Source: Leptolyngbya sp. FACHB-8 | GTDB lineage: Bacteria > Cyanobacteriota > Cyanobacteriia > Elainellales > Elainellaceae | DNA length: 64,000 nucleotides | Direction of reading: 5' to 3' | NCBI RefSeq assembly: GCF_014695575.1 | Contig: NZ_JACJOO010000084.1 | Span: 62,001 to 126,000 of the forward strand | Part shown: positions 1 to 64,000 of the stretch, piece after piece | Layout of the letters: each line of letters starts with the position of its first letter | Numbering within the stretch: the first letter of the stretch is position 1 | Notes under the pieces: model-generated | Seen by the model: the letters and a program-made list of their open reading frames with translations, nothing else | What the model was told of the DNA's origin: nothing | Database searches by the model: none | Made by a program: the position numbers and the translations under genes

Positions 1-97
1 TAGTATGCATAGCCTATTTTAATAATAGTTAGACGATACATAACACTAAGAGCAACATGAGAAGAAAATACAACTGTATATTAAAAACACATTACAC

Positions 98-560
98 TTA
101 CATTTGACCCCGCAGTTTCTCTGTTAAAGCTTTGAGAGTCAGACTTATGTTCTGAATGAACAGCACAACAGATGCTACAAGACATATCAAGCTAACAGTG
201 AATAGTATGATAATGATGCCTTGAAGATCAATATTTACAAAAAAGGTTGTGAATAGAGCTATAACCAGCAAACTCACAAAAAGAGTACTGCCGAGGGCGA
301 TGGCAAGTAGAAGAATGCGCGATCGCCCATATAAAATACGGATTTGCGTCTTACAGCGATGAGTCTGTTCATCAAAATCAGTATTTTCAGATTGTTTCAA
401 CAAGAGCTGAATACAGCCAGTGGTATGTGCAAACCGATTCGTCATGGAGAGGATCAGTAAACCCAATCCCCGATACAAGAACAACCGGTGAAATGGCAGT
501 TTGTAAGACCTGAGTTAAAGCACTCTGCTGAAGTTCCAGCAGAAATACCCCTTGTACACG
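98..560 (-). pseudogene. DUF2721-type membrane protein gene broken by a frameshift
   Basis: The intact part (98-484, first usable codon TTG) encodes LLILSMTNRF, then a basic RILYGRSR segment and two hydrophobic helices, the pattern of the small cyanobacterial DUF2721 membrane proteins. The family normally begins with a hydrophobic stretch ending in SG-G-LLLS-TNR. That missing beginning is present immediately upstream but in another frame: reading the minus strand from about 560 to 462 gives LQTAISPVVLVSGIG, which would join LLILSMTNR if one base were removed from the AAA run at 459-461. I see no ATG start in the upstream frame. So this is a disrupted gene, or a one-base sequencing error. Function of the family is unknown. 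Confidence 0.65.
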
Positions 561-670
561 TTGCTTTATATCTTTCGTTCATAGCAAAGCGTAACGTCTA
601 TTCAAGGTTCACTATGAGCGGCAGGCCAAAATTAAGGTTTCACGCATTTTCGAATAGTGTTTTAGCCATA

Positions 671-717
671 TAATGGAGTGTGGAAGAGGTATTTCGTACC
701 TCTTCCACACTCCATTA
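671..717. terminator. 21-bp perfect hairpin downstream of ppk2
   Basis: Arms 671-691 and 697-717 are perfect inverted repeats with a TTTCG loop. It lies 14 bases past the ppk2 stop codon on the minus strand. There is no T-run on either side, so it may act as a transcript-end or processing hairpin rather than a classical intrinsic terminator. Confidence 0.6.
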
Positions 718-730
718 CATGTTTAGTTTA

Positions 731-1633
731 TTACGGTTCTTGTTCCAAAAGCTGTTTTGCTTCTGCCAGTGTGATCTTCTGAGCTGCTGTCACTTCGGGA
801 TAGGCCAACCCAAGATTTGCCAGGTTTTCGTGAATGATAGCGCCCACAATGAGCCGTGTATACCATTTGCGATCGGCAGGGATGATATACCACGGTGCCC
901 ATTCCGTACTCGTGTTATTAAAAACATCCTCGTAGGCATCCATGTACTTATCCCACAATTGGCGCTCTTTAACATCAGCAGCAGAAAACTTCCAGTTCTT
1001 CTCAGGTAGCTCTAACCGTTTCATGAAACGTTCCTTTTGTTCCTCCTTCGAAACATTGAGAAAAAACTTCAGGATAACAACGCCATTGTTCACTAAATAT
1101 TTCTCGAAGTTATTGATCTCCTCAAAGCGCTGCTTCCAGACCTTACTGCTTTCCTTAAGGGACGCAGGTAGTTGTTGCCGTTCCAATAACTCTGGATGAA
1201 CGCGCACCACTAACACTTCTTCGTAATAGGAACGGTTGAAAATACCAATTCTGCCGCGCTCAGGAACCGCTTTGGAGTACCGCCACAGGTAATCGTGATC
1301 CAGCTCTTCAGCAGAGGGTTGTTTAAAGCTAAACACCTGGCATCCCTGAGGGTTAACTCCTGACATAACATGCTTGATGGTGCCGTCTTTTCCTGCTGCA
1401 TCCATAGCCTGAAAGATGCAGAGCAAAGCATAGGTGTTCTGTGCATAGAGTTTGTCTTGAAACTCTGCTAGCCGCTCGATGCTCGCTTTTAAGACCTCGG
1501 GCGATCGCTCCTTCAACTCTTTTTTGTCTATCCTGATATCCTTATACTCAAAATTATTCAAATATCGAGGGTCAAAATCTTTTAGTTTTATTTTAGAGTT
1601 CGGCTTAACAATAAACGGTTCAAACAAGCTCAT
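731..1633 (-). CDS. ppk2: Polyphosphate kinase 2 (polyphosphate:nucleotide phosphotransferase)
   Basis: A 300-residue soluble PPK2-family protein that transfers phosphate between polyphosphate and nucleotides. Walker A lies in QAMDAAGKDGT (about residues 76-85). The second conserved block is FNRSYYEEVLVVRVHP (about 132-147). The lid region contains FMKRLELPEKNWKFS and is followed by the conserved W-PWYIIPADRKWYTR tail. The length is typical of single-domain PPK2. The open frame extends 70 codons upstream, but that segment is not family-like; ATG at 1633 gives the expected N terminus MSLFEPF. It follows the RluA-like gene by 110 bases on the same strand and ends at the 671-717 hairpin. The direction (nucleotide or polyphosphate synthesis) cannot be read from sequence. 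Confidence 0.92.
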   Translation of the reverse strand: MSLFEPFIVKPNSKIKLKDFDPRYLNNFEYKDIRIDKKELKERSPEVLKASIERLAEFQDKLYAQNTYALLCIFQAMDAAGKDGTIKHVMSGVNPQGCQVFSFKQPSAEELDHDYLWRYSKAVPERGRIGIFNRSYYEEVLVVRVHPELLERQQLPASLKESSKVWKQRFEEINNFEKYLVNNGVVILKFFLNVSKEEQKERFMKRLELPEKNWKFSAADVKERQLWDKYMDAYEDVFNNTSTEWAPWYIIPADRKWYTRLIVGAIIHENLANLGLAYPEVTAAQKITLAEAKQLLEQEP

Positions 1634-1743
1634 AGTTTTCCTCTCACTCTTCCGCCAAAGATTCGGAAAATGATTTAAGCTCAGCCTAATCCTATTTACA
1701 TAGAAAACCCTTCTACAAAAGGGTGTATTGAGTGGCAGTCTCA

Positions 1744-2691
1744 TTAACTCAGTACATCTGGCGGGGGGGCACAAAAGTGCAGGACGTTGCCCGTACGAGG
1801 ATGTGGAACTGTGAGGCGATAAGCATGCAAGTAATAGCCACAATCTCCAGGGAAAGGAGAACGTTCAGCTTTGCCGTTTCCAAAAGAATGGCCGCTGTCA
1901 TACGGCACTCCCCCAACTCCATAAAGGGGATCACCAACCAATGGATAACCTGCTGCTGCCAGATGAATACGAATTTGATGGGGTCGTCCCGTCCGAATCG
2001 TCACCTCCACCAACGTCTGGTCAGAAGCACGACGAACTATCTGAACTTCACTGTGGGCAGGCTTACCCTCAGGGCTAGCCGCATATACATAGCCCAGAAT
2101 TGAATGGGGAACCTTGCCAATCGGATACGTAAGGATAGTGTGGTTATCCAGAGCACTCGCCCCAATTAACGCTCGATAGGTTTTGCGCAAGCCTGAAGAC
2201 TGATCAGTTTTTAGGGTAGATTCGCGCATCTGTCGGGCCAGATAGCGACGGGCAAGGGGCGATCGCGCCAACAACATTAACCCTGAAGTTCCCCGGCCCA
2301 ATCGATGCACCGGTATGGGCGGCGCATCAGGATAGCGCTGTTGCAGTTGCCAGAGCAATGTATGCTCCAGAAAGCCGCCCCCCGGCATGACAGGAAGCCC
2401 CGAGGGTTTGGCAATCACCAATAAATCCTCGTCTTCATAGAGCACATCAAAATGCAACGGCACCTCTTCCTCCTCCCAGGGAGGCCGATGATACGCGAGC
2501 CATTGCCCCGGTTGCAGCAACATTTCTGCCGTTGCAACTACCCCATTCACAAAAATTTGGCCCGCATGAATTCGCTCCGCCCATTCCTCTCGAGTGGAAT
2601 GGCGGTAATGCTGCGCGTAGTAATCCAACAAAGATTGGCCTGCGCTGTCAGCATTCACTTGTTCGCGATAAATCCAACCGTTGTTTAGCAA
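1744..2691 (-). CDS. RluA-family pseudouridine synthase-like protein with altered catalytic motif
   Basis: The 315-residue protein has an N-terminal S4-like segment (HAGQIFVNGVVATAEMLLQPG, residues 42-62) and the pseudouridine synthase core. Family blocks seen are YEDEDLLVIAKPSGLPVMPG (85-104), PVHRLGRGTSGLML (127-140), RKTYRALI and the C-terminal GRPHQIRIHLAAAGYPLVGDPLYG. In RluA enzymes the catalytic motif is HRLDR-TSG, whose Asp is essential; here residue 132 is Gly. I recall a plant/cyanobacterial RluA subgroup with the same HRLGR motif, so this may be a subfamily trait and not decay. An RNA modification or RNA-binding role is inferred; catalysis is uncertain. Same strand as ppk2, 110 bases upstream of it. 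Confidence 0.85.
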   Translation of the reverse strand: MLNNGWIYREQVNADSAGQSLLDYYAQHYRHSTREEWAERIHAGQIFVNGVVATAEMLLQPGQWLAYHRPPWEEEEVPLHFDVLYEDEDLLVIAKPSGLPVMPGGGFLEHTLLWQLQQRYPDAPPIPVHRLGRGTSGLMLLARSPLARRYLARQMRESTLKTDQSSGLRKTYRALIGASALDNHTILTYPIGKVPHSILGYVYAASPEGKPAHSEVQIVRRASDQTLVEVTIRTGRPHQIRIHLAAAGYPLVGDPLYGVGGVPYDSGHSFGNGKAERSPFPGDCGYYLHAYRLTVPHPRTGNVLHFCAPPPDVLS

Positions 2692-2787
2692 AATTGTCCG
2701 ACAGGAGAGGCTAAGACACCCGGTGTTTTGAGCAACATCTGGAGTCTTGGGGATGTAGACTCAATTTTAGAAGGTTACTTGAGCGCC

Positions 2788-3633
2788 ATGGGAAACTGGG
2801 ATTTTGCAAATCGGATGGCCGTGATCGCCACAATGCATCGCAAAGAGGAGGCGATCGCCCCTATTCTTCACCAACTCGGCATCCAAACCCGAGTCCCTCA
2901 AGCTTTTAACACCGACCAATTTGGCACCTTTACTCGCGATATCAAGCGGCCTGCGGACCAATTGCAAACCGCAAAACTCAAAATCCAACAGGCATTGGAA
3001 TTGACCGGCGAAACTCTGGGCATTGCCAGCGAAGGCAGCTTTGGCCCCCACCCCTTTCTGCCCATGCTTCCCCTGAACCGTGAACTGGTGGTGCTGGTGG
3101 ACCAGGAGAGTGGACTGGAACTGGTGGGAGAAGCAACCTCCACCGAAACCAACTTCAGCCACGCCAGTATTACCAACCTGGAGCAAGCCTGGGAGTTTGC
3201 CCGGAAAGTTGGCTTCCCTTCCCACGGGTTGGTGGTAATGCCTGAGCCGGAAAGCTCTGAACATATCTATAAAGGCATTACAGACGAAACAGAATTAGAG
3301 GAACTGGCGGGATGGATGCTGGCCAGGTTTGGGCAGATCCACCTTGAAACCGACATGCGGGCCATGATGAACCCGACACGAATGGGGGCGATCGCCCAGG
3401 CCACCCAGGATCTTGTCCGCAAACTCCAGCAGCACTGTCCTCAATGTGACTATCCCGGCTTTGATGTGGTGCAACGGAAACCAGGCTTACCCTGCGGTCT
3501 CTGTGGCATGCCAACCGAACTTCCTGTCACAGCAATCTACCAATGCAAACAATGCCAATTTACTCAGGCTAAACCTGATCCCACCTCTCCCGATGTGGCC
3601 GATCCCGCCCAGTGTCCCTATTGCAATCCCTAA
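2788..3633 (+). CDS. DUF6671-like protein with C-terminal zinc ribbons
   Basis: The protein is 281 residues from the ATG at 2788; an in-frame TTG at 2728 would add 20 residues. The N-terminal half starts with a conserved-looking MAVIATMHRKEEAIAPIL and contains GIASEGSFGPHP. The C-terminal 70 residues hold four CxxC pairs (C217/C220, C236/C239, C253/C256, C276/C279), enough for two zinc ribbons. This matches cyanobacterial proteins I remember as DUF6671, whose function is unknown. The stop codon TAA (3631-3633) is also the left target duplication of a MITE-like element that begins at 3634. Confidence 0.7.
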   Translation: MGNWDFANRMAVIATMHRKEEAIAPILHQLGIQTRVPQAFNTDQFGTFTRDIKRPADQLQTAKLKIQQALELTGETLGIASEGSFGPHPFLPMLPLNRELVVLVDQESGLELVGEATSTETNFSHASITNLEQAWEFARKVGFPSHGLVVMPEPESSEHIYKGITDETELEELAGWMLARFGQIHLETDMRAMMNPTRMGAIAQATQDLVRKLQQHCPQCDYPGFDVVQRKPGLPCGLCGMPTELPVTAIYQCKQCQFTQAKPDPTSPDVADPAQCPYCNP

Positions 3634-3676
3634 GAAGATTTCCAAATAATGGGGATATTGTTTCTCAGAAATCTCC
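3634..3676. mobile_element. 43-bp deletion derivative of the 101-bp MITE-like family
   Basis: The ends (GAAGATTTCC at left, GAAATCTCC at right) and the inner segment AAATAATGGGGATATTG match the 101-bp element at 44311-44411. Exactly 58 bp, the hairpin arm and loop, are missing. The junction falls at TTTCC, present on both sides of the lost segment in the full copy. Flanking TAA triplets (3631-3633 and 3677-3679) fit the 3-bp target duplication of the other copies. Confidence 0.8.
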
Positions 3677-3678
3677 TA

Positions 3679-3777
3679 AGGATCATGCATTTAATAACCT
3701 GTAATTCTTTTTGTGGGAGTGGCGGCAGAGCCGCCACTCCCACAAAAAGAATTACAGGTTGTTTTGTTTGTGATCCT
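3679..3777. repeat. Long hairpin with 31-bp perfect stem inside AGGATCA inverted ends
   Basis: Arms 3696-3726 and 3730-3760 are perfect 31-bp inverted repeats with the loop AGA. AGGATCA (3679-3685) and TGATCCT (3771-3777) form outer inverted ends. No target duplication was seen, so mobility is only suggested. Confidence 0.7.
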
Positions 3778-3780
3778 GTT

Positions 3781-3811
3781 GAAAAGGGTATGGCTGTGCC
3801 ATACCCTTTTC
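3781..3811 (-). terminator. Hairpin after the ABC-2 permease gene
   Basis: A 14-bp perfect stem (3781-3794 and 3798-3811) with a TGT loop. On the minus strand it follows the permease stop codon (3820) by 9 bases and its 3' arm ends in CCCTTTTC, so it is a likely terminator. Confidence 0.7.
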
Positions 3812-3819
3812 AGTTTGTC

Positions 3820-4620
3820 CTATGCGCCCATACCGGAGTATTGCCGTAATCCCAAGCGCCATAACCAGCGATTGAGCCCGAGAAATATCAGGAACCAGAG
3901 GATTGTCATGCCAAACCCCTGGAGGACATTGACGGGCATGCCGACCAATAAGCTAGCGGGAAAATTAATCATGTAAGGAAATGGAGTCCACTGTACAACG
4001 GTACGCACCACGGGTGGAAACATTTCTAGAGGGGCAATTAACCCAGACAAGAAGAGATAAAACAACAACCAAAACTGCTCGATCGCACTGGCCCGTTCCA
4101 TCCAAAAAGCCAGCATCGAGAATGTGTACTGCATCATAAAGCGCAAAGCAAAGGCCATAAGAATGGCGACCATTGCAAGGCAGAAAGAGATGGGATCAGG
4201 AATCCAAAACGCCTGCGGATAGATCAGGAAAAATAAGCCAATTAAGAAGATGGCGAAAGGTATACGAGCAAACCGCTCAGCGAAGTGCGTCGCAAAATAA
4301 TGCCACCCTGGATCTAACGGTTGCAGCAGACGGAAGGAGAGCCGCCCTTCCACCACTTCTCGTTCAAAATCCCAAATAACCCAGACTACAGTAAACTGCC
4401 GTACCAGAAATACCGCTAAAAAGTAGCGAACAAAGTCGACCGGCGTCAGGCCAAATTGGCCTCCCTGAGCCGCTTCCATCCAGACTCCCATCAGAATCAG
4501 GGGAAGCGACCCCGAAAGTACCCACAGGATTAACTCAGCCCGGTACTCCACCATGTAGGCGTAGTAGACCGAAAGGAGCGTCCCAGTCTTACTCAGAATG
4601 GAGCGAACGAACGACCCCAT
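3820..4620 (-). CDS. ABC-2 family transporter permease
   Basis: A 266-residue inner-membrane protein with about six hydrophobic helices. It has the FEREVVEGRLSFRLLQPLDP loop after the second helix that I associate with the COG4587/DUF990 class of ABC-2 permeases, subunits of uncharacterised exporters. No ATPase or partner permease is in this window, so the substrate is unknown. ATG at 4620 was preferred to an in-frame TTG at 4632. It starts 4 bases after the glutaredoxin stop codon, so the two genes should be co-transcribed. Confidence 0.82.
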   Translation of the reverse strand: MGSFVRSILSKTGTLLSVYYAYMVEYRAELILWVLSGSLPLILMGVWMEAAQGGQFGLTPVDFVRYFLAVFLVRQFTVVWVIWDFEREVVEGRLSFRLLQPLDPGWHYFATHFAERFARIPFAIFLIGLFFLIYPQAFWIPDPISFCLAMVAILMAFALRFMMQYTFSMLAFWMERASAIEQFWLLFYLFLSGLIAPLEMFPPVVRTVVQWTPFPYMINFPASLLVGMPVNVLQGFGMTILWFLIFLGLNRWLWRLGLRQYSGMGA

Positions 4621-4624
4621 TGGT

Positions 4625-4891
4625 TTAAGCAACCCCTTCCAATAGGGAATCTAGCTTACCTCGGGAGTTCAGCGCGTGGATGTCATCGCAACCACCAATG
4701 TGCTGGTCATCGATAAAAATTTGGGGAAGAGAGCGACGCCCGTGAGACCGTTCGGCCATCTTGGCGCGAGCAGTCTCATCACCGTCAATGCAGTATTCGG
4801 TGTACTCTACCCCTTTCTTATCCAATAGCGCCTTGGCGCGAATGCAGAAGGGGCACATGCTCCAGGTGTAAATTTCGACTTTGGCGGCCAT
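4625..4891 (-). CDS. grxC: Glutaredoxin, GrxC type (dithiol)
   Basis: The 88-residue glutaredoxin reduces disulfides and glutathione mixed disulfides in the cytosol. The active site is CPFC (C13/C16, after YTWSM). SLPQIFI supplies the cis-Pro and GGCDD the glutathione-binding turn, all in the normal order. ATG at 4891 is preceded by GGGAGG at a good distance; the longer frame from 4915 has no support. It is the first gene of a tight pair with the ABC-2 permease. The pairing does not by itself reveal a shared function. Confidence 0.95.
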   Translation of the reverse strand: MAAKVEIYTWSMCPFCIRAKALLDKKGVEYTEYCIDGDETARAKMAERSHGRRSLPQIFIDDQHIGGCDDIHALNSRGKLDSLLEGVA

Positions 4892-4957
4892 TGTCAGTCC
4901 TCCCAAGCAACACATTTATATTTCTTAATTTTATCGCAATCACCCATGCTGACAGGT

Positions 4958-5000
4958 CAAAAGGAGAGAGCCGGGGTGAAGCCTCTACTCTCTCCTTTTG
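4958..5000 (-). terminator. Hairpin after the PPC-domain gene
   Basis: CAAAAGGAGAGAG (4958-4970) pairs perfectly with 4988-5000, with a 17-base loop. It lies between the stop of the PPC-domain gene (5138) and the grxC start, and the minus-strand arm ends in TTTTG. Confidence 0.55.
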
Positions 5001-5137
5001 GTTCTAGTGTTTCAACTACCCTTTAGGGGGGAAATTTAATTTCTCGTACGACATCATACGAAAAATAAGCCGTTAGTCTCTCAAGTCTTACCGGAGAAAA
5101 GCTGAAGTTTCTCGCGAAAACTCTAAAATAGCCAGGA

Positions 5138-5608
5138 TTATCGGCAGGGCTCATCGGCAGAACGCAGGCGATTTACGTTCAGCGTGAACTCACCCTGCCC
5201 CTGCCCACCAAACGGGCTCACCCGGACAATATAGTTACCGGGTTGGGTAATGCGTGCAAATAGCAAAGAATTGGTGGAGCCATCGGGACCATCATCATTC
5301 TGACCAATGGCGGTGCCATCCGGGGCAATCAGCGTCAGGATGGTGTCGAATTGATCAGATGTTAAGTCCATCACGACCTGATCCCCCTCCTCAAAGGAAA
5401 CCAGATAATCTCGCGCAAACCCACCACTGCCAGTGGGAATGTCCTCTGTAGATAGGGTATCGGTAACTTGGTTGTTACTGGGCAACGGTAGCGGATTGTA
5501 GACCGGACTACGCTGAGCGTGAGCATCCACAGCAGTCAGAGCCAGGGTTAAAGCAGTTCCCAGCAGAATCAGCGGCCCTCTGACCGCTCGCACAACAGAT
5601 TGGCTCAT
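5138..5608 (-). CDS. Secreted protein with a pre-peptidase C-terminal (PPC) domain
   Basis: The 156-residue product has a signal peptide (basic RAVRGP, hydrophobic LILLGTALTLALTAV, likely cleavage after DAHA). A single PPC-like beta-sandwich follows, recognised by VSFEEGDQVVMDLTSDQFDTIL, then APDGTAIGQNDDG and PGNYIVRVSPFGGQG. PPC domains are usually attached to secreted peptidases; here there is no catalytic domain, so it is a stand-alone secreted or periplasmic domain. ATG at 5608 was chosen because it directly precedes the signal peptide. No obvious ribosome binding site. Function unknown. Confidence 0.8.
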   Translation of the reverse strand: MSQSVVRAVRGPLILLGTALTLALTAVDAHAQRSPVYNPLPLPSNNQVTDTLSTEDIPTGSGGFARDYLVSFEEGDQVVMDLTSDQFDTILTLIAPDGTAIGQNDDGPDGSTNSLLFARITQPGNYIVRVSPFGGQGQGEFTLNVNRLRSADEPCR

Positions 5609-5789
5609 AGAAGTTTCACACCACACAAGCTTGAGATGAATTGCGTTCATTATGACTGGGCGATCGCCCATCCCTGCCAGATTATGAAATAACTTCAGAA
5701 AGCGCAACAACTCAAGCGTTTACAAGCCTCACCCTATCTCTATGGGCAGCAGTCATGCCTCCCATACTTATCTCTTGTACCGGAGCGGC

Positions 5790-5853
5790 CCCAACCCCAA
5801 AACCCTGATTTTGCTGTCGCACGGCAACGAGACATCAGGATTCTGGGGTTTGG
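5790..5853. repeat. Imperfect long inverted repeat upstream of dps
   Basis: The arm beginning CCAACCCCAAAACCCTGAT pairs imperfectly with the complement of ATCAGGATTCTGGGGTTTGG. The core TGTCGC-ACGGCA resembles that of the palindrome at 32388-32444, so the two may be distant copies of one repeat. The rest of the 5609-6166 spacer shows no supported gene. Confidence 0.5.
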
Positions 5854-6166
5854 TGCTAGATATGAATATACCCACAGAGAATAATGTTGCAAAACGTACT
5901 CGTTATGAGTATGATTTAGAAGAAGGGGTGAGTGACAGCTATCGAGCAAAACTTCCTCTTCAGAATGCTCAGGACCTCAGCCGTTGCCAGAGAGGCTACC
6001 GGGCACAACAACTCAAACTTAATGCCAGGCAACGGTATAGAGCCGAAATTTCATTTTTTCTTGCGTTTTGAGAGTAGAGCGGGTGATAGACAAATCATCC
6101 CAGACGATGGATTTAGACCATTGCAACCTGCATCCACACAATGTGCAAACTAAGGAGCACGTAACT

Positions 6167-6646
6167 ATGACAACGACATTAGATCTCAAGCAAGCAGAAT
6201 TGGTCAAAGCGTTGAATCGTCAGCAAGCCAATACCCTGGTTGCCTACCTTAACTACAAAAAATACCACTGGCTCACCTTTGGTCCCTTTTTCCGAGATTT
6301 GCACCTGCTGTTCGAAGAGCACGGCACCGAAGTTTTCGCCATGCTGGATGAACTGGCCGAGCGCAGCTTGATGATTGATGGTTCCCCTGTGGCTGACCCT
6401 ACGGATTACCTCACGACCGCTACCGTTACCCCTTCCAGCGGCAAGCTGTCTGTGAAGCAGATGGTGGAGGAGGCGATCGCCACTCACGAACACATCATTG
6501 ACGAAATGCACAAAGACGCAGACGCCGCTGCCACCGCAGGCGACATTGGAACGGCTGACCTCTACACCCGTCTCGTACAGGTTCACCAGAAGCACCGCTG
6601 GTTCCTGAAGGAAATTGTGAAGAAAGGGGACGGTTTGCTGGCATAG
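6167..6646 (+). CDS. dps: Dps-family ferritin-like DNA-binding/iron-storage protein
   Basis: A 159-residue four-helix ferritin-like protein of the Dps family, which oxidises and stores iron and protects DNA from peroxide as a dodecamer. The inter-subunit ferroxidase residues are all present with classical spacing: H34, H46, D61 and E65 (offsets 12, 27 and 31, as in E. coli Dps). The N terminus is short and not basic, so direct DNA binding is not obvious. ATG at 6167 has AAGGAG upstream; the longer frame starting at 6068 is not family-like. A strong terminator lies about 150 bases downstream (6793-6821). Probably monocistronic. Confidence 0.92.
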   Translation: MTTTLDLKQAELVKALNRQQANTLVAYLNYKKYHWLTFGPFFRDLHLLFEEHGTEVFAMLDELAERSLMIDGSPVADPTDYLTTATVTPSSGKLSVKQMVEEAIATHEHIIDEMHKDADAAATAGDIGTADLYTRLVQVHQKHRWFLKEIVKKGDGLLA

Positions 6647-6792
6647 AGGAGCCTGGGACAAATAGCTTCCCCCAAATGGGGGACATGAACAATCACCTAG
6701 TTGGCTCCTCTGGTTGAACGAGGTACCCCCAGGGGGTGCCTTCGTATATTGAATATGGAAGTTGACTCCTGATTAGCCTGATTAAGGCAACT

Positions 6793-6829
6793 AGTAGGAG
6801 CGAGGGGGGCTCGCTCCTACTTTTGTTTT
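6793..6829 (+). terminator. Intrinsic terminator after dps
   Basis: A 12-bp stem (6793-6804 and 6810-6821) with a G-rich loop, followed by TTTTGTTTTT. It is a textbook intrinsic terminator on the plus strand. The rest of the 6647-6982 spacer holds two short G/C hairpins and no gene. Confidence 0.85.
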
Positions 6830-6982
6830 TAAAGAGACCTCAATCCAATATGGGGAACAAGTCGTAGGGCAAACAAATCGATTAGGATATGGAGAATGCG
6901 ATCGCCCCGACTTTTTCCGAAATTGCGATCGTCCCGACTGTATCCAGTGTGAGCCATCATCCTGTCCCATCCCTACCTAAGC

Positions 6983-9247
6983 ATGGCTGCTCCACAGACC
7001 CCAACTCCCCCTCCCAAGCCTTCTAAAACCCTTCTGGGTAGCCTAACCCAAGCGGTGCAATCCGCGCGGGTCAATTTTTCTCGACTGAAAGTCAAGCCCA
7101 ATGCCCGTGTTCCCGAACTGTGGGTGGAAGAAACAGAAACCGGGAATAAACAGGTTTATCCGTTGTTAGGCGATCGCTACTTGTTGGGACGGAGTTCTCG
7201 CTCCTGCGACATTGTGGTCCGCAACCCCGTGGTCAGCCAGGTGCATCTATCTCTTTCACGGGACAGCCGGAAGCCGGGGTCGCCGTTTATGCTGCGAGAT
7301 GAAAATTCTACCAATGGCATCTACCGGGGTAAGCGTCGACTCACCAAACTGCCTCTCCGCCACGGCGATGTGCTGAACCTGGGGCCAGCAGATTTGGCCG
7401 ATTCAGTACGAATTCAATACGTTGACCCGCCGCCCTGGTATGTTCGTACGGCTCAGTATGGCTTGTACGGTTTTACAGGGATGACCGCTCTGACCGCCAT
7501 GTGGATTGGGATGGAGTGGACTAAGTTCTCAGTACGGCCATTACCCGAGTCGGTTCAGGGGCCGGTCATCGTCTATGCCCGAGATAGTGAGACGGTGCTC
7601 AATCCTCAACGCAATCGCTCTCACCAGGAGGCACAGAGCCTATCCAATTATTCAGCTTACCTCCCCAAAGCCGTTATCGCGTCAGAGGATGTCCGTTATT
7701 ACTGGCACCTTGGAGTTGACCCGCTGGGTATCCTGCGAGCCATGGTCACCAACATTCGGGGTGGTCGCCTATTGGAAGGCGGCAGCACCCTATCTCAGCA
7801 GCTTGCGCGTAATATCTACCGCGATTATGTAGGAACTGAGGACTCGGCTGGGCGCAAATTGCGGGAGGCGGTGGTCGCGCTGAAACTGGAAACGTTCTAC
7901 AGCAAAGATTTTCTGCTGCTGACGTACCTTAACCGGGTATATATGGGGTACGGCAACTATGGGTTTGAAGATGCGGCTCGCTTTTACTTTGGCAAGTCTG
8001 CCAAGGACCTGAACCTGTCAGAAGCCGCGACTCTGGCCGGAATTCTGCCCGCACCCAACAACTTCAACCCCATTCAGGACTATGACACAGCGGTAGAGTA
8101 TCGCGATCGCGTCCTTAACCGCATGGTGGCCCAGGGCATGGTGAGCGAAGAGGAAGCCGATCGCGCACGGCGATCGCGCATTGACGTAAACCCTGCCGCT
8201 ATCGAAGAACTCCGCAGTAACATCGCCCCCTATTTTTACGGTCAGGTTTTTACCGAACTGGAAACCCTTCTGGGGAGCCAACTGGCTCAGGAAGGTAACT
8301 TTGTGGTGGAAAGCACCCTCAATCAAAACTTTCAGAGTGTCGCTGAAACCAGCCTCCGTAACTCCATAGAGACAACGGGTTACGCTTCGGGATTTTCCCA
8401 GGGGGCGCTTGTAACCGTTGATTCCGCCACAGGAGAGGTGCTGGCTCTGGTGGGGGGAAAAGATTTTTTGGAAAGCCAATTTAATCGCGCCAGTCAGGCC
8501 ATTCGCCAGCCAGGATCGACTTTCAAGCTGTTTGATTATGCTGCTGCATTGGAGCAGGGTGTCTCGCCGTACACCGAGTTCTCCTGTGAAGGCATGTCCT
8601 GGGAAGGCCAGGAGTTTCGCGGGTGCGAACGTACAGGCGGTAGCGCCAACATGTTCACCGGGATGGCGTTATCCGAGAACGTTATTGCGGTACGGGTTGC
8701 CCGTGAAGCTGGCTTAAATAATGTGATTGGCTTAGCCAAACGCATGGGCATCACTACAGAGCTACAGGCTAACCCAGGATTAGCCTTGGGGCAAAGTGAA
8801 GTGACGCTGCTGGATATAACGGGAGCTTATGCAGCCGTTGACAACGAAGGAGTTCTGAATCGGCCCCACACCATTCGCCGCATTTTTGACAGCAGTGATT
8901 GCGAAAACCCTGAGGTTTACACAACCTGCCGTATCATCTATGACGCGGCTCAGCAGGGCATTCCAGCAAAGCAGGTGCTAGACTCCGGCATTGCTGCCAC
9001 TCTGACAGACCTTCTCCAGTCTGTCATCAGCAGCGGCACTGGTCGGGCGGCCGCTTTAGGCTTAGGCGAAGCTGGCAAAACAGGTACCAACAACGACTAC
9101 CGCGATCTCTGGTTCGTAGGCTTCGTTCCGAGTCAAAACATTACAACGGGCATATGGTTTGGCAACGATGACAACTCGCCGACCAGTGGCCGTAGTAGTG
9201 ACGCGGCTGCACTGTGGGGCGAATATATGGGTCGCATTTTGCAATAA
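6983..9247 (+). CDS. FHA-domain class A penicillin-binding protein (PBP1a-like)
   Basis: A 754-residue bifunctional peptidoglycan synthase. Residues about 60-140 form an FHA domain (LLGRSSRSCDIV, SQVHLSL, NSTNG) on the cytoplasmic side, followed by a membrane helix near 160-178. The GT51 glycosyltransferase domain has the catalytic Glu at E235 (IASEDVRYYWH) and GGSTLSQQLARN. The transpeptidase domain has all three motifs: STFK at S512, SEN at 564-566 and KTGT at 699-702. FHA domains read phospho-threonine, so Ser/Thr-kinase control of wall synthesis is plausible. I recall FHA-PBP fusions in other cyanobacteria. Stand-alone gene, followed by a hairpin terminator. Confidence 0.93.
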   Translation: MAAPQTPTPPPKPSKTLLGSLTQAVQSARVNFSRLKVKPNARVPELWVEETETGNKQVYPLLGDRYLLGRSSRSCDIVVRNPVVSQVHLSLSRDSRKPGSPFMLRDENSTNGIYRGKRRLTKLPLRHGDVLNLGPADLADSVRIQYVDPPPWYVRTAQYGLYGFTGMTALTAMWIGMEWTKFSVRPLPESVQGPVIVYARDSETVLNPQRNRSHQEAQSLSNYSAYLPKAVIASEDVRYYWHLGVDPLGILRAMVTNIRGGRLLEGGSTLSQQLARNIYRDYVGTEDSAGRKLREAVVALKLETFYSKDFLLLTYLNRVYMGYGNYGFEDAARFYFGKSAKDLNLSEAATLAGILPAPNNFNPIQDYDTAVEYRDRVLNRMVAQGMVSEEEADRARRSRIDVNPAAIEELRSNIAPYFYGQVFTELETLLGSQLAQEGNFVVESTLNQNFQSVAETSLRNSIETTGYASGFSQGALVTVDSATGEVLALVGGKDFLESQFNRASQAIRQPGSTFKLFDYAAALEQGVSPYTEFSCEGMSWEGQEFRGCERTGGSANMFTGMALSENVIAVRVAREAGLNNVIGLAKRMGITTELQANPGLALGQSEVTLLDITGAYAAVDNEGVLNRPHTIRRIFDSSDCENPEVYTTCRIIYDAAQQGIPAKQVLDSGIAATLTDLLQSVISSGTGRAAALGLGEAGKTGTNNDYRDLWFVGFVPSQNITTGIWFGNDDNSPTSGRSSDAAALWGEYMGRILQ

Positions 9248-9254
9248 ACCAAGA

Positions 9255-9295
9255 ATGTGGTGAAAGGGGGCACTTCGTGCCCCCTTTCACCACAT
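9255..9295 (+). terminator. 19-bp perfect hairpin with TTC loop after the PBP gene
   Basis: Arms 9255-9273 and 9277-9295 pair perfectly, closing as C(TTCG)G. It starts 8 bases after the PBP stop codon. Confidence 0.75.
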
Positions 9296-9316
9296 CCTAT
9301 CCACACATTGACCAAA

Positions 9317-9345
9317 AATGCCACCCCATAAAACGGGGTGGCATT
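9317..9345 (-). terminator. Intrinsic terminator of the DHH gene
   Basis: AATGCCACCCC (9317-9327) pairs with 9335-9345. On the minus strand the stem ends in ATTTTTGG, giving a U-tract. It lies 17 bases past the DHH stop codon and sits back to back with the PBP terminator. Confidence 0.8.
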
Positions 9346-9362
9346 AACTTTAGGCTTGTTAA

Positions 9363-10592
9363 TTAGGTCGTGCGAATCACACCATTTTCAGGGTTGACCA
9401 GACGTAGGAGTTTTTGTTTGATTTGGGCATCAAACACTTCCCATTTAATGCGGGCATAGTCTGAATTGTCGTTGAAGCCTGACAGGAAGCCCATGGGAAT
9501 TTCGAATCCGCCGGCCATGGAGCGACCGCCGCCGAAGAACCGCCCCTGAGGATCCTGGCCGAAGGCTTCTTTGAGAAACTCATCGGGATCCAGGGTGAGT
9601 TTGTTGGTGCGGAGAGAGCCAATCACCACTTCCAGTTCCTCATCCTCGTCGTGGACGATGCCGTAAACCAGAGCCGTGTGAACGTTCTCTTCCGTAACTA
9701 GGAAATCAGCCGCTTGAGGGATCGCGTCGCGGTCATCGTAGCGCAGGTAGCCAACGCCAGCGATGGAAAAGTTGTTCTCCATTATGCGGTTGCGGAGCGA
9801 TCGCTCAATCACATCCATCACCCGCTTCGAGCGAGAGGATTGCAGCACCGCACTCAACAGTTGACTGTCATAGAAGCGACTCAGATAAGCAGCTGCCATG
9901 AAGTCTTCTTCCTGAGCCTGCATCAGGCGGTTCGTATCACTGCGAAGACCATGCATCAGAGCCGTAGCACATTTAATGTGCTGGCTGTTGCTGGTATCGA
10001 GTTGCAACAAACCACCCTGCAAGTATTGAGTTAGGATCGTCGCTGTTGAACGGGCACTGGTACGGATATCGGTGAACTCGGCGTTCAGTTCAATTTGGGA
10101 ACTGTGGTGATCAATGACCGCTGCTACAGGGATTTTGGCCTGTTGCACCATGGGCCACAATTGAGTCGTGGTGCCCTGGTTGTCAATGAACACACAGCCG
10201 TTGTAGGCTGTCCAGTCTTTCTCCTTACAGAGCTGAGCTGTCCAACGTTGAACAGGCAAATTAGTCAGCTTGACCAGAGCAATATTCTCCTGATGGCTGA
10301 GAGTACCCGCATAAACGACATCGCAGCGAATCTCATATTGTTCAGCAATGAGCTTGTAAGCCCAGCCACAGGAGAGAGCATCAGGATCGGGAAAATCTTG
10401 TAGCAATACCAGTTGGCGATCGCCCCGATGCGCCTTCAACATCCGGTCGAGGGCTTCAACTCGCTGCTCAGAGAGCCGCCGCCCTTGCATCGAGGCGTTA
10501 GGCCACTCTGGTTTGAAAGAACTACCGTTTCTGGGGCGTTCAGAGGAAAGGGCTATTTCCGCTTCCGGATCAGCCAGGAGAGGGTCTGTCAT
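9363..10592 (-). CDS. DHH/DHHA1-family phosphoesterase (NrnA-like)
   Basis: The 409-residue protein has the DHH-family motifs: FPDPDALS (about residues 67-74), FIDNQG, the name-giving DHHS in VIDHHSS, and GLRSDTNRL. A C-terminal DHHA1 domain carries GGGRSMAGGFEIP, which binds the nucleotide. Relatives degrade short oligoribonucleotides (nanoRNase) or pAp, or cleave cyclic dinucleotides; sequence alone does not choose between these. ATG at 10592 was taken, although a GTG directly before it (10595) is possible. No neighbour suggests a pathway. Confidence 0.87.
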   Translation of the reverse strand: MTDPLLADPEAEIALSSERPRNGSSFKPEWPNASMQGRRLSEQRVEALDRMLKAHRGDRQLVLLQDFPDPDALSCGWAYKLIAEQYEIRCDVVYAGTLSHQENIALVKLTNLPVQRWTAQLCKEKDWTAYNGCVFIDNQGTTTQLWPMVQQAKIPVAAVIDHHSSQIELNAEFTDIRTSARSTATILTQYLQGGLLQLDTSNSQHIKCATALMHGLRSDTNRLMQAQEEDFMAAAYLSRFYDSQLLSAVLQSSRSKRVMDVIERSLRNRIMENNFSIAGVGYLRYDDRDAIPQAADFLVTEENVHTALVYGIVHDEDEELEVVIGSLRTNKLTLDPDEFLKEAFGQDPQGRFFGGGRSMAGGFEIPMGFLSGFNDNSDYARIKWEVFDAQIKQKLLRLVNPENGVIRTT

Positions 10593-10896
10593 CACAAAAT
10601 TATATTGTTGGGAGGTTTTTAAGGACGTGAAGGTGATAAGGAAGCGTCGGGGCTACTGGGAGCGAACTCCCACGGTTGCAGTAGCACCCAAGTCAACGAT
10701 CAAGACAAAGTCGTTACATCTATGATCTTCTCAAAAAATCCTGGTTCAGGCACCCCATCGTAGGTTCCAATTTCCACACCACACGATGAAGCCATTATGA
10801 AGATTGTAACTAATCTTGACGAGTACCGGAGGTAAGACAAAGGAGGTAGGGAAAGCTCCTCCTCTAGCCGCCCATGGAGCATAGGCCAGCAAAAAC
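10593..10896. other. Spacer between the DHH and HNH genes
   Basis: No supported gene or clear repeat was seen. The two genes are on the same strand, and the promoter of the DHH gene should lie at the left end of this spacer. Confidence 0.5.
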
Positions 10897-10926
10897 AAAC
10901 CCCCAGTCAAAATCAACCGGGGGTTT
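10897..10926 (-). terminator. Intrinsic terminator of the HNH gene, overlapping its stop codon
   Basis: AAACCCCC (10897-10904) pairs with GGGGGTTT (10919-10926). On the minus strand it is followed by GTTTTTG. The stem overlaps the stop codon at 10925-10927. Confidence 0.8.
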
Positions 10927-11422
10927 AGATGCCAATCACATATTTTTGCCATTCTTGGTGAAGCCCACTTTTAATGTGCTTAGTCACTTCAAAGTAGAGG
11001 CCGCTGTGAGGACGGTGGGGTGGACGACGAAGGTGCATATTGGCTTCTTTCGGAGTACGGTTACCTTTTTTAACATTACAGCGAACACAGGCAGTGACAA
11101 TATTTTCCCAGGAATCTTCGCCCCCTCGCGATCGCGGCAGCACATGATCGAGCGTGAGGTCTTCGCCGGTATATCCGCAGTACTGACACGAATGTGAGTC
11201 CCGATGGAGGAGGTTGCGGCGGGTGAGGGGAATCTCCTTGTAGGGAACCCGGACATAATGTCGTAAGCGGATCACGGAAGGCAGGGGCAAGGCATCGTAG
11301 ACCATTTTTCCGTTATGTTCGACCTGTTCAGCCTTTCCCTTAATGAGCAGTACCACTGCTCGCCGCCAGCTCGTGATGTTGAGGGGTTCGTAGGAGGCAT
11401 TCAACACCAGAACTTTGCCCAT
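10925..11422 (-). CDS. HNH endonuclease-family protein
   Basis: The 165-residue protein opens with MGKVLVLNASYEPLN, typical of the common bacterial McrA-like HNH family. The zinc-bound nuclease fold shows C79/C82 (CQYC), LTLDHVLPRSRGG with D92-H93, N107, and C112/C115 (CVRCN), followed by KKGNRTP. All residues of an active HNH site are present. These stand-alone proteins are widespread in cyanobacteria and their cellular target is not established; no restriction or phage genes are nearby. It starts at an ATG and ends in its own terminator. Confidence 0.9.
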   Translation of the reverse strand: MGKVLVLNASYEPLNITSWRRAVVLLIKGKAEQVEHNGKMVYDALPLPSVIRLRHYVRVPYKEIPLTRRNLLHRDSHSCQYCGYTGEDLTLDHVLPRSRGGEDSWENIVTACVRCNVKKGNRTPKEANMHLRRPPHRPHSGLYFEVTKHIKSGLHQEWQKYVIGI

Positions 11423-11564
11423 TAACGTTGCCTATCGTTGGTTAATGATAAGAATCTTGTCAAGAATGGTAACACAACTCCTCAGAAAGCCGGGGAAGGG
11501 GCCGTTATTAAGGCATTTCTGCAACAATTTGCAATTATTTGTCGAGCCCAGTTGGGCAACTTAA

Positions 11565-11625
11565 AACCGCTAAATGTAGAGGTTACGAAGTATTCCGTAT
11601 TTCGTAGCCTCTATATTTGGCGGTT
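11565..11625 (-). terminator. Long imperfect hairpin after the GT39-like gene
   Basis: Arms of about 25 bases (11565-11589 and 11601-11625) pair with a few mismatches, ending two bases from the stop codon of the glycosyltransferase on the minus strand. Confidence 0.6.
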
Positions 11626-11626
11626 T

Positions 11627-13171
11627 CTAAGGTTGAATTTGCCAGAGTCGTACTTCTGCCGCCGGAGTTAAGGGGTATAGCAACAGTAAGGTGTACCCCT
11701 GGCGTGTCAGGGCCGCCTGAGTTTCGGAAGAACCATTTAATAAGTAAAAGGTATGGCTGTTTGAACTTATATCAATCGCTTCAGGAGAGGGGATTGCCTG
11801 AAGCATCAGGTTGGGGCGCAACCAGTAGCTTAGGGCCAGCAAATCAGAAACCTTGCTCTCTGTCAGGACTAGTGGATTTGTGGCTTGATTCAGTATTGCG
11901 GAGACCGGTTGGTAGTAAGTACTGCGAGGACGACTTTTGTTCCACCAGAGGTTTTTTTGAGAGGTGACAGCACAACTGGCAATTTGACTGACGAGAAGAA
12001 CAACGAGCAACCCCTGCCCCCATTGCTGCCAGGTTGTTTTAGCCGGGATAGACCGAGAAAAACTATAGGCCAGAGCAATCTGCAAGCTGAGAGCAGTAGG
12101 GAATAAGTAGCGGACTCGCAGCGATCGCTCCCCTCCCACTACCAGATCCGGCAGTGCCAATCCCAAAAATGACACGCCACCCACCAGTACCAGCAACAAC
12201 CAGGCCCGTCGGGGAGCATAGCGAATCAGGATAACGGTAGCGACGATCGCACCCACCACCAGCACAACATTCCACCCTGCCAGTTCCCAATCAATCAACA
12301 TCTGATTTAGCACTCGAAACCAGCCATCCACCAGTTTGCTGAAGGGCGTGGCTTCGCTGAGAGAAGCGGTCTTGCGCTGTACTGTTGCGAGGTTAGCGGC
12401 TAGGAGAAATAGCCAGGGCGTGAAGGCGGCGATCGCTCCCGCCGTCACTACACTGAAGCGGCGCACGGTTTGGGTCAGGCGACCTTCCATTAAAAGGATG
12501 TAGAGAGTGTGGGCGATCGCCACCAACCCAAACAACAATTGGGTATATAGTCCCAAAGCAATCGTCATGCCATAAACGATCCAGCTATGCCAGCGCTGCG
12601 TTCGCATACCCCAGAGCAGGCTGGCACACGACAATAGCGTCATCAACGCCAACAAACTGTAGGGGCGAGCTTCCTGGGCATAGAGCACGTGTAGGGGAGA
12701 CACCGCCACTAACCCTATTGCTAACCATCCGGGCAGGCTAGTTTGAAACAGCTCCCAGCACAACCAGAACAGAGCAGGAAAGGTCAACAGACTCAAAACC
12801 GCTGCCAGACTACGCCAAACGACGATGGTTGACCCAAACCGCTCAACCCACCACCGCGATAGCAAAAAGTAGAGGGGAGTATGCTCTGCTGAACCACGTA
12901 GAGAATTCCAGGTGTCGTCCCAGCCACGCTCAGGGCTGAGTTGTTGGAAGGATTGGAGATCGGCAACAGTGAAAGGTTTCCCAGTAAGCAGGGTGTCTTC
13001 GACCAGGGCAGTCGTGTAGCCAAGCGATCGCAAGGTTGTATTCACCTCGTCAATCCAATACACCTTGTAGCCCAGATGATAAAACCGAAAGAAAATGCCG
13101 AGCACCAGCAGCACCCCGCAGATCCCCAGCCAGATGCGACGGGTCGTAATGGGATGAGGACGAGCAGGCAT
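11627..13171 (-). CDS. GT39-like membrane glycosyltransferase
   Basis: A 514-residue polytopic membrane protein of the GT-C fold. After the first helix comes YHLGYKVYWIDEVNT, with the acidic pair D41/E42 that marks the lipid-sugar-using catalytic loop in GT39/ArnT-like enzymes. SPLHVLYAQEARPYSLLAL, shared by bacterial mannosyltransferase-like members, follows, then about ten helices and a soluble C-terminal domain. It should move a sugar from a polyprenyl carrier onto an acceptor on the outer face of the membrane; donor and acceptor are unknown. ATG at 13171 fits the family start. It is divergent from another GT-C-like membrane protein at 13642. Confidence 0.83.
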   Translation of the reverse strand: MPARPHPITTRRIWLGICGVLLVLGIFFRFYHLGYKVYWIDEVNTTLRSLGYTTALVEDTLLTGKPFTVADLQSFQQLSPERGWDDTWNSLRGSAEHTPLYFLLSRWWVERFGSTIVVWRSLAAVLSLLTFPALFWLCWELFQTSLPGWLAIGLVAVSPLHVLYAQEARPYSLLALMTLLSCASLLWGMRTQRWHSWIVYGMTIALGLYTQLLFGLVAIAHTLYILLMEGRLTQTVRRFSVVTAGAIAAFTPWLFLLAANLATVQRKTASLSEATPFSKLVDGWFRVLNQMLIDWELAGWNVVLVVGAIVATVILIRYAPRRAWLLLVLVGGVSFLGLALPDLVVGGERSLRVRYLFPTALSLQIALAYSFSRSIPAKTTWQQWGQGLLVVLLVSQIASCAVTSQKNLWWNKSRPRSTYYQPVSAILNQATNPLVLTESKVSDLLALSYWLRPNLMLQAIPSPEAIDISSNSHTFYLLNGSSETQAALTRQGYTLLLLYPLTPAAEVRLWQIQP

Positions 13172-13288
13172 CGGGAAAGAACTCCAGGAATTATCCAGGT
13201 ATTGTATGACTAATCGCAAATCCGGTTGAGCAGCATTATGCGCCGCACCCCTGCACATGATGCTGCTTTAACCGGAGATCACATAACC

Positions 13289-13420
13289 CAGCAATTCTCA
13301 TTTTGAAATCAGGCCCGAAAACCGCGCGCCTTCGGCGCGCGGTTTTCGGGCCTCAAAGCCAAGAGTTTACGCCCTACGGGCGTGAACTCTTGGCTTTGAG
13401 GCCCATACTGAGAAATGCTG
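13289..13420. mobile_element. 132-bp double-hairpin MITE with 9-bp target duplication (copy 1)
   Basis: Terminal inverted repeats CAGCAATTCTCA (13289-13300) and the complement of TGAGAAATGCTG (13409-13420) match at 11 of 12 bases. Inside are a perfect 20-bp hairpin (13311-13330 with 13334-13353, loop TTC) and a second of about 22 bp (13353-13374 with 13378-13399, loop TAC). The element is flanked by the perfect direct repeat CACATAACC (13280-13288 and 13421-13429). A second copy of equal length lies inverted at 28507-28638. It has no coding capacity, so it would need a transposase supplied elsewhere. Confidence 0.9.
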
Positions 13421-13489
13421 CACATAACCTGGGAGTGTGGATGCAGGAAGCCTATCTCCTTTAATCAGCTACACACCCGCTTTCGATAC

Positions 13490-13530
13490 AACCAGGATGT
13501 GCCGCTGCGGCATGGCGGCACATCCTGGTT
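13490..13530. repeat. 16-bp perfect hairpin
   Basis: AACCAGGATGTGCCGC (13490-13505) pairs perfectly with 13515-13530 around a 9-base loop. It lies between the divergent GT39-like gene and the 13642 gene and so does not end either of them. Confidence 0.6.
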
Positions 13531-13641
13531 GCACTCCAGGATCGGCATGTAGCTCAATGAGGATGGTATAGAATCTTCGAGGTTATCGGGCGGACATCGT
13601 GTCCGTTGCAATCCGGTTCACCGTTTCCTGGGCGCTTTCTA

Positions 13642-15354
13642 ATGCTGGCAAAACAACTGCACTCCTGGCTGATTCCAACGACGGACGTTCCCACCGTTGC
13701 TCAGCGGCGGCTGTGGTTTTGGGTGAGTATGGCGATCGCGATCGCCCACCTCATCCCCGTCCTCTACGAAGCCTTCAGCAGCCCATACATCGTGCAGGAT
13801 GACGCTCGCCAGCACGTTTTCTGGATGTGGCGGTTCATTGATCCGACCCTGTTCCCGAATGATTTGATTGCCGACTATTTTCAATCCGTTGCCCCCTGGG
13901 CGTATACGCTGCTTTACCGGGGGTTGATGAGCCTGGGGCTAACACCGCTGCTGCTGAGCAAACTCATTCCTCCCGTGCTGGCACTGATAACAACAGGCCT
14001 GGCCTATCGCCTCAGTTTGCTGCTGTTGCCCGTTCCCTTCGTAGGAGCGTTGGCCGCGCTTCTAACCAATCAACTCATCTGGTCGCATGACGATTTGGCT
14101 TCTGCTAGCCCTCGTGCTTTCATGCTGCCAATTTTTCTGGCCTTTCTGCAGGCGCTCCTGCAACGGCAGATTGGTTGGAGCCTTATATTAATGGTGCTGC
14201 AGGGTCTGTTTTATCCACAATATGTCTTTGTATTCTCGGGGCTGCTCGTGCTGCAACTGGTGCAATGGCAGCATGGCAGATTGAGCTGGGCTCCGGAACG
14301 AAGGACATGGATATTAAGCCTATCAGGGTTGGTAGCGGCTTTTTTGGTACTCCTTCCCTTTGTCCTCAGCACCTCAGAATACGGCCCCGTCATCACTCGC
14401 CAGGAAGCTTTACAACTGCCAGAGTTCTACCCGGGTGGCCGCAGCGTCTTTTTTAACAACGAACCCTTTGCCTTTTGGATCAACGGGATGCGGAGTGGTC
14501 TCTTGCCGACTTTTAAGCCACCCATCATGGGATTTGGGTTGCTGTTACCCCTGCTGCTACGTTATCCCCAACGGTTTCCGCTGGTACGGCGGCTGCAAAA
14601 CCTTAACGTGTTCGTACAGCTACCTGCAGTGGCGATCGCCCTCTTCCTGGCAGCGCATCTGCTCCTTTTCCGACTCCACCTGCCCAGCCGTTACAGTGCC
14701 TATACCCTGCGCTTTACTCTCATCCTGGCAGCCGCCTGTAGCCTGGGAATCCTACTAGATGCGGCATTGAGAGCATTACAGGGCCGCCAGAGTTTATGGC
14801 GTTGGGGGGCCATCACTCTAGTCAGCCTGCTCGTCCTCGCCTACCCTTTCTACCTTTCTCCCGTCCCCAACACGAATTACACCGAAGGGCGGCTACCCAA
14901 AATCTACGGCTTTCTGGCCGAGCAGCCCAAGGATAGCCGCATCGCTTCTCTATCACGGGACGCCGACACCATTCCCACCTTCAGCCATCGCTCCGTCGTC
15001 GTCTCACGCGAGTTCACGATCCCGTACCATGTCGGCTACAGCAACCAGATCCGCCAGAGGGCGATCGACCTGATGGAGGCTCAATACTCCCGTCTCCCGA
15101 TTGCCTTAGGGGAAGTGATCCGAACCTATAACATTGATTACTGGCTGGTTGACGATAACGCATTCAAGCCATCGGCTCTGAAAAAGAGCTGGGTTCGTCA
15201 GTATCCAGAAGCCCTGCAATCGGCACTGGCCCAACTCTCGATTGGCCAGCCCTATCTAGCTCAAGTGGCGGATCAGTGTGAGGTATTGGAGGAGCGCGAT
15301 CGCCATCTCCTGGACGCCCAATGCATTCTCCGCACTATTAAGAAGCCCTATTAA
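13642..15354 (+). CDS. Polytopic membrane protein, GT-C-like (uncharacterised)
   Basis: The 570-residue protein has about ten to eleven hydrophobic helices and a soluble C-terminal region of about 130 residues. After the first helix comes VQDDARQHVFWMWRFIDP, an acidic pair in the position used by GT-C glycosyltransferases, and later SPRAFMLPIFL. I recognise the general cyanobacterial membrane-protein type but no named family. Role in surface glycan or lipid glycosylation is an inference from fold and from the divergent GT39-like neighbour. ATG at 13642 was preferred over an in-frame TTG at 13606; its ribosome binding site is weak. Confidence 0.7.
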   Translation: MLAKQLHSWLIPTTDVPTVAQRRLWFWVSMAIAIAHLIPVLYEAFSSPYIVQDDARQHVFWMWRFIDPTLFPNDLIADYFQSVAPWAYTLLYRGLMSLGLTPLLLSKLIPPVLALITTGLAYRLSLLLLPVPFVGALAALLTNQLIWSHDDLASASPRAFMLPIFLAFLQALLQRQIGWSLILMVLQGLFYPQYVFVFSGLLVLQLVQWQHGRLSWAPERRTWILSLSGLVAAFLVLLPFVLSTSEYGPVITRQEALQLPEFYPGGRSVFFNNEPFAFWINGMRSGLLPTFKPPIMGFGLLLPLLLRYPQRFPLVRRLQNLNVFVQLPAVAIALFLAAHLLLFRLHLPSRYSAYTLRFTLILAAACSLGILLDAALRALQGRQSLWRWGAITLVSLLVLAYPFYLSPVPNTNYTEGRLPKIYGFLAEQPKDSRIASLSRDADTIPTFSHRSVVVSREFTIPYHVGYSNQIRQRAIDLMEAQYSRLPIALGEVIRTYNIDYWLVDDNAFKPSALKKSWVRQYPEALQSALAQLSIGQPYLAQVADQCEVLEERDRHLLDAQCILRTIKKPY

Positions 15355-15380
15355 ACCTCAGTTCAGCAAAAGCTGCAGTG

Positions 15381-15417
15381 CCCATTGTGGTCTGTACTTC
15401 ACGTAGACCACAATGGG
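15381..15417 (+). terminator. Hairpin terminator after the GT-C-like gene
   Basis: CCCATTGTGGTCT (15381-15393) pairs with 15405-15417. It is followed by CGTTTTCG and lies 27 bases past the stop codon. Confidence 0.65.
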
Positions 15418-15590
15418 CGTTTTCGAGTACCGCACGTTATGCAGCACTCGATTATTCAGATCAAGTGCTGCTGGGGTCAACACCCCTTTTGCCAACAAAA
15501 CAGGCATCACAGGTGAATCGGTTGTTACGGTACCGTAAAATCTGTTAATAGCTGTTCAAAGTCAGACTTGCGGTTCCTCCAACCACCCAA

Positions 15591-16118
15591 ATGAACGTTA
15601 CTGAATTCTTCCAACAGAGTACCGGGAAATGGTTTTCCCAGCGGACTCACCATCACTCTACCGCCCAGACCCCTGAGAGCGGCAAATCCGACATTTACAT
15701 CGAATGGCTTGAGAACGATGCACCAACCGTGGTGCAACTATGCCAGCAGCAGCAGGTGAACCCCGCAACGGCCCTTGGCGGCATGCAAATTCGCTGGGAA
15801 GGATTTGTGGCTCACTCTCCTGACAAACAGCGAGGCTCGACGGTGGTTGTGGCGATCGCCGATGACACCAATCCCACTCAAGGGCGTATCCTGCAATCCA
15901 ACCCCGACAAAACCGGAAGCCCCGTTCTCGCAGGCCATTACACCATGGGTGAGGATGAAGCCCTGACCCTGGTTACCGACATTGACTCCGTCTCCGCTGA
16001 GGAGCGTATCTGGTTTGCAGGCCCCAATCTACGCCTGCGGACTCGCGTTCTCAAGACCCCAGAAGGCGTCACCACAGCCGCTTTTTACTCTGAGATTCGC
16101 ATGGGCGGGGCTCAGTAA
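15591..16118 (+). CDS. cpcS: CpcS/CpeS-family phycobiliprotein (phycobilin) lyase
   Basis: The 175-residue beta-barrel lyase attaches phycobilins to cysteines of phycobiliproteins. The start MNVTEFFQQSTGKWFSQRT is the typical S-type lyase N terminus. ESGKSDI, the middle GGMQIRWEG and the ending ERIWFAGPNLRLRTRV and TAAFYSEIRMG complete the family pattern. Which phycobiliprotein and bilin it serves (CpcS versus CpeS/CpeU type) cannot be told, so the symbol is provisional. It lies 38 bases upstream of chlM on the same strand and opens a bilin/chlorophyll block with chlM, ho1 and a bilin-sensor-like kinase. Confidence 0.87.
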   Translation: MNVTEFFQQSTGKWFSQRTHHHSTAQTPESGKSDIYIEWLENDAPTVVQLCQQQQVNPATALGGMQIRWEGFVAHSPDKQRGSTVVVAIADDTNPTQGRILQSNPDKTGSPVLAGHYTMGEDEALTLVTDIDSVSAEERIWFAGPNLRLRTRVLKTPEGVTTAAFYSEIRMGGAQ

Positions 16119-16156
16119 AGTTTTTAACGCCAATTCCATCACATCCCAATTTTCCT

Positions 16157-16840
16157 ATGACAGCCCTGGACGATAAAACCGTTGTTCGAGATTATTTCAA
16201 CGCCACTGGGTTCGACCGCTGGCGGCGCATCTATGGCGATGGCGAAGTTAACAAAGTGCAACTCGACATCCGCAAAGGTCATCAGGTCACAGTAGACACC
16301 GTGCTGGAGTGGCTGAAGGCTGATGGCAATCTCTCCGAGATCACCGTTTGTGACGCTGGATGCGGTGTGGGCAGCCTAAGCATTCCTCTCGCTCAAGAAG
16401 GCGCTAAGGTGTTTGCCAGCGATATTTCCGAGAAGATGGTGAGTGAGGGACGGGAACGGGCGATCGCCACCCTCGGCCAAGCCGACAACCCCACATTCGC
16501 GGTTCAAGACCTGGAAGGGCTGAGTGGCAAGTATCACACCGTGGTTTGTCTGGATGTGCTGATTCACTATCCCCAAGACGAAGCCAACCGCATGATCAAT
16601 CACCTCAGTTCCTTGGCGGAATCCCGTCTACTGCTGAGCTTTGCCCCCAAAACTCCGGCCTATAGTCTGCTCAAGAAGATTGGTGAGTTTTTTCCCGGCC
16701 CCAGCAAAACCACTCGCGCTTACCTGCACAAAGAAGCCGACATTGTTAAGGTTCTTGAAGCTGGCGGCTGGAAGATTCAGCGCAACACCATGACGAAGAC
16801 CCGGTTCTATTTTTCCCGATTGCTAGAAGCTGTTAAGTAG
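16157..16840 (+). CDS. chlM: Magnesium-protoporphyrin IX O-methyltransferase
   Basis: The 227-residue SAM-dependent methyltransferase makes Mg-protoporphyrin IX monomethyl ester in chlorophyll synthesis. The start shows YFNATGFDRWRRIYGDGEVN, a ChlM signature. Motif I is CDAGCGVGSLSIPLA and motif II follows at VFASDISEKM. The C terminus has SFAPKTPAYSLLKKIGEFFPG and TRFYFSRLLEAVK, as in cyanobacterial and plant ChlM. Length and all blocks are normal. It follows the phycobilin lyase by 38 bases, so both may share a transcript. Confidence 0.95.
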   Translation: MTALDDKTVVRDYFNATGFDRWRRIYGDGEVNKVQLDIRKGHQVTVDTVLEWLKADGNLSEITVCDAGCGVGSLSIPLAQEGAKVFASDISEKMVSEGRERAIATLGQADNPTFAVQDLEGLSGKYHTVVCLDVLIHYPQDEANRMINHLSSLAESRLLLSFAPKTPAYSLLKKIGEFFPGPSKTTRAYLHKEADIVKVLEAGGWKIQRNTMTKTRFYFSRLLEAVK

Positions 16841-17252
16841 AGAGAAATAAGGTCGTCAGCAGAGGGCAGACGGAACGGCAGGATCAGGTAGAAGAAGGAA
16901 GGTAGATGACTCAAGGAAAAGCAGCCATGCGTTTCATTAGAGTTCTCCAGGTTAGGCGTTGAGCATTCAGCAGAAAGCTGGCTTCCGCCCCTTCCTCTCC
17001 TCCGACCTCTGCCCTTTCGTTCCCCTATCCTCTCGTCCCTTCTGTATCCTGTTCTCTACCTTTTGTCTGGCGCTTCACATGGCTTCATCAGCTTTTGTGA
17101 ATACCTCCCACGGCGTAACGATTTTTAATAGAAACTCTCATCAAATGGGTCTACTGTAGCAATTTAGGATACATACGCGGTTTTCGTTGGCACCCCCAGT
17201 GAACTCCTTTCCCAGTAGACGCATTTAGTTGGACATTTAGCAGGACTTTAGA
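16841..17252. other. Spacer between chlM and ho1
   Basis: A C/T-rich plus strand near 16990-17065 and no supported gene, hairpin or repeat. The heme oxygenase promoter should lie in its right part, but I cannot fix its boxes. Confidence 0.5.
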
Positions 17253-17966
17253 ATGAGCAGCAATTTATCAACAGCACTCCGCGAGGGAACCAAAAAAGCC
17301 CATACCATGGCGGAGAACACCGGATTTATCGCGTGTTTTTTGAAAGGGACCGTTGAGCCGACGTCCTACCGCAAGCTGGTTGCTAACCTCTACTTTGTGT
17401 ACTCTGCGATGGAGGAGGAAATGCAGAAACACCAGAATCACCCCATTCTGGGTAACCTGTACTTCCCTGAACTAAACCGCAAAGCCAGCCTCGAAGAAGA
17501 TTTGGCCTACTATTTCGGTTCCAACTGGCGCGATCAAGTAGCTCCTTCGGATGCTGCAAAAGACTACGTCGCCCGGATTCATGAAGTGGGTGAGAAGTCG
17601 CCTGAGCTGATGATTGCTCATCTCTACACCCGTTATATGGGTGACCTCTCCGGTGGGCAAATCCTCAAGAAGATTGCTCAGAATGCCATGAACCTGACCG
17701 AGGGTGGCACTCGCTTCTATGAGTTTGAGAACATTTCTGACGAGAAAGCCTTCAAGAAAATGTACCGCGAGCGGCTCGATGGCGTAGATGTTGATGCAGC
17801 TACCGTCGATCGCATTGTTGAAGAAGCTAACGATGCCTTTGGTCGGAACATGATCATGTTCAAGGAACTGGAAGGTAATCTGATCAAGGCAATCGGCGTT
17901 CAACTCTTCAACTTGTTGACCCGCCGTGCCCGTCGGGGTAGCACTGAATTAGCAACAGCCGAATAG
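17253..17966 (+). CDS. ho1: Heme oxygenase (biliverdin-producing)
   Basis: The 237-residue soluble heme oxygenase opens heme to biliverdin IXalpha with ferredoxin as electron donor, the first step to phycobilins. The proximal ligand is H17 in KKAHTMAEN. The distal helix reads YTRYMGDLSGGQILKKI with the flexible Gly-rich kink. Length and sequence match cyanobacterial HO1. It ends with its own terminator at 17994 and precedes a kinase with a bilin-binding-type GAF domain, so the bilin made here could serve both phycobilisomes and that photoreceptor. Confidence 0.96.
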   Translation: MSSNLSTALREGTKKAHTMAENTGFIACFLKGTVEPTSYRKLVANLYFVYSAMEEEMQKHQNHPILGNLYFPELNRKASLEEDLAYYFGSNWRDQVAPSDAAKDYVARIHEVGEKSPELMIAHLYTRYMGDLSGGQILKKIAQNAMNLTEGGTRFYEFENISDEKAFKKMYRERLDGVDVDAATVDRIVEEANDAFGRNMIMFKELEGNLIKAIGVQLFNLLTRRARRGSTELATAE

Positions 17967-17993
17967 TTTTTCTGGTTCTAATTCGTTAATATC

Positions 17994-18030
17994 AAAACCT
18001 CAATGCTCTCCGGAGCGTTGAGGTTTTTGA
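17994..18030 (+). terminator. Intrinsic terminator of ho1
   Basis: AAAACCTCAATGCTC (17994-18008) pairs with 18013-18027 with one G-T pair and the loop TCCG; a T-run follows. Confidence 0.85.
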
Positions 18031-18149
18031 TTGTAAATATAAGCTTGCATAGAATTTTATTGAAAATTTCGTTGAAAAAGTCAATTTGAGATAAGGATGA
18101 GGAACTCTAAAGCTATCACCTTATTAGGGATGCATAGTATCAGGTAAGC

Positions 18150-21100
18150 ATGCAGGAGAGGCCGTCTCAACTATCAAGCGATCGCTCATTTTTGGCTCTT
18201 TTTCAGACAGCCTTTGATCCTATGCTGCTGGTTGACCAGGAAGGGCACTGCATTGCAGCCAATCCCGCCGCCTACGCGTTATTTGGCTGGCCCTCTGACG
18301 ATTCACGACCGCACAATCTAGAAACGTTGTTTGTGGAGAGTCCCCTGCTCTGGCAGGTAGGAACGCCTCAGGAGCTTCCCCAATCCGGACGAGGGCAGAT
18401 TCGATGCGTGGATGGTCGCTGTCAGTGGGTAATGTATCGAGTGAGTGCGGTTGACCCCTCAGACCCACTGCAACACTATCTAATTATTTTGCGTGAAACG
18501 TCGATTGCGGTTGAGCCTCAACCACTACCTCAGCCCTCCCTGCAGCCATCTGCTACAACAACCAGGCCCCCCACAACACCTCCTGACACCGATTGGTGGT
18601 TTCGCTCAGCCTTTGAGCAATCCATTCAATTGGCTAGTCTCTTGAGTCCGGATGGCCGCTTGCTGGTTGACAACCAGACGGCGTTAGATTTTTGCCAACT
18701 GACACCGCAAGAGTTCATAGGACGACCCTTTGTGGAACTGGATTGTTGGCAACTTTCTTCCGAAATTCAGAATCGCTTGCTGGCGGCGATCGCCACAGCA
18801 GCGAGCGGAGAGCCTGTGCGCTACGAGACGAATATCCTGGCTCCTGACCGTTCCGTTATCACCATTGATTTTTCGTTAAAACCCATTCGTAATCCGGCGG
18901 GACAAATCGAGTTTTTGCTGGCTGAAGGCTTAAACATTACCTCGCAAAAGCAGATCGAAGAGGCTTTGCGACAGAGTGAAACGCTGTTCTCCGTAGCCTT
19001 CCACGCGAATCCCGAGCCGATGACTATCTCGACATTGGAGGGCGATCGCCTATTTGAGGTCAATGAGCAGTTTTGTCAGATTACCGGCTACCAGCGTGAC
19101 GACGTGATTGGACGGCGCATTCCTGAGCTGAATCTTTGGCAGACGGCTGAGGCCCGTACACAAATGTTAGAGGCCCTTCAGGAGTCAGGCCGTCTGAGTA
19201 ACTACGAGGCGACCTTGCGCATGCAATCGGGCGAGTTACGGGTCGGGCTACTTTCCGCTCACATTGTTGAGGTTAACCAGCAACTGTGTATTCTGAGCAC
19301 CATTAAAGACATTACTGAGCGCAAACAAGCTGAGGCTGCTTTGCACGATGCTGAAGCGCATTTGGAGGATATCCTCAATAATTCTGCGGCTTATATCACC
19401 CGCATCTGGTTGTATGCCGATCGCACCTGGGAATACGACTACGTTTCGGCCACCTGTGAGCGATTGTATGGGTATACCGCTGCTGAGATCCAAGCCGATC
19501 AAAACCTGTGGCGATCGCGGATTTTTCTGGAGGATATGGAGCAGGTTCTGGTCCCCAACACGGAGCGCATTCTGGCGGGCAGTACGGAAGTTACGATGGA
19601 GTACCGCTTTCGCCACCGCGATGGCTCCATCCGATGGATTTCAGAAAATTCTGTTGTGCGATACGACGAGCACCGCCAGGGCTGGTTGTTGACCATCGTG
19701 GCCATCGATATCACAGAGCGCAAACAAGTTGAGGCGCTGGTGAAACAGCAGCAAGAACGCGAACGCTTGCTAACCGCTACAGTCCAACAAATCCGAAAAT
19801 CCCTGAATCTACAGGATGTCCTGACCACGGCGGCTCAGGAAGTACAGCAACTGCTGGAAGCCGATCGCACGCTGATCTACCGCTTTAACCCTGACTGGAG
19901 CGGGAAAATTGTCGTGGAATCTGTTCAGGAACCTTGGCAGTCTGTTCTCGGAACCACAGTTTATGACCCCTGCTTTCGGGCGGAGTTAGTCGAGCCCTAC
20001 CGTCAGGGACGAATCCATGCCGTCTCAGACTTGCTGCAGGAGCAGTTATCCCCCTGTCATCAAGGATTACTGGCCCCATTCCAGATTCGAGCCCACCTGG
20101 TCATACCCATTCTCTGCGGTGATCGCCTCTGGGGTCTCTTCTGCATTCACCAATGTTCTGACGCTCGCACCTGGCTACCCTTTGAGGTGGAGCTTTTGCA
20201 GCAACTCTGTGAGCGGTTGGCGATCGCCATCCAACAGTCTGAGCTCTACCAGCAGGTTCAGCACTTGAACGCAGAGCTAGAACACCAGGTGCACGAGCGG
20301 ACCCTCGCCCTGGAGCAGTCTCTACGCTTTGAAGCCCTGCTACGTCAGTTAACCACCCAGATGCGCGACAACCTTGATGAACAACACATCCTCCAAACAG
20401 CCGTGGATGGTTTGGGGCGTGAGTTGGGAGTACTGTGCTGTGATGTAGGAATGTATGACCCTGAGCACTCTACAGTCACGATTAAGTGGGAATATAATCC
20501 GGGTCTCGAAGCTCTGCAAAATGCTCAGTTTTCAATTGCTGAGTCTGGTGATCCTGATATTTATTACCGCCATTTACTCAACCGCGAAAGCGTGCAGGTT
20601 TGTCCCCTCAACTACACCTCGGTGCGTCCGGGTATGAATGCCTGCACAACGCTAATCTGCCCCATCATGGATGATCAGGGAGTATTAGGGGATATGTGGC
20701 TGGTGAGACCGGCTGACCAATACTTTGAGGAAGTTGAGCTCCAACTGGTACAGCAGGTAGCAAGCCAGTGTGCGATCGCCCTGCGCCAGGCTCATCTCTA
20801 TCACCTGGCCCAAACTCAAGTCGGGGAGCTAGAACGTCTCAATCAGTTAAAGGACGACTTTTTGAGCACCGTCTCCCATGAGTTGCGAACTCCCATGGCG
20901 AATATCAAAATGGCGACGGAGATGGTGGAGTTGCGGCTGATTCAGCGCAATATTTTAGGAGATGGTAACGATCCAGCGCTAGAACGCTACTTCCATATCC
21001 TCAAAGATGCCTGCAACCGTGAGATTCGACTCATTGATGATCTGCTTGACTTGACCCGCTTAAATTCCGACATTGAACCCATCATTCCCTTCCAGATTCA

Positions 21101-21539
21101 TCTGCGTCCGTGGGTTTTCCACATTGCCGAGGCGTTTCGCGATCGCATCCTTCGTAAAGAGCAAATCCTCCAGATCGACATCAACGATGATCTGGTGCTT
21201 GAAACCGACCTGGCTTACCTGGAACGGATTGTGATGGAACTGCTCAATAATGCCTGTAAGTATACGCCCACCGGGGAAGGCATCTTTATCTCAGGACGGC
21301 TAGTGGACCAGCAGCTCCAGCTCGTGTTTGCCAACTCGGGGGTGGATTTGCCCCCGGAGGAGTGCGATCGCATTTTCGGCCAGTTCTATCGCATTCCCAG
21401 CAGCGATCCCTGGCAGCATGAAGGCACAGGGCTAGGGCTGGCCCTGGTGCGCAAGCTCACAGAAAAGCTAGGCGGCTCCATTCGTGCTGAAAGCAGCCAG
21501 CAGCATCTGCGAATTATCCTGACCTTCCCCTATCCTTAG
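18150..21539 (+). CDS. Multi-PAS sensor histidine kinase with a DXCF-type cyanobacteriochrome GAF domain
   Basis: A 1129-residue soluble kinase. Order: about four PAS domains (residues 10-110, 150-270, 275-395, 400-525, three ending in ITS/ITERKQ linkers), a GAF domain (about 555-700), a coiled linker, a second GAF (about 735-890), HisKA with H910 in VSHELRTPMANIK, and HATPase with ELLNNACKYTP and GTGLGLALVRKL. The first GAF reads TVYDPCFRAEL and, exactly 28 residues on, LSPCHQGLLAPFQIRAHLVIPI. DPCF with C608 matches the DXCF second cysteine, and C636-H637 the canonical bilin-binding Cys-His, of DXCF cyanobacteriochromes such as TePixJ. No receiver domain is fused. A light-sensing role is inferred from these residues and from ho1 next door. 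Confidence 0.85.
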   Translation: MQERPSQLSSDRSFLALFQTAFDPMLLVDQEGHCIAANPAAYALFGWPSDDSRPHNLETLFVESPLLWQVGTPQELPQSGRGQIRCVDGRCQWVMYRVSAVDPSDPLQHYLIILRETSIAVEPQPLPQPSLQPSATTTRPPTTPPDTDWWFRSAFEQSIQLASLLSPDGRLLVDNQTALDFCQLTPQEFIGRPFVELDCWQLSSEIQNRLLAAIATAASGEPVRYETNILAPDRSVITIDFSLKPIRNPAGQIEFLLAEGLNITSQKQIEEALRQSETLFSVAFHANPEPMTISTLEGDRLFEVNEQFCQITGYQRDDVIGRRIPELNLWQTAEARTQMLEALQESGRLSNYEATLRMQSGELRVGLLSAHIVEVNQQLCILSTIKDITERKQAEAALHDAEAHLEDILNNSAAYITRIWLYADRTWEYDYVSATCERLYGYTAAEIQADQNLWRSRIFLEDMEQVLVPNTERILAGSTEVTMEYRFRHRDGSIRWISENSVVRYDEHRQGWLLTIVAIDITERKQVEALVKQQQERERLLTATVQQIRKSLNLQDVLTTAAQEVQQLLEADRTLIYRFNPDWSGKIVVESVQEPWQSVLGTTVYDPCFRAELVEPYRQGRIHAVSDLLQEQLSPCHQGLLAPFQIRAHLVIPILCGDRLWGLFCIHQCSDARTWLPFEVELLQQLCERLAIAIQQSELYQQVQHLNAELEHQVHERTLALEQSLRFEALLRQLTTQMRDNLDEQHILQTAVDGLGRELGVLCCDVGMYDPEHSTVTIKWEYNPGLEALQNAQFSIAESGDPDIYYRHLLNRESVQVCPLNYTSVRPGMNACTTLICPIMDDQGVLGDMWLVRPADQYFEEVELQLVQQVASQCAIALRQAHLYHLAQTQVGELERLNQLKDDFLSTVSHELRTPMANIKMATEMVELRLIQRNILGDGNDPALERYFHILKDACNREIRLIDDLLDLTRLNSDIEPIIPFQIHLRPWVFHIAEAFRDRILRKEQILQIDINDDLVLETDLAYLERIVMELLNNACKYTPTGEGIFISGRLVDQQLQLVFANSGVDLPPEECDRIFGQFYRIPSSDPWQHEGTGLGLALVRKLTEKLGGSIRAESSQQHLRIILTFPYP

Positions 21540-21551
21540 ATCATTAGTTCG

Positions 21552-21626
21552 GACAGTTTTTCTAAAACCCTTGCTTTTGCGTGCGCAAAGCGCACGCAAA
21601 AGCAAGGGTTTTAGAAAAACTGTCCA
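21552..21626. repeat. 36-bp perfect hairpin after the sensor kinase gene
   Basis: Arms 21552-21587 and 21591-21626 are perfect inverted repeats around AAA, starting 13 bases past the kinase stop codon. The ends GGACAG/CTGTCC, preceded by TTC, and the internal CTGCTTTTGC-like segment recur at 33043-33116. No T-run follows. Confidence 0.8.
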
Positions 21627-21732
21627 GAGTATTGTTAGATGAAACTTTGGCCGTGTACGCTGCGTCTACCCCTAGAGAAGCCTGCAGAATTGCCGCGAAT
21701 AAGTTTCGATGAACGTGTTTGGAAGGAGCTCT

Positions 21733-22215
21733 ATGCGCAATCAATACTTCATCATGACTGGCTTACTGGGAGGTTTTCTCCTGCTCGGTCATGTGACAGA
21801 GGGAGCCGCCCAAGCTCAGACTCAAACCACAGCTCCTACAGCCAACCAGCGTTTTGTTTGGGAACCTGTCGCCCGTATCGAGAATCCTCGCTTTCCCGTC
21901 CAAATCTCCCTCCTAAACCAGACCGGGATTGATTTGGACTATGGCTTTACCGACACTTCCAACGCTAGTCCCAACACTCTGGCCCCTAACGCACGGGCAA
22001 CCCTGACACTCACCAATCCTTCCGTCCTGCTTAGCATTAACCCCATTCAAACCAGTACGGATAGCAACATTCCACTCCTTTTATTTGATGTCAGAGTGCA
22101 GTCAAACAACGCCATTGAGGTCATCCTCAAGCCAGGTAGCGGTAATGATTTGACTGGCGATGCGATCGGTCAAGTTTTAGATGTACAAGAATCAGGCGGT
22201 ATTTTTGTGTACTGA
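21733..22215 (+). CDS. Exported protein of unknown function
   Basis: The 160-residue product has a signal peptide (FIMTGLLGGFLLLGHVTEGAAQAQ; cleavage near AQA). The mature part is rich in Ser, Thr and Asn and looks all-beta: RFPVQISLLNQTGIDLDYGF, then LAPNARATLTLTNP. ATG at 21733 has AAGGAG 5 bases upstream, which decides the start over one 24 bases earlier. I recognise no family. It is followed by two palindromic repeats before the next gene. Confidence 0.7.
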   Translation: MRNQYFIMTGLLGGFLLLGHVTEGAAQAQTQTTAPTANQRFVWEPVARIENPRFPVQISLLNQTGIDLDYGFTDTSNASPNTLAPNARATLTLTNPSVLLSINPIQTSTDSNIPLLLFDVRVQSNNAIEVILKPGSGNDLTGDAIGQVLDVQESGGIFVY

Positions 22216-22344
22216 TGCCCTGGGCAGGTAGTTTCAAACCTATAGATAATCCGCCCGGCATTCCATCCATTTCAGAACCTTGAAAAGGCTCACTTCGTGC
22301 GGTTTTTCAACCGTAAACTAGCCTAACCAGATTTTGTCAGGCTA

Positions 22345-22439
22345 TATAGCGCTGTGCGGGTTGATTAAGTACGGTGGTGTGGGGCACTAAGTGCCCCACA
22401 CCACCGTTGCTGTACTTAACGCACTTGCACATTGCTATA
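22345..22439. repeat. TATAGC family palindromic repeat (copy 1)
   Basis: Ends TATAGC and GCTATA; the imperfect palindrome contains TTAAGTAC, GGTGGTGTGGGGCAC and their complements around TAA. Close copies lie at 24784-24878 and 59206-59299 and a decayed one at 28808-28877. Confidence 0.85.
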
Positions 22440-22463
22440 ACATCAACGCATCAAGCATTGCCC

Positions 22464-22527
22464 GATTGAATGAGGTAAGAGAGGGGCATGGGGCTCATCT
22501 CTTACCCCTCCCTTACCTCATTCAATC
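22464..22527. repeat. Inverted repeat with 16-bp arms
   Basis: GATTGAATGAGGTAAG (22464-22479) pairs with 22512-22527; the interior also pairs in part (AGAGAGGGG with CTCTTACCCC-type bases). Directly follows the TATAGC repeat. Confidence 0.55.
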
Positions 22528-22622
22528 AGAAAGAAGTATAAGTTCTGTCTAAATAATTGTGCTGAAATAAACTGTTGTTCCTATAATCTTTGGCAAGTAC
22601 TGCCATTGACGGGGAGGCATCG

Positions 22623-23606
22623 GTGAGCAAGCTACAAAACCGTTTCAGTTGGATGTTCTGGAGTGGTTTTTATTTAAGCCTGGGAAGTTTCGGGCTTCTG
22701 GGATGTAATCGGCTGCCGGACTTAATAGCAACTGGTTCTAAAACCTCAGAAGCAGCGACCGCTTCTCCCCCCCCTGCCAATATGCTCTGTGAGACCCCCG
22801 GTTACCTGGCAAAGGTTACAACCCTACAGGGGCAACCCCACCTCACCTTCGGCCCAAAACCAGACGCAAACACGCTCACCGATGCCGCACCGGTTGCCAT
22901 GACCGAAAATGACGACGGCAGCCGCACCTATTCAATTTCTAAAGATTCCACCACTTATGCCCGTTTCTATTTAGACGGGACCTGTCTGACGCAAGTCGTA
23001 GCAGCTGATAGCACAGTCAGCGTCGAAGAAGTTGGCAAGACTTCTCCTGTTGATCCCCCTGACGAATCTGTTGCCTCCTCGAGCCTTGAGCAGCCGGATC
23101 AATATCAGCAGGGCTACGATCTGGGCTACAAAGAAGGCTTTCAGAGCGGCGAAACATTTCGTCGGGAAAAGCGCGAAAACACCCCCGAACTTGCTTTTCC
23201 AGCCGATTCGGCGAGCGGCAATGAGAGTTACGACCGGGGCTACCGGGAAGGCTTTTATGATGGCTTTGCCGGAGGCTACGACAGCTTCATCAGCCAGGAG
23301 CCAAATCAGAATAATTTAGCTATGAGCTGCGCTGGAACGATTGTGAATAAATTTGATTTCACGGCTTACTACACTCGAGAGTCTGGATTCAACCGCATTG
23401 ATCTTAAACCTCACCAAAGTAGTCAAACTCTCACCGCGAACCTAAGCTATGACCGTAAAGACGATAAAAACCATGAGGTTTGGCGCGGCAATATCGCCCA
23501 AATGGAGGATGTAACGTTAACGCATCTATCTACAAAAGATCCTAAACCGGGAGACGAGGTTTCTGTTAGTTACGACAATGGTTTAGGAAAAGCAAATTGT
23601 CGTTAA
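22623..23606 (+). CDS. Predicted lipoprotein with two GY-rich repeat motifs
   Basis: A 327-residue protein of unknown family. GTG at 22623 has GGGAGG upstream. The N terminus has a membrane stretch ending in the lipobox FGLLGC (lipid-bearing C28). After a beta-rich region comes a polar Pro/Ser linker, then two related motifs: QGYDLGYKEGFQSGE and RGYREGFYDGFAGGYD, with Gly-Tyr/Phe every four residues. Such GY..GY..GF arrays are known from several envelope proteins, but their role is not clear. A second domain with Cys near each end follows. An envelope location is supported; function is unknown. Confidence 0.7.
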   Translation: MSKLQNRFSWMFWSGFYLSLGSFGLLGCNRLPDLIATGSKTSEAATASPPPANMLCETPGYLAKVTTLQGQPHLTFGPKPDANTLTDAAPVAMTENDDGSRTYSISKDSTTYARFYLDGTCLTQVVAADSTVSVEEVGKTSPVDPPDESVASSSLEQPDQYQQGYDLGYKEGFQSGETFRREKRENTPELAFPADSASGNESYDRGYREGFYDGFAGGYDSFISQEPNQNNLAMSCAGTIVNKFDFTAYYTRESGFNRIDLKPHQSSQTLTANLSYDRKDDKNHEVWRGNIAQMEDVTLTHLSTKDPKPGDEVSVSYDNGLGKANCR

Positions 23607-23753
23607 GCTCAGCCAAATCCGTAGAATTGTAGGCTAAACTGATCGCCACAACCAGAGTTGTCCCCTAAAACCCTGGTTTAGAGCATTTTCAGCCATTTTT
23701 AACCAAAATCGGCTGATGGTTCTGTTCATCTGTTTTTGCGTGGGTAAGAACCT

Positions 23754-24575
23754 ATGGAAAATTTCGCTTTCCTTCATGCCTTTGCCGCCTACGAAGACCC
23801 CTCGGAAGCGCCGAAGGTCCGCTCTCTAGAAGATATGGGTTTAGTCAATCCAGCCATGCTCGGGATAGCCGCAGGGGCGATCGCCGGGTTTATGGTTTTG
23901 ACTACCCCCTCGGATGCTCAAGCCTATACTGAGTACGGCGATCGCGGTGCTGCCGTCTACGAAATTCAAAGTGTTCTGAATGGTTTAGGATACAGCGTTG
24001 GTCCATTAGATGGCGTGTTTGGTTCTGCGACACGACAAGCCGTAATCAATTTTCAACGGAACAACGGGCTCTCCGTAGATGGTGTGGTTGGCCCTGCGAC
24101 GGCCTCCGCTCTCGGTGGGGTCAGCTATGACCCTGACCCTGGACAAGGTGGCAGCGGTGGTGGCCCCAATACGGTCACAATTTCCACCAACGGTAGCCCA
24201 TTGACAGTGCGTTCTGGTCCGGGTACAGGTTACGCTGCGATCGACTACATTTCGAATGGCAGCAGCGTTACTGTTGTAGATTATTCGGGCGGTTGGTATG
24301 AACTCGCTGGCGGCGGTTGGATTTCGTCTACTTGGACCGTCGGCGGTGGCGGCGGTGGCGGTGGCGGTGGCAATCCCGGTGGTGACGGTGGCTCCGGCTC
24401 TATTCGAATTTCCACCAACGGTAGCGAACTGGTAGCTCGCTCAGGCCCAGGCTCGGGGTATGCCGTTACTGGCGGCTATGGCAACGGTGCTGTAGTCCGG
24501 TTCTACGACTACTACGGTGGCTGGTATGAAACTGACCAGGGCTGGGTTTCTGCAAGCTGGGTTTACGAACTCTAA
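23754..24575 (+). CDS. Peptidoglycan-binding protein with two SH3b domains
   Basis: The 273-residue protein has a long N-terminal leader, a hydrophobic helix (MLGIAAGAIAGFMVLTT), a likely cleavage near DAQA, and a PG_binding_1 domain (GDRGAAVYEIQSVLNGLGY, GPLDGVFGSATRQAV). Two bacterial SH3 domains follow (LTVRSGPGTGYAAI and LVARSGPGSGYAVT, each ending in GGW), joined by a poly-Gly linker of ten glycines. No catalytic domain is present, so it probably binds the cell wall without cutting it. The poly-Gly tract is encoded by GGC/GGT repeats at about 24343-24372, which may vary in length between strains. Confidence 0.85.
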   Translation: MENFAFLHAFAAYEDPSEAPKVRSLEDMGLVNPAMLGIAAGAIAGFMVLTTPSDAQAYTEYGDRGAAVYEIQSVLNGLGYSVGPLDGVFGSATRQAVINFQRNNGLSVDGVVGPATASALGGVSYDPDPGQGGSGGGPNTVTISTNGSPLTVRSGPGTGYAAIDYISNGSSVTVVDYSGGWYELAGGGWISSTWTVGGGGGGGGGGNPGGDGGSGSIRISTNGSELVARSGPGSGYAVTGGYGNGAVVRFYDYYGGWYETDQGWVSASWVYEL

Positions 24576-24681
24576 GCTCTAATTTGCTCCTGTTGCCAGG
24601 CCGTCGAACCTGTAAAGGACAGTCTTTCTGAGGATTTCGCCCTAACACATGGGTTTTGAACCCTGGCCTGAATACCTAAGC

Positions 24682-24715
24682 AAGGGCTGATGTAGTCGCT
24701 ACATCAGCCCTTTTT
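24682..24715 (+). terminator. Intrinsic terminator after the SH3b gene
   Basis: AAGGGCTGATGTAG (24682-24695) pairs with 24699-24712 with the loop TCG, followed by TTTTT. Confidence 0.88.
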
Positions 24716-24783
24716 GACGGACCTCTATGAAAACGCTCAGGCATGTGAACGGCCGACCCAAACAAATGTATTCTTGAGAACCT

Positions 24784-24878
24784 ACAGCAATGTGCGGGTT
24801 GATTAAGTACGGTGGTGTGGGGCACTTCGTGCCCCACACCACCGTTGCTGTACTTAACGCACTCGCACGTTGCTATAT
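24784..24878. repeat. TATAGC family palindromic repeat (copy 2)
   Basis: Nearly identical to the copy at 22345-22439, in the same orientation; the central hairpin closes with TTCG instead of TAAG. A 61-codon open frame read from it is an artefact of the palindrome. Confidence 0.85.
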
Positions 24879-25051
24879 ACTTTGTGCGAGTTCTCCAGAA
24901 TTACAGAGGGTTTTATCACCCGAAATGGCGAAAATCGCCCTTTGCCAAGTACCCTTCTCAACCCTTAGACTGTAAACTCTGAGCACCCACTGGATATAGC
25001 TCCAAGCCTTGGGGGTGATCCATCCGCTCTCCTCCTCCCTCCCCCGTTCCA

Positions 25052-27397
25052 ATGCCGCAAACCTTAGACTTTCTAGCCCAACTCAATACCTCTCAGCGTC
25101 GCGCCGTTGAGCACCACTGTGGCCCACTGCTAGTGGTTGCTGGGGCCGGTTCTGGCAAAACGCGTGCCCTCACCTTTCGTATTGCCAACCTGATCCTGAA
25201 CCATCGGGTCGATCCGGAGAACATCCTCGCAGTTACCTTCACAAACAAAGCTGCCCGGGAGATGAAGGAGCGGATCGAGAAGCTTTTCGCTGAGCAGGAA
25301 GCTCTTGCACAGAAGGGCAAGCCCCTGGAAGCTTTGCACGAACGGGAGCAGATGCGGCTCCGCTCCTATGTCTACAAGAACATCACCAAGGATTTGTGGA
25401 TCGGTACGTTTCATGCCCTCTGCGCCCGCATCTTACGGTTTGACATCGAAAAGTACCAGGACCCTGCCGGGCAACGTACCCGGAACTTCTCCATCTTTGA
25501 TGAATCTGATGTGCAAAACCTTGTAAAAGGTATTGTCGCTTCCAAAAATCTGGACGATAAGAAGTTTGACCCGCGATCAATCCGATACGCCATCAGCAAC
25601 GCTAAAAACCAGGGCTTCTCGCCGATGGATGTAGAGCGCGAGCAGCCGAACTACCGGGGTCGGGTAATTGCTGACGTCTATGCCGAGTACCAGAGGGCCC
25701 TGGCAGCTAACAATGCCATGGATTTCGACGACCTGATTCTGGTTCCCGTGCAACTCTTCCGCCAGAATGAGCAGGTGTTGGCTTACTGGCACAAACGCTT
25801 TCGCCATATCCTCGTGGACGAGTATCAGGATACCAACCGTACCCAGTACGATTTGATCCGGATGCTCGTCACTAATGGAGCTAGCACTGCCGACTTCGGG
25901 GATTGGAATTACCGCTCCGTTTTCGTTGTGGGCGATGCCGATCAAAGCATCTATTCCTTCAGAGCTGCGGATTTCCGCATTCTGCTGGGGTTCCAGGAGG
26001 ATTTTGGCGATGGGTTGCCGGACGATGACACCCGCACGATGGTCAAGCTGGAGGAGAATTACCGCTCCACGTCCAACATCATCGAAGTGGCGAATGAAGT
26101 AATTGACAACAATACGGAACGCATCGACAAGGTGTTACGGGCAACACGGGGTGAAGGGGAGCCCATTTACCTGTTCCGAGCAGACGACGAGACACAGGAA
26201 GCGCAGTTTGTTGTCGGTCAAATCCGCCAGTTACGGGACAGTAACCCCGAGTTGGATTGGGGTAGTTTTGCAATTCTCTACCGGACCAACGCCCAATCGC
26301 GTGCGTTTGAGGAAGTGCTGGCCCGCTTTCAGTTGCCCTATACCATTGTGGGAGGGCTGCGATTCTACGATCGCCGTGAAGTCAAAGACGTGCTGTCCTA
26401 TTTGCGGGCGATCGCCAACCCTGACGACAGCGTCAGCATTGAGCGGGTCATCAACGTACCCCGACGCGGCGTGGGCAAAACCACCCTGGATCGGTTGAAG
26501 CAAGCGGCCCAGCAAACCAATGTCTCCCTCTGGAATATCCTTTGCGATGAGACATCGGTACAGACCCTGGCGGGGCGATCGGCCAAAGCGGTGTTTAGCT
26601 TTGTCGACATCATCCAGAAATATCAGGAGCAGCTAGAAACGGCCTCGGCTTCTGAAATCATGCAGGGCATTCTGGAGGACTCGGGCTACATTGCCGATCT
26701 GCAAACTCAGGATACTGACGAAGCCCAGGATCGCATCAGCAACGTGCAGGAGCTTTACAACGCCTCTCTGCAATTCCAGGAGGAAAACGACAACGCCTCC
26801 TTAGTGGGATTTTTGGCAAATGCTTCCCTCGCCTCAGATCTGGATAACTTGGACGAAGGGAAGTCTTCCATCTCCCTCATGACCCTCCACTCCTCTAAGG
26901 GACTGGAGTTCCCCGTTGTCTTTTTAGTGGGTCTGGAGCAGGGGCTTTTCCCTAACTATCGCTCCTTAGAGGATCCGGCTTCCCTGGAAGAGGAGCGCCG
27001 CCTCTGCTACGTGGGCATTACCCGTGCTCAGGAGCGGCTCTTCATCACCTATGCCCGAGAACGCCGCCTCTACGGCAATCGCGAACCGGCCAGCCCCTCG
27101 CTCTTCCTGGCAGAAATTCCACCAGAACGGCTAATCAGCAATGTGGCAACAGCTCAGCCCAAAAAGATGGCAACCCCGATGAAAGAAATGCGGGCACGGG
27201 CGATCGCGGCACCCAATCCCAATGCCGTCATCTCTGATTGGAAAGTGGGCGAGAAAGTGATGCATCCTTCCTTTGGCCCCGGCCAGGTTACCCACATCTT
27301 TGGTACCGGCAAGAAGATGTGCATTGCCGTCAAGTTCCCTGATTTGGGTCAGAAGATCATCGACCCCAAATTAGTTCCGCTTCAACGGGTCCAATAA
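25052..27397 (+). CDS. pcrA: ATP-dependent DNA helicase, UvrD/PcrA type
   Basis: A 781-residue superfamily 1A helicase for repair and replication restart. Motifs in order: QRRAVEHHCGPLLVVAGAGS with GKT (Walker A, about residues 32-38), TFTNKAAREMKERI, GTFHALCARILR, VDEYQDTNRTQYDLI (Walker B), GDADQSIYSFRAAD, VKLEENYRST, LMTLHSSKGLEFPVVFLVGL and LCYVGITRAQERL. The C-terminal Tudor-like region of PcrA is present (VGEKVMHPSFGPGQV). Length is normal. It converges with fmt, with a shared hairpin between. Confidence 0.94.
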   Translation: MPQTLDFLAQLNTSQRRAVEHHCGPLLVVAGAGSGKTRALTFRIANLILNHRVDPENILAVTFTNKAAREMKERIEKLFAEQEALAQKGKPLEALHEREQMRLRSYVYKNITKDLWIGTFHALCARILRFDIEKYQDPAGQRTRNFSIFDESDVQNLVKGIVASKNLDDKKFDPRSIRYAISNAKNQGFSPMDVEREQPNYRGRVIADVYAEYQRALAANNAMDFDDLILVPVQLFRQNEQVLAYWHKRFRHILVDEYQDTNRTQYDLIRMLVTNGASTADFGDWNYRSVFVVGDADQSIYSFRAADFRILLGFQEDFGDGLPDDDTRTMVKLEENYRSTSNIIEVANEVIDNNTERIDKVLRATRGEGEPIYLFRADDETQEAQFVVGQIRQLRDSNPELDWGSFAILYRTNAQSRAFEEVLARFQLPYTIVGGLRFYDRREVKDVLSYLRAIANPDDSVSIERVINVPRRGVGKTTLDRLKQAAQQTNVSLWNILCDETSVQTLAGRSAKAVFSFVDIIQKYQEQLETASASEIMQGILEDSGYIADLQTQDTDEAQDRISNVQELYNASLQFQEENDNASLVGFLANASLASDLDNLDEGKSSISLMTLHSSKGLEFPVVFLVGLEQGLFPNYRSLEDPASLEEERRLCYVGITRAQERLFITYARERRLYGNREPASPSLFLAEIPPERLISNVATAQPKKMATPMKEMRARAIAAPNPNAVISDWKVGEKVMHPSFGPGQVTHIFGTGKKMCIAVKFPDLGQKIIDPKLVPLQRVQ

Positions 27398-27400
27398 AAA

Positions 27401-27442
27401 TGCTTTGTGTATGGTGTTTCGCACACCACACACAATAAGCAT
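27401..27442. terminator. Bidirectional hairpin between pcrA and fmt
   Basis: TGCTTTGTGTATGGTG pairs with CACCACACACAATAAGCA with small bulges. It lies 3 bases past the pcrA stop and 18 past the fmt stop, so it can serve both convergent genes. Confidence 0.65.
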
Positions 27443-27460
27443 ACATAAGTTCCGTGAAGG

Positions 27461-28474
27461 CTATGCCTGTTTGAGTTGTGGCGTTCCAAACCGCTCACCT
27501 ACCTCTAGACGGCTACCGTTCACAAAGTCTGCGCCACTCTGAGCTTTCTTCCCCGGTAGCTGAATCTCCTGGAGCAGCAGCAGCCCCTCACCTGTCTTCA
27601 CGACAGGCCCCCAGCCTTTGAGAATTGTGGCGATCGCCCCAACCTCGATCTCTGCTTGCAGGAAAGGCTGCCACTCCGAAGCCAGAGCTTGCAGGTCTGG
27701 CGGTAACTGGTCATCCACGACACCCAGGGGAGCGGTTTTTAGCAGTTTGATAGAGCTATCGCGAAAGGTTGCCACGCAGTTTGGGAAAAAGCCACGAATC
27801 TGGTTGTGGAGGGCGATCGCCCCTTTCCCCCAATCTACCCAGTAATCTGCTTTCTGAATGAGCGGTGCATAGGTGGCTTGTTCAGCATCCTGTGGCTCGG
27901 CAATCAGCGTTCCTGCTTCCAGGCCATGCAGCGTTTGCACCAGCAAATCCCCTGACTGCGCTGCAAGCTTTTCGGCTACGTCAAAAAAGGTATCAAATAA
28001 ACCAATGGGTACCTGACCTTTGATCAACATGGGGCCGGTATCCATCCCCGCATCCATCAGCATCGTGGTAATGCCTGTCTCAGTCTTGCCATGCACAATG
28101 CTCCATTGAATGGGAGCAGCCCCTCGGTAGTCCGGGAGTAACGATCCGTGACCATTAATACAACCGAGGCGGGGCATGTCTAAAATTTCTTGAGATAAGA
28201 TTTGCCCATAGGCAACGACAACGAAGGCATCGGCTTCATAGGAACGCAATGCATCCAGGGTTTCGGCATCACGTTTCACTCTCCTGGGTTGCCAGACGGG
28301 AAGATTATGGGTTTGGGCGATCGCCTTCACTGGAGATGGGCTTAACTCCTTCCCCCGCCCCCGCCGCTTATCGGGTTGGGTTACCACTGCCAGCACCTCA
28401 AACCCCGGTTCTGCCAGCAACCGCTCCAGGCTAGGCACGGCAAATTGGGGCGTTCCAAAAAAGACCAGTTTCAT
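27461..28474 (-). CDS. fmt: Methionyl-tRNA formyltransferase
   Basis: The 337-residue enzyme formylates initiator Met-tRNA with 10-formyl-tetrahydrofolate. The N terminus [20 protein letters not shown] is standard. The catalytic block is [20 protein letters not shown] (Asn and His of NxH), followed by [17 protein letters not shown] with its Asp. The C-terminal OB-like domain ends normally. ATG at 28474 gives the usual start; another ATG four codons earlier (28486) is possible. A 132-bp MITE lies just upstream (28507-28638), between this gene and its likely promoter region. Confidence 0.95.
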
Positions 28475-28506
28475 GGACACCTGCATGATTACTCAGCAAA
28501 TACTAT

Positions 28507-28638
28507 CAGCAATTCTTAGTATGGGCATCAAAGCCAAGAGTTCACGCCCTACGGGCGTGAACTCTTGGCTTTGATGCCCGAAAACCGCGTGCCAAAGGCG
28601 CGCGGTTTTCGGGCCTGATTTCAAAATGAGAATTGCTG
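28507..28638. mobile_element. 132-bp double-hairpin MITE with 9-bp target duplication (copy 2)
   Basis: Inverted relative to the copy at 13289-13420 and equal in length. Ends are CAGCAATTCT and AGAATTGCTG. Perfect direct repeats AAATACTAT flank it (28498-28506 and 28639-28647). It differs from copy 1 by a few bases, including a paired change that preserves the second stem. It starts 32 bases upstream of the fmt start codon. Confidence 0.9.
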
Positions 28639-28709
28639 AAATACTATAGCTTTTGTACCGATCGTTGCGGCAAAGGGAGAGACTAGTAAGCTGCAGCCTA
28701 AGTTCGCGA

Positions 28710-28756
28710 CCCATGTTTTTGTGTGGGGTGCTTCGCACCCCACACAAAAACATGGG
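28710..28756. repeat. 22-bp perfect hairpin with TTC loop
   Basis: Arms 28710-28731 and 28735-28756 pair perfectly and close as C(TTCG). It lies in the spacer between the oppositely bounded fmt and usp genes, both on the minus strand. Confidence 0.75.
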
Positions 28757-28807
28757 TGATGGATTTTCGCCTCAGCGTACTAGTACAAGAAATCTATCTA
28801 TATCGAG

Positions 28808-28877
28808 TGGTATGAGGCACTTTGTGCCCCACACCACCCACCGTTGCTCTATTTAACGCACTTGCACATGCTATATG
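28808..28877. repeat. TATAGC family palindromic repeat (decayed copy)
   Basis: The right half (CACACCAC, TTAACGCACTTGCACA, GCTATA) is recognisable; the left arm is truncated and mismatched, so the palindrome is broken. Confidence 0.7.
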
Positions 28878-28914
28878 AAGCAGAGTTCGGGTGAAGTACG
28901 GGCTTGCGCTCTGA

Positions 28915-28995
28915 TAAACCTCTTAGGCCAAAACTTAGCCTCCTGTTTCTGTCCTCACTAAATAAGGGCAAAAACAAGAGGCCAAGTTTTGACAC
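28915..28995 (-). repeat. Imperfect inverted repeat after the usp gene
   Basis: GGCCAAAACTTAGCCTC-TGTTT near 28928-28952 pairs imperfectly with the complement of AAACAAGAGGCCAAGTTTTG near 28974-28993. It ends about 15 bases from the usp stop codon on the minus strand and may mark the transcript end. Confidence 0.45.
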
Positions 28996-29009
28996 GAAGT
29001 GTGGAGTAA

Positions 29010-29729
29010 TTAAAACTCTTCCAATTGATGAGGAATACCCCAAATTGGACAGGGAGACAGGGGAGCCAACTGACGAACCAGTTCATGCTCTGGAGAGCTG
29101 CAGCCCACCACAATCAAGTTAGCATCAATCTCTCGGGCCACATTCAGCAACTCGTCAGGGTAGCTACCAAAGCGCAGGTGAGCCTCTAGAGAGCCACGCC
29201 ATTCTTCCGCCAGGCAGCGAGCCTGCCAAAGAATGCAATCTGCCTGATCCAGGAGATTCTCAGGAGCAGGGATTGGCTCAACCTGGCAGACCGTCAGACA
29301 ACTTTGGGCTGCCTGGCTGGCTAGCACGTCCGTACTACGACGCCCCGAAGAAAACACGGGTAGCCCCGAAGCGTGGACCAAATCGGTGCGCGTAGAGGTC
29401 CGTGGGTACGGCCAGGCCGATCGCCCTCCCAGATCAACAGGATTTTCGCGAGGTGGCTGTTTGCGCCGATCGACGATATACACCACATGCACCAGCACTC
29501 GGGTTTGCGATGCCAGGCGAGTTTGATGGGCAATCCACAGGGCCATATCCAGGGCAATTTGGCTATTGGCAGAGCCGTTGTAGCCAATTAGCACATTCAT
29601 GGTTTCCTTGGAAGAACGCTCATCCTCACCCCCACCCAGAGTTAGGCCTTCAGACAGAACGATTTGGCTTGCCAGATCCTTCCATCCCAGGGCATTTTGT
29701 AAGCGCACCAGTGTGGATTTAATCTTCAC
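29010..29729 (-). CDS. Universal stress protein (UspA family)
   Basis: The 239-residue protein has the Usp fold: MNVLIGYNGSANSQIALDMAL at residues 44-64, a variable middle of about 100 residues, and the C-terminal IDANLIVVGCSSP block. The usual ATP motif G-2x-G-9x-G(S/T) is not clear after VVGCSSPEHELV, so nucleotide binding is doubtful. The start is GTG at 29729, supported by GGAGG about 9 bases upstream. The first 43 residues (LVRLQNALGWKDLASQIVL) are an N-terminal extension that I recall from cyanobacterial members. Role in stress response is inferred from the family only. Confidence 0.82.
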   Translation of the reverse strand: MKIKSTLVRLQNALGWKDLASQIVLSEGLTLGGGEDERSSKETMNVLIGYNGSANSQIALDMALWIAHQTRLASQTRVLVHVVYIVDRRKQPPRENPVDLGGRSAWPYPRTSTRTDLVHASGLPVFSSGRRSTDVLASQAAQSCLTVCQVEPIPAPENLLDQADCILWQARCLAEEWRGSLEAHLRFGSYPDELLNVAREIDANLIVVGCSSPEHELVRQLAPLSPCPIWGIPHQLEEF

Positions 29730-31511
29730 CGTGGTTTCCCTCCGTCAACATGGATGAGCCAAACTTTGAAGGTTCAAAAGTCAAAAGTTGCAACTTGAAG
29801 GATGTCATGGAAAGCCCAGATAGGGATACAAAGCAGTTGCCCCTATCACAGCCATAGAGAAGCTAGTTCTAGAGAATCAACCGGGCTCTGGCGATCGCCT
29901 CTAACAACCAGAACCTTCCTGTAAAACAGCACCCCAAACCATTAATCCGGAAACACCCTTTCAGTCCTGCAAAAACTGAACAAGCTGAATCAACAGAAGA
30001 TCTGCTTCAACTTATTCGTGCATAGACAATCGGCCACTTTAGGAACACACCGAATAGAGCCTTGCACTCATCTATTCTCTACCCAAAGCCAGTCAGAACT
30101 GCTCGATATTGAGGAGAGGAAGGCCACCTCCATCCAAAACCCGATAATTCTGAGGTCTATACAGGGGTTTTCTAAGAAGACAAAAACGATTATAGGCAAC
30201 CTTTTCGGGCAAAGGTAGCTCCCTAAGGAGTAACCATAGCTCAGCTTAAGACACGTCAGCCATCCCGATAGAGGTTCAGACCACACTCCTCGTTCCTGTG
30301 TCAGGAAGATAAAAACGAAGGGATAAAACTTAACCCAAAAAGTACAAGGCCGGAACCAAGATGCAGTGAAACTTTTACCATTTCGCACCATCCAGTTACA
30401 TGGATGAAAAGATACATAGTTTCAATTGCCGAAACTCAGCTTAACACCGGCAACATAGATCGTCAATGGGACTTTTCTTTCCGTAGGAAAGTCAAGAATA
30501 GTAACAAAATGGATAGCTAGTTTAGGCTGTATTTTGCATACAAATAAGGACCAATTTAGAACACCTCAAGAGCACATGAAATAAGCTTTTCAAATAGGGC
30601 CCAGGAGGATCTCTAATCGAGAATCTATACTTACCTCAAATGATGCTGGTAAACCTGTAATCCAATACACTTGCTGGGAATTTCCACGAGATGTAGCCAG
30701 GTTTACAAATTACAGCTACATGCCTCGTAGTAAGCCTCTCATTCATCTTTCCCTCTTACATGGAAGCTCTAGTCGCTCAACCCTATGGATAGTGTGTATC
30801 GAGCCGGAGCCCTTGTTCTGTCATCGCTCTATGCAGCAGAACAAAGACTCCGCGTGCCAGCTCAAGTCACGGATACGCGTGAGTTTACCTATAAGTTTGA
30901 GGAAGAGGTATATTTTGCATCCTCATCTTCAAAACACCAGAAACGCTGATGGTGACCATATAAACAATCGAAAGCTTTGCGATCGCCAGGCTAAAGCTCT
31001 TAATTGTGCTTAAAAACACCTTTAAAAAGAGATCAGCCTCACCCAATAATGCCAGAGGGAAGGCAGGTGAGGCTGGAGACGCAGTTAGGAGGTATCTTGT
31101 TTTTAAGACTACGCCTACTATTCTAGTTTTTCGTTCCTCTTAAGGTGTTCTTAAGTTTACGAATAAGAAAATCTTGTTTTTCTCAGAAAATCGTTACCTT
31201 CACTACCCAAAAGCCCTATTTTTTACTAAAGGATGTTACGAAACTCATGCAAGGGTTGAGTTAACAAACCTGTGCTTCTGACAAATCAATAATTTCTACT
31301 CAACAGAATTTCAAAAAAGAGAATCATTCTGTGATTTAGGATGAAGCCTCAAAAAATTCGAAACCTCTTACTTTAGATAGTTTTTATATTCACGTCCTGC
31401 ACCTGTTTAAAGGCAAGCAGAACTCTTATTCTGTACCGCAACGCAAGGCAAAATTGGAGTTCTGTTTTCCGGTGTACACGTCAGCACTGTCCCACACACG
31501 CAGCGCCTTTT
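29730..31511. other. 1.8-kb spacer without a convincing gene
   Basis: Open frames here are short, on both strands, and read as low-complexity or basic peptides without family features. Base composition is more A/T-rich than in the flanking genes. The only clear structure is the hairpin at 31034-31075. No tRNA-like T-loop, rnpB, tmRNA or SRP RNA core was seen. Non-coding RNAs or remnants of a lost gene remain possible. Confidence 0.55.
31034..31075 (-). ncRNA. Candidate structured RNA / terminator in the 29.7-31.5 kb spacer
   Basis: CAGCCTCACC (31034-31043) pairs perfectly with 31066-31075, and an inner TGCC/GGCA stem (31050-31053 and 31062-31065) stacks on it with a one-sided 6-base bulge. 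On the minus strand it is followed by ATCTCTTTTT, as at an RNA 3' end. No gene precedes it on that strand for 400 bases, which suggests a small RNA. The class is unknown. Confidence 0.4.
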
Positions 31512-31946
31512 ATGGGATTCCGCTACCACGCCGCCTTTGTAGCCCTGGCTACGCCCGAATTGGAGCGGTTAGTCATCTTTTATCGCTCATTTCTAGGACA
31601 ACCTCCCGTCACGTTTATTCCCCAGCAATATGCCGAGTTTCATCTCCTGCAATTGCGTTTAGCACTGTTCAACCCCAAAACAGAACATCGCACTGAGTTT
31701 GTGGCCCCTGCCGGAGCCGCCCTTAGCATTTGCCTGGAGGTTGAGCAGTTAGAGACGGCGATCGCCCACCTCACAAGCACCTATATCCTTTTGCAAGAGC
31801 AAGGATTGTGGCACGACACCGTCCCGTTAGGGGAACTTCTCACCCCCTCCCATGGGCGTGAGATTTATGCCTATGATCCGGATGGCAATCGTCTCATCCT
31901 CTATGAGGCAGCATCAACAAACCGTGCGGAGCCTACCCATGACTGA
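31512..31946 (+). CDS. VOC-superfamily (glyoxalase/bleomycin-resistance fold) protein
   Basis: The 144-residue protein has the paired beta-alpha-beta modules of the VOC fold: ALATPELERLVIFYRSFLGQ at the start and EIYAYDPDGNRLILYEA at the end, the latter typical with a metal-binding Glu in the final strand. The first-module metal His is replaced by Tyr/Ala (FRYHAAFVALAT), so the metal site is not certain. Substrate unknown. It overlaps the DUF423 gene by 8 bases (ATGACTGA), so the two are translationally coupled. Confidence 0.82.
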   Translation: MGFRYHAAFVALATPELERLVIFYRSFLGQPPVTFIPQQYAEFHLLQLRLALFNPKTEHRTEFVAPAGAALSICLEVEQLETAIAHLTSTYILLQEQGLWHDTVPLGELLTPSHGREIYAYDPDGNRLILYEAASTNRAEPTHD

Positions 31947-32322
31947 ATCTCGAATATTCTTAATGATGGGAGCCATTTTAGGAGGCCTGGCCGTAGCCTC
32001 CGGAGCTTTCGCTTCCCATGCCCTGTCTGAAAAACTGACTGAGAGGGCTATAGAAATTTTTGAGACGGCCGCTCGATATCAGATGTACCATGCTCTGGCA
32101 CTGCTAGCGGTTGGCCTTTGGCTGAGCCGAGTAGATGAGGGGCGATCGCTCCTTGTCACAGCCGGAGTTGCTTATCTAATTGGGATTCTTCTGTTCTCAG
32201 GAAGCCTCTACGCCCTTAGCTTGAGTGGCATTAAGGGGTTGGGAGCCGTCACGCCTCTGGGTGGAGTGGCGTTTCTGGTGGGATGGGGGTGCTTGGCGAT
32301 CGCAGCCCTTTCCTTCAAGTAG
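31939..32322 (+). CDS. DUF423 family small membrane protein
   Basis: A 127-residue protein with four hydrophobic helices and the DUF423 pattern: GGLAVASGAFASHALSEKL, then ETAARYQMYHALALLAVGL, then GILLFSGSLYALSLSGIKGL and a final TPLGGVAFLVGW. Family function is unknown. The ATG at 31939 lies inside the last codons of the VOC gene, giving coupled translation. It is followed by palindromic repeats. Confidence 0.9.
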   Translation: MTESRIFLMMGAILGGLAVASGAFASHALSEKLTERAIEIFETAARYQMYHALALLAVGLWLSRVDEGRSLLVTAGVAYLIGILLFSGSLYALSLSGIKGLGAVTPLGGVAFLVGWGCLAIAALSFK

Positions 32323-32387
32323 AAATGTTGTTCTGGTCTTTCAGCAGGGAAAGTCCAACTTTTTTCTTGGCTTACATTTTTCAGCAC

Positions 32388-32444
32388 AACTCAGAACCCT
32401 GGTTTTGTCACCGTGAAGCGACGGCAAAACCAGGGTTCTGAGTT
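32388..32444 (+). terminator. 20-bp perfect hairpin after the VOC-DUF423 pair
   Basis: AACTCAGAACCCTGGTTTTG (32388-32407) pairs perfectly with 32425-32444; an inner CCGT/ACGG also pairs. It lies 65 bases past the DUF423 stop. Confidence 0.6.
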
Positions 32445-32471
32445 TTGGTTGGAGTAGATGCAGGATATTAA

Positions 32472-32572
32472 GGAGATTTCTGAGAAACAATATCCCCATT
32501 ATTTGGAAAAAAGGCGCGGCTTCGCCGCGCCTTTTTTCCAAATAATGGGGAAGTTCTTATCTGGAAATCTCC
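32472..32572. mobile_element. 101-bp MITE-like element (subfamily a, copy 1)
   Basis: Ends GGAGATTTC and GAAATCTCC, with a 27-bp perfect internal stem closing on TTC/GAA. TAA flanks it on both sides (32469-32471 and 32573-32575). The copy at 44311-44411 is the same sequence in the opposite orientation, so recombination between them could invert the 12 kb between. Confidence 0.9.
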
Positions 32573-32736
32573 TAACTCCTCACTGAGCAACCGTTTTATG
32601 CATAGGCTCAATGAAGTTGTGAAAGCAACAGGACGTTTCTTAAGGCACTTCGGAACCTATCCCTCTTAGCTACGTCCCCTTTTACGGCAGACTGATGAAT
32701 AAAGGGACCTATTACTCTGTGCGTAAACCTAAATCT

Positions 32737-33033
32737 ATGGCACTACAAGATGCCCACCAGGCAATCATCAGAGCCCATGTTTTTGTTCAAGGCCGTGTGC
32801 AGGGGGTTGGCTATCGAGCCGCCACATGGGATACCGCGATTCTGCTGAAACTCAAGGGGTGGGTACGAAACCTGCGAGATGGTCGTGTCGAAGCCGTCTT
32901 TGAAGGAACCTCAGAACAAATTGAGGAAATGATTCGCTGGTGCCATCAAGGCCCGCCTACTGCCCGAGTAACCAGCGTCCAGGTCACTTACGAAACCCCA
33001 GAGCACCTCAAAACATTCCAGGTTACCCAGTAA
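32737..33033 (+). CDS. acyP: Acylphosphatase
   Basis: The 98-residue enzyme hydrolyses carboxyl-phosphate bonds. The active-site loop is FVQGRVQGVGYRAAT with the phosphate-binding Arg, and the catalytic Asn is in WVRNLRDGRVEAVFEG; both are intact. ATG at 32737 fits the usual length; an upstream in-frame ATG at 32695 would add 14 residues and neither has a good ribosome binding site. Physiological substrate unknown, as for the family. A long palindrome follows. Confidence 0.9.
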   Translation: MALQDAHQAIIRAHVFVQGRVQGVGYRAATWDTAILLKLKGWVRNLRDGRVEAVFEGTSEQIEEMIRWCHQGPPTARVTSVQVTYETPEHLKTFQVTQ

Positions 33034-33042
33034 CGGTCCTTC

Positions 33043-33116
33043 GGACAGATTCTTTAAAGTTCCTGCTTTTGCATGCGCTCAGGTCCATCAAAGCAAGAAC
33101 TTTAAAGAATCTGTCC
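33043..33116. repeat. Long hairpin related to the 21552-21626 palindrome
   Basis: GGACAGATTCTTTAAAGTTC pairs with the complement of the last 20 bases with one mismatch. The interior is partly unpaired (CATGCGCTCAGGTCCATC). It shares GGACAG ends, the preceding TTC and a TGCTTTTGC segment with 21552-21626. It lies 9 bases past the acylphosphatase stop. Confidence 0.65.
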
Positions 33117-33628
33117 GGTGCAACTATCCTCATCCCAATAAGCCACAGCTATGAAGGAAAAATTAACAGATTACTTATCGCTCATTACTCTCCATATAGG
33201 GGAAAGGAGAATACTTGCAATCCTTGCTTAAACAATACAAAAACTTTGTTAAAACTTCACGGAAGCTTTATATAACATCGCAGAAAAGTGAAGCTTCCTT
33301 GAAGAGCTACGGGATTCCACGGAACACCCAAGAGCAAAACGTTATTCTCATCCCCAGCTTCCAGTATGACCCCCATGCTATTTCCAATTGCATCTATAGC
33401 TAGAAACAACTTTCAGCAATATGCAACTTGTGAAGTAGTTCTTTGAAGCAAATGCTTGTTCCTGAGCTTAAGTAACCATCCAGATGTGATTCTGCCTTGC
33501 GGAGTAGGTCTCTCTCTGAACGGTAGGATGCCATAGCGCCTCAGTTGAAATAGCCTGGAGCAGGTTACTGAGTACCACAGGTCATTCTGTTCAAAACAAA
33601 CCTCAGCCTGCGTTGTGTTCGGGGCTAT
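33117..33628. other. Spacer upstream of the WcaI-like gene
   Basis: No supported gene, hairpin or repeat. It should contain the promoter of the glycosyltransferase. Confidence 0.5.
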
Positions 33629-34912
33629 ATGCGAATCCTCATTTATTCCTATAACTATCATCCAGAGCCCATCGGTATCGCGCCACTCATGACCGAACTG
33701 GCCGAAGGGCTAGCCAGTCGAGGACACACTGTGCGTGTCGTCACGGGTATGCCCAACTACCCTGAGCGCCAGGTGTATCAAAAATATCAAGGCAAGTTTT
33801 ACTGCACTGAAGAGCAAAATGGTGTCACTATCCAGCGAAGCTATGTGTGGATCCGGCCTCAACTCGGATTAATGACTCGTATTTTGCTGGATGGAAGTTT
33901 TTCGGTTACGAGTTTGATACAAGCGTTACGGGGCTGGCGACCCGAAGTTATTTTGCTGACGGTACCGCCTCTACCAACCTGTGTTCCGGCTGCGCTCTTA
34001 CGATTGATCTACAAATGTCCTGTGGTTATTAGCCTGCAAGACATTCTGCCAGAAGCAGCGGTTAAACTCGGCATCCTGAGCAATAAATGGGCGATTCGTT
34101 TGTTTGAATTATTAGAGCGGTTTGCTTACCGAACAGCCAGCGCTATTGGAGTCATCTCAGATGGCTTTATCGAGAATCTCATGGGGAAAGGGGTGCCCCG
34201 CGACAAGATGCATTGCATCCCTAATTGGGTAGATGTCAACTTCATTCGCCCCCAAGTCCGAGACCCCAACCCTTTTCGTATCAAGCACCAGTTAACGGGT
34301 AAATTTGTTGTGCTCTATTCGGGTAATATTGCTCTGACTCAGGGCATGGAAACCGTCATCAGAGCTGCAAAATTACTCCAAGACGTCCCTAACATTGTGT
34401 TTGTCATTGCGGGCGAAGCGAAGGCACGTCAACGCCTGCAAACAATTTGTGAGGAGTGTCAAACAAACAACGTCATGCTCCTACCCTTTGAGCCCCGAGA
34501 AAATTTGCCACAGATGTTGGCAGCGGCAGATGTCAGTCTCGTGGTGCAGAAACGAAACGTAATTGCTTTTAATATGCCGTCTAAGGTTCAGCTTCTCCTG
34601 GCCAGTGGACGCCCTATTATTGCCTCAGTTCCCCTGAATGGTATGGCTGCGAGGGCAGTTTCTAAGAGCCAGGGCGGCATGGTATTGCCTCCAGAACAGC
34701 CCGATTTACTAGCAGACGCAATCCTGCGGCTGTACCACAACCCTGCTGAAGCCGAAGCAATGGGCGTCCAGGGTCGTCACTATGCCATTCAACATTACTC
34801 GTTAGAACAGGCACTCGATAGCTATGAAAGCCTATTTACCAAGCTTGTTGGAAAACCCCCAGCAGTAGAGCCACCTACGCTGCGACCGGAAGAAGTGACA
34901 ACAGGGCACTAA
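33629..34912 (+). CDS. WcaI-like glycosyltransferase (GT4, GT-B fold)
   Basis: The 427-residue GT-B enzyme resembles WcaI of exopolysaccharide clusters. The N-terminal acceptor domain shows ILIYSYNYHPEPIGIAPLM, GHTVRVVTGMPNYP and SLQDILPEAAVKLGI. The C-terminal donor domain has YSGNIALTQGMETVI, FVIAGEAKARQRL, and PQMLAAADVSLV with a weak EX7E region. It should add a sugar to a lipid-linked glycan on the cytoplasmic side. No Wzx/Wzy or other polysaccharide genes are near, so it is isolated. Confidence 0.88.
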   Translation: MRILIYSYNYHPEPIGIAPLMTELAEGLASRGHTVRVVTGMPNYPERQVYQKYQGKFYCTEEQNGVTIQRSYVWIRPQLGLMTRILLDGSFSVTSLIQALRGWRPEVILLTVPPLPTCVPAALLRLIYKCPVVISLQDILPEAAVKLGILSNKWAIRLFELLERFAYRTASAIGVISDGFIENLMGKGVPRDKMHCIPNWVDVNFIRPQVRDPNPFRIKHQLTGKFVVLYSGNIALTQGMETVIRAAKLLQDVPNIVFVIAGEAKARQRLQTICEECQTNNVMLLPFEPRENLPQMLAAADVSLVVQKRNVIAFNMPSKVQLLLASGRPIIASVPLNGMAARAVSKSQGGMVLPPEQPDLLADAILRLYHNPAEAEAMGVQGRHYAIQHYSLEQALDSYESLFTKLVGKPPAVEPPTLRPEEVTTGH

Positions 34913-34925
34913 TACCAATCCAATC

Positions 34926-34989
34926 AACCATAAATCCGAAAGCTGTGTCACTGACTTTACAGGCGACGTATCTTTTAGGATTTATGGTT
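34926..34989. repeat. Inverted repeat after the WcaI-like gene
   Basis: AACCATAAATCC (34926-34937) pairs perfectly with 34978-34989 over a 40-base loop. Confidence 0.5.
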
Positions 34990-35056
34990 ACTTCACCCTT
35001 CCCCTACGTCCTGGCAATCCTGCATGCCACTTGGGGTCGATGGTCATGTTCTAGAT

Positions 35057-35139
35057 GTGTAGATAAGGGTGCGATGGAAGGGGTGCTTCGTGCCCCTTTC
35101 ATCACACCCTTACCTATACAGTGGACTACCCGCCAGGGT
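35057..35139. repeat. Long imperfect hairpin with TTCG closing loop
   Basis: GTGTAGATAAGGGTGCGATG and the inner GGAAGGGGTGC pair with their complements across TTC with a few mismatches. The closing C(TTCG)G resembles that of the other hairpins in the window. Confidence 0.6.
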
Positions 35140-35391
35140 AAGCGATCGCTCTAACATCTAACACCCTATACAGTTAGCCTTTGTCCCGTCAGTTGAGCCA
35201 TCTGCAGCAATCGGAAGCAGTCCTCCCACTCACTCCACCTGACACTAGCAATATAAAGATAAACTGGAGAGGACGACTGACTCATCTTGCGTAAATCGAA
35301 TGATGGGTTAGTAGTTTTGTGTAGGAACCTGGATCAAGCCCAGTTGAGAGTTTGACCTGGGCTTCCGGAGACAGATTTGGGAGAGAATCGG

Positions 35392-36033
35392 ATGGCGTTT
35401 TTGGATGCAGGGCTACGCACGCAGGTATTGGACTGGATGGCGAATCAGGTGCCTGAATCGCGGATTGCTCACGTATTGCGTGTGGAGGAGATGGCGATCG
35501 CCCTGGCCCAGCAACATCAACTTGATATTGAAAAAGCAGCCACGGCAGGTCTGATGCATGACCTGGCCAAGTACTTCAAACCCAACCAACTGTTAGCAAT
35601 GGCAACGGCTGAAGGGTTGCTAATTGACCCCGTCGCTTATGCCAATCCACATCTGCTTCACGCAGATGTCAGCGCCCTCGTAGCCCGTGATGAGTTTGGA
35701 GTTCGGGATCCCGAAGTTTTAGCCGCGATCGCCGACCATACCCTGGGACGGCCAAATATGGGACCATTAAGTTGTGCCGTATTTCTGGCTGACACTCTGG
35801 AAGCGGGACGAGGCGATAGTGAAGAACTGCAAACTTTGCGCCAAATAAGCCAACAAAATCTCACCCGAGCGGTGTGGATGACCTGCGATTACACTCTGCG
35901 TTATTTGTTAAACACTAGCCGTCTCATTCACCCCCTGGCGATCGAAACCCGCAATAGTTTTTTGCATCGCGATCGCTGGCACGCTGAGCTTCCCAATGTC
36001 CAGGCGGCCCCACCCTATAGCATGGCTTCCTAA
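35392..36033 (+). CDS. yqeK: HD-domain hydrolase YqeK (Ap4A hydrolase type)
   Basis: The 213-residue protein has the HD metal site spread over RIAHVLRVEEMA, AGLMHDLAKYF (the HD pair), NPHLLHADVSA and IADHTLGRP. Known YqeK proteins split diadenosine tetraphosphate symmetrically into ADP. ATG at 35392 has GGGAGAG upstream and fits the family start; a TTG five codons earlier was rejected. It is followed by rsfS 234 bases later; the yqeK-rsfS neighbourhood is conserved in many bacteria, which supports both calls. Confidence 0.9.
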   Translation: MAFLDAGLRTQVLDWMANQVPESRIAHVLRVEEMAIALAQQHQLDIEKAATAGLMHDLAKYFKPNQLLAMATAEGLLIDPVAYANPHLLHADVSALVARDEFGVRDPEVLAAIADHTLGRPNMGPLSCAVFLADTLEAGRGDSEELQTLRQISQQNLTRAVWMTCDYTLRYLLNTSRLIHPLAIETRNSFLHRDRWHAELPNVQAAPPYSMAS

Positions 36034-36267
36034 GCCTTAATGCGGGTAAAACCCGAAGAACCTATCTCCCCAAGTTTGAACATTGACGAAGCAAAGTCTT
36101 TAGAGAGGCCGTTTTGGGGCTCGGTGCATACAAAAATTAACGTCCTGAGCACTGTCTTTTGCGAGATTGTCTATCATATCCGTAACCCTCTCTGAGATCT
36201 CGATTATCCAGCTTCACTAAACAACTCAACTGCAACGACATAGTCGATTTGAGGTATTAAATACTGA

Positions 36268-36690
36268 ATGATCCATCAATCCTCCTTTAATCCCACCACT
36301 ACACCCTATTCCGCATCGACCCCATCGCGAACGGGAAAGGACGTGAGTGGTGAAGATTTGGCGTTGACCATTGCCCGGGCTGCTGATGACCGCAAAGCGG
36401 TCGATACCGTTGTACTGAAAGTCTCTGACGTTTCCTATCTGGCGGATTACTTCGTCATTACCTCAGGGATGTCATTGCCTCAGGTACGGGCGATCGCCAA
36501 CAGCATCGAACAAGAGGTGGGAGATACCTGGCAGCGGGCTCCCCGGCGTGTGGAAGGGCAGTCAGAGGGCAATTGGATTGTGATGGATTACGGCGATGTA
36601 ATTGTGCACATCTTTATGCCCAAAGAGCGTGAGTATTATGGTTTAGAAGCCTTCTGGGGCCACGCGGAGCACGTTTCTTTCACGCCGTAA
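36268..36690 (+). CDS. rsfS: Ribosome silencing factor RsfS
   Basis: The 140-residue Iojap/RsfS protein binds ribosomal protein uL14 and blocks subunit joining when translation must be lowered. The core is complete: VVLKVSDVSYLADYFVITSG, QVRAIANSIEQEV and GNWIVMDYGDVIVHIFMP, then EREYYGLEAFWGHA. The first 30 residues are a polar extension. It follows yqeK, as in many genomes, and ends at the hairpin at 36693. Confidence 0.94.
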   Translation: MIHQSSFNPTTTPYSASTPSRTGKDVSGEDLALTIARAADDRKAVDTVVLKVSDVSYLADYFVITSGMSLPQVRAIANSIEQEVGDTWQRAPRRVEGQSEGNWIVMDYGDVIVHIFMPKEREYYGLEAFWGHAEHVSFTP

Positions 36691-36692
36691 AC

Positions 36693-36729
36693 GTTGATTT
36701 TTCGTGTGTTTTACACACGAAAAATCAAC
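36693..36729 (+). terminator. 17-bp perfect hairpin after rsfS
   Basis: GTTGATTTTTCGTGTGT (36693-36709) pairs perfectly with 36713-36729 around TTT, 2 bases past the stop codon. A single arm-like AACGTTAATTTTTCGTGTA recurs at about 37296, after the next gene. Confidence 0.65.
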
Positions 36730-36785
36730 CCTTTCCAAAAATTCAGTAGCCCGATAGATTTAGAGGTACGTTATACGCTGGTTCC

Positions 36786-37286
36786 ATGAAGTCCTCTGCG
36801 CCTGTTTGTCCCGTCCCCACAGAGCAGCAGCCCATTAATGAATTCCGTGACCTGACGGAATCCTGGTTTTTCCGGTGGGCCACCCTCGATTGGTGGCCTT
36901 ACGTTAAACCACTCATCGTGTTGTGGAGCCTTAGCTGGGTCATCGTTTGGCCTGTGGCCGCTATTAGTTTTCCACCGGTCAAAGATCCCGGTCATTTCTT
37001 TGTCTGCGGAGTAGTGGGTGCTTGTGCCCTGCCCCTCCTGGCCCTAAGTAACCTGGCGCTGGGATGGTTGTATGTGCGCGATCGCCTGCGCAAAGAAACC
37101 ATTTTCTACGAAGAATCAGGCTGGTACGACGGGCAAACCTGGACGAAGCCTGAGGAAGTGTTGCAGCGCGATCGGCTGATTGTCAGCTACCAAATCAGCC
37201 CGATTATGCAGCGGCTGCGACGTACTTTCTTATTCTTTGTGGGATTATTCTTAGCTTGTGTATTCGCCTGGCTACTTCTTCCTTAG
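36786..37286 (+). CDS. CGLD27-like protein (DUF1230)
   Basis: The 166-residue protein begins CPVPTEQQPINEF, followed by SWFFRWATLDW, and has three or four hydrophobic helices with YVRDRLRKETIFYEESGWYDG between them. This is the DUF1230/CGLD27 family, conserved in cyanobacteria, green algae, plants and diatoms; I recall a chloroplast iron-related role for plant members but the bacterial function is not established. ATG at 36786. Followed by asparaginase on the same strand. Confidence 0.87.
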   Translation: MKSSAPVCPVPTEQQPINEFRDLTESWFFRWATLDWWPYVKPLIVLWSLSWVIVWPVAAISFPPVKDPGHFFVCGVVGACALPLLALSNLALGWLYVRDRLRKETIFYEESGWYDGQTWTKPEEVLQRDRLIVSYQISPIMQRLRRTFLFFVGLFLACVFAWLLLP

Positions 37287-37484
37287 CGCTCGTTGAAACG
37301 TTAATTTTTCGTGTATCCCTACCCTGAAAAAAACAGCCCTCTCTCAGCAGAAAAACCTTGAGAAAAGGTGGTGTCTGGCGTTTCATTTCGCGTCTGAATT
37401 GTTCCTCTGAGATTGCCGCTGACCGTTATGATGATGAGGTTGTGCAGGGTTTTCCTGCCGAATTAAGGAATTGCTTGTATTACC

Positions 37485-38441
37485 ATGACCCGAGGAAAAC
37501 GCAGCCACTCCGCACCGGAAGTCGAAGTTCGCCTTTTGCGTGAGGGAATTATCGAATCCAGGCACCACGTTCAGGCGGTTGTGGCCGATGAAAAAGGACG
37601 AATTCTCTCGGTGGCCGGGGATCCCGAAACTTCCACCTTTATTCGCTCAGCGTTAAAACCCTTTCAAGCCCTGGCCGTTACAACTACAGGTACGTTAGAG
37701 CGGTTGAAGTTAGGCGATCGCGACCTGGCTATTATGTGCAGCTCCCACCGGGGTACACCAGAACAGGTACGGCAAGCCTTCAATATCCTCTGGCGCGCTG
37801 ATATCGACCCCTCTGCCCTACAATGTCCCATCCCTGAAGGCAAACGCAGCCCATTGGAGTATAACTGCTCCGGTAAACACGCCGGAATGTTGGCTGTAGC
37901 GAAGCAAGGCGGCTACCCTCTCAGCTCCTACATGCAACGCAATCATCCGGTACAAGAACTTATTCTGGGCAAAGTTGCCGAACTTCTCAAGATGCCGGCT
38001 GCGGAATTCATTTCGGCACGGGATGATTGCGGAGTTCCGACTTATTTCATGCAATTGGGACAGATTGCTACCCTCTATGCCCAGCTAGCCTCTGGCAATA
38101 GCCTCGATATGGAGCGCATTCTCCGCGCTATGACCCATCACCCTAATCTGATCGCGGGGGATGGCGAATTTGACACTGAACTGATTCGTCTGACCGCTGG
38201 GGAAGTGGTTAGCAAATCGGGTGCGGAAGGCGTGCAGTGCGTCGCTCGGGTCGGCGAAGGGTTGGGATTGGCCATTAAAGTCATGGATGGGGCGAAGCGA
38301 GCCAAGTACGCTGTTGCTACTCAATTGCTCAGGCAGATGGGTTGGATTACCCCCTCCATCGCAGAAACTCTATCCGAGAAATATATGTCTCTGGGCGACA
38401 TCAAGCGCTTGGATGTTGTGGGCGAACTGACTTTGTTGTAA
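37485..38441 (+). CDS. Asparaginase (L-asparaginase II / thermolabile type)
   Basis: The 318-residue enzyme belongs to the family of Rhizobium-type asparaginases, unrelated to E. coli AnsA/AnsB. Family blocks: STFIRSALKPFQALAV (catalytic Ser/Lys region), IMCSSHRGTPEQV, EYNCSGKHAGML, DDCGVPTYFM and VSKSGAEGVQCVA. It should hydrolyse asparagine to aspartate and ammonia in the cytosol. Length is normal. It converges on nblB, with a symmetric terminator between. Confidence 0.9.
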   Translation: MTRGKRSHSAPEVEVRLLREGIIESRHHVQAVVADEKGRILSVAGDPETSTFIRSALKPFQALAVTTTGTLERLKLGDRDLAIMCSSHRGTPEQVRQAFNILWRADIDPSALQCPIPEGKRSPLEYNCSGKHAGMLAVAKQGGYPLSSYMQRNHPVQELILGKVAELLKMPAAEFISARDDCGVPTYFMQLGQIATLYAQLASGNSLDMERILRAMTHHPNLIAGDGEFDTELIRLTAGEVVSKSGAEGVQCVARVGEGLGLAIKVMDGAKRAKYAVATQLLRQMGWITPSIAETLSEKYMSLGDIKRLDVVGELTLL

Positions 38442-38460
38442 TTCAGTCCTAATTCATAAG

Positions 38461-38492
38461 AAAAAGAGGGGGGCTTCTGCCCCCCTCTTTTT
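38461..38492. terminator. Bidirectional intrinsic terminator between asparaginase and nblB
   Basis: AAAAAGAGGGGGGC (38461-38474) pairs perfectly with 38479-38492 with the loop TTCT; T-runs exist on both strands. Confidence 0.9.
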
Positions 38493-38516
38493 CGAAGACC
38501 GGGTTTTAAGACCGAA

Positions 38517-39179
38517 TTAGGCGATCGCATTCCGCGCTTCTTGGGCCACGGGTTCCGCCTTGTCGCCCAGCATTCCCTCAATTAATTGATGGGCTTCGGG
38601 GTCTTGCTTCATGCGGCCCAGCGCCTGCACAACTCTATAGCGCACCTGCCAGTCAGAATCTTCTACAAATGGGGCCAGCAGCGAAATTGCCCGAGGGTCA
38701 CCCAGTTCGCCTAGAGCTCCAATGGCTGCCGTTCGAACCAACTCATTCTCTGATTGGATAGCGTTCTGCAACAGCTCAAACCCCCGAGGATCGCCCAATT
38801 CACCGAGGGCAGCGGCAATGCTGAACTGAAGCAACCATTCCTGGGTGCTGTTGAACACCGTTTGCATATCGTCAAAGGCTTCCGTCAATTTTAGAGCGGC
38901 CAGGGAATCGGCGGCAGCGGCCTTGACATCGGTTTCAGGGTCATTGTTGAGGCGATCGCGCAACACCTGCAACGATACGTCTCGATCCTGTCCACCCAGC
39001 GAGGAAAGCTGGCTCACGGCTGCATAGCGCACCCGCACATTGCTATCGGTGATGACAGGTTGGATCAGGTCAAAAGCCGTTGCTGGTTCCAGTTCCCGGA
39101 GTTGATTTACCCCTCGTAACCGCTGACCAAAATCTTCAGCTTCTAGCAATGCTTTGACTGACTCTGGCGTAACACTCAT
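38517..39179 (-). CDS. nblB: Phycobilisome degradation protein NblB (HEAT-repeat)
   Basis: A 220-residue all-helical HEAT-repeat protein. MSVTPESVKALLEAEDFGQR, then DSNVRVRYAAVSQLSSLGGQ and the repeats FSIAAALGELGDPRG, TAAIGALGELGDPRA and YRVVQALGRMKQDP match NblB, a relative of bilin lyases needed for phycobilisome breakdown in nutrient starvation. ATG at 39179 has AGGAG upstream. It lies 115 bases after the CBS-domain gene on the same strand. It gives the window a bilin-antenna removal factor besides the synthesis genes at 15.6-18 kb. Confidence 0.9.
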   Translation of the reverse strand: MSVTPESVKALLEAEDFGQRLRGVNQLRELEPATAFDLIQPVITDSNVRVRYAAVSQLSSLGGQDRDVSLQVLRDRLNNDPETDVKAAAADSLAALKLTEAFDDMQTVFNSTQEWLLQFSIAAALGELGDPRGFELLQNAIQSENELVRTAAIGALGELGDPRAISLLAPFVEDSDWQVRYRVVQALGRMKQDPEAHQLIEGMLGDKAEPVAQEARNAIA

Positions 39180-39294
39180 GCGTTCCCCACTCCTAAAGCG
39201 TGAATTTATAACCAGTTGAAATAGCGTGACGATTGGCACACCCTCTGGGTGAGCCGAAGAGGCCAATAAGACCCGCTCAAATAACAGCTCAGGT

Positions 39295-39768
39295 CTAAAT
39301 CGTAGAGGCCATGTGGCGAATGATGTCGCCGCGGGTCAGGATGCCCACCAGCTTTTCGCCTTCTACCACCAGCACCCGATGTACATCTCTCTCATGCATC
39401 AGGTTGGCAGCATCTCGCAGTTCAGTTTCAGGCGTTACGGTTACCAAATCCCCTTTGCGACGGGCACGGGTCATGACTTCACCCACGGTTTGCCCCAGGG
39501 CTTTGTGCAATTCCCGATCATATCTGCTGGGGTTTTCCAAATAAATCACACTATCCAGCAGCATGATGTAAGCAGGTGGTGTTACCCCCGACTCCTGCCA
39601 CATCAAATCCCCCTCTGAAATGACACCCACCAGCCCCCCTGCTGTATCCTGCACAGGCAAGCCACTAATGCGTTTCTCCGCCATTAACTGAATGGCTTCT
39701 TTCAGAGGCGTTTCCGGAGTCACCACGATCGGATCGCGGGTCATGACTGCGGCAACCGTTGTTGTCAT
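39295..39768 (-). CDS. CBS-domain pair protein
   Basis: The 157-residue protein has two CBS motifs: VAAVMTRDPIVVTPETPLKEA with ISGLPVQDTAGGLVGVISEG, and VGEVMTRARRKGDLVTV with VHRVLVVEGEKLVGILTRGD. A 45-residue insert in the middle carries SVIYLENP. CBS pairs bind adenine nucleotides and usually regulate partners; none is fused here. It is directly upstream of nblB on the same strand, so both could share a transcript. Confidence 0.9.
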   Translation of the reverse strand: MTTTVAAVMTRDPIVVTPETPLKEAIQLMAEKRISGLPVQDTAGGLVGVISEGDLMWQESGVTPPAYIMLLDSVIYLENPSRYDRELHKALGQTVGEVMTRARRKGDLVTVTPETELRDAANLMHERDVHRVLVVEGEKLVGILTRGDIIRHMASTI

Positions 39769-40001
39769 AAAGATCCTAAAAATTTCAATGTGTTAAACCG
39801 TATACGCCTCATTGTAAGGAATTGTGGAGAGGGGACGGTTGGGGTTTACAGGTTTTTACATGGATGAGTCGGTTGGAGGGGAAAGGCAGGAGGCAGAAGG
39901 CAAAGGAAAGAAGATTAGAGGTGGAGGTTAGAAGACCATTAATCCTTCGTAATTCTTTTCTACCCATTACTTTCTTTCTCTTCCCTCCTACCCTCTGCCT
40001 T
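39769..40001. other. Purine-rich spacer
   Basis: A plus-strand purine-rich run (about 39880-39930, GAAGGCAAAGGAAAGAAG type) and a following pyrimidine-rich run. No gene or hairpin is supported. Confidence 0.45.
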
Positions 40002-41045
40002 TCAAAATCCCATTTCACAAAAAGCCTTCAGAATATGGATGCAATTGGCGATCGCCCCTAAATGCGCAATCTCATACCCATGCGTATTCTGGGTTGGGAA
40101 TCCGAGGCAGGCGGCACGACCAACGTGACCCATTTTCATGGCGATGGAGGCATCGCTGCCAAAACCGCTGATGGTAGCGAATTGGATGGGGATGTTGGCT
40201 TCCATGGCGGCGGTGGCGATCGCCTGGTTCAAAAATTCGTCGTAGAGGCCGTAGTTATCTTGGGCCAGGAGAACGGGGACGGGTCCATCTTCGATCGGAT
40301 ATTCCGGTGAAAGGGGACAGATTTCTAGCGCAATCAGAGCGGCGAGGCGATTGCGGAGGGTAAAGTGGAGGGCACCGATCGCGCCTACCTCCTCTTTCGC
40401 AGAGGCGACAAGATAGACCGTCAGTGGCGGTTCTTTAAGTTGCTCGGCCAGGGCTAGCAGGATAGCGACAGAGGCTTTGTTATCGAGGGTATAGCTGGCA
40501 ATATAGTCCTTCAGGCGAAAGGGATGTTTGCGGTGCTTGCCGACGACCATACGGGTGCCAGGGCGAATGCCGGCCTCCTCCAGTTCCACCAGATCCCGTT
40601 TCGTCTCGACCCAGGCATCCTCCCAGCGTACCGGGTCATTCTCCTGCTGCACCTTTTGAGGCGATTCGTGAGAGACGTGACGGGAGCCAAAGCTGAGAAT
40701 GCCGCTGAGGGTTTGGCGATCGCCCAGCAGGTCCACGACGCCTTCCCCATACACCCAGGGAAATGCTCCACCCAGACGCCGTATCTGCAAACGCCCATCG
40801 GGTTCGATGGCTTTGACGATGCCGCCGATTTCATCTTTATGGCCGGTAATCGCGATCGCCCGCTCTGAGTCCTGACCAGGAATTTTGGCAACAACATTCT
40901 CGGCATCATCTTTCCAACATTCCACCCCCAATGCCTGAAGTTTCGCAAGCAGCCAATCATCCACCTCTGACTCCACACCACTGGGTGAGTGGCACAGAAC
41001 TAATTCGGTAATGCGATTGAAGAGAGCATCGAAATCTAAACTCAT
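40002..41045 (-). CDS. M42-family metallo-aminopeptidase
   Basis: The 347-residue cytosolic peptidase has the di-metal site of M42 enzymes: AITGHKDEIGG (H69, catalytic D71), ASYTLDNKASVA (bridging Asp), VASAKEEVGAIG (catalytic Glu pair), ALEICPLSPEY and NTHGYEIAHL (final His). Related enzymes remove N-terminal residues from peptides as large tetrahedral complexes. A ~40-residue insert precedes the metal-bridging Asp. ATG at 41045. A perfect palindrome lies just upstream. Confidence 0.88.
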   Translation of the reverse strand: MSLDFDALFNRITELVLCHSPSGVESEVDDWLLAKLQALGVECWKDDAENVVAKIPGQDSERAIAITGHKDEIGGIVKAIEPDGRLQIRRLGGAFPWVYGEGVVDLLGDRQTLSGILSFGSRHVSHESPQKVQQENDPVRWEDAWVETKRDLVELEEAGIRPGTRMVVGKHRKHPFRLKDYIASYTLDNKASVAILLALAEQLKEPPLTVYLVASAKEEVGAIGALHFTLRNRLAALIALEICPLSPEYPIEDGPVPVLLAQDNYGLYDEFLNQAIATAAMEANIPIQFATISGFGSDASIAMKMGHVGRAACLGFPTQNTHGYEIAHLGAIANCIHILKAFCEMGF

Positions 41046-41091
41046 AGTGCGTTCAGGAAGGTGGTGAGCTACTTATCAGGTTAACGACCCA

Positions 41092-41136
41092 AATATAGAA
41101 TGTGCGCGGCACAGAGCACCGCGCACATTCTATATT
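41092..41136. repeat. 18-bp perfect hairpin
   Basis: AATATAGAATGTGCGCGG (41092-41109) pairs perfectly with 41119-41136. It lies between the holin-like gene (stop 41224) and the peptidase start, so it may terminate the former. Confidence 0.6.
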
Positions 41137-41223
41137 CAGGCTTTCTCGGAATCCCCAAACCGTTAGGGATTTAAGGAGACAGGGAGATCCAGAACTCTCA
41201 CAGTTCCGAATCATGGCATCTAT

Positions 41224-41646
41224 CTAAGCGTTCTCACCCGTGGTGGTTTTAACAGGGGTGTTGAGAGGAGCGCGGTTGCTGCCTGCGATCGCATCAGGGC
41301 TACGCTTGGCAACAAAGTAGTTGTTCAGGAAGGTGCTGGCGAAGGACAGCACAACGGGGCCAAATAGGAAGGCCAAAGGCCCGGACACGATAAAGCCAGG
41401 AACCAGGACAGACGCCAACCAGAAGCACAGGCCGTTCACTACCAGGGAGAACAGACCCAGAGTCAGGAAGTTAACAGGCAAGGACAACAGGTTGAGAACG
41501 GGCTTCACGAAAGCGTTGACGAAACCAATGGCAAGCGCTGCCACAATGGCCGCAGGGAAGTTAGCCAGGTTTACACCGGGCACTATCAGGTCGACCACTA
41601 ACAGGCTCAACGCCGTAATCAAAGTAGTCAAAAAATATCCAAACAT
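41224..41646 (-). CDS. Phage-holin-family 4-like (DUF360) membrane protein
   Basis: The 140-residue protein has four hydrophobic helices. FVNAFVKPVLNLLSLPVNFLT and LGLFSLVVNGLCFWLASVL match the Phage_holin_4_2 family, common in bacterial chromosomes. Despite the name, no phage genes are near, and the cellular role is unknown. A polar 25-residue tail is cytoplasmic or disordered. It follows a YqaE/Pmp3-like gene on the same strand, with a hairpin between them. Confidence 0.85.
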   Translation of the reverse strand: MFGYFLTTLITALSLLVVDLIVPGVNLANFPAAIVAALAIGFVNAFVKPVLNLLSLPVNFLTLGLFSLVVNGLCFWLASVLVPGFIVSGPLAFLFGPVVLSFASTFLNNYFVAKRSPDAIAGSNRAPLNTPVKTTTGENA

Positions 41647-41705
41647 AGGTTCTTACTCCCAAATTGAAATTGAACCGTTTACACTAAATCGATTTATCAA
41701 CAGCG

Positions 41706-41754
41706 ATTCACCTCTTGTAGCTCTGCCTGGAACAGGCAGAAGCTACAGGTGAAT
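41706..41754 (-). terminator. Hairpin between the YqaE-like and holin-like genes
   Basis: ATTCACCTCTTGTAGCT and the inner CTGCCTG pair with their complements (41735-41754) with one mismatch. The stem reaches the stop codon of the YqaE-like gene. Confidence 0.6.
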
Positions 41755-41936
41755 TAGCGAATTTCGCCCAGTCTTTCGTCATGCTTAGCGATCGCCCATA
41801 CTGCATGGATGATGCCAGGAACATAACCCAAAACTGTCAGCGCAACGTTAATTAAAAGAGTGGGGCCAAAGCCATAGGTCAGCAGCACGCCAACGGGGGG
41901 AATTAAAACAGCAAACAGGAAACGAACGAGTTTCAT
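41754..41936 (-). CDS. YqaE/Pmp3-family small membrane protein
   Basis: The 60-residue protein has two helices: VRFLFAVLIPPVGVLLTYGF and INVALTVLGYVPGIIHAVWA. It is the complete UPF0057/Pmp3 pattern, including the PPxGV and YxPGxIHAxW turns. Family members are induced by salt or cold in plants, yeast and bacteria and affect membrane potential; that is family knowledge, not seen here. ATG at 41936 with AAGGAG upstream. Confidence 0.93.
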   Translation of the reverse strand: MKLVRFLFAVLIPPVGVLLTYGFGPTLLINVALTVLGYVPGIIHAVWAIAKHDERLGEIR

Positions 41937-42118
41937 ACGAATCTCCTTGTAATCATGGGAAGGACTTAAAAAGCGTTTACAAGCGCTTACTCCATACCAG
42001 GCGCTACACAGATTCTTATAGAGATAACCTGTTGGTTTTGTGTAGCCACCTATCTAATGAAAGGCGTCTTGAGAGGATCTATCTTTCGACAGCCTTAAAA
42101 CTATATCGATGGGCCCAT

Positions 42119-42877
42119 TTACAGTTTTTTAGAGGTTATCCACAGATCCTTCAGTTTTTCTTTGATTTGCTTTTCTTTGTGAGCCAGAGCAGTACCTAGA
42201 TCGCTCAGTTTTTGCTCAAATTCAACCTTTTGTTGATGGCCTGGGGCATTTCCGCTCTGCTCCATTTTGGTTTTGGAGTCGTCGTACCATACCCGAGCAG
42301 TATCCAGGTGCTTTCTAACATCTTCATAACGTTCGCCATAGCGAGCCGCCAAATTGGCATCTAATATGGCTAGCTGGGCTTTGAGTTTGCCATATTGCTC
42401 TTGCATTGAAGCAAAGGCTTCAGTATCCCGAAGATTAGCAATGACGGATGCAATAACAGCTTGCAGATGAGTTTTGTCGTTCTCATTACTGGTTTCTTCA
42501 ATCTTCACGAGAGCACCTTCGATGTCCGACTGAAGCTGTTGCTCTTGCTCAATGATTTCGCCCTGCAATATATCAACTTGGGCCTGGGTTTGGGCGATCG
42601 ATTGCTTGCGTTTTTCGCTAATTCCTTCGACGGCCCCTTCTACTGACGCACGCAGGCTCTCAGCAGCATCCTGGCCTTTTTCTTTTACGTCATCAGCAAC
42701 GGCGGCAATGGCATCTCGAGCAATCACACCAATCTCGCCAGAGCCTTCTTTCAGTTCAGCGATCGCCTGAGAAACCGCTGCTTTCACAATGGCTTTGATG
42801 CGATCACTACGCAACCCACCTTCTGACTTTGCTTTCTGCAAATCTTCCGAAACTCTATCTCGAATCGAGCCTGACAT
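42119..42877 (-). CDS. Long helical (coiled-coil) protein of unknown function
   Basis: The 252-residue soluble, highly charged protein is predicted to be almost all helix. It has an Ala-rich N-terminal half (VKAAVSQAIAELKEGSGE, then AAESLRASVEGAVEGISE) and a coiled-coil C-terminal half with Glu/Gln/Lys repeats. The N-terminal half resembles the amphipathic helices of the DUF6781 type, a weak match from memory. ATG at 42877 with AAGGAG at ideal distance. It precedes the YqaE-like and holin-like genes on the same strand, suggesting a membrane-stress set, which is an inference from context. Confidence 0.7.
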   Translation of the reverse strand: MSGSIRDRVSEDLQKAKSEGGLRSDRIKAIVKAAVSQAIAELKEGSGEIGVIARDAIAAVADDVKEKGQDAAESLRASVEGAVEGISEKRKQSIAQTQAQVDILQGEIIEQEQQLQSDIEGALVKIEETSNENDKTHLQAVIASVIANLRDTEAFASMQEQYGKLKAQLAILDANLAARYGERYEDVRKHLDTARVWYDDSKTKMEQSGNAPGHQQKVEFEQKLSDLGTALAHKEKQIKEKLKDLWITSKKL

Positions 42878-43546
42878 AAGCTTTCTCCTTCACGCAATGA
42901 CAGGCCGCCAGGTCATCGTATCCGATTCGAATCCAATTTCCCGACAACGCTTTAATCCTACCAAGCGAAACTTTTATATGCTTATATCCTGAGTTCGGTA
43001 CATGCGCAAAAACAGGTAGTAAAAACCGCACCGAATGCGGTAAACCGAACTATCCCTTAACCGTTAATAAAAATGTTTATTTTTTAGATGCAAAACATTT
43101 CAGCATTCAACCGTAAATAGGAGTAGCCGAAATAGCAATTTAGATAGATTTAAGCCAATAACCCCTTGGTTGAATTGCCGTAAATCAGGTAGCTTTTAAT
43201 ACAAGTTTCTTCTGTATGAGCGACTGAAGAGCGATCGCCATCCATCCACTCATACGTTTCTAAGAAACACATCTTCTTGATATAGCATTACGCGCTTTAA
43301 CCACAGGGAGTCTGATAGTTCTACTTAGTAAGAGACTACCTTCCTGTACAGATCCAAAACTAAAACTTAGAGCACTGGCTTCTATATCGGCTGAATGTAC
43401 AAAAACTCGAATTCCTAAAATTCATCAAGAACGACATCTATGTCTTTTAACCGATACTGATATAAATAACGGGCTATAAAGTTAGCATTACTTTATTCTC
43501 AAATCATCCTGTTGACGGGCTATTAAAATTCATCTGGGGTACAACC
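42878..43546. other. 670-bp divergent spacer with one structured segment
   Basis: No supported gene. 42992-42999 (AGTTCGGT) pairs with 43044-43051, enclosing a hairpin ACCGCA/TGCGGT (43025-43030 and 43036-43041). The divergent promoters of the coiled-coil gene and the gene at 43547 must lie here. Confidence 0.5.
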
Positions 43547-44311
43547 ATGCACGCTTACGCCCAAACGAATTTACAGCTTTACAATCAGCTAGTTGAGGCT
43601 AATTATTCTGAGCCCGATTTGCAGTATGTCTTGAAGGGATACGAACTCGCTATCACACTCTTCTCAGGACGTTATCGCGCAAATGGCAAACCCTTTCTGG
43701 CACACCTGGTAGGAACAGCCAGCATCCTTGTAGCCCAAAAAGCTCCCATCCAGGTTGTTGTAGCAGGTCTTCTCCATGCTGCCTATGCTCAGGGAAACTT
43801 TGGCAGCGATCGCAACGGAGTAACCAAGACAAACCAGAAGACTGTCATCGCTGCTGTTGGCGCAGAAATAGAATCCCTCATAGCACACTACACGGCTTTT
43901 CCATGGAACGTGCAGTCTATGGAGAAAACCCTTGAGAACATCTCAACGCTAACGCCAGTTGAACAGCAAATTATTCTCATACGCCTTGCTAATGATCTGG
44001 AAGATCATTTGGATTTCGGGATGCTTTACTGCCAGAAGCTAGAGACTGCTCCTATAGCAGACGAAATTGCTCTGGCTACCAAAATAGGTAACATCTTAGG
44101 CTATGCATCTCTGGTAAAAGAACTCAGTCAAACCTTCCAGGAAAGCACTACCGTTGCTGTTCCCAATGTCCTGAAACGTAACGAAAAGGTCTCTTTCAAC
44201 AGTTCGCCTCAGGCCCAATCGTCCTCAGCCCAGTGGCAAATCCTTAAAAATCGGCTTCCTAGCCCAATCGTTTCAAGCCTCAAACAAGCCCGAGCCTTCT
44301 TGCGCACTTAG
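43547..44311 (+). CDS. Degenerate HD-like (RelA/SpoT hydrolase-like) protein
   Basis: The 254-residue protein has the layout of an HD phosphohydrolase: ANGKPFLAHLVGTASILV, VVVAGLLHAAYAQGNFG and IILIRLANDLEDHLD. The second motif, normally HD, is His-Ala, so the metal site looks broken. It resembles proteins I recall as DUF6817 found near glycan genes; function unknown. The C-terminal 60 residues are Ser/Gln-rich and basic. A 101-bp MITE-like element has inserted into its stop codon: the stop is now TAG, formed from TA of the target and the first G of the element, where TAA (TTA-AAC target) is reconstructed. Confidence 0.7.
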   Translation: MHAYAQTNLQLYNQLVEANYSEPDLQYVLKGYELAITLFSGRYRANGKPFLAHLVGTASILVAQKAPIQVVVAGLLHAAYAQGNFGSDRNGVTKTNQKTVIAAVGAEIESLIAHYTAFPWNVQSMEKTLENISTLTPVEQQIILIRLANDLEDHLDFGMLYCQKLETAPIADEIALATKIGNILGYASLVKELSQTFQESTTVAVPNVLKRNEKVSFNSSPQAQSSSAQWQILKNRLPSPIVSSLKQARAFLRT

Positions 44312-44411
44312 GAGATTTCCAGATAAGAACTTCCCCATTATTTGGAAAAAAGGCGCGGCTTCGCCGCGCCTTTTTTCCAAATAATGGGGATATTGTTTCT
44401 CAGAAATCTCC
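44311..44411. mobile_element. 101-bp MITE-like element (subfamily a, copy 2)
   Basis: Identical to the reverse complement of 32472-32572 in the shell and stem. Arms of 27 bp pair perfectly around TTC (44360-44362). TTA flanks it (44308-44310 and 44412-44414), the complement of the TAA seen at other copies. Its first base completes the stop codon of the preceding gene. Confidence 0.9.
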
Positions 44412-44422
44412 TTAAACGGGTA

Positions 44423-44490
44423 AGAGACGGTTTGAAACGTTGATTTTTCATGCGCTATGTCACAGAAAATCAGCGTTTCAAACCGTCTCT
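44423..44490. repeat. 25-bp hairpin between two MITE-like elements
   Basis: AGAGACGGTTTGAAACGTTG and the next five bases (44423-44447) pair with 44466-44490 with one mismatch. The GTTGATTTTTC segment resembles the hairpin at 36693-36729. Confidence 0.6.
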
Positions 44491-44492
44491 AA

Positions 44493-44593
44493 GGAGGTTT
44501 CTGCATAAGAATTTACCCAGAATGTTGGTGCTTTGCCCGCTTCGCGAGCAAAGCACCAACATTCTGGGGGTAATTTCATTACTGGAAATCTCC
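44493..44593. mobile_element. 101-bp MITE-like element (subfamily b, copy 1)
   Basis: Ends GGAGGTTTC and GAAATCTCC with TAA on both sides (44490-44492 and 44594-44596). The stem GAATGTTGGTGCTTTGC pairs with its complement across a TTCG-containing loop with one mismatch. It lies 81 bases from another family member. Confidence 0.88.
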
Positions 44594-44644
44594 TAAGACA
44601 ACGGGCGTGACTGAAAACACCCCTTGTCTTAGAGTTTATTAGAG

Positions 44645-45985
44645 CTAACCAGCAGAGCCCGTTGCATTGACTCCATCGCCTTCCGTGCCGAAATGCCAGA
44701 GCACGGCAGCGGCTTCAGCACGAGAGACGGGCTTTTTCGGCTGGAACAATGTAGTGAAGCCAAATGCCCGGCGAATATTAGACAAATCTGAGTTCTGGAA
44801 ATCCGCCAGCACCGCCTTTTGAGCCCGAGGTTCAATTTGGCCCACATCCTGAAAACCCCAGGTTTGTTGAATCGCATCCAGGCTTGCCTGGGGCAATGCT
44901 TGCCGCGTATCCAATGGCACCTTCCAGAGTATTAAGTCCTCCCGAGTCAGCGGATCATTGGGGCGGAAACGGACGGTGGTACTGCTACCTGATAGAGGAC
45001 TGGGAATGAGCCCCGCGTTCGCCAAGCCCTGGATCGCGGCAAAGTCCGGGTCGGAGGTAGGAACATCCTGGAATGTGGGGCGATCGCTCGCCACTGCCAA
45101 CCGGATCTGCTTCCCTGACGCATCGTTAAATAACGCGTTATTCGTTGCGACTAACCATCGCGCGTACTCTCGCCGGGTGATCGTCTGATTCGGCTTAAAC
45201 TCCTCGGGGTTTTGCGTCACTTTCAGCACCCCCAAATTCGCCAGGTCGCTAATGTAGGAACGCAACTCCGTAGGAGCCTGATCAATATCCGAAAAACTTT
45301 GTGGGCTCCCGGCAGGGCTAGGACGAGCAGACGCAGAGGCGTTAGGAGAAGGTCGGGTTGCCCAACTATCCGTCAGAGGTGCTTCTGTTTCTCCATTGTT
45401 AGCACTTCCAACCGTCGCGTCTCCTGGTGCGGCATCGGCGGTCGTACCCGAAGAACCGTAGCTCAGGGTAAATTCCGTCAAGGCTTCAGGACTGGGGGAC
45501 ACTGAAGGGGAAGGACTGCCTTCTGGGGAAGCCTGAGGGGAATCAGGTGACGTCTCAGGTGAGGGGCTGCCAGCTAGAGACGCATCCGCGAGTACCAGAC
45601 GCACCTCCAATCCATCTCGGGTGGCAAACAGGCGTGTCTCGTTGTCCGACTCCAGGCTCCAGCCATCTTTCTGAAACTCCTGTCGGTAAAACTGCGCCAC
45701 CTGCGCCGCAGCATCTCGCGTTGCCCACAGGGTCTGCACCTGGGAAGTCGCTCCACTGGTTCCACTACTGTCACCCGTGACCGATCGCAACACGGCCCCC
45801 GGGTACTGCGGAATCTCCTGAGGAAAATCTGGCGGCAAATTGGCCGTGGCTTGCAGATCGTTTGTCCCCTGTTGCAACTGCGGGTCAGGAGCAAAGGCTC
45901 CCTGTAGCCCTCCGCCTGCACAGGAACTCAGCGGCAGCACCACCGCCATCAGGATTCCAGCCCACACTGCTGAACGTCGCACCAC
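44645..45985 (-). CDS. S-layer homology (SLH) domain lipoprotein
   Basis: A 446-residue exported protein. The start (GTG) leads into a signal peptide ending in the lipobox LPLSSC. Residues about 35-135 form a compact domain (PDFPQEIPQYPGAVL, WATRDAAAQVAQFYRQEF). A Ser/Pro-rich low-complexity linker (SPSPETSPDSPQASPEGSP type) follows. The C-terminal 200 residues hold about three SLH motifs (DISDLANLGV-like, FQDVPTSDPDFAAIQGLANAG, PLTREDLILW, PVSRAEAAAVLWHF). SLH domains bind wall-linked polymers, so it should tether the outer envelope layers. Two MITE-like elements lie just downstream. Confidence 0.85.
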   Translation of the reverse strand: MVRRSAVWAGILMAVVLPLSSCAGGGLQGAFAPDPQLQQGTNDLQATANLPPDFPQEIPQYPGAVLRSVTGDSSGTSGATSQVQTLWATRDAAAQVAQFYRQEFQKDGWSLESDNETRLFATRDGLEVRLVLADASLAGSPSPETSPDSPQASPEGSPSPSVSPSPEALTEFTLSYGSSGTTADAAPGDATVGSANNGETEAPLTDSWATRPSPNASASARPSPAGSPQSFSDIDQAPTELRSYISDLANLGVLKVTQNPEEFKPNQTITRREYARWLVATNNALFNDASGKQIRLAVASDRPTFQDVPTSDPDFAAIQGLANAGLIPSPLSGSSTTVRFRPNDPLTREDLILWKVPLDTRQALPQASLDAIQQTWGFQDVGQIEPRAQKAVLADFQNSDLSNIRRAFGFTTLFQPKKPVSRAEAAAVLWHFGTEGDGVNATGSAG

Positions 45986-46148
45986 GATGTAGCCCTAACC
46001 TAATGTTTTGTAACAGCACTCCTACGCTAGCGCATCGGATAACGTGTCGGCGCAATTTTCTAGCTTGAGAAATAACGTACTACCATTTTTGGGATAGAGA
46101 CGCCACATGCAGCCTCTCTGTCCTCAAGCCCACAGCTATTACTGCAGG

Positions 46149-46967
46149 TTAAAGAAACGACAATTGGGCCCCGCCTTGCTCCTCATCGTAGAGCCGTTCA
46201 ACATCTCCCCGGCGATACATGGGCACGCTTCCCTGGCCCCGATTTGACCAGCGATACTCAACTCCGGCTTTTTCCATACGCGATCGCCCTTCCCCTTGAG
46301 AGCAACCTAACAACTGTGCCGCTAATTTCAGGGGCATCCACTGTCGGGAAAATCGCCGCAACAAGGCCGCATCGGATTCGTTCTGAATCTCGGTCAGTAA
46401 CCTTTCTGCTAACAGCCAGCACGCCTCCGTATCTGCCGCCGCCCGGTGCGATCGCCCTACCGCAAACTCAAAGTGACGCACCAGTGCCGGCAGACTGCGG
46501 GAGGGCAAGTCGGATAACATGAGCCGCGCTAGTTCCACGGTGCAAAGCTGTTCTGAGGCAGGACGGACAAATTCCTGATCGAGACGTTTATATTCGGCTT
46601 GAAGAAAGCCGTAATCGAAAGCTAAGTTGTGGGCCGTGAGGACCCCCTGGTTGAGCGATGACAGGAAATCGGGAAGGGCGATCGCTGCCACCGGAGCCTC
46701 ACAAACCATGGAGTTCGTAATCCCAGTAACATGCACAATTCTTTCAGGAATGCGTGTCTCTGGGTTGACCAACGTACTTTGACGATAGAAAACACCATCC
46801 TCCAGCCGAGCCTGAAGAATAGCAATTTCAGTGATCCGGTTATAGGCCGGAATGTGGCCTGTTGTTTCTAAATCCACTACTGTCAAAGGCCGCTGGCTAA
46901 TCTGCCGATAAAATGCCAGCAGATCAGAGGAGAGCATAGCTCCAGTGAATTTCTCTTGTTTCCCCAC
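46149..46967 (-). CDS. DnaQ-like 3'-5' exonuclease
   Basis: The 272-residue protein has an N-terminal DEDDh exonuclease domain: VVDLETTG (Asp/Glu pair), AHNLAFDYGFL and GRSHRAAADTEA (His and Asp). Residues about 195-272 are an added domain ending in SVPMYRRGDVERLYDEE, perhaps a small winged or DNA-binding module. It is not fused to a polymerase. The start is uncertain: GTG at 46967 has AAGGA upstream; ATG at 46937 is 10 codons later. A proofreading, repair or RNA-trimming role is possible. Confidence 0.85.
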   Translation of the reverse strand: MGKQEKFTGAMLSSDLLAFYRQISQRPLTVVDLETTGHIPAYNRITEIAILQARLEDGVFYRQSTLVNPETRIPERIVHVTGITNSMVCEAPVAAIALPDFLSSLNQGVLTAHNLAFDYGFLQAEYKRLDQEFVRPASEQLCTVELARLMLSDLPSRSLPALVRHFEFAVGRSHRAAADTEACWLLAERLLTEIQNESDAALLRRFSRQWMPLKLAAQLLGCSQGEGRSRMEKAGVEYRWSNRGQGSVPMYRRGDVERLYDEEQGGAQLSFL

Positions 46968-47028
46968 GAAAACGAGTCCTTATCTCACCATGTATATTCA
47001 ATTACTAACAATTTCAGGCACCTGTTAA

Positions 47029-47129
47029 GAAAATTTCCAGTAATAAAATTACCTCCGTGATGTGGGTGCTTTGCCCGCGAACCGGGCAAAGCACCCACAT
47101 CACGGGTAAATTCTGATGCAGAAATCTTC
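47029..47129. mobile_element. 101-bp MITE-like element (subfamily b, copy 2)
   Basis: The reverse complement aligns with 44493-44593 along its whole length. TAA flanks both sides (47026-47028 and 47130-47132). The stem is a perfect 25-bp or longer pairing around CGAAC, with paired substitutions relative to copy 1. Confidence 0.88.
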
Positions 47130-47185
47130 TAAGGCTTCTAAACAGTTAACCGCAATGTTTTTTTAGGGCGATCGCTCCATAATTT

Positions 47186-47590
47186 TTAGTGATCATCACC
47201 TGCATATATCCACATGGGTTCTGTTTTCCCGGCCCTTGTAAACCCACATTTTTCGTAGAAGGTGATCGCCTCCTGATCGGCGACCAACATGTGCATATGC
47301 ATCCCCTCATACCGCTTCTTCAAAATCTCCATCATCCCTCGACCAATACCTTGCCCCTGATAGTCTGGACTCACTAAAAGATGGGGATAATAAACAACCA
47401 AAAATCCATCGGAGATTGCATTACCAATTCCAACCAGTTTCTCTCCATCCCACGCCGACACTAAACTATGGGAATTTATCAATGCTTGATAGAGAGCTTG
47501 AGGTTTTTGAGCCGAAGACCATCTGTTCGCTTCGTATAACGAAAGAATTTTATCAATTGAAATATCTCGCTTCTCTGAAAACGTAATCAT
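47186..47590 (-). CDS. GNAT-family N-acetyltransferase
   Basis: A 134-residue single-domain GNAT enzyme. The acetyl-CoA loop is LLVSPDYQGQGIGRGMMEIL (Q-x-x-G-x-G type), followed by ITFYEKCGFTRAG and a final MWIY. Substrate unknown. ATG at 47590. It lies between a MITE-like element and a stretch rich in small hairpins, with no operon partner. Confidence 0.88.
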   Translation of the reverse strand: MITFSEKRDISIDKILSLYEANRWSSAQKPQALYQALINSHSLVSAWDGEKLVGIGNAISDGFLVVYYPHLLVSPDYQGQGIGRGMMEILKKRYEGMHMHMLVADQEAITFYEKCGFTRAGKTEPMWIYAGDDH

Positions 47591-47823
47591 TACTGTTGCG
47601 ATTACTTACTACGGAAAGTTGATACTAAAAAGTGTTTTAAAGCTGGCTGAAAGGAACGTTTTTATGCGCTTCGCATATGAAGAATAGCTTTCAAAGCAAA
47701 CTCTGGGGGAAAGCGGCAGGGATCAAGCCATGTTTGAATGCAGACCAACTTAAACGGACGAGTATTCGCTCAAACTGAAGCAGCAAGCCTTTAGGCTTCA
47801 AATAGAAAACGGCTTCAAAAGTG

Positions 47824-47855
47824 AATAGGGAGCGAATAGCTATTCGCTCCCTATT
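47824..47855. repeat. 16-bp perfect palindrome without loop
   Basis: AATAGGGAGCGAATAG (47824-47839) is followed directly by its complement (47840-47855). The rest of the 47591-47932 spacer holds another imperfect hairpin near 47650-47700 and no gene. Confidence 0.6.
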
Positions 47856-47898
47856 AGCCTTGGGTTCAAGATACTTGAAAAGCCCGGCAATCATCTAA

Positions 47899-47923
47899 TT
47901 TTGAGGGGCAATGCCCCTCAAAA
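47899..47923 (-). terminator. Intrinsic terminator of crhR
   Basis: TTTTGAGGGGC (47899-47909) pairs with GCCCCTCAAAA (47913-47923) around AAT, 9 bases past the crhR stop codon on the minus strand. Confidence 0.75.
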
Positions 47924-47932
47924 CCAGGCAAA

Positions 47933-49399
47933 TTAGTGGGACTTGGGAGCCGAATGCTGCGGCGAAGCAGGGCGCGAACGCGGGATCGGTTTCTTCTGAG
48001 GCCGAGGCACATCAGAACCAGAGCCAGAGCCAGAGCGAGACCGCGAAGAGCGAGGCCGGGGAGATTCTGTGGGCTCATCTACCCAGATTTGATCGGACCG
48101 CATCCAGGCAGGACGGGTCTGGTCATAGGCCATTTGCAGAGCTGCCGCGGCGATCGCCCGAATGTCGTACTCTTCGCTCAGGTTCGACACGATCGGGAGG
48201 AAGGAGGCGAGGCGATCGCCCACCAACGCATCCCGCAATTGCGACTGCAGCGACTCCAGATGACGCGCTTCGATTTCGGCACGAGTTGGAATCTGGCCGA
48301 TTTCGAGCCGCTGCCGAGTGTGCTGCTCGATCTCCCGTAGCTTACGCTTATCCAGGGGATGCACAATCGATACCGCCGTACCTTCTTTACCGGCACGACC
48401 AGTACGACCAATCCGGTGAACGTAGCTTTCTACGGTGTCGGGCAAATCGAAGTTGACCACGTGGGTCAAGTCTTCAACGTGCAGACCCCGAGCTGCGATG
48501 TCGGTCGCCACTACCCAGCGCACCTGACGCTGACGGAAGCGGAGCAACAGACGCTCCCGTTGAGACTGGCTGAGGTCGCCATGGTATTCATCCACGCTGT
48601 AGCCGGCCGCTTGCAGTTGCCGGGTCAGATCCGCGGCGGTCTTCCGGGTCCGCACAAAAATCAGCGCAGATTCGGGATCTTCCAGTTCGAGGATGGGTTG
48701 CAGGGCACGAGCCTTGGTCCAACCACGGGGCACCATGTAGGCAATCTGGTTAATCCGAGTGGGGGTCGCCTTGGGCTGCTCAATCTGTACGGATACAGGA
48801 GTCTGTAGGAATTTGGCAGCCAATTCGCGGATGGTTGGATCCATCGTGGCCGAGAAGAAGGCGGTCTGACGCTGGGCCGGAGCCTTGCTCAGAATCTTCT
48901 CAACGTCCTGAATGAAGCCCATGTTGAGCATTTCATCCGCTTCGTCCAGTACCAACCAATTCAAGTCATTCAGTACTAGATCGCCCCGCTTGAGGAGGTC
49001 TAGCACACGACCGGGGGTACCCACAACGATTTGTGTGCCCCGTTGCAGACGGTTAATTTGAGCGTCAATCGCCTGACCACCGTAAACGGGCAGGACCCAA
49101 AGGCGGCGATCGGTACTCAGAGTACGAATCGATTGATAGACCTGAAGCGCCAGTTCACGGGTGGGCGTCAAAATCAGCGCCTGCACCGTAGGTTGATTCA
49201 GGTTCACTTGCTCCAGGATGGGTAGAGAAAACGCGGCGGTTTTTCCCGTACCCGTTTGTGCTAGGCCCACCACGTCCCGGCCGGACAGCAGATGGGGGAT
49301 CGCTTGAGCTTGAATGGGGGTGGGAGTCGTAAATCCAGCTTTTTCTAGGTGACGAACACGCGCCTCAGACAGGCCCAAGCTAGCAAAAGAAATTGTCAT
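47933..49399 (-). CDS. crhR: DEAD-box RNA helicase, CrhR-like
   Basis: A 488-residue RNA helicase. Motifs: Q motif (GFTTPTPIQAQAIP), Walker A AQTGTGKT (47-54), PTRELALQ, TPGRVLDLL, DEAD (152-155), SAT, DIAARGLHV and HRIGRTGRAG. A C-terminal domain and a basic Arg/Ser/Gly/Pro-rich tail (about residues 440-488) follow. It starts 9 bases after rimO. In Synechocystis the rimO-crhR operon is known, and CrhR is induced by cold and redox poise of electron transport. That order and strand are kept here, which supports the name. Confidence 0.92.
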   Translation of the reverse strand: MTISFASLGLSEARVRHLEKAGFTTPTPIQAQAIPHLLSGRDVVGLAQTGTGKTAAFSLPILEQVNLNQPTVQALILTPTRELALQVYQSIRTLSTDRRLWVLPVYGGQAIDAQINRLQRGTQIVVGTPGRVLDLLKRGDLVLNDLNWLVLDEADEMLNMGFIQDVEKILSKAPAQRQTAFFSATMDPTIRELAAKFLQTPVSVQIEQPKATPTRINQIAYMVPRGWTKARALQPILELEDPESALIFVRTRKTAADLTRQLQAAGYSVDEYHGDLSQSQRERLLLRFRQRQVRWVVATDIAARGLHVEDLTHVVNFDLPDTVESYVHRIGRTGRAGKEGTAVSIVHPLDKRKLREIEQHTRQRLEIGQIPTRAEIEARHLESLQSQLRDALVGDRLASFLPIVSNLSEEYDIRAIAAAALQMAYDQTRPAWMRSDQIWVDEPTESPRPRSSRSRSGSGSGSDVPRPQKKPIPRSRPASPQHSAPKSH

Positions 49400-49408
49400 T
49401 TAGTTTCC

Positions 49409-50776
49409 TCATCGAGTTTCAGCCGAGACACGGCTGAGCGCGCCTCGAAGTTGAGTTTGAACATCAGCAACCCGTCCATAAAGGTCGTAGGGGTCAGCCC
49501 CTTCGATTAGTACCGGCACCATCGTGCCGAGACGAGCATCACCCTGGACATAGACCAGGCCATCCACATCGGGAGAAAAGCGGGCCGATCGCCCAATCTT
49601 TTCGCCTGTGCCGGGATTTTCTTGTTCGATCAACACATCCACCACACGGCCAATCTCAGCCTGGTTACGCTTGAGGGAGATGGGTTGTTGGATTGCCATT
49701 AGTTGATCCCGTCGTGCATCCATCACATCTTGAGGAAGCTGGTTGGACAGGTCGTAGGCCGCGGTCCCTTCTTCCGGAGAGAAGGTGAACACGCCCACGT
49801 GGTCAAACTCATGGCGTTTTACAAACTGCGTCAGGTGCTCAAAGTGGGCATCGGTTTCACCGGGGAAACCCACAATAAACGTGGTACGAAACACAGCATT
49901 CGGCATCGCTTCACGAATGCGATCCATCAGGCGATCGTTGATATCGGCCTGCCAGGGACGATTCATCGCCTTCAGCACGTCTGGATGGGAATGCTGCAAG
50001 GGCAAATCCAGATAGGGCAGTACATTCGGCGTATCCTGAATGGCGGCAATCACATCGGAGGTGAGTCCGGTGGGATAGGCATAGTGCATCCGAATCCAGG
50101 GCACTTCCACCTCACCTAGAGCCCGTAATAGCTCGGCCAGGCGGGGTTTGCCGTAGAGGTCAAGGCCATAGTTGGTGGTGATCTGGGAAATCAGAATGAT
50201 TTCCTGAACCCCTTCCGCTGCCAATTGCTTGGCTTCGGTCACGATGGACTCGATGGAGCGCGATCGCTGATTTCCCCGCAAGTGGGGAATGATGCAAAAG
50301 GCGCAGCGATAGTCACAGCCCTCTGCCACCCGCAGATACGCCACCCCTTCTGTGGTGGTGCGATAACGCGGAATCGTCTCATCGGCGATAAAGGTGGGTT
50401 CCTTGGAAATCTCCTTGACCCGTTCCCCGGCCTCAGCCCGTTGCACGACTTCGACAATCTTTTGGTAATCTCCGGTGCCAACAACAGCTACAGCTTCAGG
50501 GATCTCGTCGAGCAGTTCCTGCTGAAAGTGCTGAGCCATGCAGCCCGTAATCACAATCTTCTTGTTCGCTTCTGCCAGCTCGACCAGGGTACGCACCGAT
50601 TCCTCACGGGCGGCCTGAATAAAGCTGCATGTATTCACAATAACGTAATCTGCCAATTCTTCGTTGGAGTCTACTGAATAGCCGGCCTGTACCAGCAAAC
50701 CCAGCATGTGTTCGGTATCGATACGGTTCTTCTCGCAGCCCAGGTGGGACACGGCAATTGTTGGCTTATCTCCCAT
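49409..50776 (-). CDS. rimO: Ribosomal protein S12 methylthiotransferase RimO
   Basis: The 455-residue radical-SAM enzyme methylthiolates the conserved Asp of ribosomal protein S12. The N-terminal cluster uses C14, C50 and C79 ([22 protein letters not shown]); the radical-SAM cluster is C154, C158 and C161 in [12 protein letters not shown]-terminal TRAM domain is present ([12 protein letters not shown]). Length is normal and no residue is missing. It is the first gene of the rimO-crhR pair, so helicase and ribosome modification are likely expressed together. Confidence 0.95.
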
Positions 50777-51300
50777 GCAGTTATGGCGAATCCTGAATAA
50801 TCTGTGGAACGGTCAAAGGATCATCCACCCTTTTCAGTCGAAGCGATCGCCAAACCCAGACATGGCAGAGACTGCCTCCTGGTTTTCTGATGAGAAGATC
50901 CCTCTGTTGCAATCGCATCCGTCTCCTGCAAGATATCTTAACGCATAGATGCATTACATAACTACACATTTTTTGGATATTCCTGGAGAGGGGAGACAAA
51001 ACCACGGCGTGGCCTCTCCTTTCTAGAAAGAGACAATTTTCGTCGAACTGACGTCCCTATCCGTTTGAACAACGTTGTAAAGCGGCGTCTGCCTACCTAA
51101 AACTTAGTAGATAGGCAGAATGCCCGTCTCGGAAAAGTTTCACACCCCTAAGAACGGATACCCCTGTGAGCATGACTGTTCATGTTCAAATTCAGATGCC
51201 CGGTACCGCTTCCTGTTAAAGTGATAGGGTTGTGGGTGCTCGTTTCAACGGGCTACCGCTGACTATTTGTACGTTTCAAGAGTCCAAAACGCCAGGCAAC
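50777..51300. other. Divergent spacer between rimO and btpA
   Basis: Two weak hairpins (GGAGAGG/CCTCTCC at 50985-51019; TCTGCCTA/TAGGCAGA at 51088-51119) and no supported gene. Promoters of rimO and btpA should lie here. Confidence 0.5.
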
Positions 51301-52158
51301 GTGGACCTAAAGCAAATCTTTAAAACCGATCGCCCCATTATTGGGGTTGTGCACTTGATGCCCCTGCCCACGTCACCCCGTTGGGGAGGCAGCCTCCGGG
51401 CCGTTATCGAACGGGCCGAACAGGAAGCTGTTGCCCTGGCTTCGGGTGGCGTGCATGGCTTGATCATTGAGAACTTTTTCGATGCACCTTTTCCGAAAGA
51501 TAGCGTTGACCCGGCTGTGGTCAGTGCTATCAGTTTGGCCGTGCATCGCCTCATGAATCTGGTCACCATTCCCGTGGGGATCAATGTGTTACGGAATGAT
51601 GCTCGGAGTGCAATGGCGATCGCCTCCTGTGTGGAAGCTCAATTCATTCGTGTGAATGTGCTCACCGGGGTCATGGCCACTGACCAGGGGTTGATTGAAG
51701 GGCAAGCTCATGAGCTCCTGCGCTATCGGCGAGAATTGGGCAGCGATGTCAAAATTCTGGCTGATGTGCTGGTAAAACATGCCCGCCCATTGGGCTCTCC
51801 AAATCTTACGACCGCCGTTCAAGAAACGATTCAGCGTGGCTTAGCTGATGGGGTCATCCTGTCGGGTTGGGCCACAGGTAGTCCTCCTAGCTTGGAGGAT
51901 TTGGAGTTGGCGAGCGCCGCGGCCAACGGAACACCTGTTTTTATTGGAAGTGGGGCGAACTGGGATAACATCCCTCGGCTGATTCAGGCGGCGGATGGGG
52001 TAATCGTGTCAAGCTCGCTGAAACGACGCGGACAGATTGAACAGCCGATTGATCCAATTCGGGTAAGCCAGTTTGTGGAAGCAATGGAACGCTCCATTAA
52101 TGCAGATCCCCGCTTAACTCCGCCGATGCCAACCTTCCCCGTTTCAGAAACACTTTAA
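51301..52158 (+). CDS. btpA: Photosystem I biogenesis protein BtpA
   Basis: The 285-residue TIM-barrel-like BtpA family protein is needed to stabilise the photosystem I reaction centre in Synechocystis, bound to the thylakoid surface. The start region FKTDRPIIGVVHLMPLPTSP and RWGGSL, then GLIIENFFDAPF and GADGVIVSSSLKRRG-like C-terminal blocks, match the family. GTG at 51301 gives the usual DLKQIFKT start; the open frame runs 23 codons further upstream. Related SgcQ proteins exist in heterotrophs, so a distinct ancestral activity is likely. Confidence 0.93.
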   Translation: MDLKQIFKTDRPIIGVVHLMPLPTSPRWGGSLRAVIERAEQEAVALASGGVHGLIIENFFDAPFPKDSVDPAVVSAISLAVHRLMNLVTIPVGINVLRNDARSAMAIASCVEAQFIRVNVLTGVMATDQGLIEGQAHELLRYRRELGSDVKILADVLVKHARPLGSPNLTTAVQETIQRGLADGVILSGWATGSPPSLEDLELASAAANGTPVFIGSGANWDNIPRLIQAADGVIVSSSLKRRGQIEQPIDPIRVSQFVEAMERSINADPRLTPPMPTFPVSETL

Positions 52159-52171
52159 AGCTTAAAAACTT

Positions 52172-52209
52172 AAAAAAAGAGTGGGGGCTAATGTTCCCAC
52201 TCTTTTTTT
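52172..52209 (+). terminator. Intrinsic terminator of btpA
   Basis: AAAAAAAGAGTGGG (52172-52185) pairs with CCCACTCTTTTTTT (52196-52209), 13 bases past the stop codon. Confidence 0.88.
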
Positions 52210-52287
52210 ATCTTTACAAATTCGGCCCCATCGTTCGCATCTGGAGTTTTCTGGAGCTTTCTGGAAATTTCGTTCGAGGCTCGCATC

Positions 52288-53268
52288 ATGCGTCAGAATA
52301 GGGTAGAAAAATCTATCTCATCTGGGTTTATGATCCGCCGACGTCAAACCCCGTGGATTCAACGTTGGGCGCGTCCTATTATTGGGGCGATCGCCATTCT
52401 AGGCATCGTGAACACGGGCTACCTCACTTACACGAAGCTACTGGGCGGGGAAGCCATTTGCCCCACCAGTGGTTGTGAGCAGGTGCTATCTAGTCGCTAT
52501 GCCGAGATGTTTGGCCAACCTTTAGCCCTGTTTGGGCTACTGGCTTACACGGCAATGGCCATTTTTGCCCTGGGGCCGCTTCTGGTGAACCCCGATACCA
52601 ACAAAAAGCTGCGAAGCGACCTGGAAAACACCACCTGGACGTTTTTGTTCCTGGGATCAACAGCCATGCTGGTGTTCAGCGGCTATTTGATGTACATCAT
52701 GTTTTCGGAATTTGTGGCTAAGTATGGAGCAGAAGGGCTTTGTTACTACTGTCTGGCCTCTGCCATCTGCGCTACTGCCATGTTCGTCCTGACTCTGTTA
52801 GGTCGAGTTTGGGACGATGTAGGTCAGCTCTTTTTTACAGGAGCGCTCGTTAGCGTTGTCGTTCTGGTAGGCACCCTGGGCATCTACAACAGTGGAAACA
52901 CGGCCGCTGCTCCCGATGGGCAGGTAGGGCCACCAACAATTAATATATCTGGCGACGCCGAAATGGCACTGGCTGAGCATTTGACTAAGACGGGTGCCCG
53001 GATGTTTGGGGCCTACTGGTGCCCCCACTGCCATGAACAGAAAGAATTGTTTGGGCGGCAAGCCTTCGCCAAAATTAACTACGTGGAGTGCGATCCCGAG
53101 GGAGCCAACTCCCAGACCGACCTCTGCCGCTCCATTCCTGAAGTTCAGGGCTATCCCTCCTGGGAAATCAACGGACAATATTACTCCGGACGTCAGAGCT
53201 TACAGCGGTTAGCGGAACTCTCTGGATACACGGGGCCAACCAATTTCCAAAACACATTGGGTGGTTAG
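52288..53268 (+). CDS. VKOR-thioredoxin fusion (disulfide-bond forming)
   Basis: A 326-residue inner-membrane protein. Four or five helices of the vitamin K epoxide reductase domain contain the loop pair C58/C63 (AICPTSGCEQVLSS) and the quinone-side CYYC. A lumenal thioredoxin-like domain has the active site YWCPHCHEQK, and further Cys in VECDPEG and DLCRS. A homologous cyanobacterial VKOR has been crystallised and shown to pass electrons from Trx-like domain to quinone. It should make disulfides in the periplasm or thylakoid lumen. ATG at 52288; the next Met at 52330 is possible. Confidence 0.93.
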   Translation: MRQNRVEKSISSGFMIRRRQTPWIQRWARPIIGAIAILGIVNTGYLTYTKLLGGEAICPTSGCEQVLSSRYAEMFGQPLALFGLLAYTAMAIFALGPLLVNPDTNKKLRSDLENTTWTFLFLGSTAMLVFSGYLMYIMFSEFVAKYGAEGLCYYCLASAICATAMFVLTLLGRVWDDVGQLFFTGALVSVVVLVGTLGIYNSGNTAAAPDGQVGPPTINISGDAEMALAEHLTKTGARMFGAYWCPHCHEQKELFGRQAFAKINYVECDPEGANSQTDLCRSIPEVQGYPSWEINGQYYSGRQSLQRLAELSGYTGPTNFQNTLGG

Positions 53269-53280
53269 GCAAATAGCTAT

Positions 53281-53360
53281 TTCAGAAGAGGGCAGGTACG
53301 AAGTACCTGCCCTCTTTTTATTCAGAAGAGGGCAGGTACGAAGTACCTGCCCTCTTTTTA
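53281..53360 (+). repeat. Tandem duplication of a 40-bp hairpin terminator
   Basis: The same 40 bases occur twice without a gap (53281-53320 and 53321-53360). Each unit is a 14-bp perfect stem (AAGAGGGCAGGTAC with its complement, loop GAA) followed by TTTTTA. It lies just after the VKOR gene. Confidence 0.9.
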
Positions 53361-53686
53361 TAGTTCTGTTCACCCAAATGAACAAACGGTTACTTCACAA
53401 AATCTTGTTACAACAAAAATATGCCAGTCCCACATACAACAGGACGGGCACGCTAGCACATATTTCATACTTTGGTTCCTGAACTGGAATTGATAATTAA
53501 ACTTGTTTCCTGATACCCCAGAAAAAGGACGGAATAAATGAATAAATCCACCTCACATCTCGGCTGTTTCCCCGGATATTTTCTGACAGTCTAGACAGAG
53601 AACTGCGGTGGTGGATTTACCTCACACTATGCCGGGAGGGGCTTCTCTCAGGGTCTCACGGCGCATTACATCTGGGGCATATCACC
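53361..53686. other. Spacer upstream of the coiled-coil/TPR gene
   Basis: No gene or strong repeat. It should contain the promoter of the next gene, whose exact start is uncertain. Confidence 0.45.
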
Positions 53687-56600
53687 TTGAAGAAGAAGCA
53701 GCACCACTGGTTAGATATTGCAGAGTACGCCACCCTCTTGGGGTTAGGCTTAGGATCCGTTGTTTCGTTCGCATCCTCACAGTTTTTCTACTCTTCGGCT
53801 CCACTCTCGCTATTAATTCTGCTCAATCTGGCCAACCGCAACCGGATGGAGCAGGTGGCCGAGCAGAATACAAATAAGTCCCTAGAGGATATTGACCAGC
53901 GAGTCTCCAGAAACCTGGAGTTGCTACAGCAACAGATTCAAACGTTGCCAACGCCTGAAGCCATTGGTAGCCTGCGGAAATCGATGTTGGTGAAGAACCG
54001 GGAATTGGCTGAGCGCCTGGCCGGGGAAATTAGAACCCTGCAAGAGGGAGTTCAATCGGTGCTGCAAGTGATTGAGCAGCTCAATCTCGGTACTGTCCGT
54101 GAGGATCTGGATGGCCTGCGAGATCAGTACAGCAACCTGAATGATGGGGTTGCCAATTTAACGGCCCAGTTCCAGCAATTGTCAGCAGCAGGCAAGTTTA
54201 AGGATTTAGAGCGGGCGATCGCCCAACTTCAATCTGACAGCCAGCGGCTCCAGGGTAACCTTCAGAGCCTGGCCGACCAGACTAAGCCCACCCTGACCTC
54301 CCTACAAGATCAGATCAACCATCTCAATCGCCAGTTCCAGAAGCTGCCGCCACCGTTTGATTCCACAGCCCTCAAGCAAGAAGTCACCGAGCTAGTGCGT
54401 GTGGTGGCCGACCTGGTACCCAAGCGGGATTGGAGTACCCTGGTTACGGAGTTGCAGTCTCTTCAGAAACAGCAGGAATCGCAATCTGAAGCAGAAGAAG
54501 GATTGCGGCGTAAATTACAGGAAATTAGTCAGCAGCTTCAGACACGCCCCACCAAGTCCAGCCTGACCTCCCTGCAAAATCAGATCAACCATCTCAATCG
54601 GCAGTTCCAGAAATTACCACCGCCGTTTGATCCCACCTCCCTCAAGCGGGAAGTGGCTAAATTGCTGAAGGTCGTGTCTGATATGGTGCCCAAACGGGAT
54701 TTTGGAGGTCTGGTTGCTCAGGTGAAAGCCCTGCAACAGCAGCAAGAATTCCAAACACGGGTAGAGCAAACCTTGCGGGCAGAATTGCAAGCCCTCAACG
54801 ACCAACTGCAGAACTTGATGGTCGATGGAGATGCTGGCTCACGCAGTACAGGCCCTGCCACTCCTCCAGCTCAACAAGAATTCCAGTCGCGTCTGGAAGC
54901 AATGCTGCATCAGGAGATGGCTCAAATTAGCCAACAACTCAGCAGTCTGCCCACTGATGGTTCTGAGTTCCAAGCCCAGGTAGAGGCCGTGTTACGGCAG
55001 GAATTATTGGAGGTAAACCGCCAGCTTCAGAGCTATCCCGAAGGACCGCAGTATGAATTTATTCTGGATCTGAAGGCCCTAGCAGGAGCTGAGGGTAGTT
55101 CAGGAAGCCCAGGGCAAGATGAGCTTCATAATAGCCGTTCGGTTTTAGAGCAGGCGTTGGAGCGATCCCAGGAGCGCTTGATCGTCATTCTTCCATGGTC
55201 CAGCCAGGTATCTTTGGATGACGACCTGATGGGTCGTATGGAGGCATTCCTGCAGAAAAACCGTCGGCTGGATATCGGTTGGTGCCACCAGGCCGATCGC
55301 ACTCAGGAGCGCCTGCTCAAGCCAATTCACCAACGCTGGCAACTCCACTCAGACATACAGGATGACCTGCAAACAACGCTGCAAAAGTTGCTCCATTTGA
55401 AGCGGACATACCCTCAAGTGCTGCAATTCAAGATTCTGGGCACACGGGAGAACTTCCTGGTATCCGATCGCGAGTACGCTGTGCTGGGGCTGGAGGAAGC
55501 CATGGTCGGGGCGACAAACCTGCCCGAAGTAGAGCTAAAGCTACGGACTACGGACGACGAAGCGATCCAACAGTTTATCCAGCGATTTGATAACCCGGTG
55601 TTGCGGCTTAATGATGCGGCGGCTCACTGGAACCGTGCCTACACTCGGTTCGATCTGGGCGATCGCCAGGGAGCGCTGGAAGACTGTGACCAGATTCTCG
55701 CTGTCACCCCTGATGATATTTTTGCTCTTAACTTCCGGGGTATCATCCGCTATGACATGGGCGATCGCCAGAACGCTATTGCCGATTTCAATCAATCCCT
55801 TCAGGTCAATCCTCAACAAACGGCAGCCTATTGCAACCGGGGCTACATCCGCTCAGAATTAGGGGATCAGTTGGGTGCGATCGCTGACTACAGTGCAGCC
55901 CTACGCATTGATGAACAGTCGGCTGTTACCTATTTCCTGCGAGGCATGGCCTGCCAGAAGTTTGGTGAACTAGAAGGGGCGATCGCTGACTACACCGAAG
56001 CCCTTCGGCTCACCCCAGACTCGGCCATCCTCTACTATTACCGGGGCCTAGCTCGGCCCAAGAAAGGAGATTATGATGGGGCGATCGCCGACCTGAACAA
56101 AGCCCTCGAGCTGTTTACAAAGCGTGGCAATGAGATCAACGCCCGCAAGGTTTTCAATTACCTGCAACAGTTAGAGCAATCTATGCCCACTCCCGTAGAG
56201 CCCCCCACGACACAGGAGCCGCTCGTAAACGACCCAAAGCCCTCAGGTGCGAGTGCACATCCAGGTGCCGAACCTGCCCCATCCGAAAACTTGGTAGCCG
56301 AACCCCCTCAGGCGAGCCTGCCCCAAGTTACCCCGGTTGAAGAGGCGATCGCACCAGACGCTCCCCCTGCTGATGAAGCTGCCCCTCAGCCAGAAGTAGC
56401 TGCCGACCCAGACGATAGCACCTCATTCGCGTTTGCCTCTATGCAAACCCTCGCCTCCCTCTTCGATGATGAAGAATCGGAAGAGGATGAGTTGCCTGAA
56501 CTTGTACAGGAACCCACCCCCTCAAAAGAAGCGATCAAAGAGGAACCTAGAGCGATCGCCTCCGTAGGGCCGAATGGCTCCCTTGGGGAAAACCTACCGC

Positions 56601-56881
56601 TCATCCTGAACGGCAGTCCATCTCTCCACATTCAGGGCGCTCCCGATCCCTCGACACTCACCCTGTCCAACTTCCTGGAAGACCTAAATGATGCCGAGGA
56701 ACTAAACCCATTCCAATGGGAATCACCGGAACCCGCTACCTTGGTAGCGGCATCGGAAGAGATGGTCCCAAACCTGGAAATGGCAGAAAATGGCTCAAGC
56801 AATGGTCACCGCGCAGTAGAAGAAGCCCATTCGGAAGAAGGGGAACTGGGTACGCTATCGGACTTTTGCAGCCAGTTTTAG
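53687..56881 (+). CDS. Giant membrane-anchored coiled-coil/TPR protein
   Basis: 1064 residues. A hydrophobic anchor (ATLLGLGLGSVVSFASSQFF, then LSLLILLNLAN) at residues 15-45 is followed by about 400 residues of coiled coil. This includes a tandem 90-residue duplication (QINHLNRQFQKLPPPFD occurs twice). Residues about 480-620 resemble a phospholipase D-like fold (LIVILPWSSQVS, NRRLDIGWCHQAD, NFLVSDREYAVLG) without the HKD motif. Five TPRs span about 640-815 (LGDRQGALEDCDQIL type). The last 250 residues are acidic and Pro-rich. A scaffold role is inferred. The start codon is TTG, so the N terminus is uncertain; no ATG lies nearby. Confidence 0.75.
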   Translation: MKKKQHHWLDIAEYATLLGLGLGSVVSFASSQFFYSSAPLSLLILLNLANRNRMEQVAEQNTNKSLEDIDQRVSRNLELLQQQIQTLPTPEAIGSLRKSMLVKNRELAERLAGEIRTLQEGVQSVLQVIEQLNLGTVREDLDGLRDQYSNLNDGVANLTAQFQQLSAAGKFKDLERAIAQLQSDSQRLQGNLQSLADQTKPTLTSLQDQINHLNRQFQKLPPPFDSTALKQEVTELVRVVADLVPKRDWSTLVTELQSLQKQQESQSEAEEGLRRKLQEISQQLQTRPTKSSLTSLQNQINHLNRQFQKLPPPFDPTSLKREVAKLLKVVSDMVPKRDFGGLVAQVKALQQQQEFQTRVEQTLRAELQALNDQLQNLMVDGDAGSRSTGPATPPAQQEFQSRLEAMLHQEMAQISQQLSSLPTDGSEFQAQVEAVLRQELLEVNRQLQSYPEGPQYEFILDLKALAGAEGSSGSPGQDELHNSRSVLEQALERSQERLIVILPWSSQVSLDDDLMGRMEAFLQKNRRLDIGWCHQADRTQERLLKPIHQRWQLHSDIQDDLQTTLQKLLHLKRTYPQVLQFKILGTRENFLVSDREYAVLGLEEAMVGATNLPEVELKLRTTDDEAIQQFIQRFDNPVLRLNDAAAHWNRAYTRFDLGDRQGALEDCDQILAVTPDDIFALNFRGIIRYDMGDRQNAIADFNQSLQVNPQQTAAYCNRGYIRSELGDQLGAIADYSAALRIDEQSAVTYFLRGMACQKFGELEGAIADYTEALRLTPDSAILYYYRGLARPKKGDYDGAIADLNKALELFTKRGNEINARKVFNYLQQLEQSMPTPVEPPTTQEPLVNDPKPSGASAHPGAEPAPSENLVAEPPQASLPQVTPVEEAIAPDAPPADEAAPQPEVAADPDDSTSFAFASMQTLASLFDDEESEEDELPELVQEPTPSKEAIKEEPRAIASVGPNGSLGENLPLILNGSPSLHIQGAPDPSTLTLSNFLEDLNDAEELNPFQWESPEPATLVAASEEMVPNLEMAENGSSNGHRAVEEAHSEEGELGTLSDFCSQF

Positions 56882-56966
56882 CAGGAGGGACAGAAACCCA
56901 AGCCACTGCTTTAGTCTTTCTATGAAGACCAACAGCCTGCTTCGTTCTTACAGCCAAGATGAGAGA

Positions 56967-57491
56967 TTAACCAACCCAACTCACATCGCTATCAGAAGAA
57001 TTCACAGGAGGAAGTGGTTTAGCGATGGGAACTTCTCGACGCCCGAGGCCATTTACAGATGACGTAGTGGTTGACGGACCAAAGGTCGTAGTCGGAGCCT
57101 TATTGACTGGTGCAGGTTTGGTTTTGGGCTCCAATGCGGGCTGAGAGGCTGCTTGAGCCATCTTACTCATGGCTTGCTTGGCAGCCAAGCGGGGTTGAAG
57201 CACCGTTCGTTCTTGCACAAGGGTTTGCTGACTTTTCTCCCAACGTGTATAGGCTTCGCGCTCAGGCATGATAATACGCCGCATCACCCATTCAATGGTT
57301 TGCTCTTTAAGCCAACCCCGAGCCACTAGAACCTCACCAAACCGCATCCCTGTAGCCTGTTGATCGTTTAAAGCAACATCCACTTGGTCGGTGGTCAACA
57401 ACCCTGCTTCCAGCAAATATCCACCTAAGCGCTTGGGTTTTCTGGGAGAGTTGTTGACCTGCACTTGATAGCGATCGCTCTTATCTCGCAT
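56967..57491 (-). CDS. Small protein with an MshEN-like N-terminal domain
   Basis: The 174-residue protein has residues 20-75 (KRLGGYLLEAGLLTTDQVDV, then GMRFGEVLVARGWLKEQTIE) resembling the MshEN/GspE N-terminal fold that precedes type II secretion and type IV pilus ATPases and binds c-di-GMP in some. The rest is low-complexity, rich in Ala, Pro, Lys and Thr. ATG at 57491 has AAAGGA upstream. No ATPase is fused or nearby. A possible adaptor for pilus motors, but function is not established. Confidence 0.65.
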   Translation of the reverse strand: MRDKSDRYQVQVNNSPRKPKRLGGYLLEAGLLTTDQVDVALNDQQATGMRFGEVLVARGWLKEQTIEWVMRRIIMPEREAYTRWEKSQQTLVQERTVLQPRLAAKQAMSKMAQAASQPALEPKTKPAPVNKAPTTTFGPSTTTSSVNGLGRREVPIAKPLPPVNSSDSDVSWVG

Positions 57492-58172
57492 AATCCTTTC
57501 GCTCTCTCTTTCAGCAATTCGGGCAATATTCCAGAAGCCTATAAGTGGCCATTCTGGAGAAAGCAGACCCAAGGAAGAATTTTTGCAATTCTGCCCAGGT
57601 ATCTTGAGTCCGCCACTTGTGACGTGAGCCGAGCTATAGCTACGTAATTACAGGGAAACAATGGGAGACTGAAGATTCATCCTAGTATAACAGCCTCATT
57701 ATATTTGACCAGTTCTTCACTATAACTTTAAGGTTAAACCAAGAGAAATTACGCAATTGTACGGAGTCGCAAAAGAAGATACTCCGCACTACCAGGATAT
57801 TAGATTCATAAGTCCGACAAAAATTCGATAGAAACCCTCAATCCATTGCTATGGAGGAGCCTCAAATATTTAGCAGAAAAAGATAGGTGAGATTGAAATT
57901 TTGCTTCGCAGCACACGGAATCTTCAAAAGATACAGCTTTGCTGTACCCTATTCCGCAAAATGGAAGATTTTACGACTAAAAATAGAAAAACAATATGCA
58001 GACCAGTTATTTGAGGCTAGAAATGTAAATTCTGCCAGAACGAAATAGTTTCCATGAGATTAATTTTTACTCAATTTTCACCTCTTTTGTTTATACAAGG
58101 CAAAATCAGAAGCATACCCCTTAAGAAATCAGAAGCCTTGTTTGCAGTAGAAGTAATTTTTTGCCGAGGCGT
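57492..58172. other. Spacer without gene
   Basis: A/T-rich, with a small hairpin TACAGC/GCTGTA near 57930 and no supported gene. The promoter of the MshEN-like gene should lie at its left end. Confidence 0.5.
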
Positions 58173-58221
58173 CTTTCAAAGGTTTTCTCGTGCGCGAGGC
58201 GCACGAGAAAACCTTTGAAAG
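58173..58221 (-). terminator. 23-bp perfect hairpin after the sugar-permease gene
   Basis: Arms 58173-58195 and 58199-58221 pair perfectly around GAG, 6 bases past the permease stop codon on the minus strand. Confidence 0.7.
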
Positions 58222-58227
58222 CAAGCC

Positions 58228-59142
58228 CTAACCCTTTACACCACTGCCCGTGTCAGTCGGCACAATATAACGTTGGGCAATAATAAATAACAGCAAAATC
58301 GGGGCAATCGAGATTACAGAACCTGCTGCAATAAGCCGCCAGTCATCTCCTGAAAGAGAACCGGCTAGTTTGGCAACCCCTAGGGGCAGCGTGTAACGCT
58401 CTGGCTGGTCAAGTACAATCAATGGCCACAGAAAGTCGCTCCAGGAACCGATGAAAACGAAAATCGCCAGGGTCACCAGGGCAGGCCTTACAGATGGCAG
58501 CATGACGTGCCACCAGATCCCTAACTCTGAGCAGCCATCCATACGAGCGGCCTCTTCCAGCTCTTTAGGAACCCCCTGAAATGCTTGCCGTAAGAGAAAG
58601 ATGCCAAAAGCCGAGGCGATCGCCGGAAACACAACTCCCAAATACGTATTCCGCAACCCCAGCTGCACTGTCAAGATATACAGCGGAATCATCACGATCT
58701 GAAATGGGATCAGAATGGTCGCAACCACCAGGGTAAAAATTGCCTCCCGCCCACGAAACTGTAGCCTCGCTAAGGGATAGGCGGCCAGGGAGCAGAAAAG
58801 AAGATTGAGGGTAACCGTCAACACGGCGACCAGGGTACTGTTCCACAGGTAACGCCCAAACGGATTCGTCTGCCAGACCTTAACAAAGTTCGTTAGAGTT
58901 GGCGTTTCGGGAATAAATCGGGGCGGAAATTGAAAGATATCTTCCGTAGGCGCTTTGAAAGCAGTGCTGACGAGCCAGATAAGCGGCAACAACATACCGA
59001 GGGCGATCGCCACCAGAAGCACATAAAGCCCAACTTTCACCCAAAGCTCTCGCTTGGGAGCCAGTCCAGATTGGGAGGCTGAAGTCGAAGAGGAGCGATC
59101 GCGCGCCCGAGCCTCATTCTGGATTGAAGATTCTCCCGTCAT
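58228..59142 (-). CDS. Carbohydrate ABC transporter permease (MalG type)
   Basis: A 304-residue inner-membrane protein with six helices of the binding-protein-dependent permease family. The EAA loop is VPKELEEAARMDGCSELGIW and the following HVMLPSVRPAL contact the ATPase. The N terminus has a long polar tail. It should be one of two permeases of a sugar importer. The partner permease, ATPase and binding protein are not in this window, so the substrate and even the complex are unknown. ATG at 59142. Confidence 0.9.
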   Translation of the reverse strand: MTGESSIQNEARARDRSSSTSASQSGLAPKRELWVKVGLYVLLVAIALGMLLPLIWLVSTAFKAPTEDIFQFPPRFIPETPTLTNFVKVWQTNPFGRYLWNSTLVAVLTVTLNLLFCSLAAYPLARLQFRGREAIFTLVVATILIPFQIVMIPLYILTVQLGLRNTYLGVVFPAIASAFGIFLLRQAFQGVPKELEEAARMDGCSELGIWWHVMLPSVRPALVTLAIFVFIGSWSDFLWPLIVLDQPERYTLPLGVAKLAGSLSGDDWRLIAAGSVISIAPILLLFIIAQRYIVPTDTGSGVKG

Positions 59143-59205
59143 TCCCCGTTATCCTTTTGATCGTTACTCAAAGATTCCATCCAGGCTAGCAATTTCCTAA
59201 AAGAA

Positions 59206-59299
59206 TATAGCGCTGTGCACGTGATTAAGTACGGTGGTATAGGGCACTTCATGCCCCACACCACCGTTACTGTACTTAACGCACTTGCACATTGCTATA
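59206..59299. repeat. TATAGC family palindromic repeat (copy 3)
   Basis: Starts TATAGC and ends GCTATA; nearly the same as the 22345 and 24784 copies, with a few mismatches in the central hairpin. It lies between the sugar-permease start and the leuA stop. Confidence 0.85.
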
Positions 59300-59414
59300 G
59301 ACGCCAGCCTGGATGGAACAATGGCATCATCCTCGCACAGAACCTCATCAGATGCAGTCAGAGGGCATCGCGTTGCGCAACACCCCTGACGCTGTGTAGA
59401 CGAGAAAATCGGTA

Positions 59415-61037
59415 TTAATTAACTGACGGCAGCACAGAATCGTGCTGAGGGTGTAGTGCCTTACCGTTTTGCAGAGTTGTATAGAGCCGATTCAGGGCAT
59501 TCATGTAAGCCTGAGACGACGCCACAATAATATCGGTGCTGGCTCCATGGCCCGAGAACATGCGATCCTCATGCTTCAGACGAATCGTGACTTCCCCGAT
59601 CGCATCAATCCCTGCTGTTACCGATTGCACCGAGTACTCAATCAACTGGTTGGGAATATCGACAACTCGATTAATGGCTTTGTAGATCGCATCCACGGGG
59701 CCTGTGCCAATGGCAGCATCCGTTAATTCTTGACCATCGGGGAGACGCACGGTAACCGTTGCAGTGGGACGGGCATGATCACCACAGGACACCTGCACGT
59801 GCTCCAGCTTAAACAGCTCGGGTACCTGCTGGATCTCGTCATTGACGATCGCCTCCAGATCCCAATCTGAGATTTCCTTCTTTTTGTCCGCCAGTTCTTT
59901 AAACCGCAGGAATGCTCGATTCAACTCCTGCTCACCCAGGTCATAGCCCAACTCCCGCAGACGGGTGCGGAAGGCATTTCGACCAGAGTGCTTACCCAGA
60001 ACAATCAGGTTATCGTTCAAGCCAATGGATTGGGCGTCCATAATCTCATAGGTCAGCTTGTGCTTCAGCACACCATCCTGGTGAATCCCCGATTCATGGG
60101 CAAAAGCATTCGCTCCCACGATAGCCTTGTTAGGCTGCACCAACATCCCCGTCAGATTCGAAACCATGCGTGAGGTTTTGTAGAGCTGGCGTGTATCAAT
60201 GTTGGTCAGCGGCTCCTCAGAATCCTCAGGCCGCCCCAGGAAGGGGTTGTAGTATTTACGGCGAACATGCAGAGCCATCACCAGCTCTTCGAGAGCCGCG
60301 TTTCCGGCCCGCTCACCAATACCATTAATCGTGCATTCCAACTGTCGAGCGCCATTCTTAACGGCCTCTAGAAAATTGGCAACCGCCAGCCCCAAATCAT
60401 TGTGACCATGCACCGAGATAATCGCCTGATCAATATTGGGAACGTTCTCCTTAATCCCCTTAATCAAAGCTCCAAACTCGCTCGGTGTCAGGTAGCCGAC
60501 TGTGTCAGGGATATTGATCGTGGTAGCTCCAGCGGCGATCGCCCGCTCCAACACCTGATACAAAAACTCGGGATCAGAACGGCCTGCATCTTCCGGCGAA
60601 AACTCTACATCATCCACAAAGGATTTGGCATAAGCCACCATTTCTGGAGCAATCTCCAGCACTTCCTTACGGCTCTTGCGGAGTTTGTATTCTAGGTGAA
60701 TATCAGAGGTCGCGATAAAGGTATGAATCCGAGCTTTCGCCGCAGGTTTCAGAGCACGAGCAGCCGTTTCAATGTCCTGCTGGGTTGCCCGGGCTAGGCC
60801 ACAAATGGTAGGGCCATCGGGAGTACCCACTTGCTCCGCAATTTTTTGGACGGCTTCAAAATCGCCCGGACTCGCAAAGGGAAACCCGGCTTCGATGACA
60901 TCCACACCCAGTCGAGCCAGTTGACGGGCGATCGCCAGTTTTTCGTCCACATTGAGCGTTGCACCAGGAGACTGTTCTCCATCACGGAGAGTGGTATCGA
61001 AAATGATGATCCGTTCTGGCTTCGATTGAGTGTTCAT
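59415..61037 (-). CDS. leuA: 2-isopropylmalate synthase
   Basis: A 540-residue enzyme of leucine synthesis, joining acetyl-CoA and 2-ketoisovalerate. The catalytic barrel starts with [16 protein letters not shown] (metal Asp and Arg, residues 11-25), has [10 protein letters not shown] (metal His pair) and [18 protein letters not shown]. The C-terminal allosteric domain for leucine feedback is complete ([38 protein letters not shown]). Length is normal. ATG at 61037. No other leu genes are adjacent, as is common in cyanobacteria. Confidence 0.96.
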
Positions 61038-61267
61038 GATCAGGTATGACCTTAAAAAGTCAAAAACGATAAATGAGTACGGGAACCCCGGCGAATCTCA
61101 GTATCATAGCCAGGAAAAGAAAAGCCGCTCCTCCCCTGACAGAGCTAGAGGATGCAAGGCATCGGGTGATTTTGAAGCAATCCCCTGAGCCCTAAACCCC
61201 ACATTCCCAAATGAGACTATCGCTATTCTAAGGCTCGACCTGGCTAATTCAGAGGGTGTTTGAAAAC

Positions 61268-61302
61268 TTGATCCTCCGTGTGCAGCGCATACGGAGGATC
61301 AA
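61268..61302. repeat. 12-bp hairpin upstream of leuA
   Basis: TTGATCCTCCGT (61268-61279) pairs perfectly with 61291-61302, with weaker pairing outside. It lies 130 bases from the NYN gene stop and 230 upstream of the leuA start. Confidence 0.5.
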
Positions 61303-61433
61303 TCCTTTCAAGGACTCTAAATATTCTCCGAGTTACCAAGCCCTGACAAGCCTCTCTGAACATCTATCACAACAGAACACAAAGCTTGAGAAAAATAAGC
61401 TATGCTTATTAGACTTGGGCTAACCGGTATAAA

Positions 61434-61952
61434 TTAGTTGTCTAGCTTTTCAATAGACATCCGGATGTCGTTGAGATCAATATAACGGTCTGTTGCATTC
61501 CGTAGTTCCCGAGCAATCATACCCTCAGTCGACACAACGGTAATATGGGTATTTTTTGAGCGCAACAACTCAATCGCTCGTTCAAAATCCCCATCGCCAC
61601 TAAACAAAACAACCCGGTCATATTGCTCGACCGTGTTAAACATATCAACCACAATCTCAATATCGAGATTGGCCTTTTGCGAATACTTACCCGACGTGTC
61701 GTCGTAGTACTCTTTCAAGATCTTCGTTCGAACTGTGTAACCCAAACTAATTAAAGCATCTCGAAATCCTCGTTGGTCTTGAGGGTCTTTGAGACCCGTG
61801 TACCAAAATGCATTAATTAGCGTTGTTTCTGGTTGTTCATTCTGGAAAAAGCTCAGAACTCGTTTGGGATCAAAAAACCACCCATTCTTTTGCTGAGCAT
61901 AGAACATATTGTTGCCGTCCACAAAAATGGAAAGACGGTTCATTAAGGGCAT
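61434..61952 (-). CDS. NYN-domain protein, LabA-like
   Basis: A 172-residue PIN-like NYN ribonuclease-fold protein. The acidic site residues are in IFVDGNNMFYAQQ, NLDIEIVVDMFN and VVLFSGDGDFERAIELL. Cyanobacterial LabA proteins of this family act in circadian output downstream of KaiC; that role is known in Synechococcus and not tested here. A nuclease activity is expected from the acidic site. ATG at 61952, or three codons later at 61943. It is not part of an obvious operon. Confidence 0.87.
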   Translation of the reverse strand: MPLMNRLSIFVDGNNMFYAQQKNGWFFDPKRVLSFFQNEQPETTLINAFWYTGLKDPQDQRGFRDALISLGYTVRTKILKEYYDDTSGKYSQKANLDIEIVVDMFNTVEQYDRVVLFSGDGDFERAIELLRSKNTHITVVSTEGMIARELRNATDRYIDLNDIRMSIEKLDN

Positions 61953-62395
61953 ATAAACCTTATAGTTAAGCGTACGTAGAGTTCAATTAAGCAATGACAG
62001 CCAAGTAATGGCTTTTAGAATTTCAGACCTTGCGATCCCAAAAATACACGTATCGTAATGTTAGCTTAAGCTTGCAAAGAATGTCGCTTTCACCTCATAG
62101 CAGTCTTTAGTTTGAGTTCCTAAACTCAACTATACAACTCAGGATAAGGGGTGGAACTGCCTTTAGAAGCAGCTTTGCAGAATTTACTCCATTGCAATAC
62201 CTCTTAAGGCATATCTTCATTTTCTATATACTTTCATAGTTTCCATCAACGCCCTAAACCTAAATTCTGCCATTACAAAGTAGCAGCAGAATCAAGATTT
62301 TGGCTGGAACTGGGGCGAGAGTTTTAGGGTCAGAAGGTGGAGACTTTGACCTCATTTTTGTTCTAATTTAGAGGACTTTAGCTGTTCTTATAGCT
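61953..62395. other. Spacer without gene
   Basis: No supported gene, hairpin or repeat. It lies between two minus-strand genes, so the NYN-gene promoter must be at its left part. Confidence 0.5.
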
Positions 62396-63268
62396 TCACA
62401 GAGGTGATATCAGGTAAGAACACCAATCACTCCAGCTGCCTGCATAAAGTCGGCCTTCTGGTCGTCCAGCCAACTGCAATGACAATAGATTGACGCAGGC
62501 TGTAACCCCAGAACCACAGTACACAATCAGATCAGATTCCTCTGGTAGACCAGCCCAGCGTTGCTGTTGTTCCTCAGGCGATCGCCCATACCCCTGCTCA
62601 TCGGTCACCTCTAACCAGGAATAGTTAACAGCGCCAGGGATATGCCCCGCAATTGGGTCAATCGGTTCAAATTCACCTCGGTAGCGATCGCCCGTCCGCG
62701 AATCTACAAGCACGACTGAGGAGTGTGTCTGAGCCATTTGCACCTGCTCTCGATCCACCACCCAATCCTGCTGAATACGGGGTCGAAACTGCCCCACTGA
62801 TGACGTCGGCAGGTCTGTCGTCATCGGGAATCCGGCTTTTTGCCACCCTTGAAATCCACCGTCCAACAAGGATACTCGCTCATGGCCGAGGTAACGCAAC
62901 AGCCACCAGAACCGGGCTGCAAACGCGAACCGCGAGTCATCATAGACAACAACATGGCTGGGATGATCTGTGTCTTCTGAAGAAATGCCTGCGGCTGCAA
63001 GTTTATTAACCAAGTCTGCAAGATCGGGAAGGGGATGCCGGCCACCATGTTTTTGTGGCACGCTCGACAAATCCTGATTCAGGTCAAAATACACAGCACC
63101 CGGTATGTGACCCTCTTCATATTGAATTCTTCCTAGAGCAGGATTGTCCAAAGAAAAGCGGCAATCCACAATGATAAGGTTAGGTTCGCTGATATGGTCT
63201 TTCAACCAGGTCGCGGAAACAAGGGTTGACGTATCCCCTGGAAAGTAAGGTGTTGGACTGCTAGCCAT
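62396..63268 (-). CDS. Sulfurtransferase with two rhodanese domains
   Basis: The 290-residue protein has two rhodanese domains. The first (LIIVDCRFSLDNPALGRIQYEEGH) is inactive; the second has the active-site loop VYCGSGVTACV with its persulfide Cys, the 6-residue loop type CGSGVT of thiosulfate/mercaptopyruvate sulfurtransferases. It moves sulfane sulfur to thiol acceptors. ATG at 63268 gives the usual short start; upstream Met codons at 63289 exist. No operon partner is seen. Confidence 0.92.
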   Translation of the reverse strand: MASSPTPYFPGDTSTLVSATWLKDHISEPNLIIVDCRFSLDNPALGRIQYEEGHIPGAVYFDLNQDLSSVPQKHGGRHPLPDLADLVNKLAAAGISSEDTDHPSHVVVYDDSRFAFAARFWWLLRYLGHERVSLLDGGFQGWQKAGFPMTTDLPTSSVGQFRPRIQQDWVVDREQVQMAQTHSSVVLVDSRTGDRYRGEFEPIDPIAGHIPGAVNYSWLEVTDEQGYGRSPEEQQQRWAGLPEESDLIVYCGSGVTACVNLLSLQLAGRPEGRLYAGSWSDWCSYLISPL

Positions 63269-63710
63269 AACGAAACCTGACGATATCATTGAATTTAGAA
63301 ACACTTGAAGAACAGGAAGGATTTTATTCTTCTGTTCCTTCAGAAAATTTTGAAGCCCTCATTTATCAAACGCTGAGCGGAGTGAGCGCGGCTACTCAAC
63401 AAATCTCCGATCAGTAAACCTCCGAACGATTTCTCAGCTTAACAAAAGTGTAAAATACACGTTCGTTCAAAATATCTAACTGTGGGGAATACTACTTTAT
63501 AAGGAGTATCCCCGTAGATAAGACTTCGTTTTCTCATCCTAGCTCCGGGAAATAACCCAGTAAATCTCCGTAAAAAACCTGATTTCCGGAATCCCTTCCA
63601 TTGCAGATACTGAGAGAATCCATCCACGCCCTTCGTGAACCGACTGAATCGGTTTTGATATTCTCCAAACCAGCGTTAAGAACACAGTCGTTCGAGAGAG
63701 ACTTTTTCTA
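63269..63710. other. Divergent spacer before the response-regulator gene
   Basis: Holds an imperfect hairpin (GGGGAATACT/AGTATCCCC, 63484-63513) and no supported gene. The promoters of the sulfurtransferase and the response regulator lie here. Confidence 0.45.
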
Positions 63711-64000
63711 GTGAGCGGTCGAGACTCTGACAATCCTAAAGTTCTGGTTGTTGATGATCATCCCTCTAGCCGGATGACAGCGGTTGCCTTGCTTTCCGTT
63801 GAAGGTTATGACGTGCTAGAGGCCGAGAATGGTCTGGCAGCCCTGGAATCCGTCATTGAGATAAATCCAGACTTAATCCTGCTTGACGTTATGATGCCCG
63901 GGATGGACGGCTATGAAGTCTGTCGACGGCTCAAGCAGGATGAGCAAACACGGCTTATCCCCGTCGTGTTTGTCACCGCTCTGAACGATCGGAGAGCGCG
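63711..64000 (+). CDS. Response regulator (N-terminal receiver domain; gene runs off the window)
   Basis: The window ends inside this gene; 96 codons are seen from a GTG at 63711. The receiver domain is canonical: VLVVDDHPSSRMTA (acidic pair), ILLDVMMPGMDGYEVCRRL (phospho-acceptor Asp) and PVVFVTALND (Thr). The output domain lies beyond the window and cannot be named. Confidence 0.9.
   Translation, partial: MSGRDSDNPKVLVVDDHPSSRMTAVALLSVEGYDVLEAENGLAALESVIEINPDLILLDVMMPGMDGYEVCRRLKQDEQTRLIPVVFVTALNDRRA

Follow-up and report, generated by a model that had tools for sequence, protein, structure and literature searches.

Five members of a family of short palindromic elements lie in the 64-kb window, by which we mean the whole stretch of Leptolyngbya sp. 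FACHB-8 DNA that was analysed. Direct reading of the window confirmed four copies of 101 bp and one 43-bp derivative, as an earlier note on this DNA had described them. Two of the full-length copies belong to subfamily a, at positions 44311-44411 and, reversed relative to the former, at 32472-32572; the other two belong to subfamily b, at 44493-44593 and, with diverged ends, at 47029-47129. The 43-bp derivative of subfamily a occupies positions 3634-3676. On the positive strand all five lie between identical triplets, again as described: TTA/TTA for the 44311 copy (44308-44310 and 44412-44414) and TAA/TAA for the copies at 32472 (32469-32471 and 32573-32575), 44493 (44490-44492 and 44594-44596), 47029 (47026-47028 and 47130-47132) and 3634 (3631-3633 and 3677-3679). 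The count of five copies stood; their span, which had been given as 41 kb, is actually 43.5 kb (3634-47129). The proposed common end sequence held overall, the copies at 3634, 44493 and 47029 deviating from GGAGATTTC by 1-2 bases at one or both ends (the left end of the 47029 copy is GAAAATTTC, with two differences), and the two subfamilies do have a common shell and unlike stems.

When the subfamily-a copy at 44311 was folded, the region 44332-44390 resolved, together with the spacer statistics (see below), into two perfect 28-bp arms, 44332-44359 and 44363-44390, with the 3-bp spacer TTC (44360-44362) between them. The spacer of the 32472 copy is inverted relative to this one, i.e., it reads GAA once both copies are set to the same orientation. 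The fold z-scores of the four 101-bp copies ranged from -10.3 to -13.3. The 43-bp copy at 3634 is explained by a deletion between two TTTCCA repeats, which stand at positions 6 and 64 of a subfamily-a copy; loss of the 58 bp between them leaves 43 bp. The 44311 copy was identical over 101/101 bp to at least 12 other places in the genome (40 of 94 candidates scored) and had no match in the plasmid collection, and Rfam at gathering scores gave no match anywhere in the window. The motif GCGATCGC, which we take to mark cyanobacteria, occurred 89 times in the window against 0.88 expected, and on that assumption the window looks cyanobacterial.

Other inverted repeats were seen in the same DNA. The interval that separates the MITEs at 44311 and 44493 is largely taken up by an inverted repeat of 25 nt whose loop measures 18 nt (44423-44490), and a palindrome with 48-nt arms, of another sequence family, begins directly after the 43-bp derivative (3679-3777). 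The hairpins at 13348-13404 and 28523-28579 are related to each other (GGGCmTCAAAGCCAAGAGTTyACGCCC), and each adjoins a second hairpin of the GCCCGAAAACCGCG kind.

Number, length and ends of the elements

In the genome, assembled as 6.93 Mb in 95 contigs, a relaxed pattern of the ends gave 154 matches and an exact-end pattern 61 elements, with none in the reversed control of either. We read 109 of the 154 relaxed matches (six of 115 script matches were the same place twice), which comprised 50 copies of subfamily a and 59 of subfamily b. Their length was 101 bp in 96 copies, 102 bp in six, 100 bp in four, 99 bp in two and 97 bp in one, within a script range of 92-108 bp that places truncated copies like the one at 3634 outside the length count. 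In a wider search (93-123 bp) with 61 elements, the 50 that were listed all measured 97-102 bp. The fixed length claimed in the earlier note was thus borne out as a narrow one, with no widely varying copies within either length range. The 26-bp end consensus, GGAGATTTCTAGnAAAGAATTTACCC, was drawn from 55 distinct ends of 39 elements. The family has transposon-type terminal inverted repeats and a target duplication (see below), and is short, non-coding and present in high copy number, i.e., it has the features by which MITEs are recognized.

Besides the window's own genome, 5 of 39 relatives carried exact-end elements, of 101-122 bp, and of 144 further genomes sampled from the class, three had elements that fit a stricter pattern (88-118 bp, T-any-A on either side). 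The cores shown in the elements of other genomes were unlike those of the window genome. Among the matches listed, related shells occurred in records named Leptolyngbya, Pseudanabaena, Scytolyngbya and similar, and also in one MAG labelled Deltaproteobacteria (L081), in a multi-genome scan where many of the matches outside cyanobacteria are probably due to chance. One other genome of the genus contained no element; a 17-kb query aligned with it in 15 pieces of 66-79% identity, too diverged for empty sites.

Target duplication and empty sites

The left and right flanking triplets were identical in 102 of the 109 copies, as compared with a mean of 47.1 and a maximum of 65 in 10,000 shufflings, and not identical in the other seven, whereas the fourth flanking base agreed in 16 copies only. 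The agreeing triplets were TAA in 52 copies, TTA in 45, TAT in two, TCA in two and TGA in one; a genuine duplication of 3 bp shows most clearly in those other than TAA and TTA.

Empty sites were sought among paralogous repeats of the same genome. Six copies had matches across the junction, and L281 was the clean case: this subfamily-b copy (G000:C61:13347-13447, corresponding to L281:601-701) is inserted in another dispersed repeat as AAGTGC-TTA-(101 bp)-TTA-TTTTGG. At 11 other places in the same genome (L158 and L255 being counted as one place) that repeat has no insert and a single triplet, TCA in eight, CCA in two and TCG in one, and these alignments, of 75-93% identity, are gap-free within 10 bp of the junction. 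The relative G013 (L143 = L226) has one insert-free place of the repeat, with a single TTG, at 69% identity and again free of gaps over this distance. A second, weaker empty site was provided by L271, where GAGG-TTA-(101 bp)-TTA stands against the uninserted GAGG-TTA of L006, in an alignment of 76% identity with gaps, including a 1-base gap near the junction. The pair L291 and L270 was ambiguous as an empty site, with a 2-base gap at the junction, and the spanning matches of L243, L286, L303 and of L291 with itself were same-locus matches, uninformative in this respect. From the identical triplets and the one-triplet empty copies of the repeat it follows that the elements are transposed MITEs with a 3-bp duplication. 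Both the MITE-like nature and the TAA/TTA duplication that had been proposed were therefore upheld, the latter on paralogues, whose uninserted sites hold one triplet.

The repeat in which L281 is inserted constitutes a second dispersed family, with tandem hairpins TTTTGGCGTGCGC... and CGAGTGCCGCGC..., seen at L281:701-800, in the window at 15354-15451 and at 10 further places in the genome. The window copy, which is not a MITE, is diverged (75.5% identity in the alignment).

Relation to ISAzo13 insertion sequences

Ten full-length insertion sequences of 1302-1344 bp, with MITE-type ends around a PF07592-type transposase, were found in relatives and in named plasmids. PF07592 is the ISAzo13 family transposase. 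The scan accepted any inverted ends with T-any-A triplets 1150-1500 bp apart, and GGAGATTTC was not required. Five of the elements came from the relatives: L220 (1323 bp, TTA/TTA), in which both ends are GGAGATTTC; L193 (1305 bp, TTA/TTA) and its second copy L194 (1305 bp, TAA/CTA); L200 (1316 bp, TAA/TTA), with stop codons inside the transposase gene; and the full-length L229 (1344 bp, TAA/TTA). The Pfam E-values for PF07592, 1.5e-63 in L220 and 5.9e-63 in L193, refer to the catalytic frames. The plasmids of Nostoc sp. ATCC 53789 (TAA/TAA), Nostoc sp. HK-01 (TTA/TTA) and Geminocystis sp. NIES-3709 (TAA/TAA) had elements with GGTGATTTC-type ends, and those of Acaryochloris sp. 'Moss Beach' (CAA/CAA) and Nostoc sp. 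UHCC 0302 (CAA/TTA, without duplication) likewise had full-length elements. The flanking triplets were identical in six of the ten insertion sequences and not so in L194, L200, L229 and L334.

The ends of the ISAzo13-type elements share 18-23 of 25 positions with the MITE consensus, and the first 9 end bases are the same in the MITEs and in L200, L220 and L229, at both ends. The kind of terminal repeat is common to both, as is the 3-bp duplication, mostly of TAA or TTA; the MITEs differ in having no transposase gene and in measuring 101 bp against about 1.3 kb. In the four insertion sequences compared with the MITEs the longest exact match was 16 bp, at the ends, and interior matches did not exceed 10 bp. 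That ISAzo13 yields 3-bp duplications is stated in the excerpted text of PMC10045372. On their sequence, the ends identify the MITEs as of ISAzo13 type, i.e., of the PF07592 transposase family, and such a transposase would have moved them in trans.

Not all related transposases were accompanied by such ends. For L218, L221, L222 and L236, each a close transposase or a fragment, no end pair was found, and L337 and L338, less closely related plasmid loci with the annotation 'ISAzo13 family transposase', had no ends of MITE type. The more distant ISAzo13 elements L195, L223, L230, L238 and L140 had GGG-type ends, also at T-any-A triplets. A search for the parent by GGAGATTTC at the first-found ISAzo13 loci gave one end only (L139); the link came via the ends in relatives.

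The window's genome has a sole PF07592 element (L277:1751-3089, on G000:C86), of 1339 bp, flanked by TTA/TTA and with an open frame of 415 aa, whose best end pair, GGATTCTTAAATTAATAAG..., matches 11 and 12 of the 25 positions of the MITE consensus. No insertion sequence with MITE ends was found in this assembly, either by the PF07592 search or by a search for close transposases at E 1e-20. The exact end pattern occurred at 10 places in the genome, all of them MITEs, in a form that excludes most subfamily-a ends and would miss variants, and no transposase was recognised at 16 candidate loci with lone ends among the listed matches of the multi-genome scan. A cognate transposase in the same genome is usual for derived MITEs and is not required. 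Because no cognate insertion sequence was found in the assembly, the MITEs are probably orphans, whose parent was lost, is unassembled, or was once supplied by a plasmid.

We also observed that in seven of nine elements examined (L193, L220, L229, L200, L195, L238 and L223) the ISAzo13 transposase is split between two frames, and that an AAAAAAAC run lies within their overlap or close to it. L230 and L133 did not show this, and one more distant gene in a Nostoc record is annotated as one coding sequence of 1232 bp, a length not divisible by three. As read from these sequences, the two frames suggest programmed frameshifting or slippage.

Spacer and arms of the palindromic core

Within subfamily a, 25 copies were alike at the other 98 bases and had the spacer TTC in 13 cases and GAA in 12. 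In the same manner, 26 copies of subfamily b were alike outside the spacer, which was TTC in 12, GAA in 11 and another sequence in three. Spacer orientation was unlinked to the TTTCTCAG/TTTCCCAG marker (21/17 and 6/4, Fisher p = 1.0), and the spacer must therefore have flipped more than once.

Both arms were identical over 25 bases in 43 of 50 copies of subfamily a and in 47 of 59 of subfamily b. Among the distinct non-consensus arm pairs, the same change or changes were present on both arms in 6 of 13 (subfamily a) and 5 of 17 (subfamily b), although some of the subfamily-b variants (GTG class) probably go back to a single inherited change rather than to independent events. The other pairs, 7 of 13 and 12 of 17 respectively, were non-identical, with one-sided or mixed changes, so that arm correction is incomplete. 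The 99-bp copy L353 reads as an outward conversion, the left-arm GAATTTACCCAG being found inside its right end where other subfamily-b copies have GAAATTACCCCCAG. Apart from such cases, the asymmetric MITE ends remain distinct in nearly all copies read. Loops in both orientations were also present in the tandem-hairpin family, in a small sample: TTT twice, AAA twice and TTC once in H1, and GTT five times, AAC once and TTC once in H2.

Discussion

Taken together, these results are best read as a family of ISAzo13-type MITEs, probably orphans, whose core is kept paired by template switching, a joint reading to which we assign a probability of about 0.88. An ISAzo13-type transposase would mobilise the MITEs in trans, with a 3-bp target duplication, and this mobility needs no palindromic core for its explanation. 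The core is most likely kept paired by the DNA polymerase, which would switch template between the hairpin arms and copy changes from arm to arm; the stem would be variable yet paired because a change is copied to the opposite arm. The same switching between arms would also invert the 3-base spacer. We infer the trans mobilisation, the loss of the parent and the template switching; the ends and their likeness to those of ISAzo13 elements, the duplication, the empty sites, the two spacer forms and the paired arm changes were observed directly. In the excerpts of PMC8604942, arm homogenisation and spacer inversion, including a gaa/ttc case, are ascribed to template switching, and the excerpts of PMC2903610 describe palindrome-associated inversions in chloroplast DNA.

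Pairing could instead be kept by selection on an RNA hairpin, a terminator or an mRNA stabiliser, through compensatory mutations. The predicted folds are very stable, as their z-scores indicate, and the layout of subfamily a, A6-GC8-loop-GC8-T6, is terminator-like in sequence. Of 95 copies examined for gene context, 8 were inside an ORF, 17 at an ORF edge and 70 had ORFs on both sides, and 27 of these 70 lay between convergent ORFs, by a crude ORF rule and with no control. A hairpin needs, however, neither a 3-bp direct duplication nor fixed ends nor insertion into another repeat, and selection on pairing does not produce a 1:1 inversion of the spacer, which makes this origin of the paired stems improbable. 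A terminator scan of positions 43000-48000, by a rule under which a T tract within the stem goes uncounted, gave five sites as compared with 5.7 on average after shuffling, and the three MITEs of this region contained none of the five; judged by layout, it is possible that the MITEs serve as terminators.

Three other explanations concern the spacer itself. Homologous recombination or gene conversion between dispersed copies might invert it and exchange the arms, and partners are plentiful, with about 150 near-identical copies in both orientations; we nevertheless consider this rather unlikely, since each arm of subfamily a offers a perfect match of no more than about 28 bp, conversion between copies of opposite orientation would be apt to swap the asymmetric ends, which are distinct in nearly all copies read, and a less numerous palindrome family also has both loop orientations (in small counts). 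Both orientations in a palindrome family without MITE ends likewise speak against a spacer randomised at transposition by an excised or single-stranded hairpin intermediate. Every copy is a transposition product and the ratio is near 1:1, as would suit such an intermediate, but PF07592, together with a weaker match to DDE_3, marks the transposase as a DDE enzyme, and the duplication is of 3 bp; enzymes of this type need no hairpin of the element interior, and we find an inversion at transposition hard to credit. The 1:1 ratio might, finally, be a short-read assembly artefact of palindromic repeats: the assembly is in 95 contigs and the 101-bp repeat has about 150 copies, and therefore some repeats could have been given the wrong spacer orientation. 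Yet the nearest end-specific base is about 27 bases from the spacer, so that an assembly word longer than about 31 should link them, both spacer forms should still have to occur in the reads, and such events are reported at single loci in yeast and chloroplast in the excerpts of PMC8604942 and PMC2903610. An artefact is possible but unlikely, and it is the explanation that we trust least.

Template switching between the arms, the reading that we prefer, may be carried one step further, although tentatively and with somewhat less than even confidence: the hairpin may be a self-repairing unit, in which arm-to-arm copying is fast enough to bring the spacer to equilibrium before other bases change, and in which the core can be replaced wholesale while the ends are kept. 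If this were true, wholesale core replacement would account for subfamilies a and b as well as for the unrelated cores found in other cyanobacteria, and the family would serve as a reporter of replication template switching that occurs naturally within a genome.

Beyond the earlier note, the present analysis adds the ISAzo13 family, an assembly that apparently lacks a cognate transposase, and a proposed reason for the variable paired core. A palindromic repeat family of cyanobacteria thereby gains a likely parent, ISAzo13, and stems that differ between copies while staying paired are offered an explanation. The MITE itself belongs to a known kind; the near 1:1 spacer inversion is the interesting part, and dozens of copies that differ only in spacer direction would allow the rate of template switching and its genetics to be measured in a bacterium.

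Like the bacterial MITEs Correia, RUP, Nezha and others, the elements described here are short, multi-copy and non-coding, with terminal inverted repeats and a target duplication; the difference seen here lies in the ends and the likely parent. Nezha, taken from a mention, is reportedly another cyanobacterial MITE, attributed to Zhou in 2008. Among the open-licence PMC papers listed, none was seen to describe MITEs of ISAzo13 or spacer inversion in MITEs. Anabaena sp. 90 contains 147 complete or partial MITEs, 132 of them intergenic, with a predicted fold for a sample group, and these, compared with ours by description only, are filed as type II, with no resemblance to the inverted repeats of that genome's insertion sequences (PMC3542288). 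Arm homogenisation and a short, reversible spacer inversion are common to our MITEs and the template-switching loci of PMC8604942, and reversible inversion of a short spacer is common to them and the chloroplast inversions of PMC2903610. As excerpted, the cases in these two papers are single loci followed across strains or species, whereas in our case a single genome supplies the replicates, as dozens of copies that are otherwise identical.
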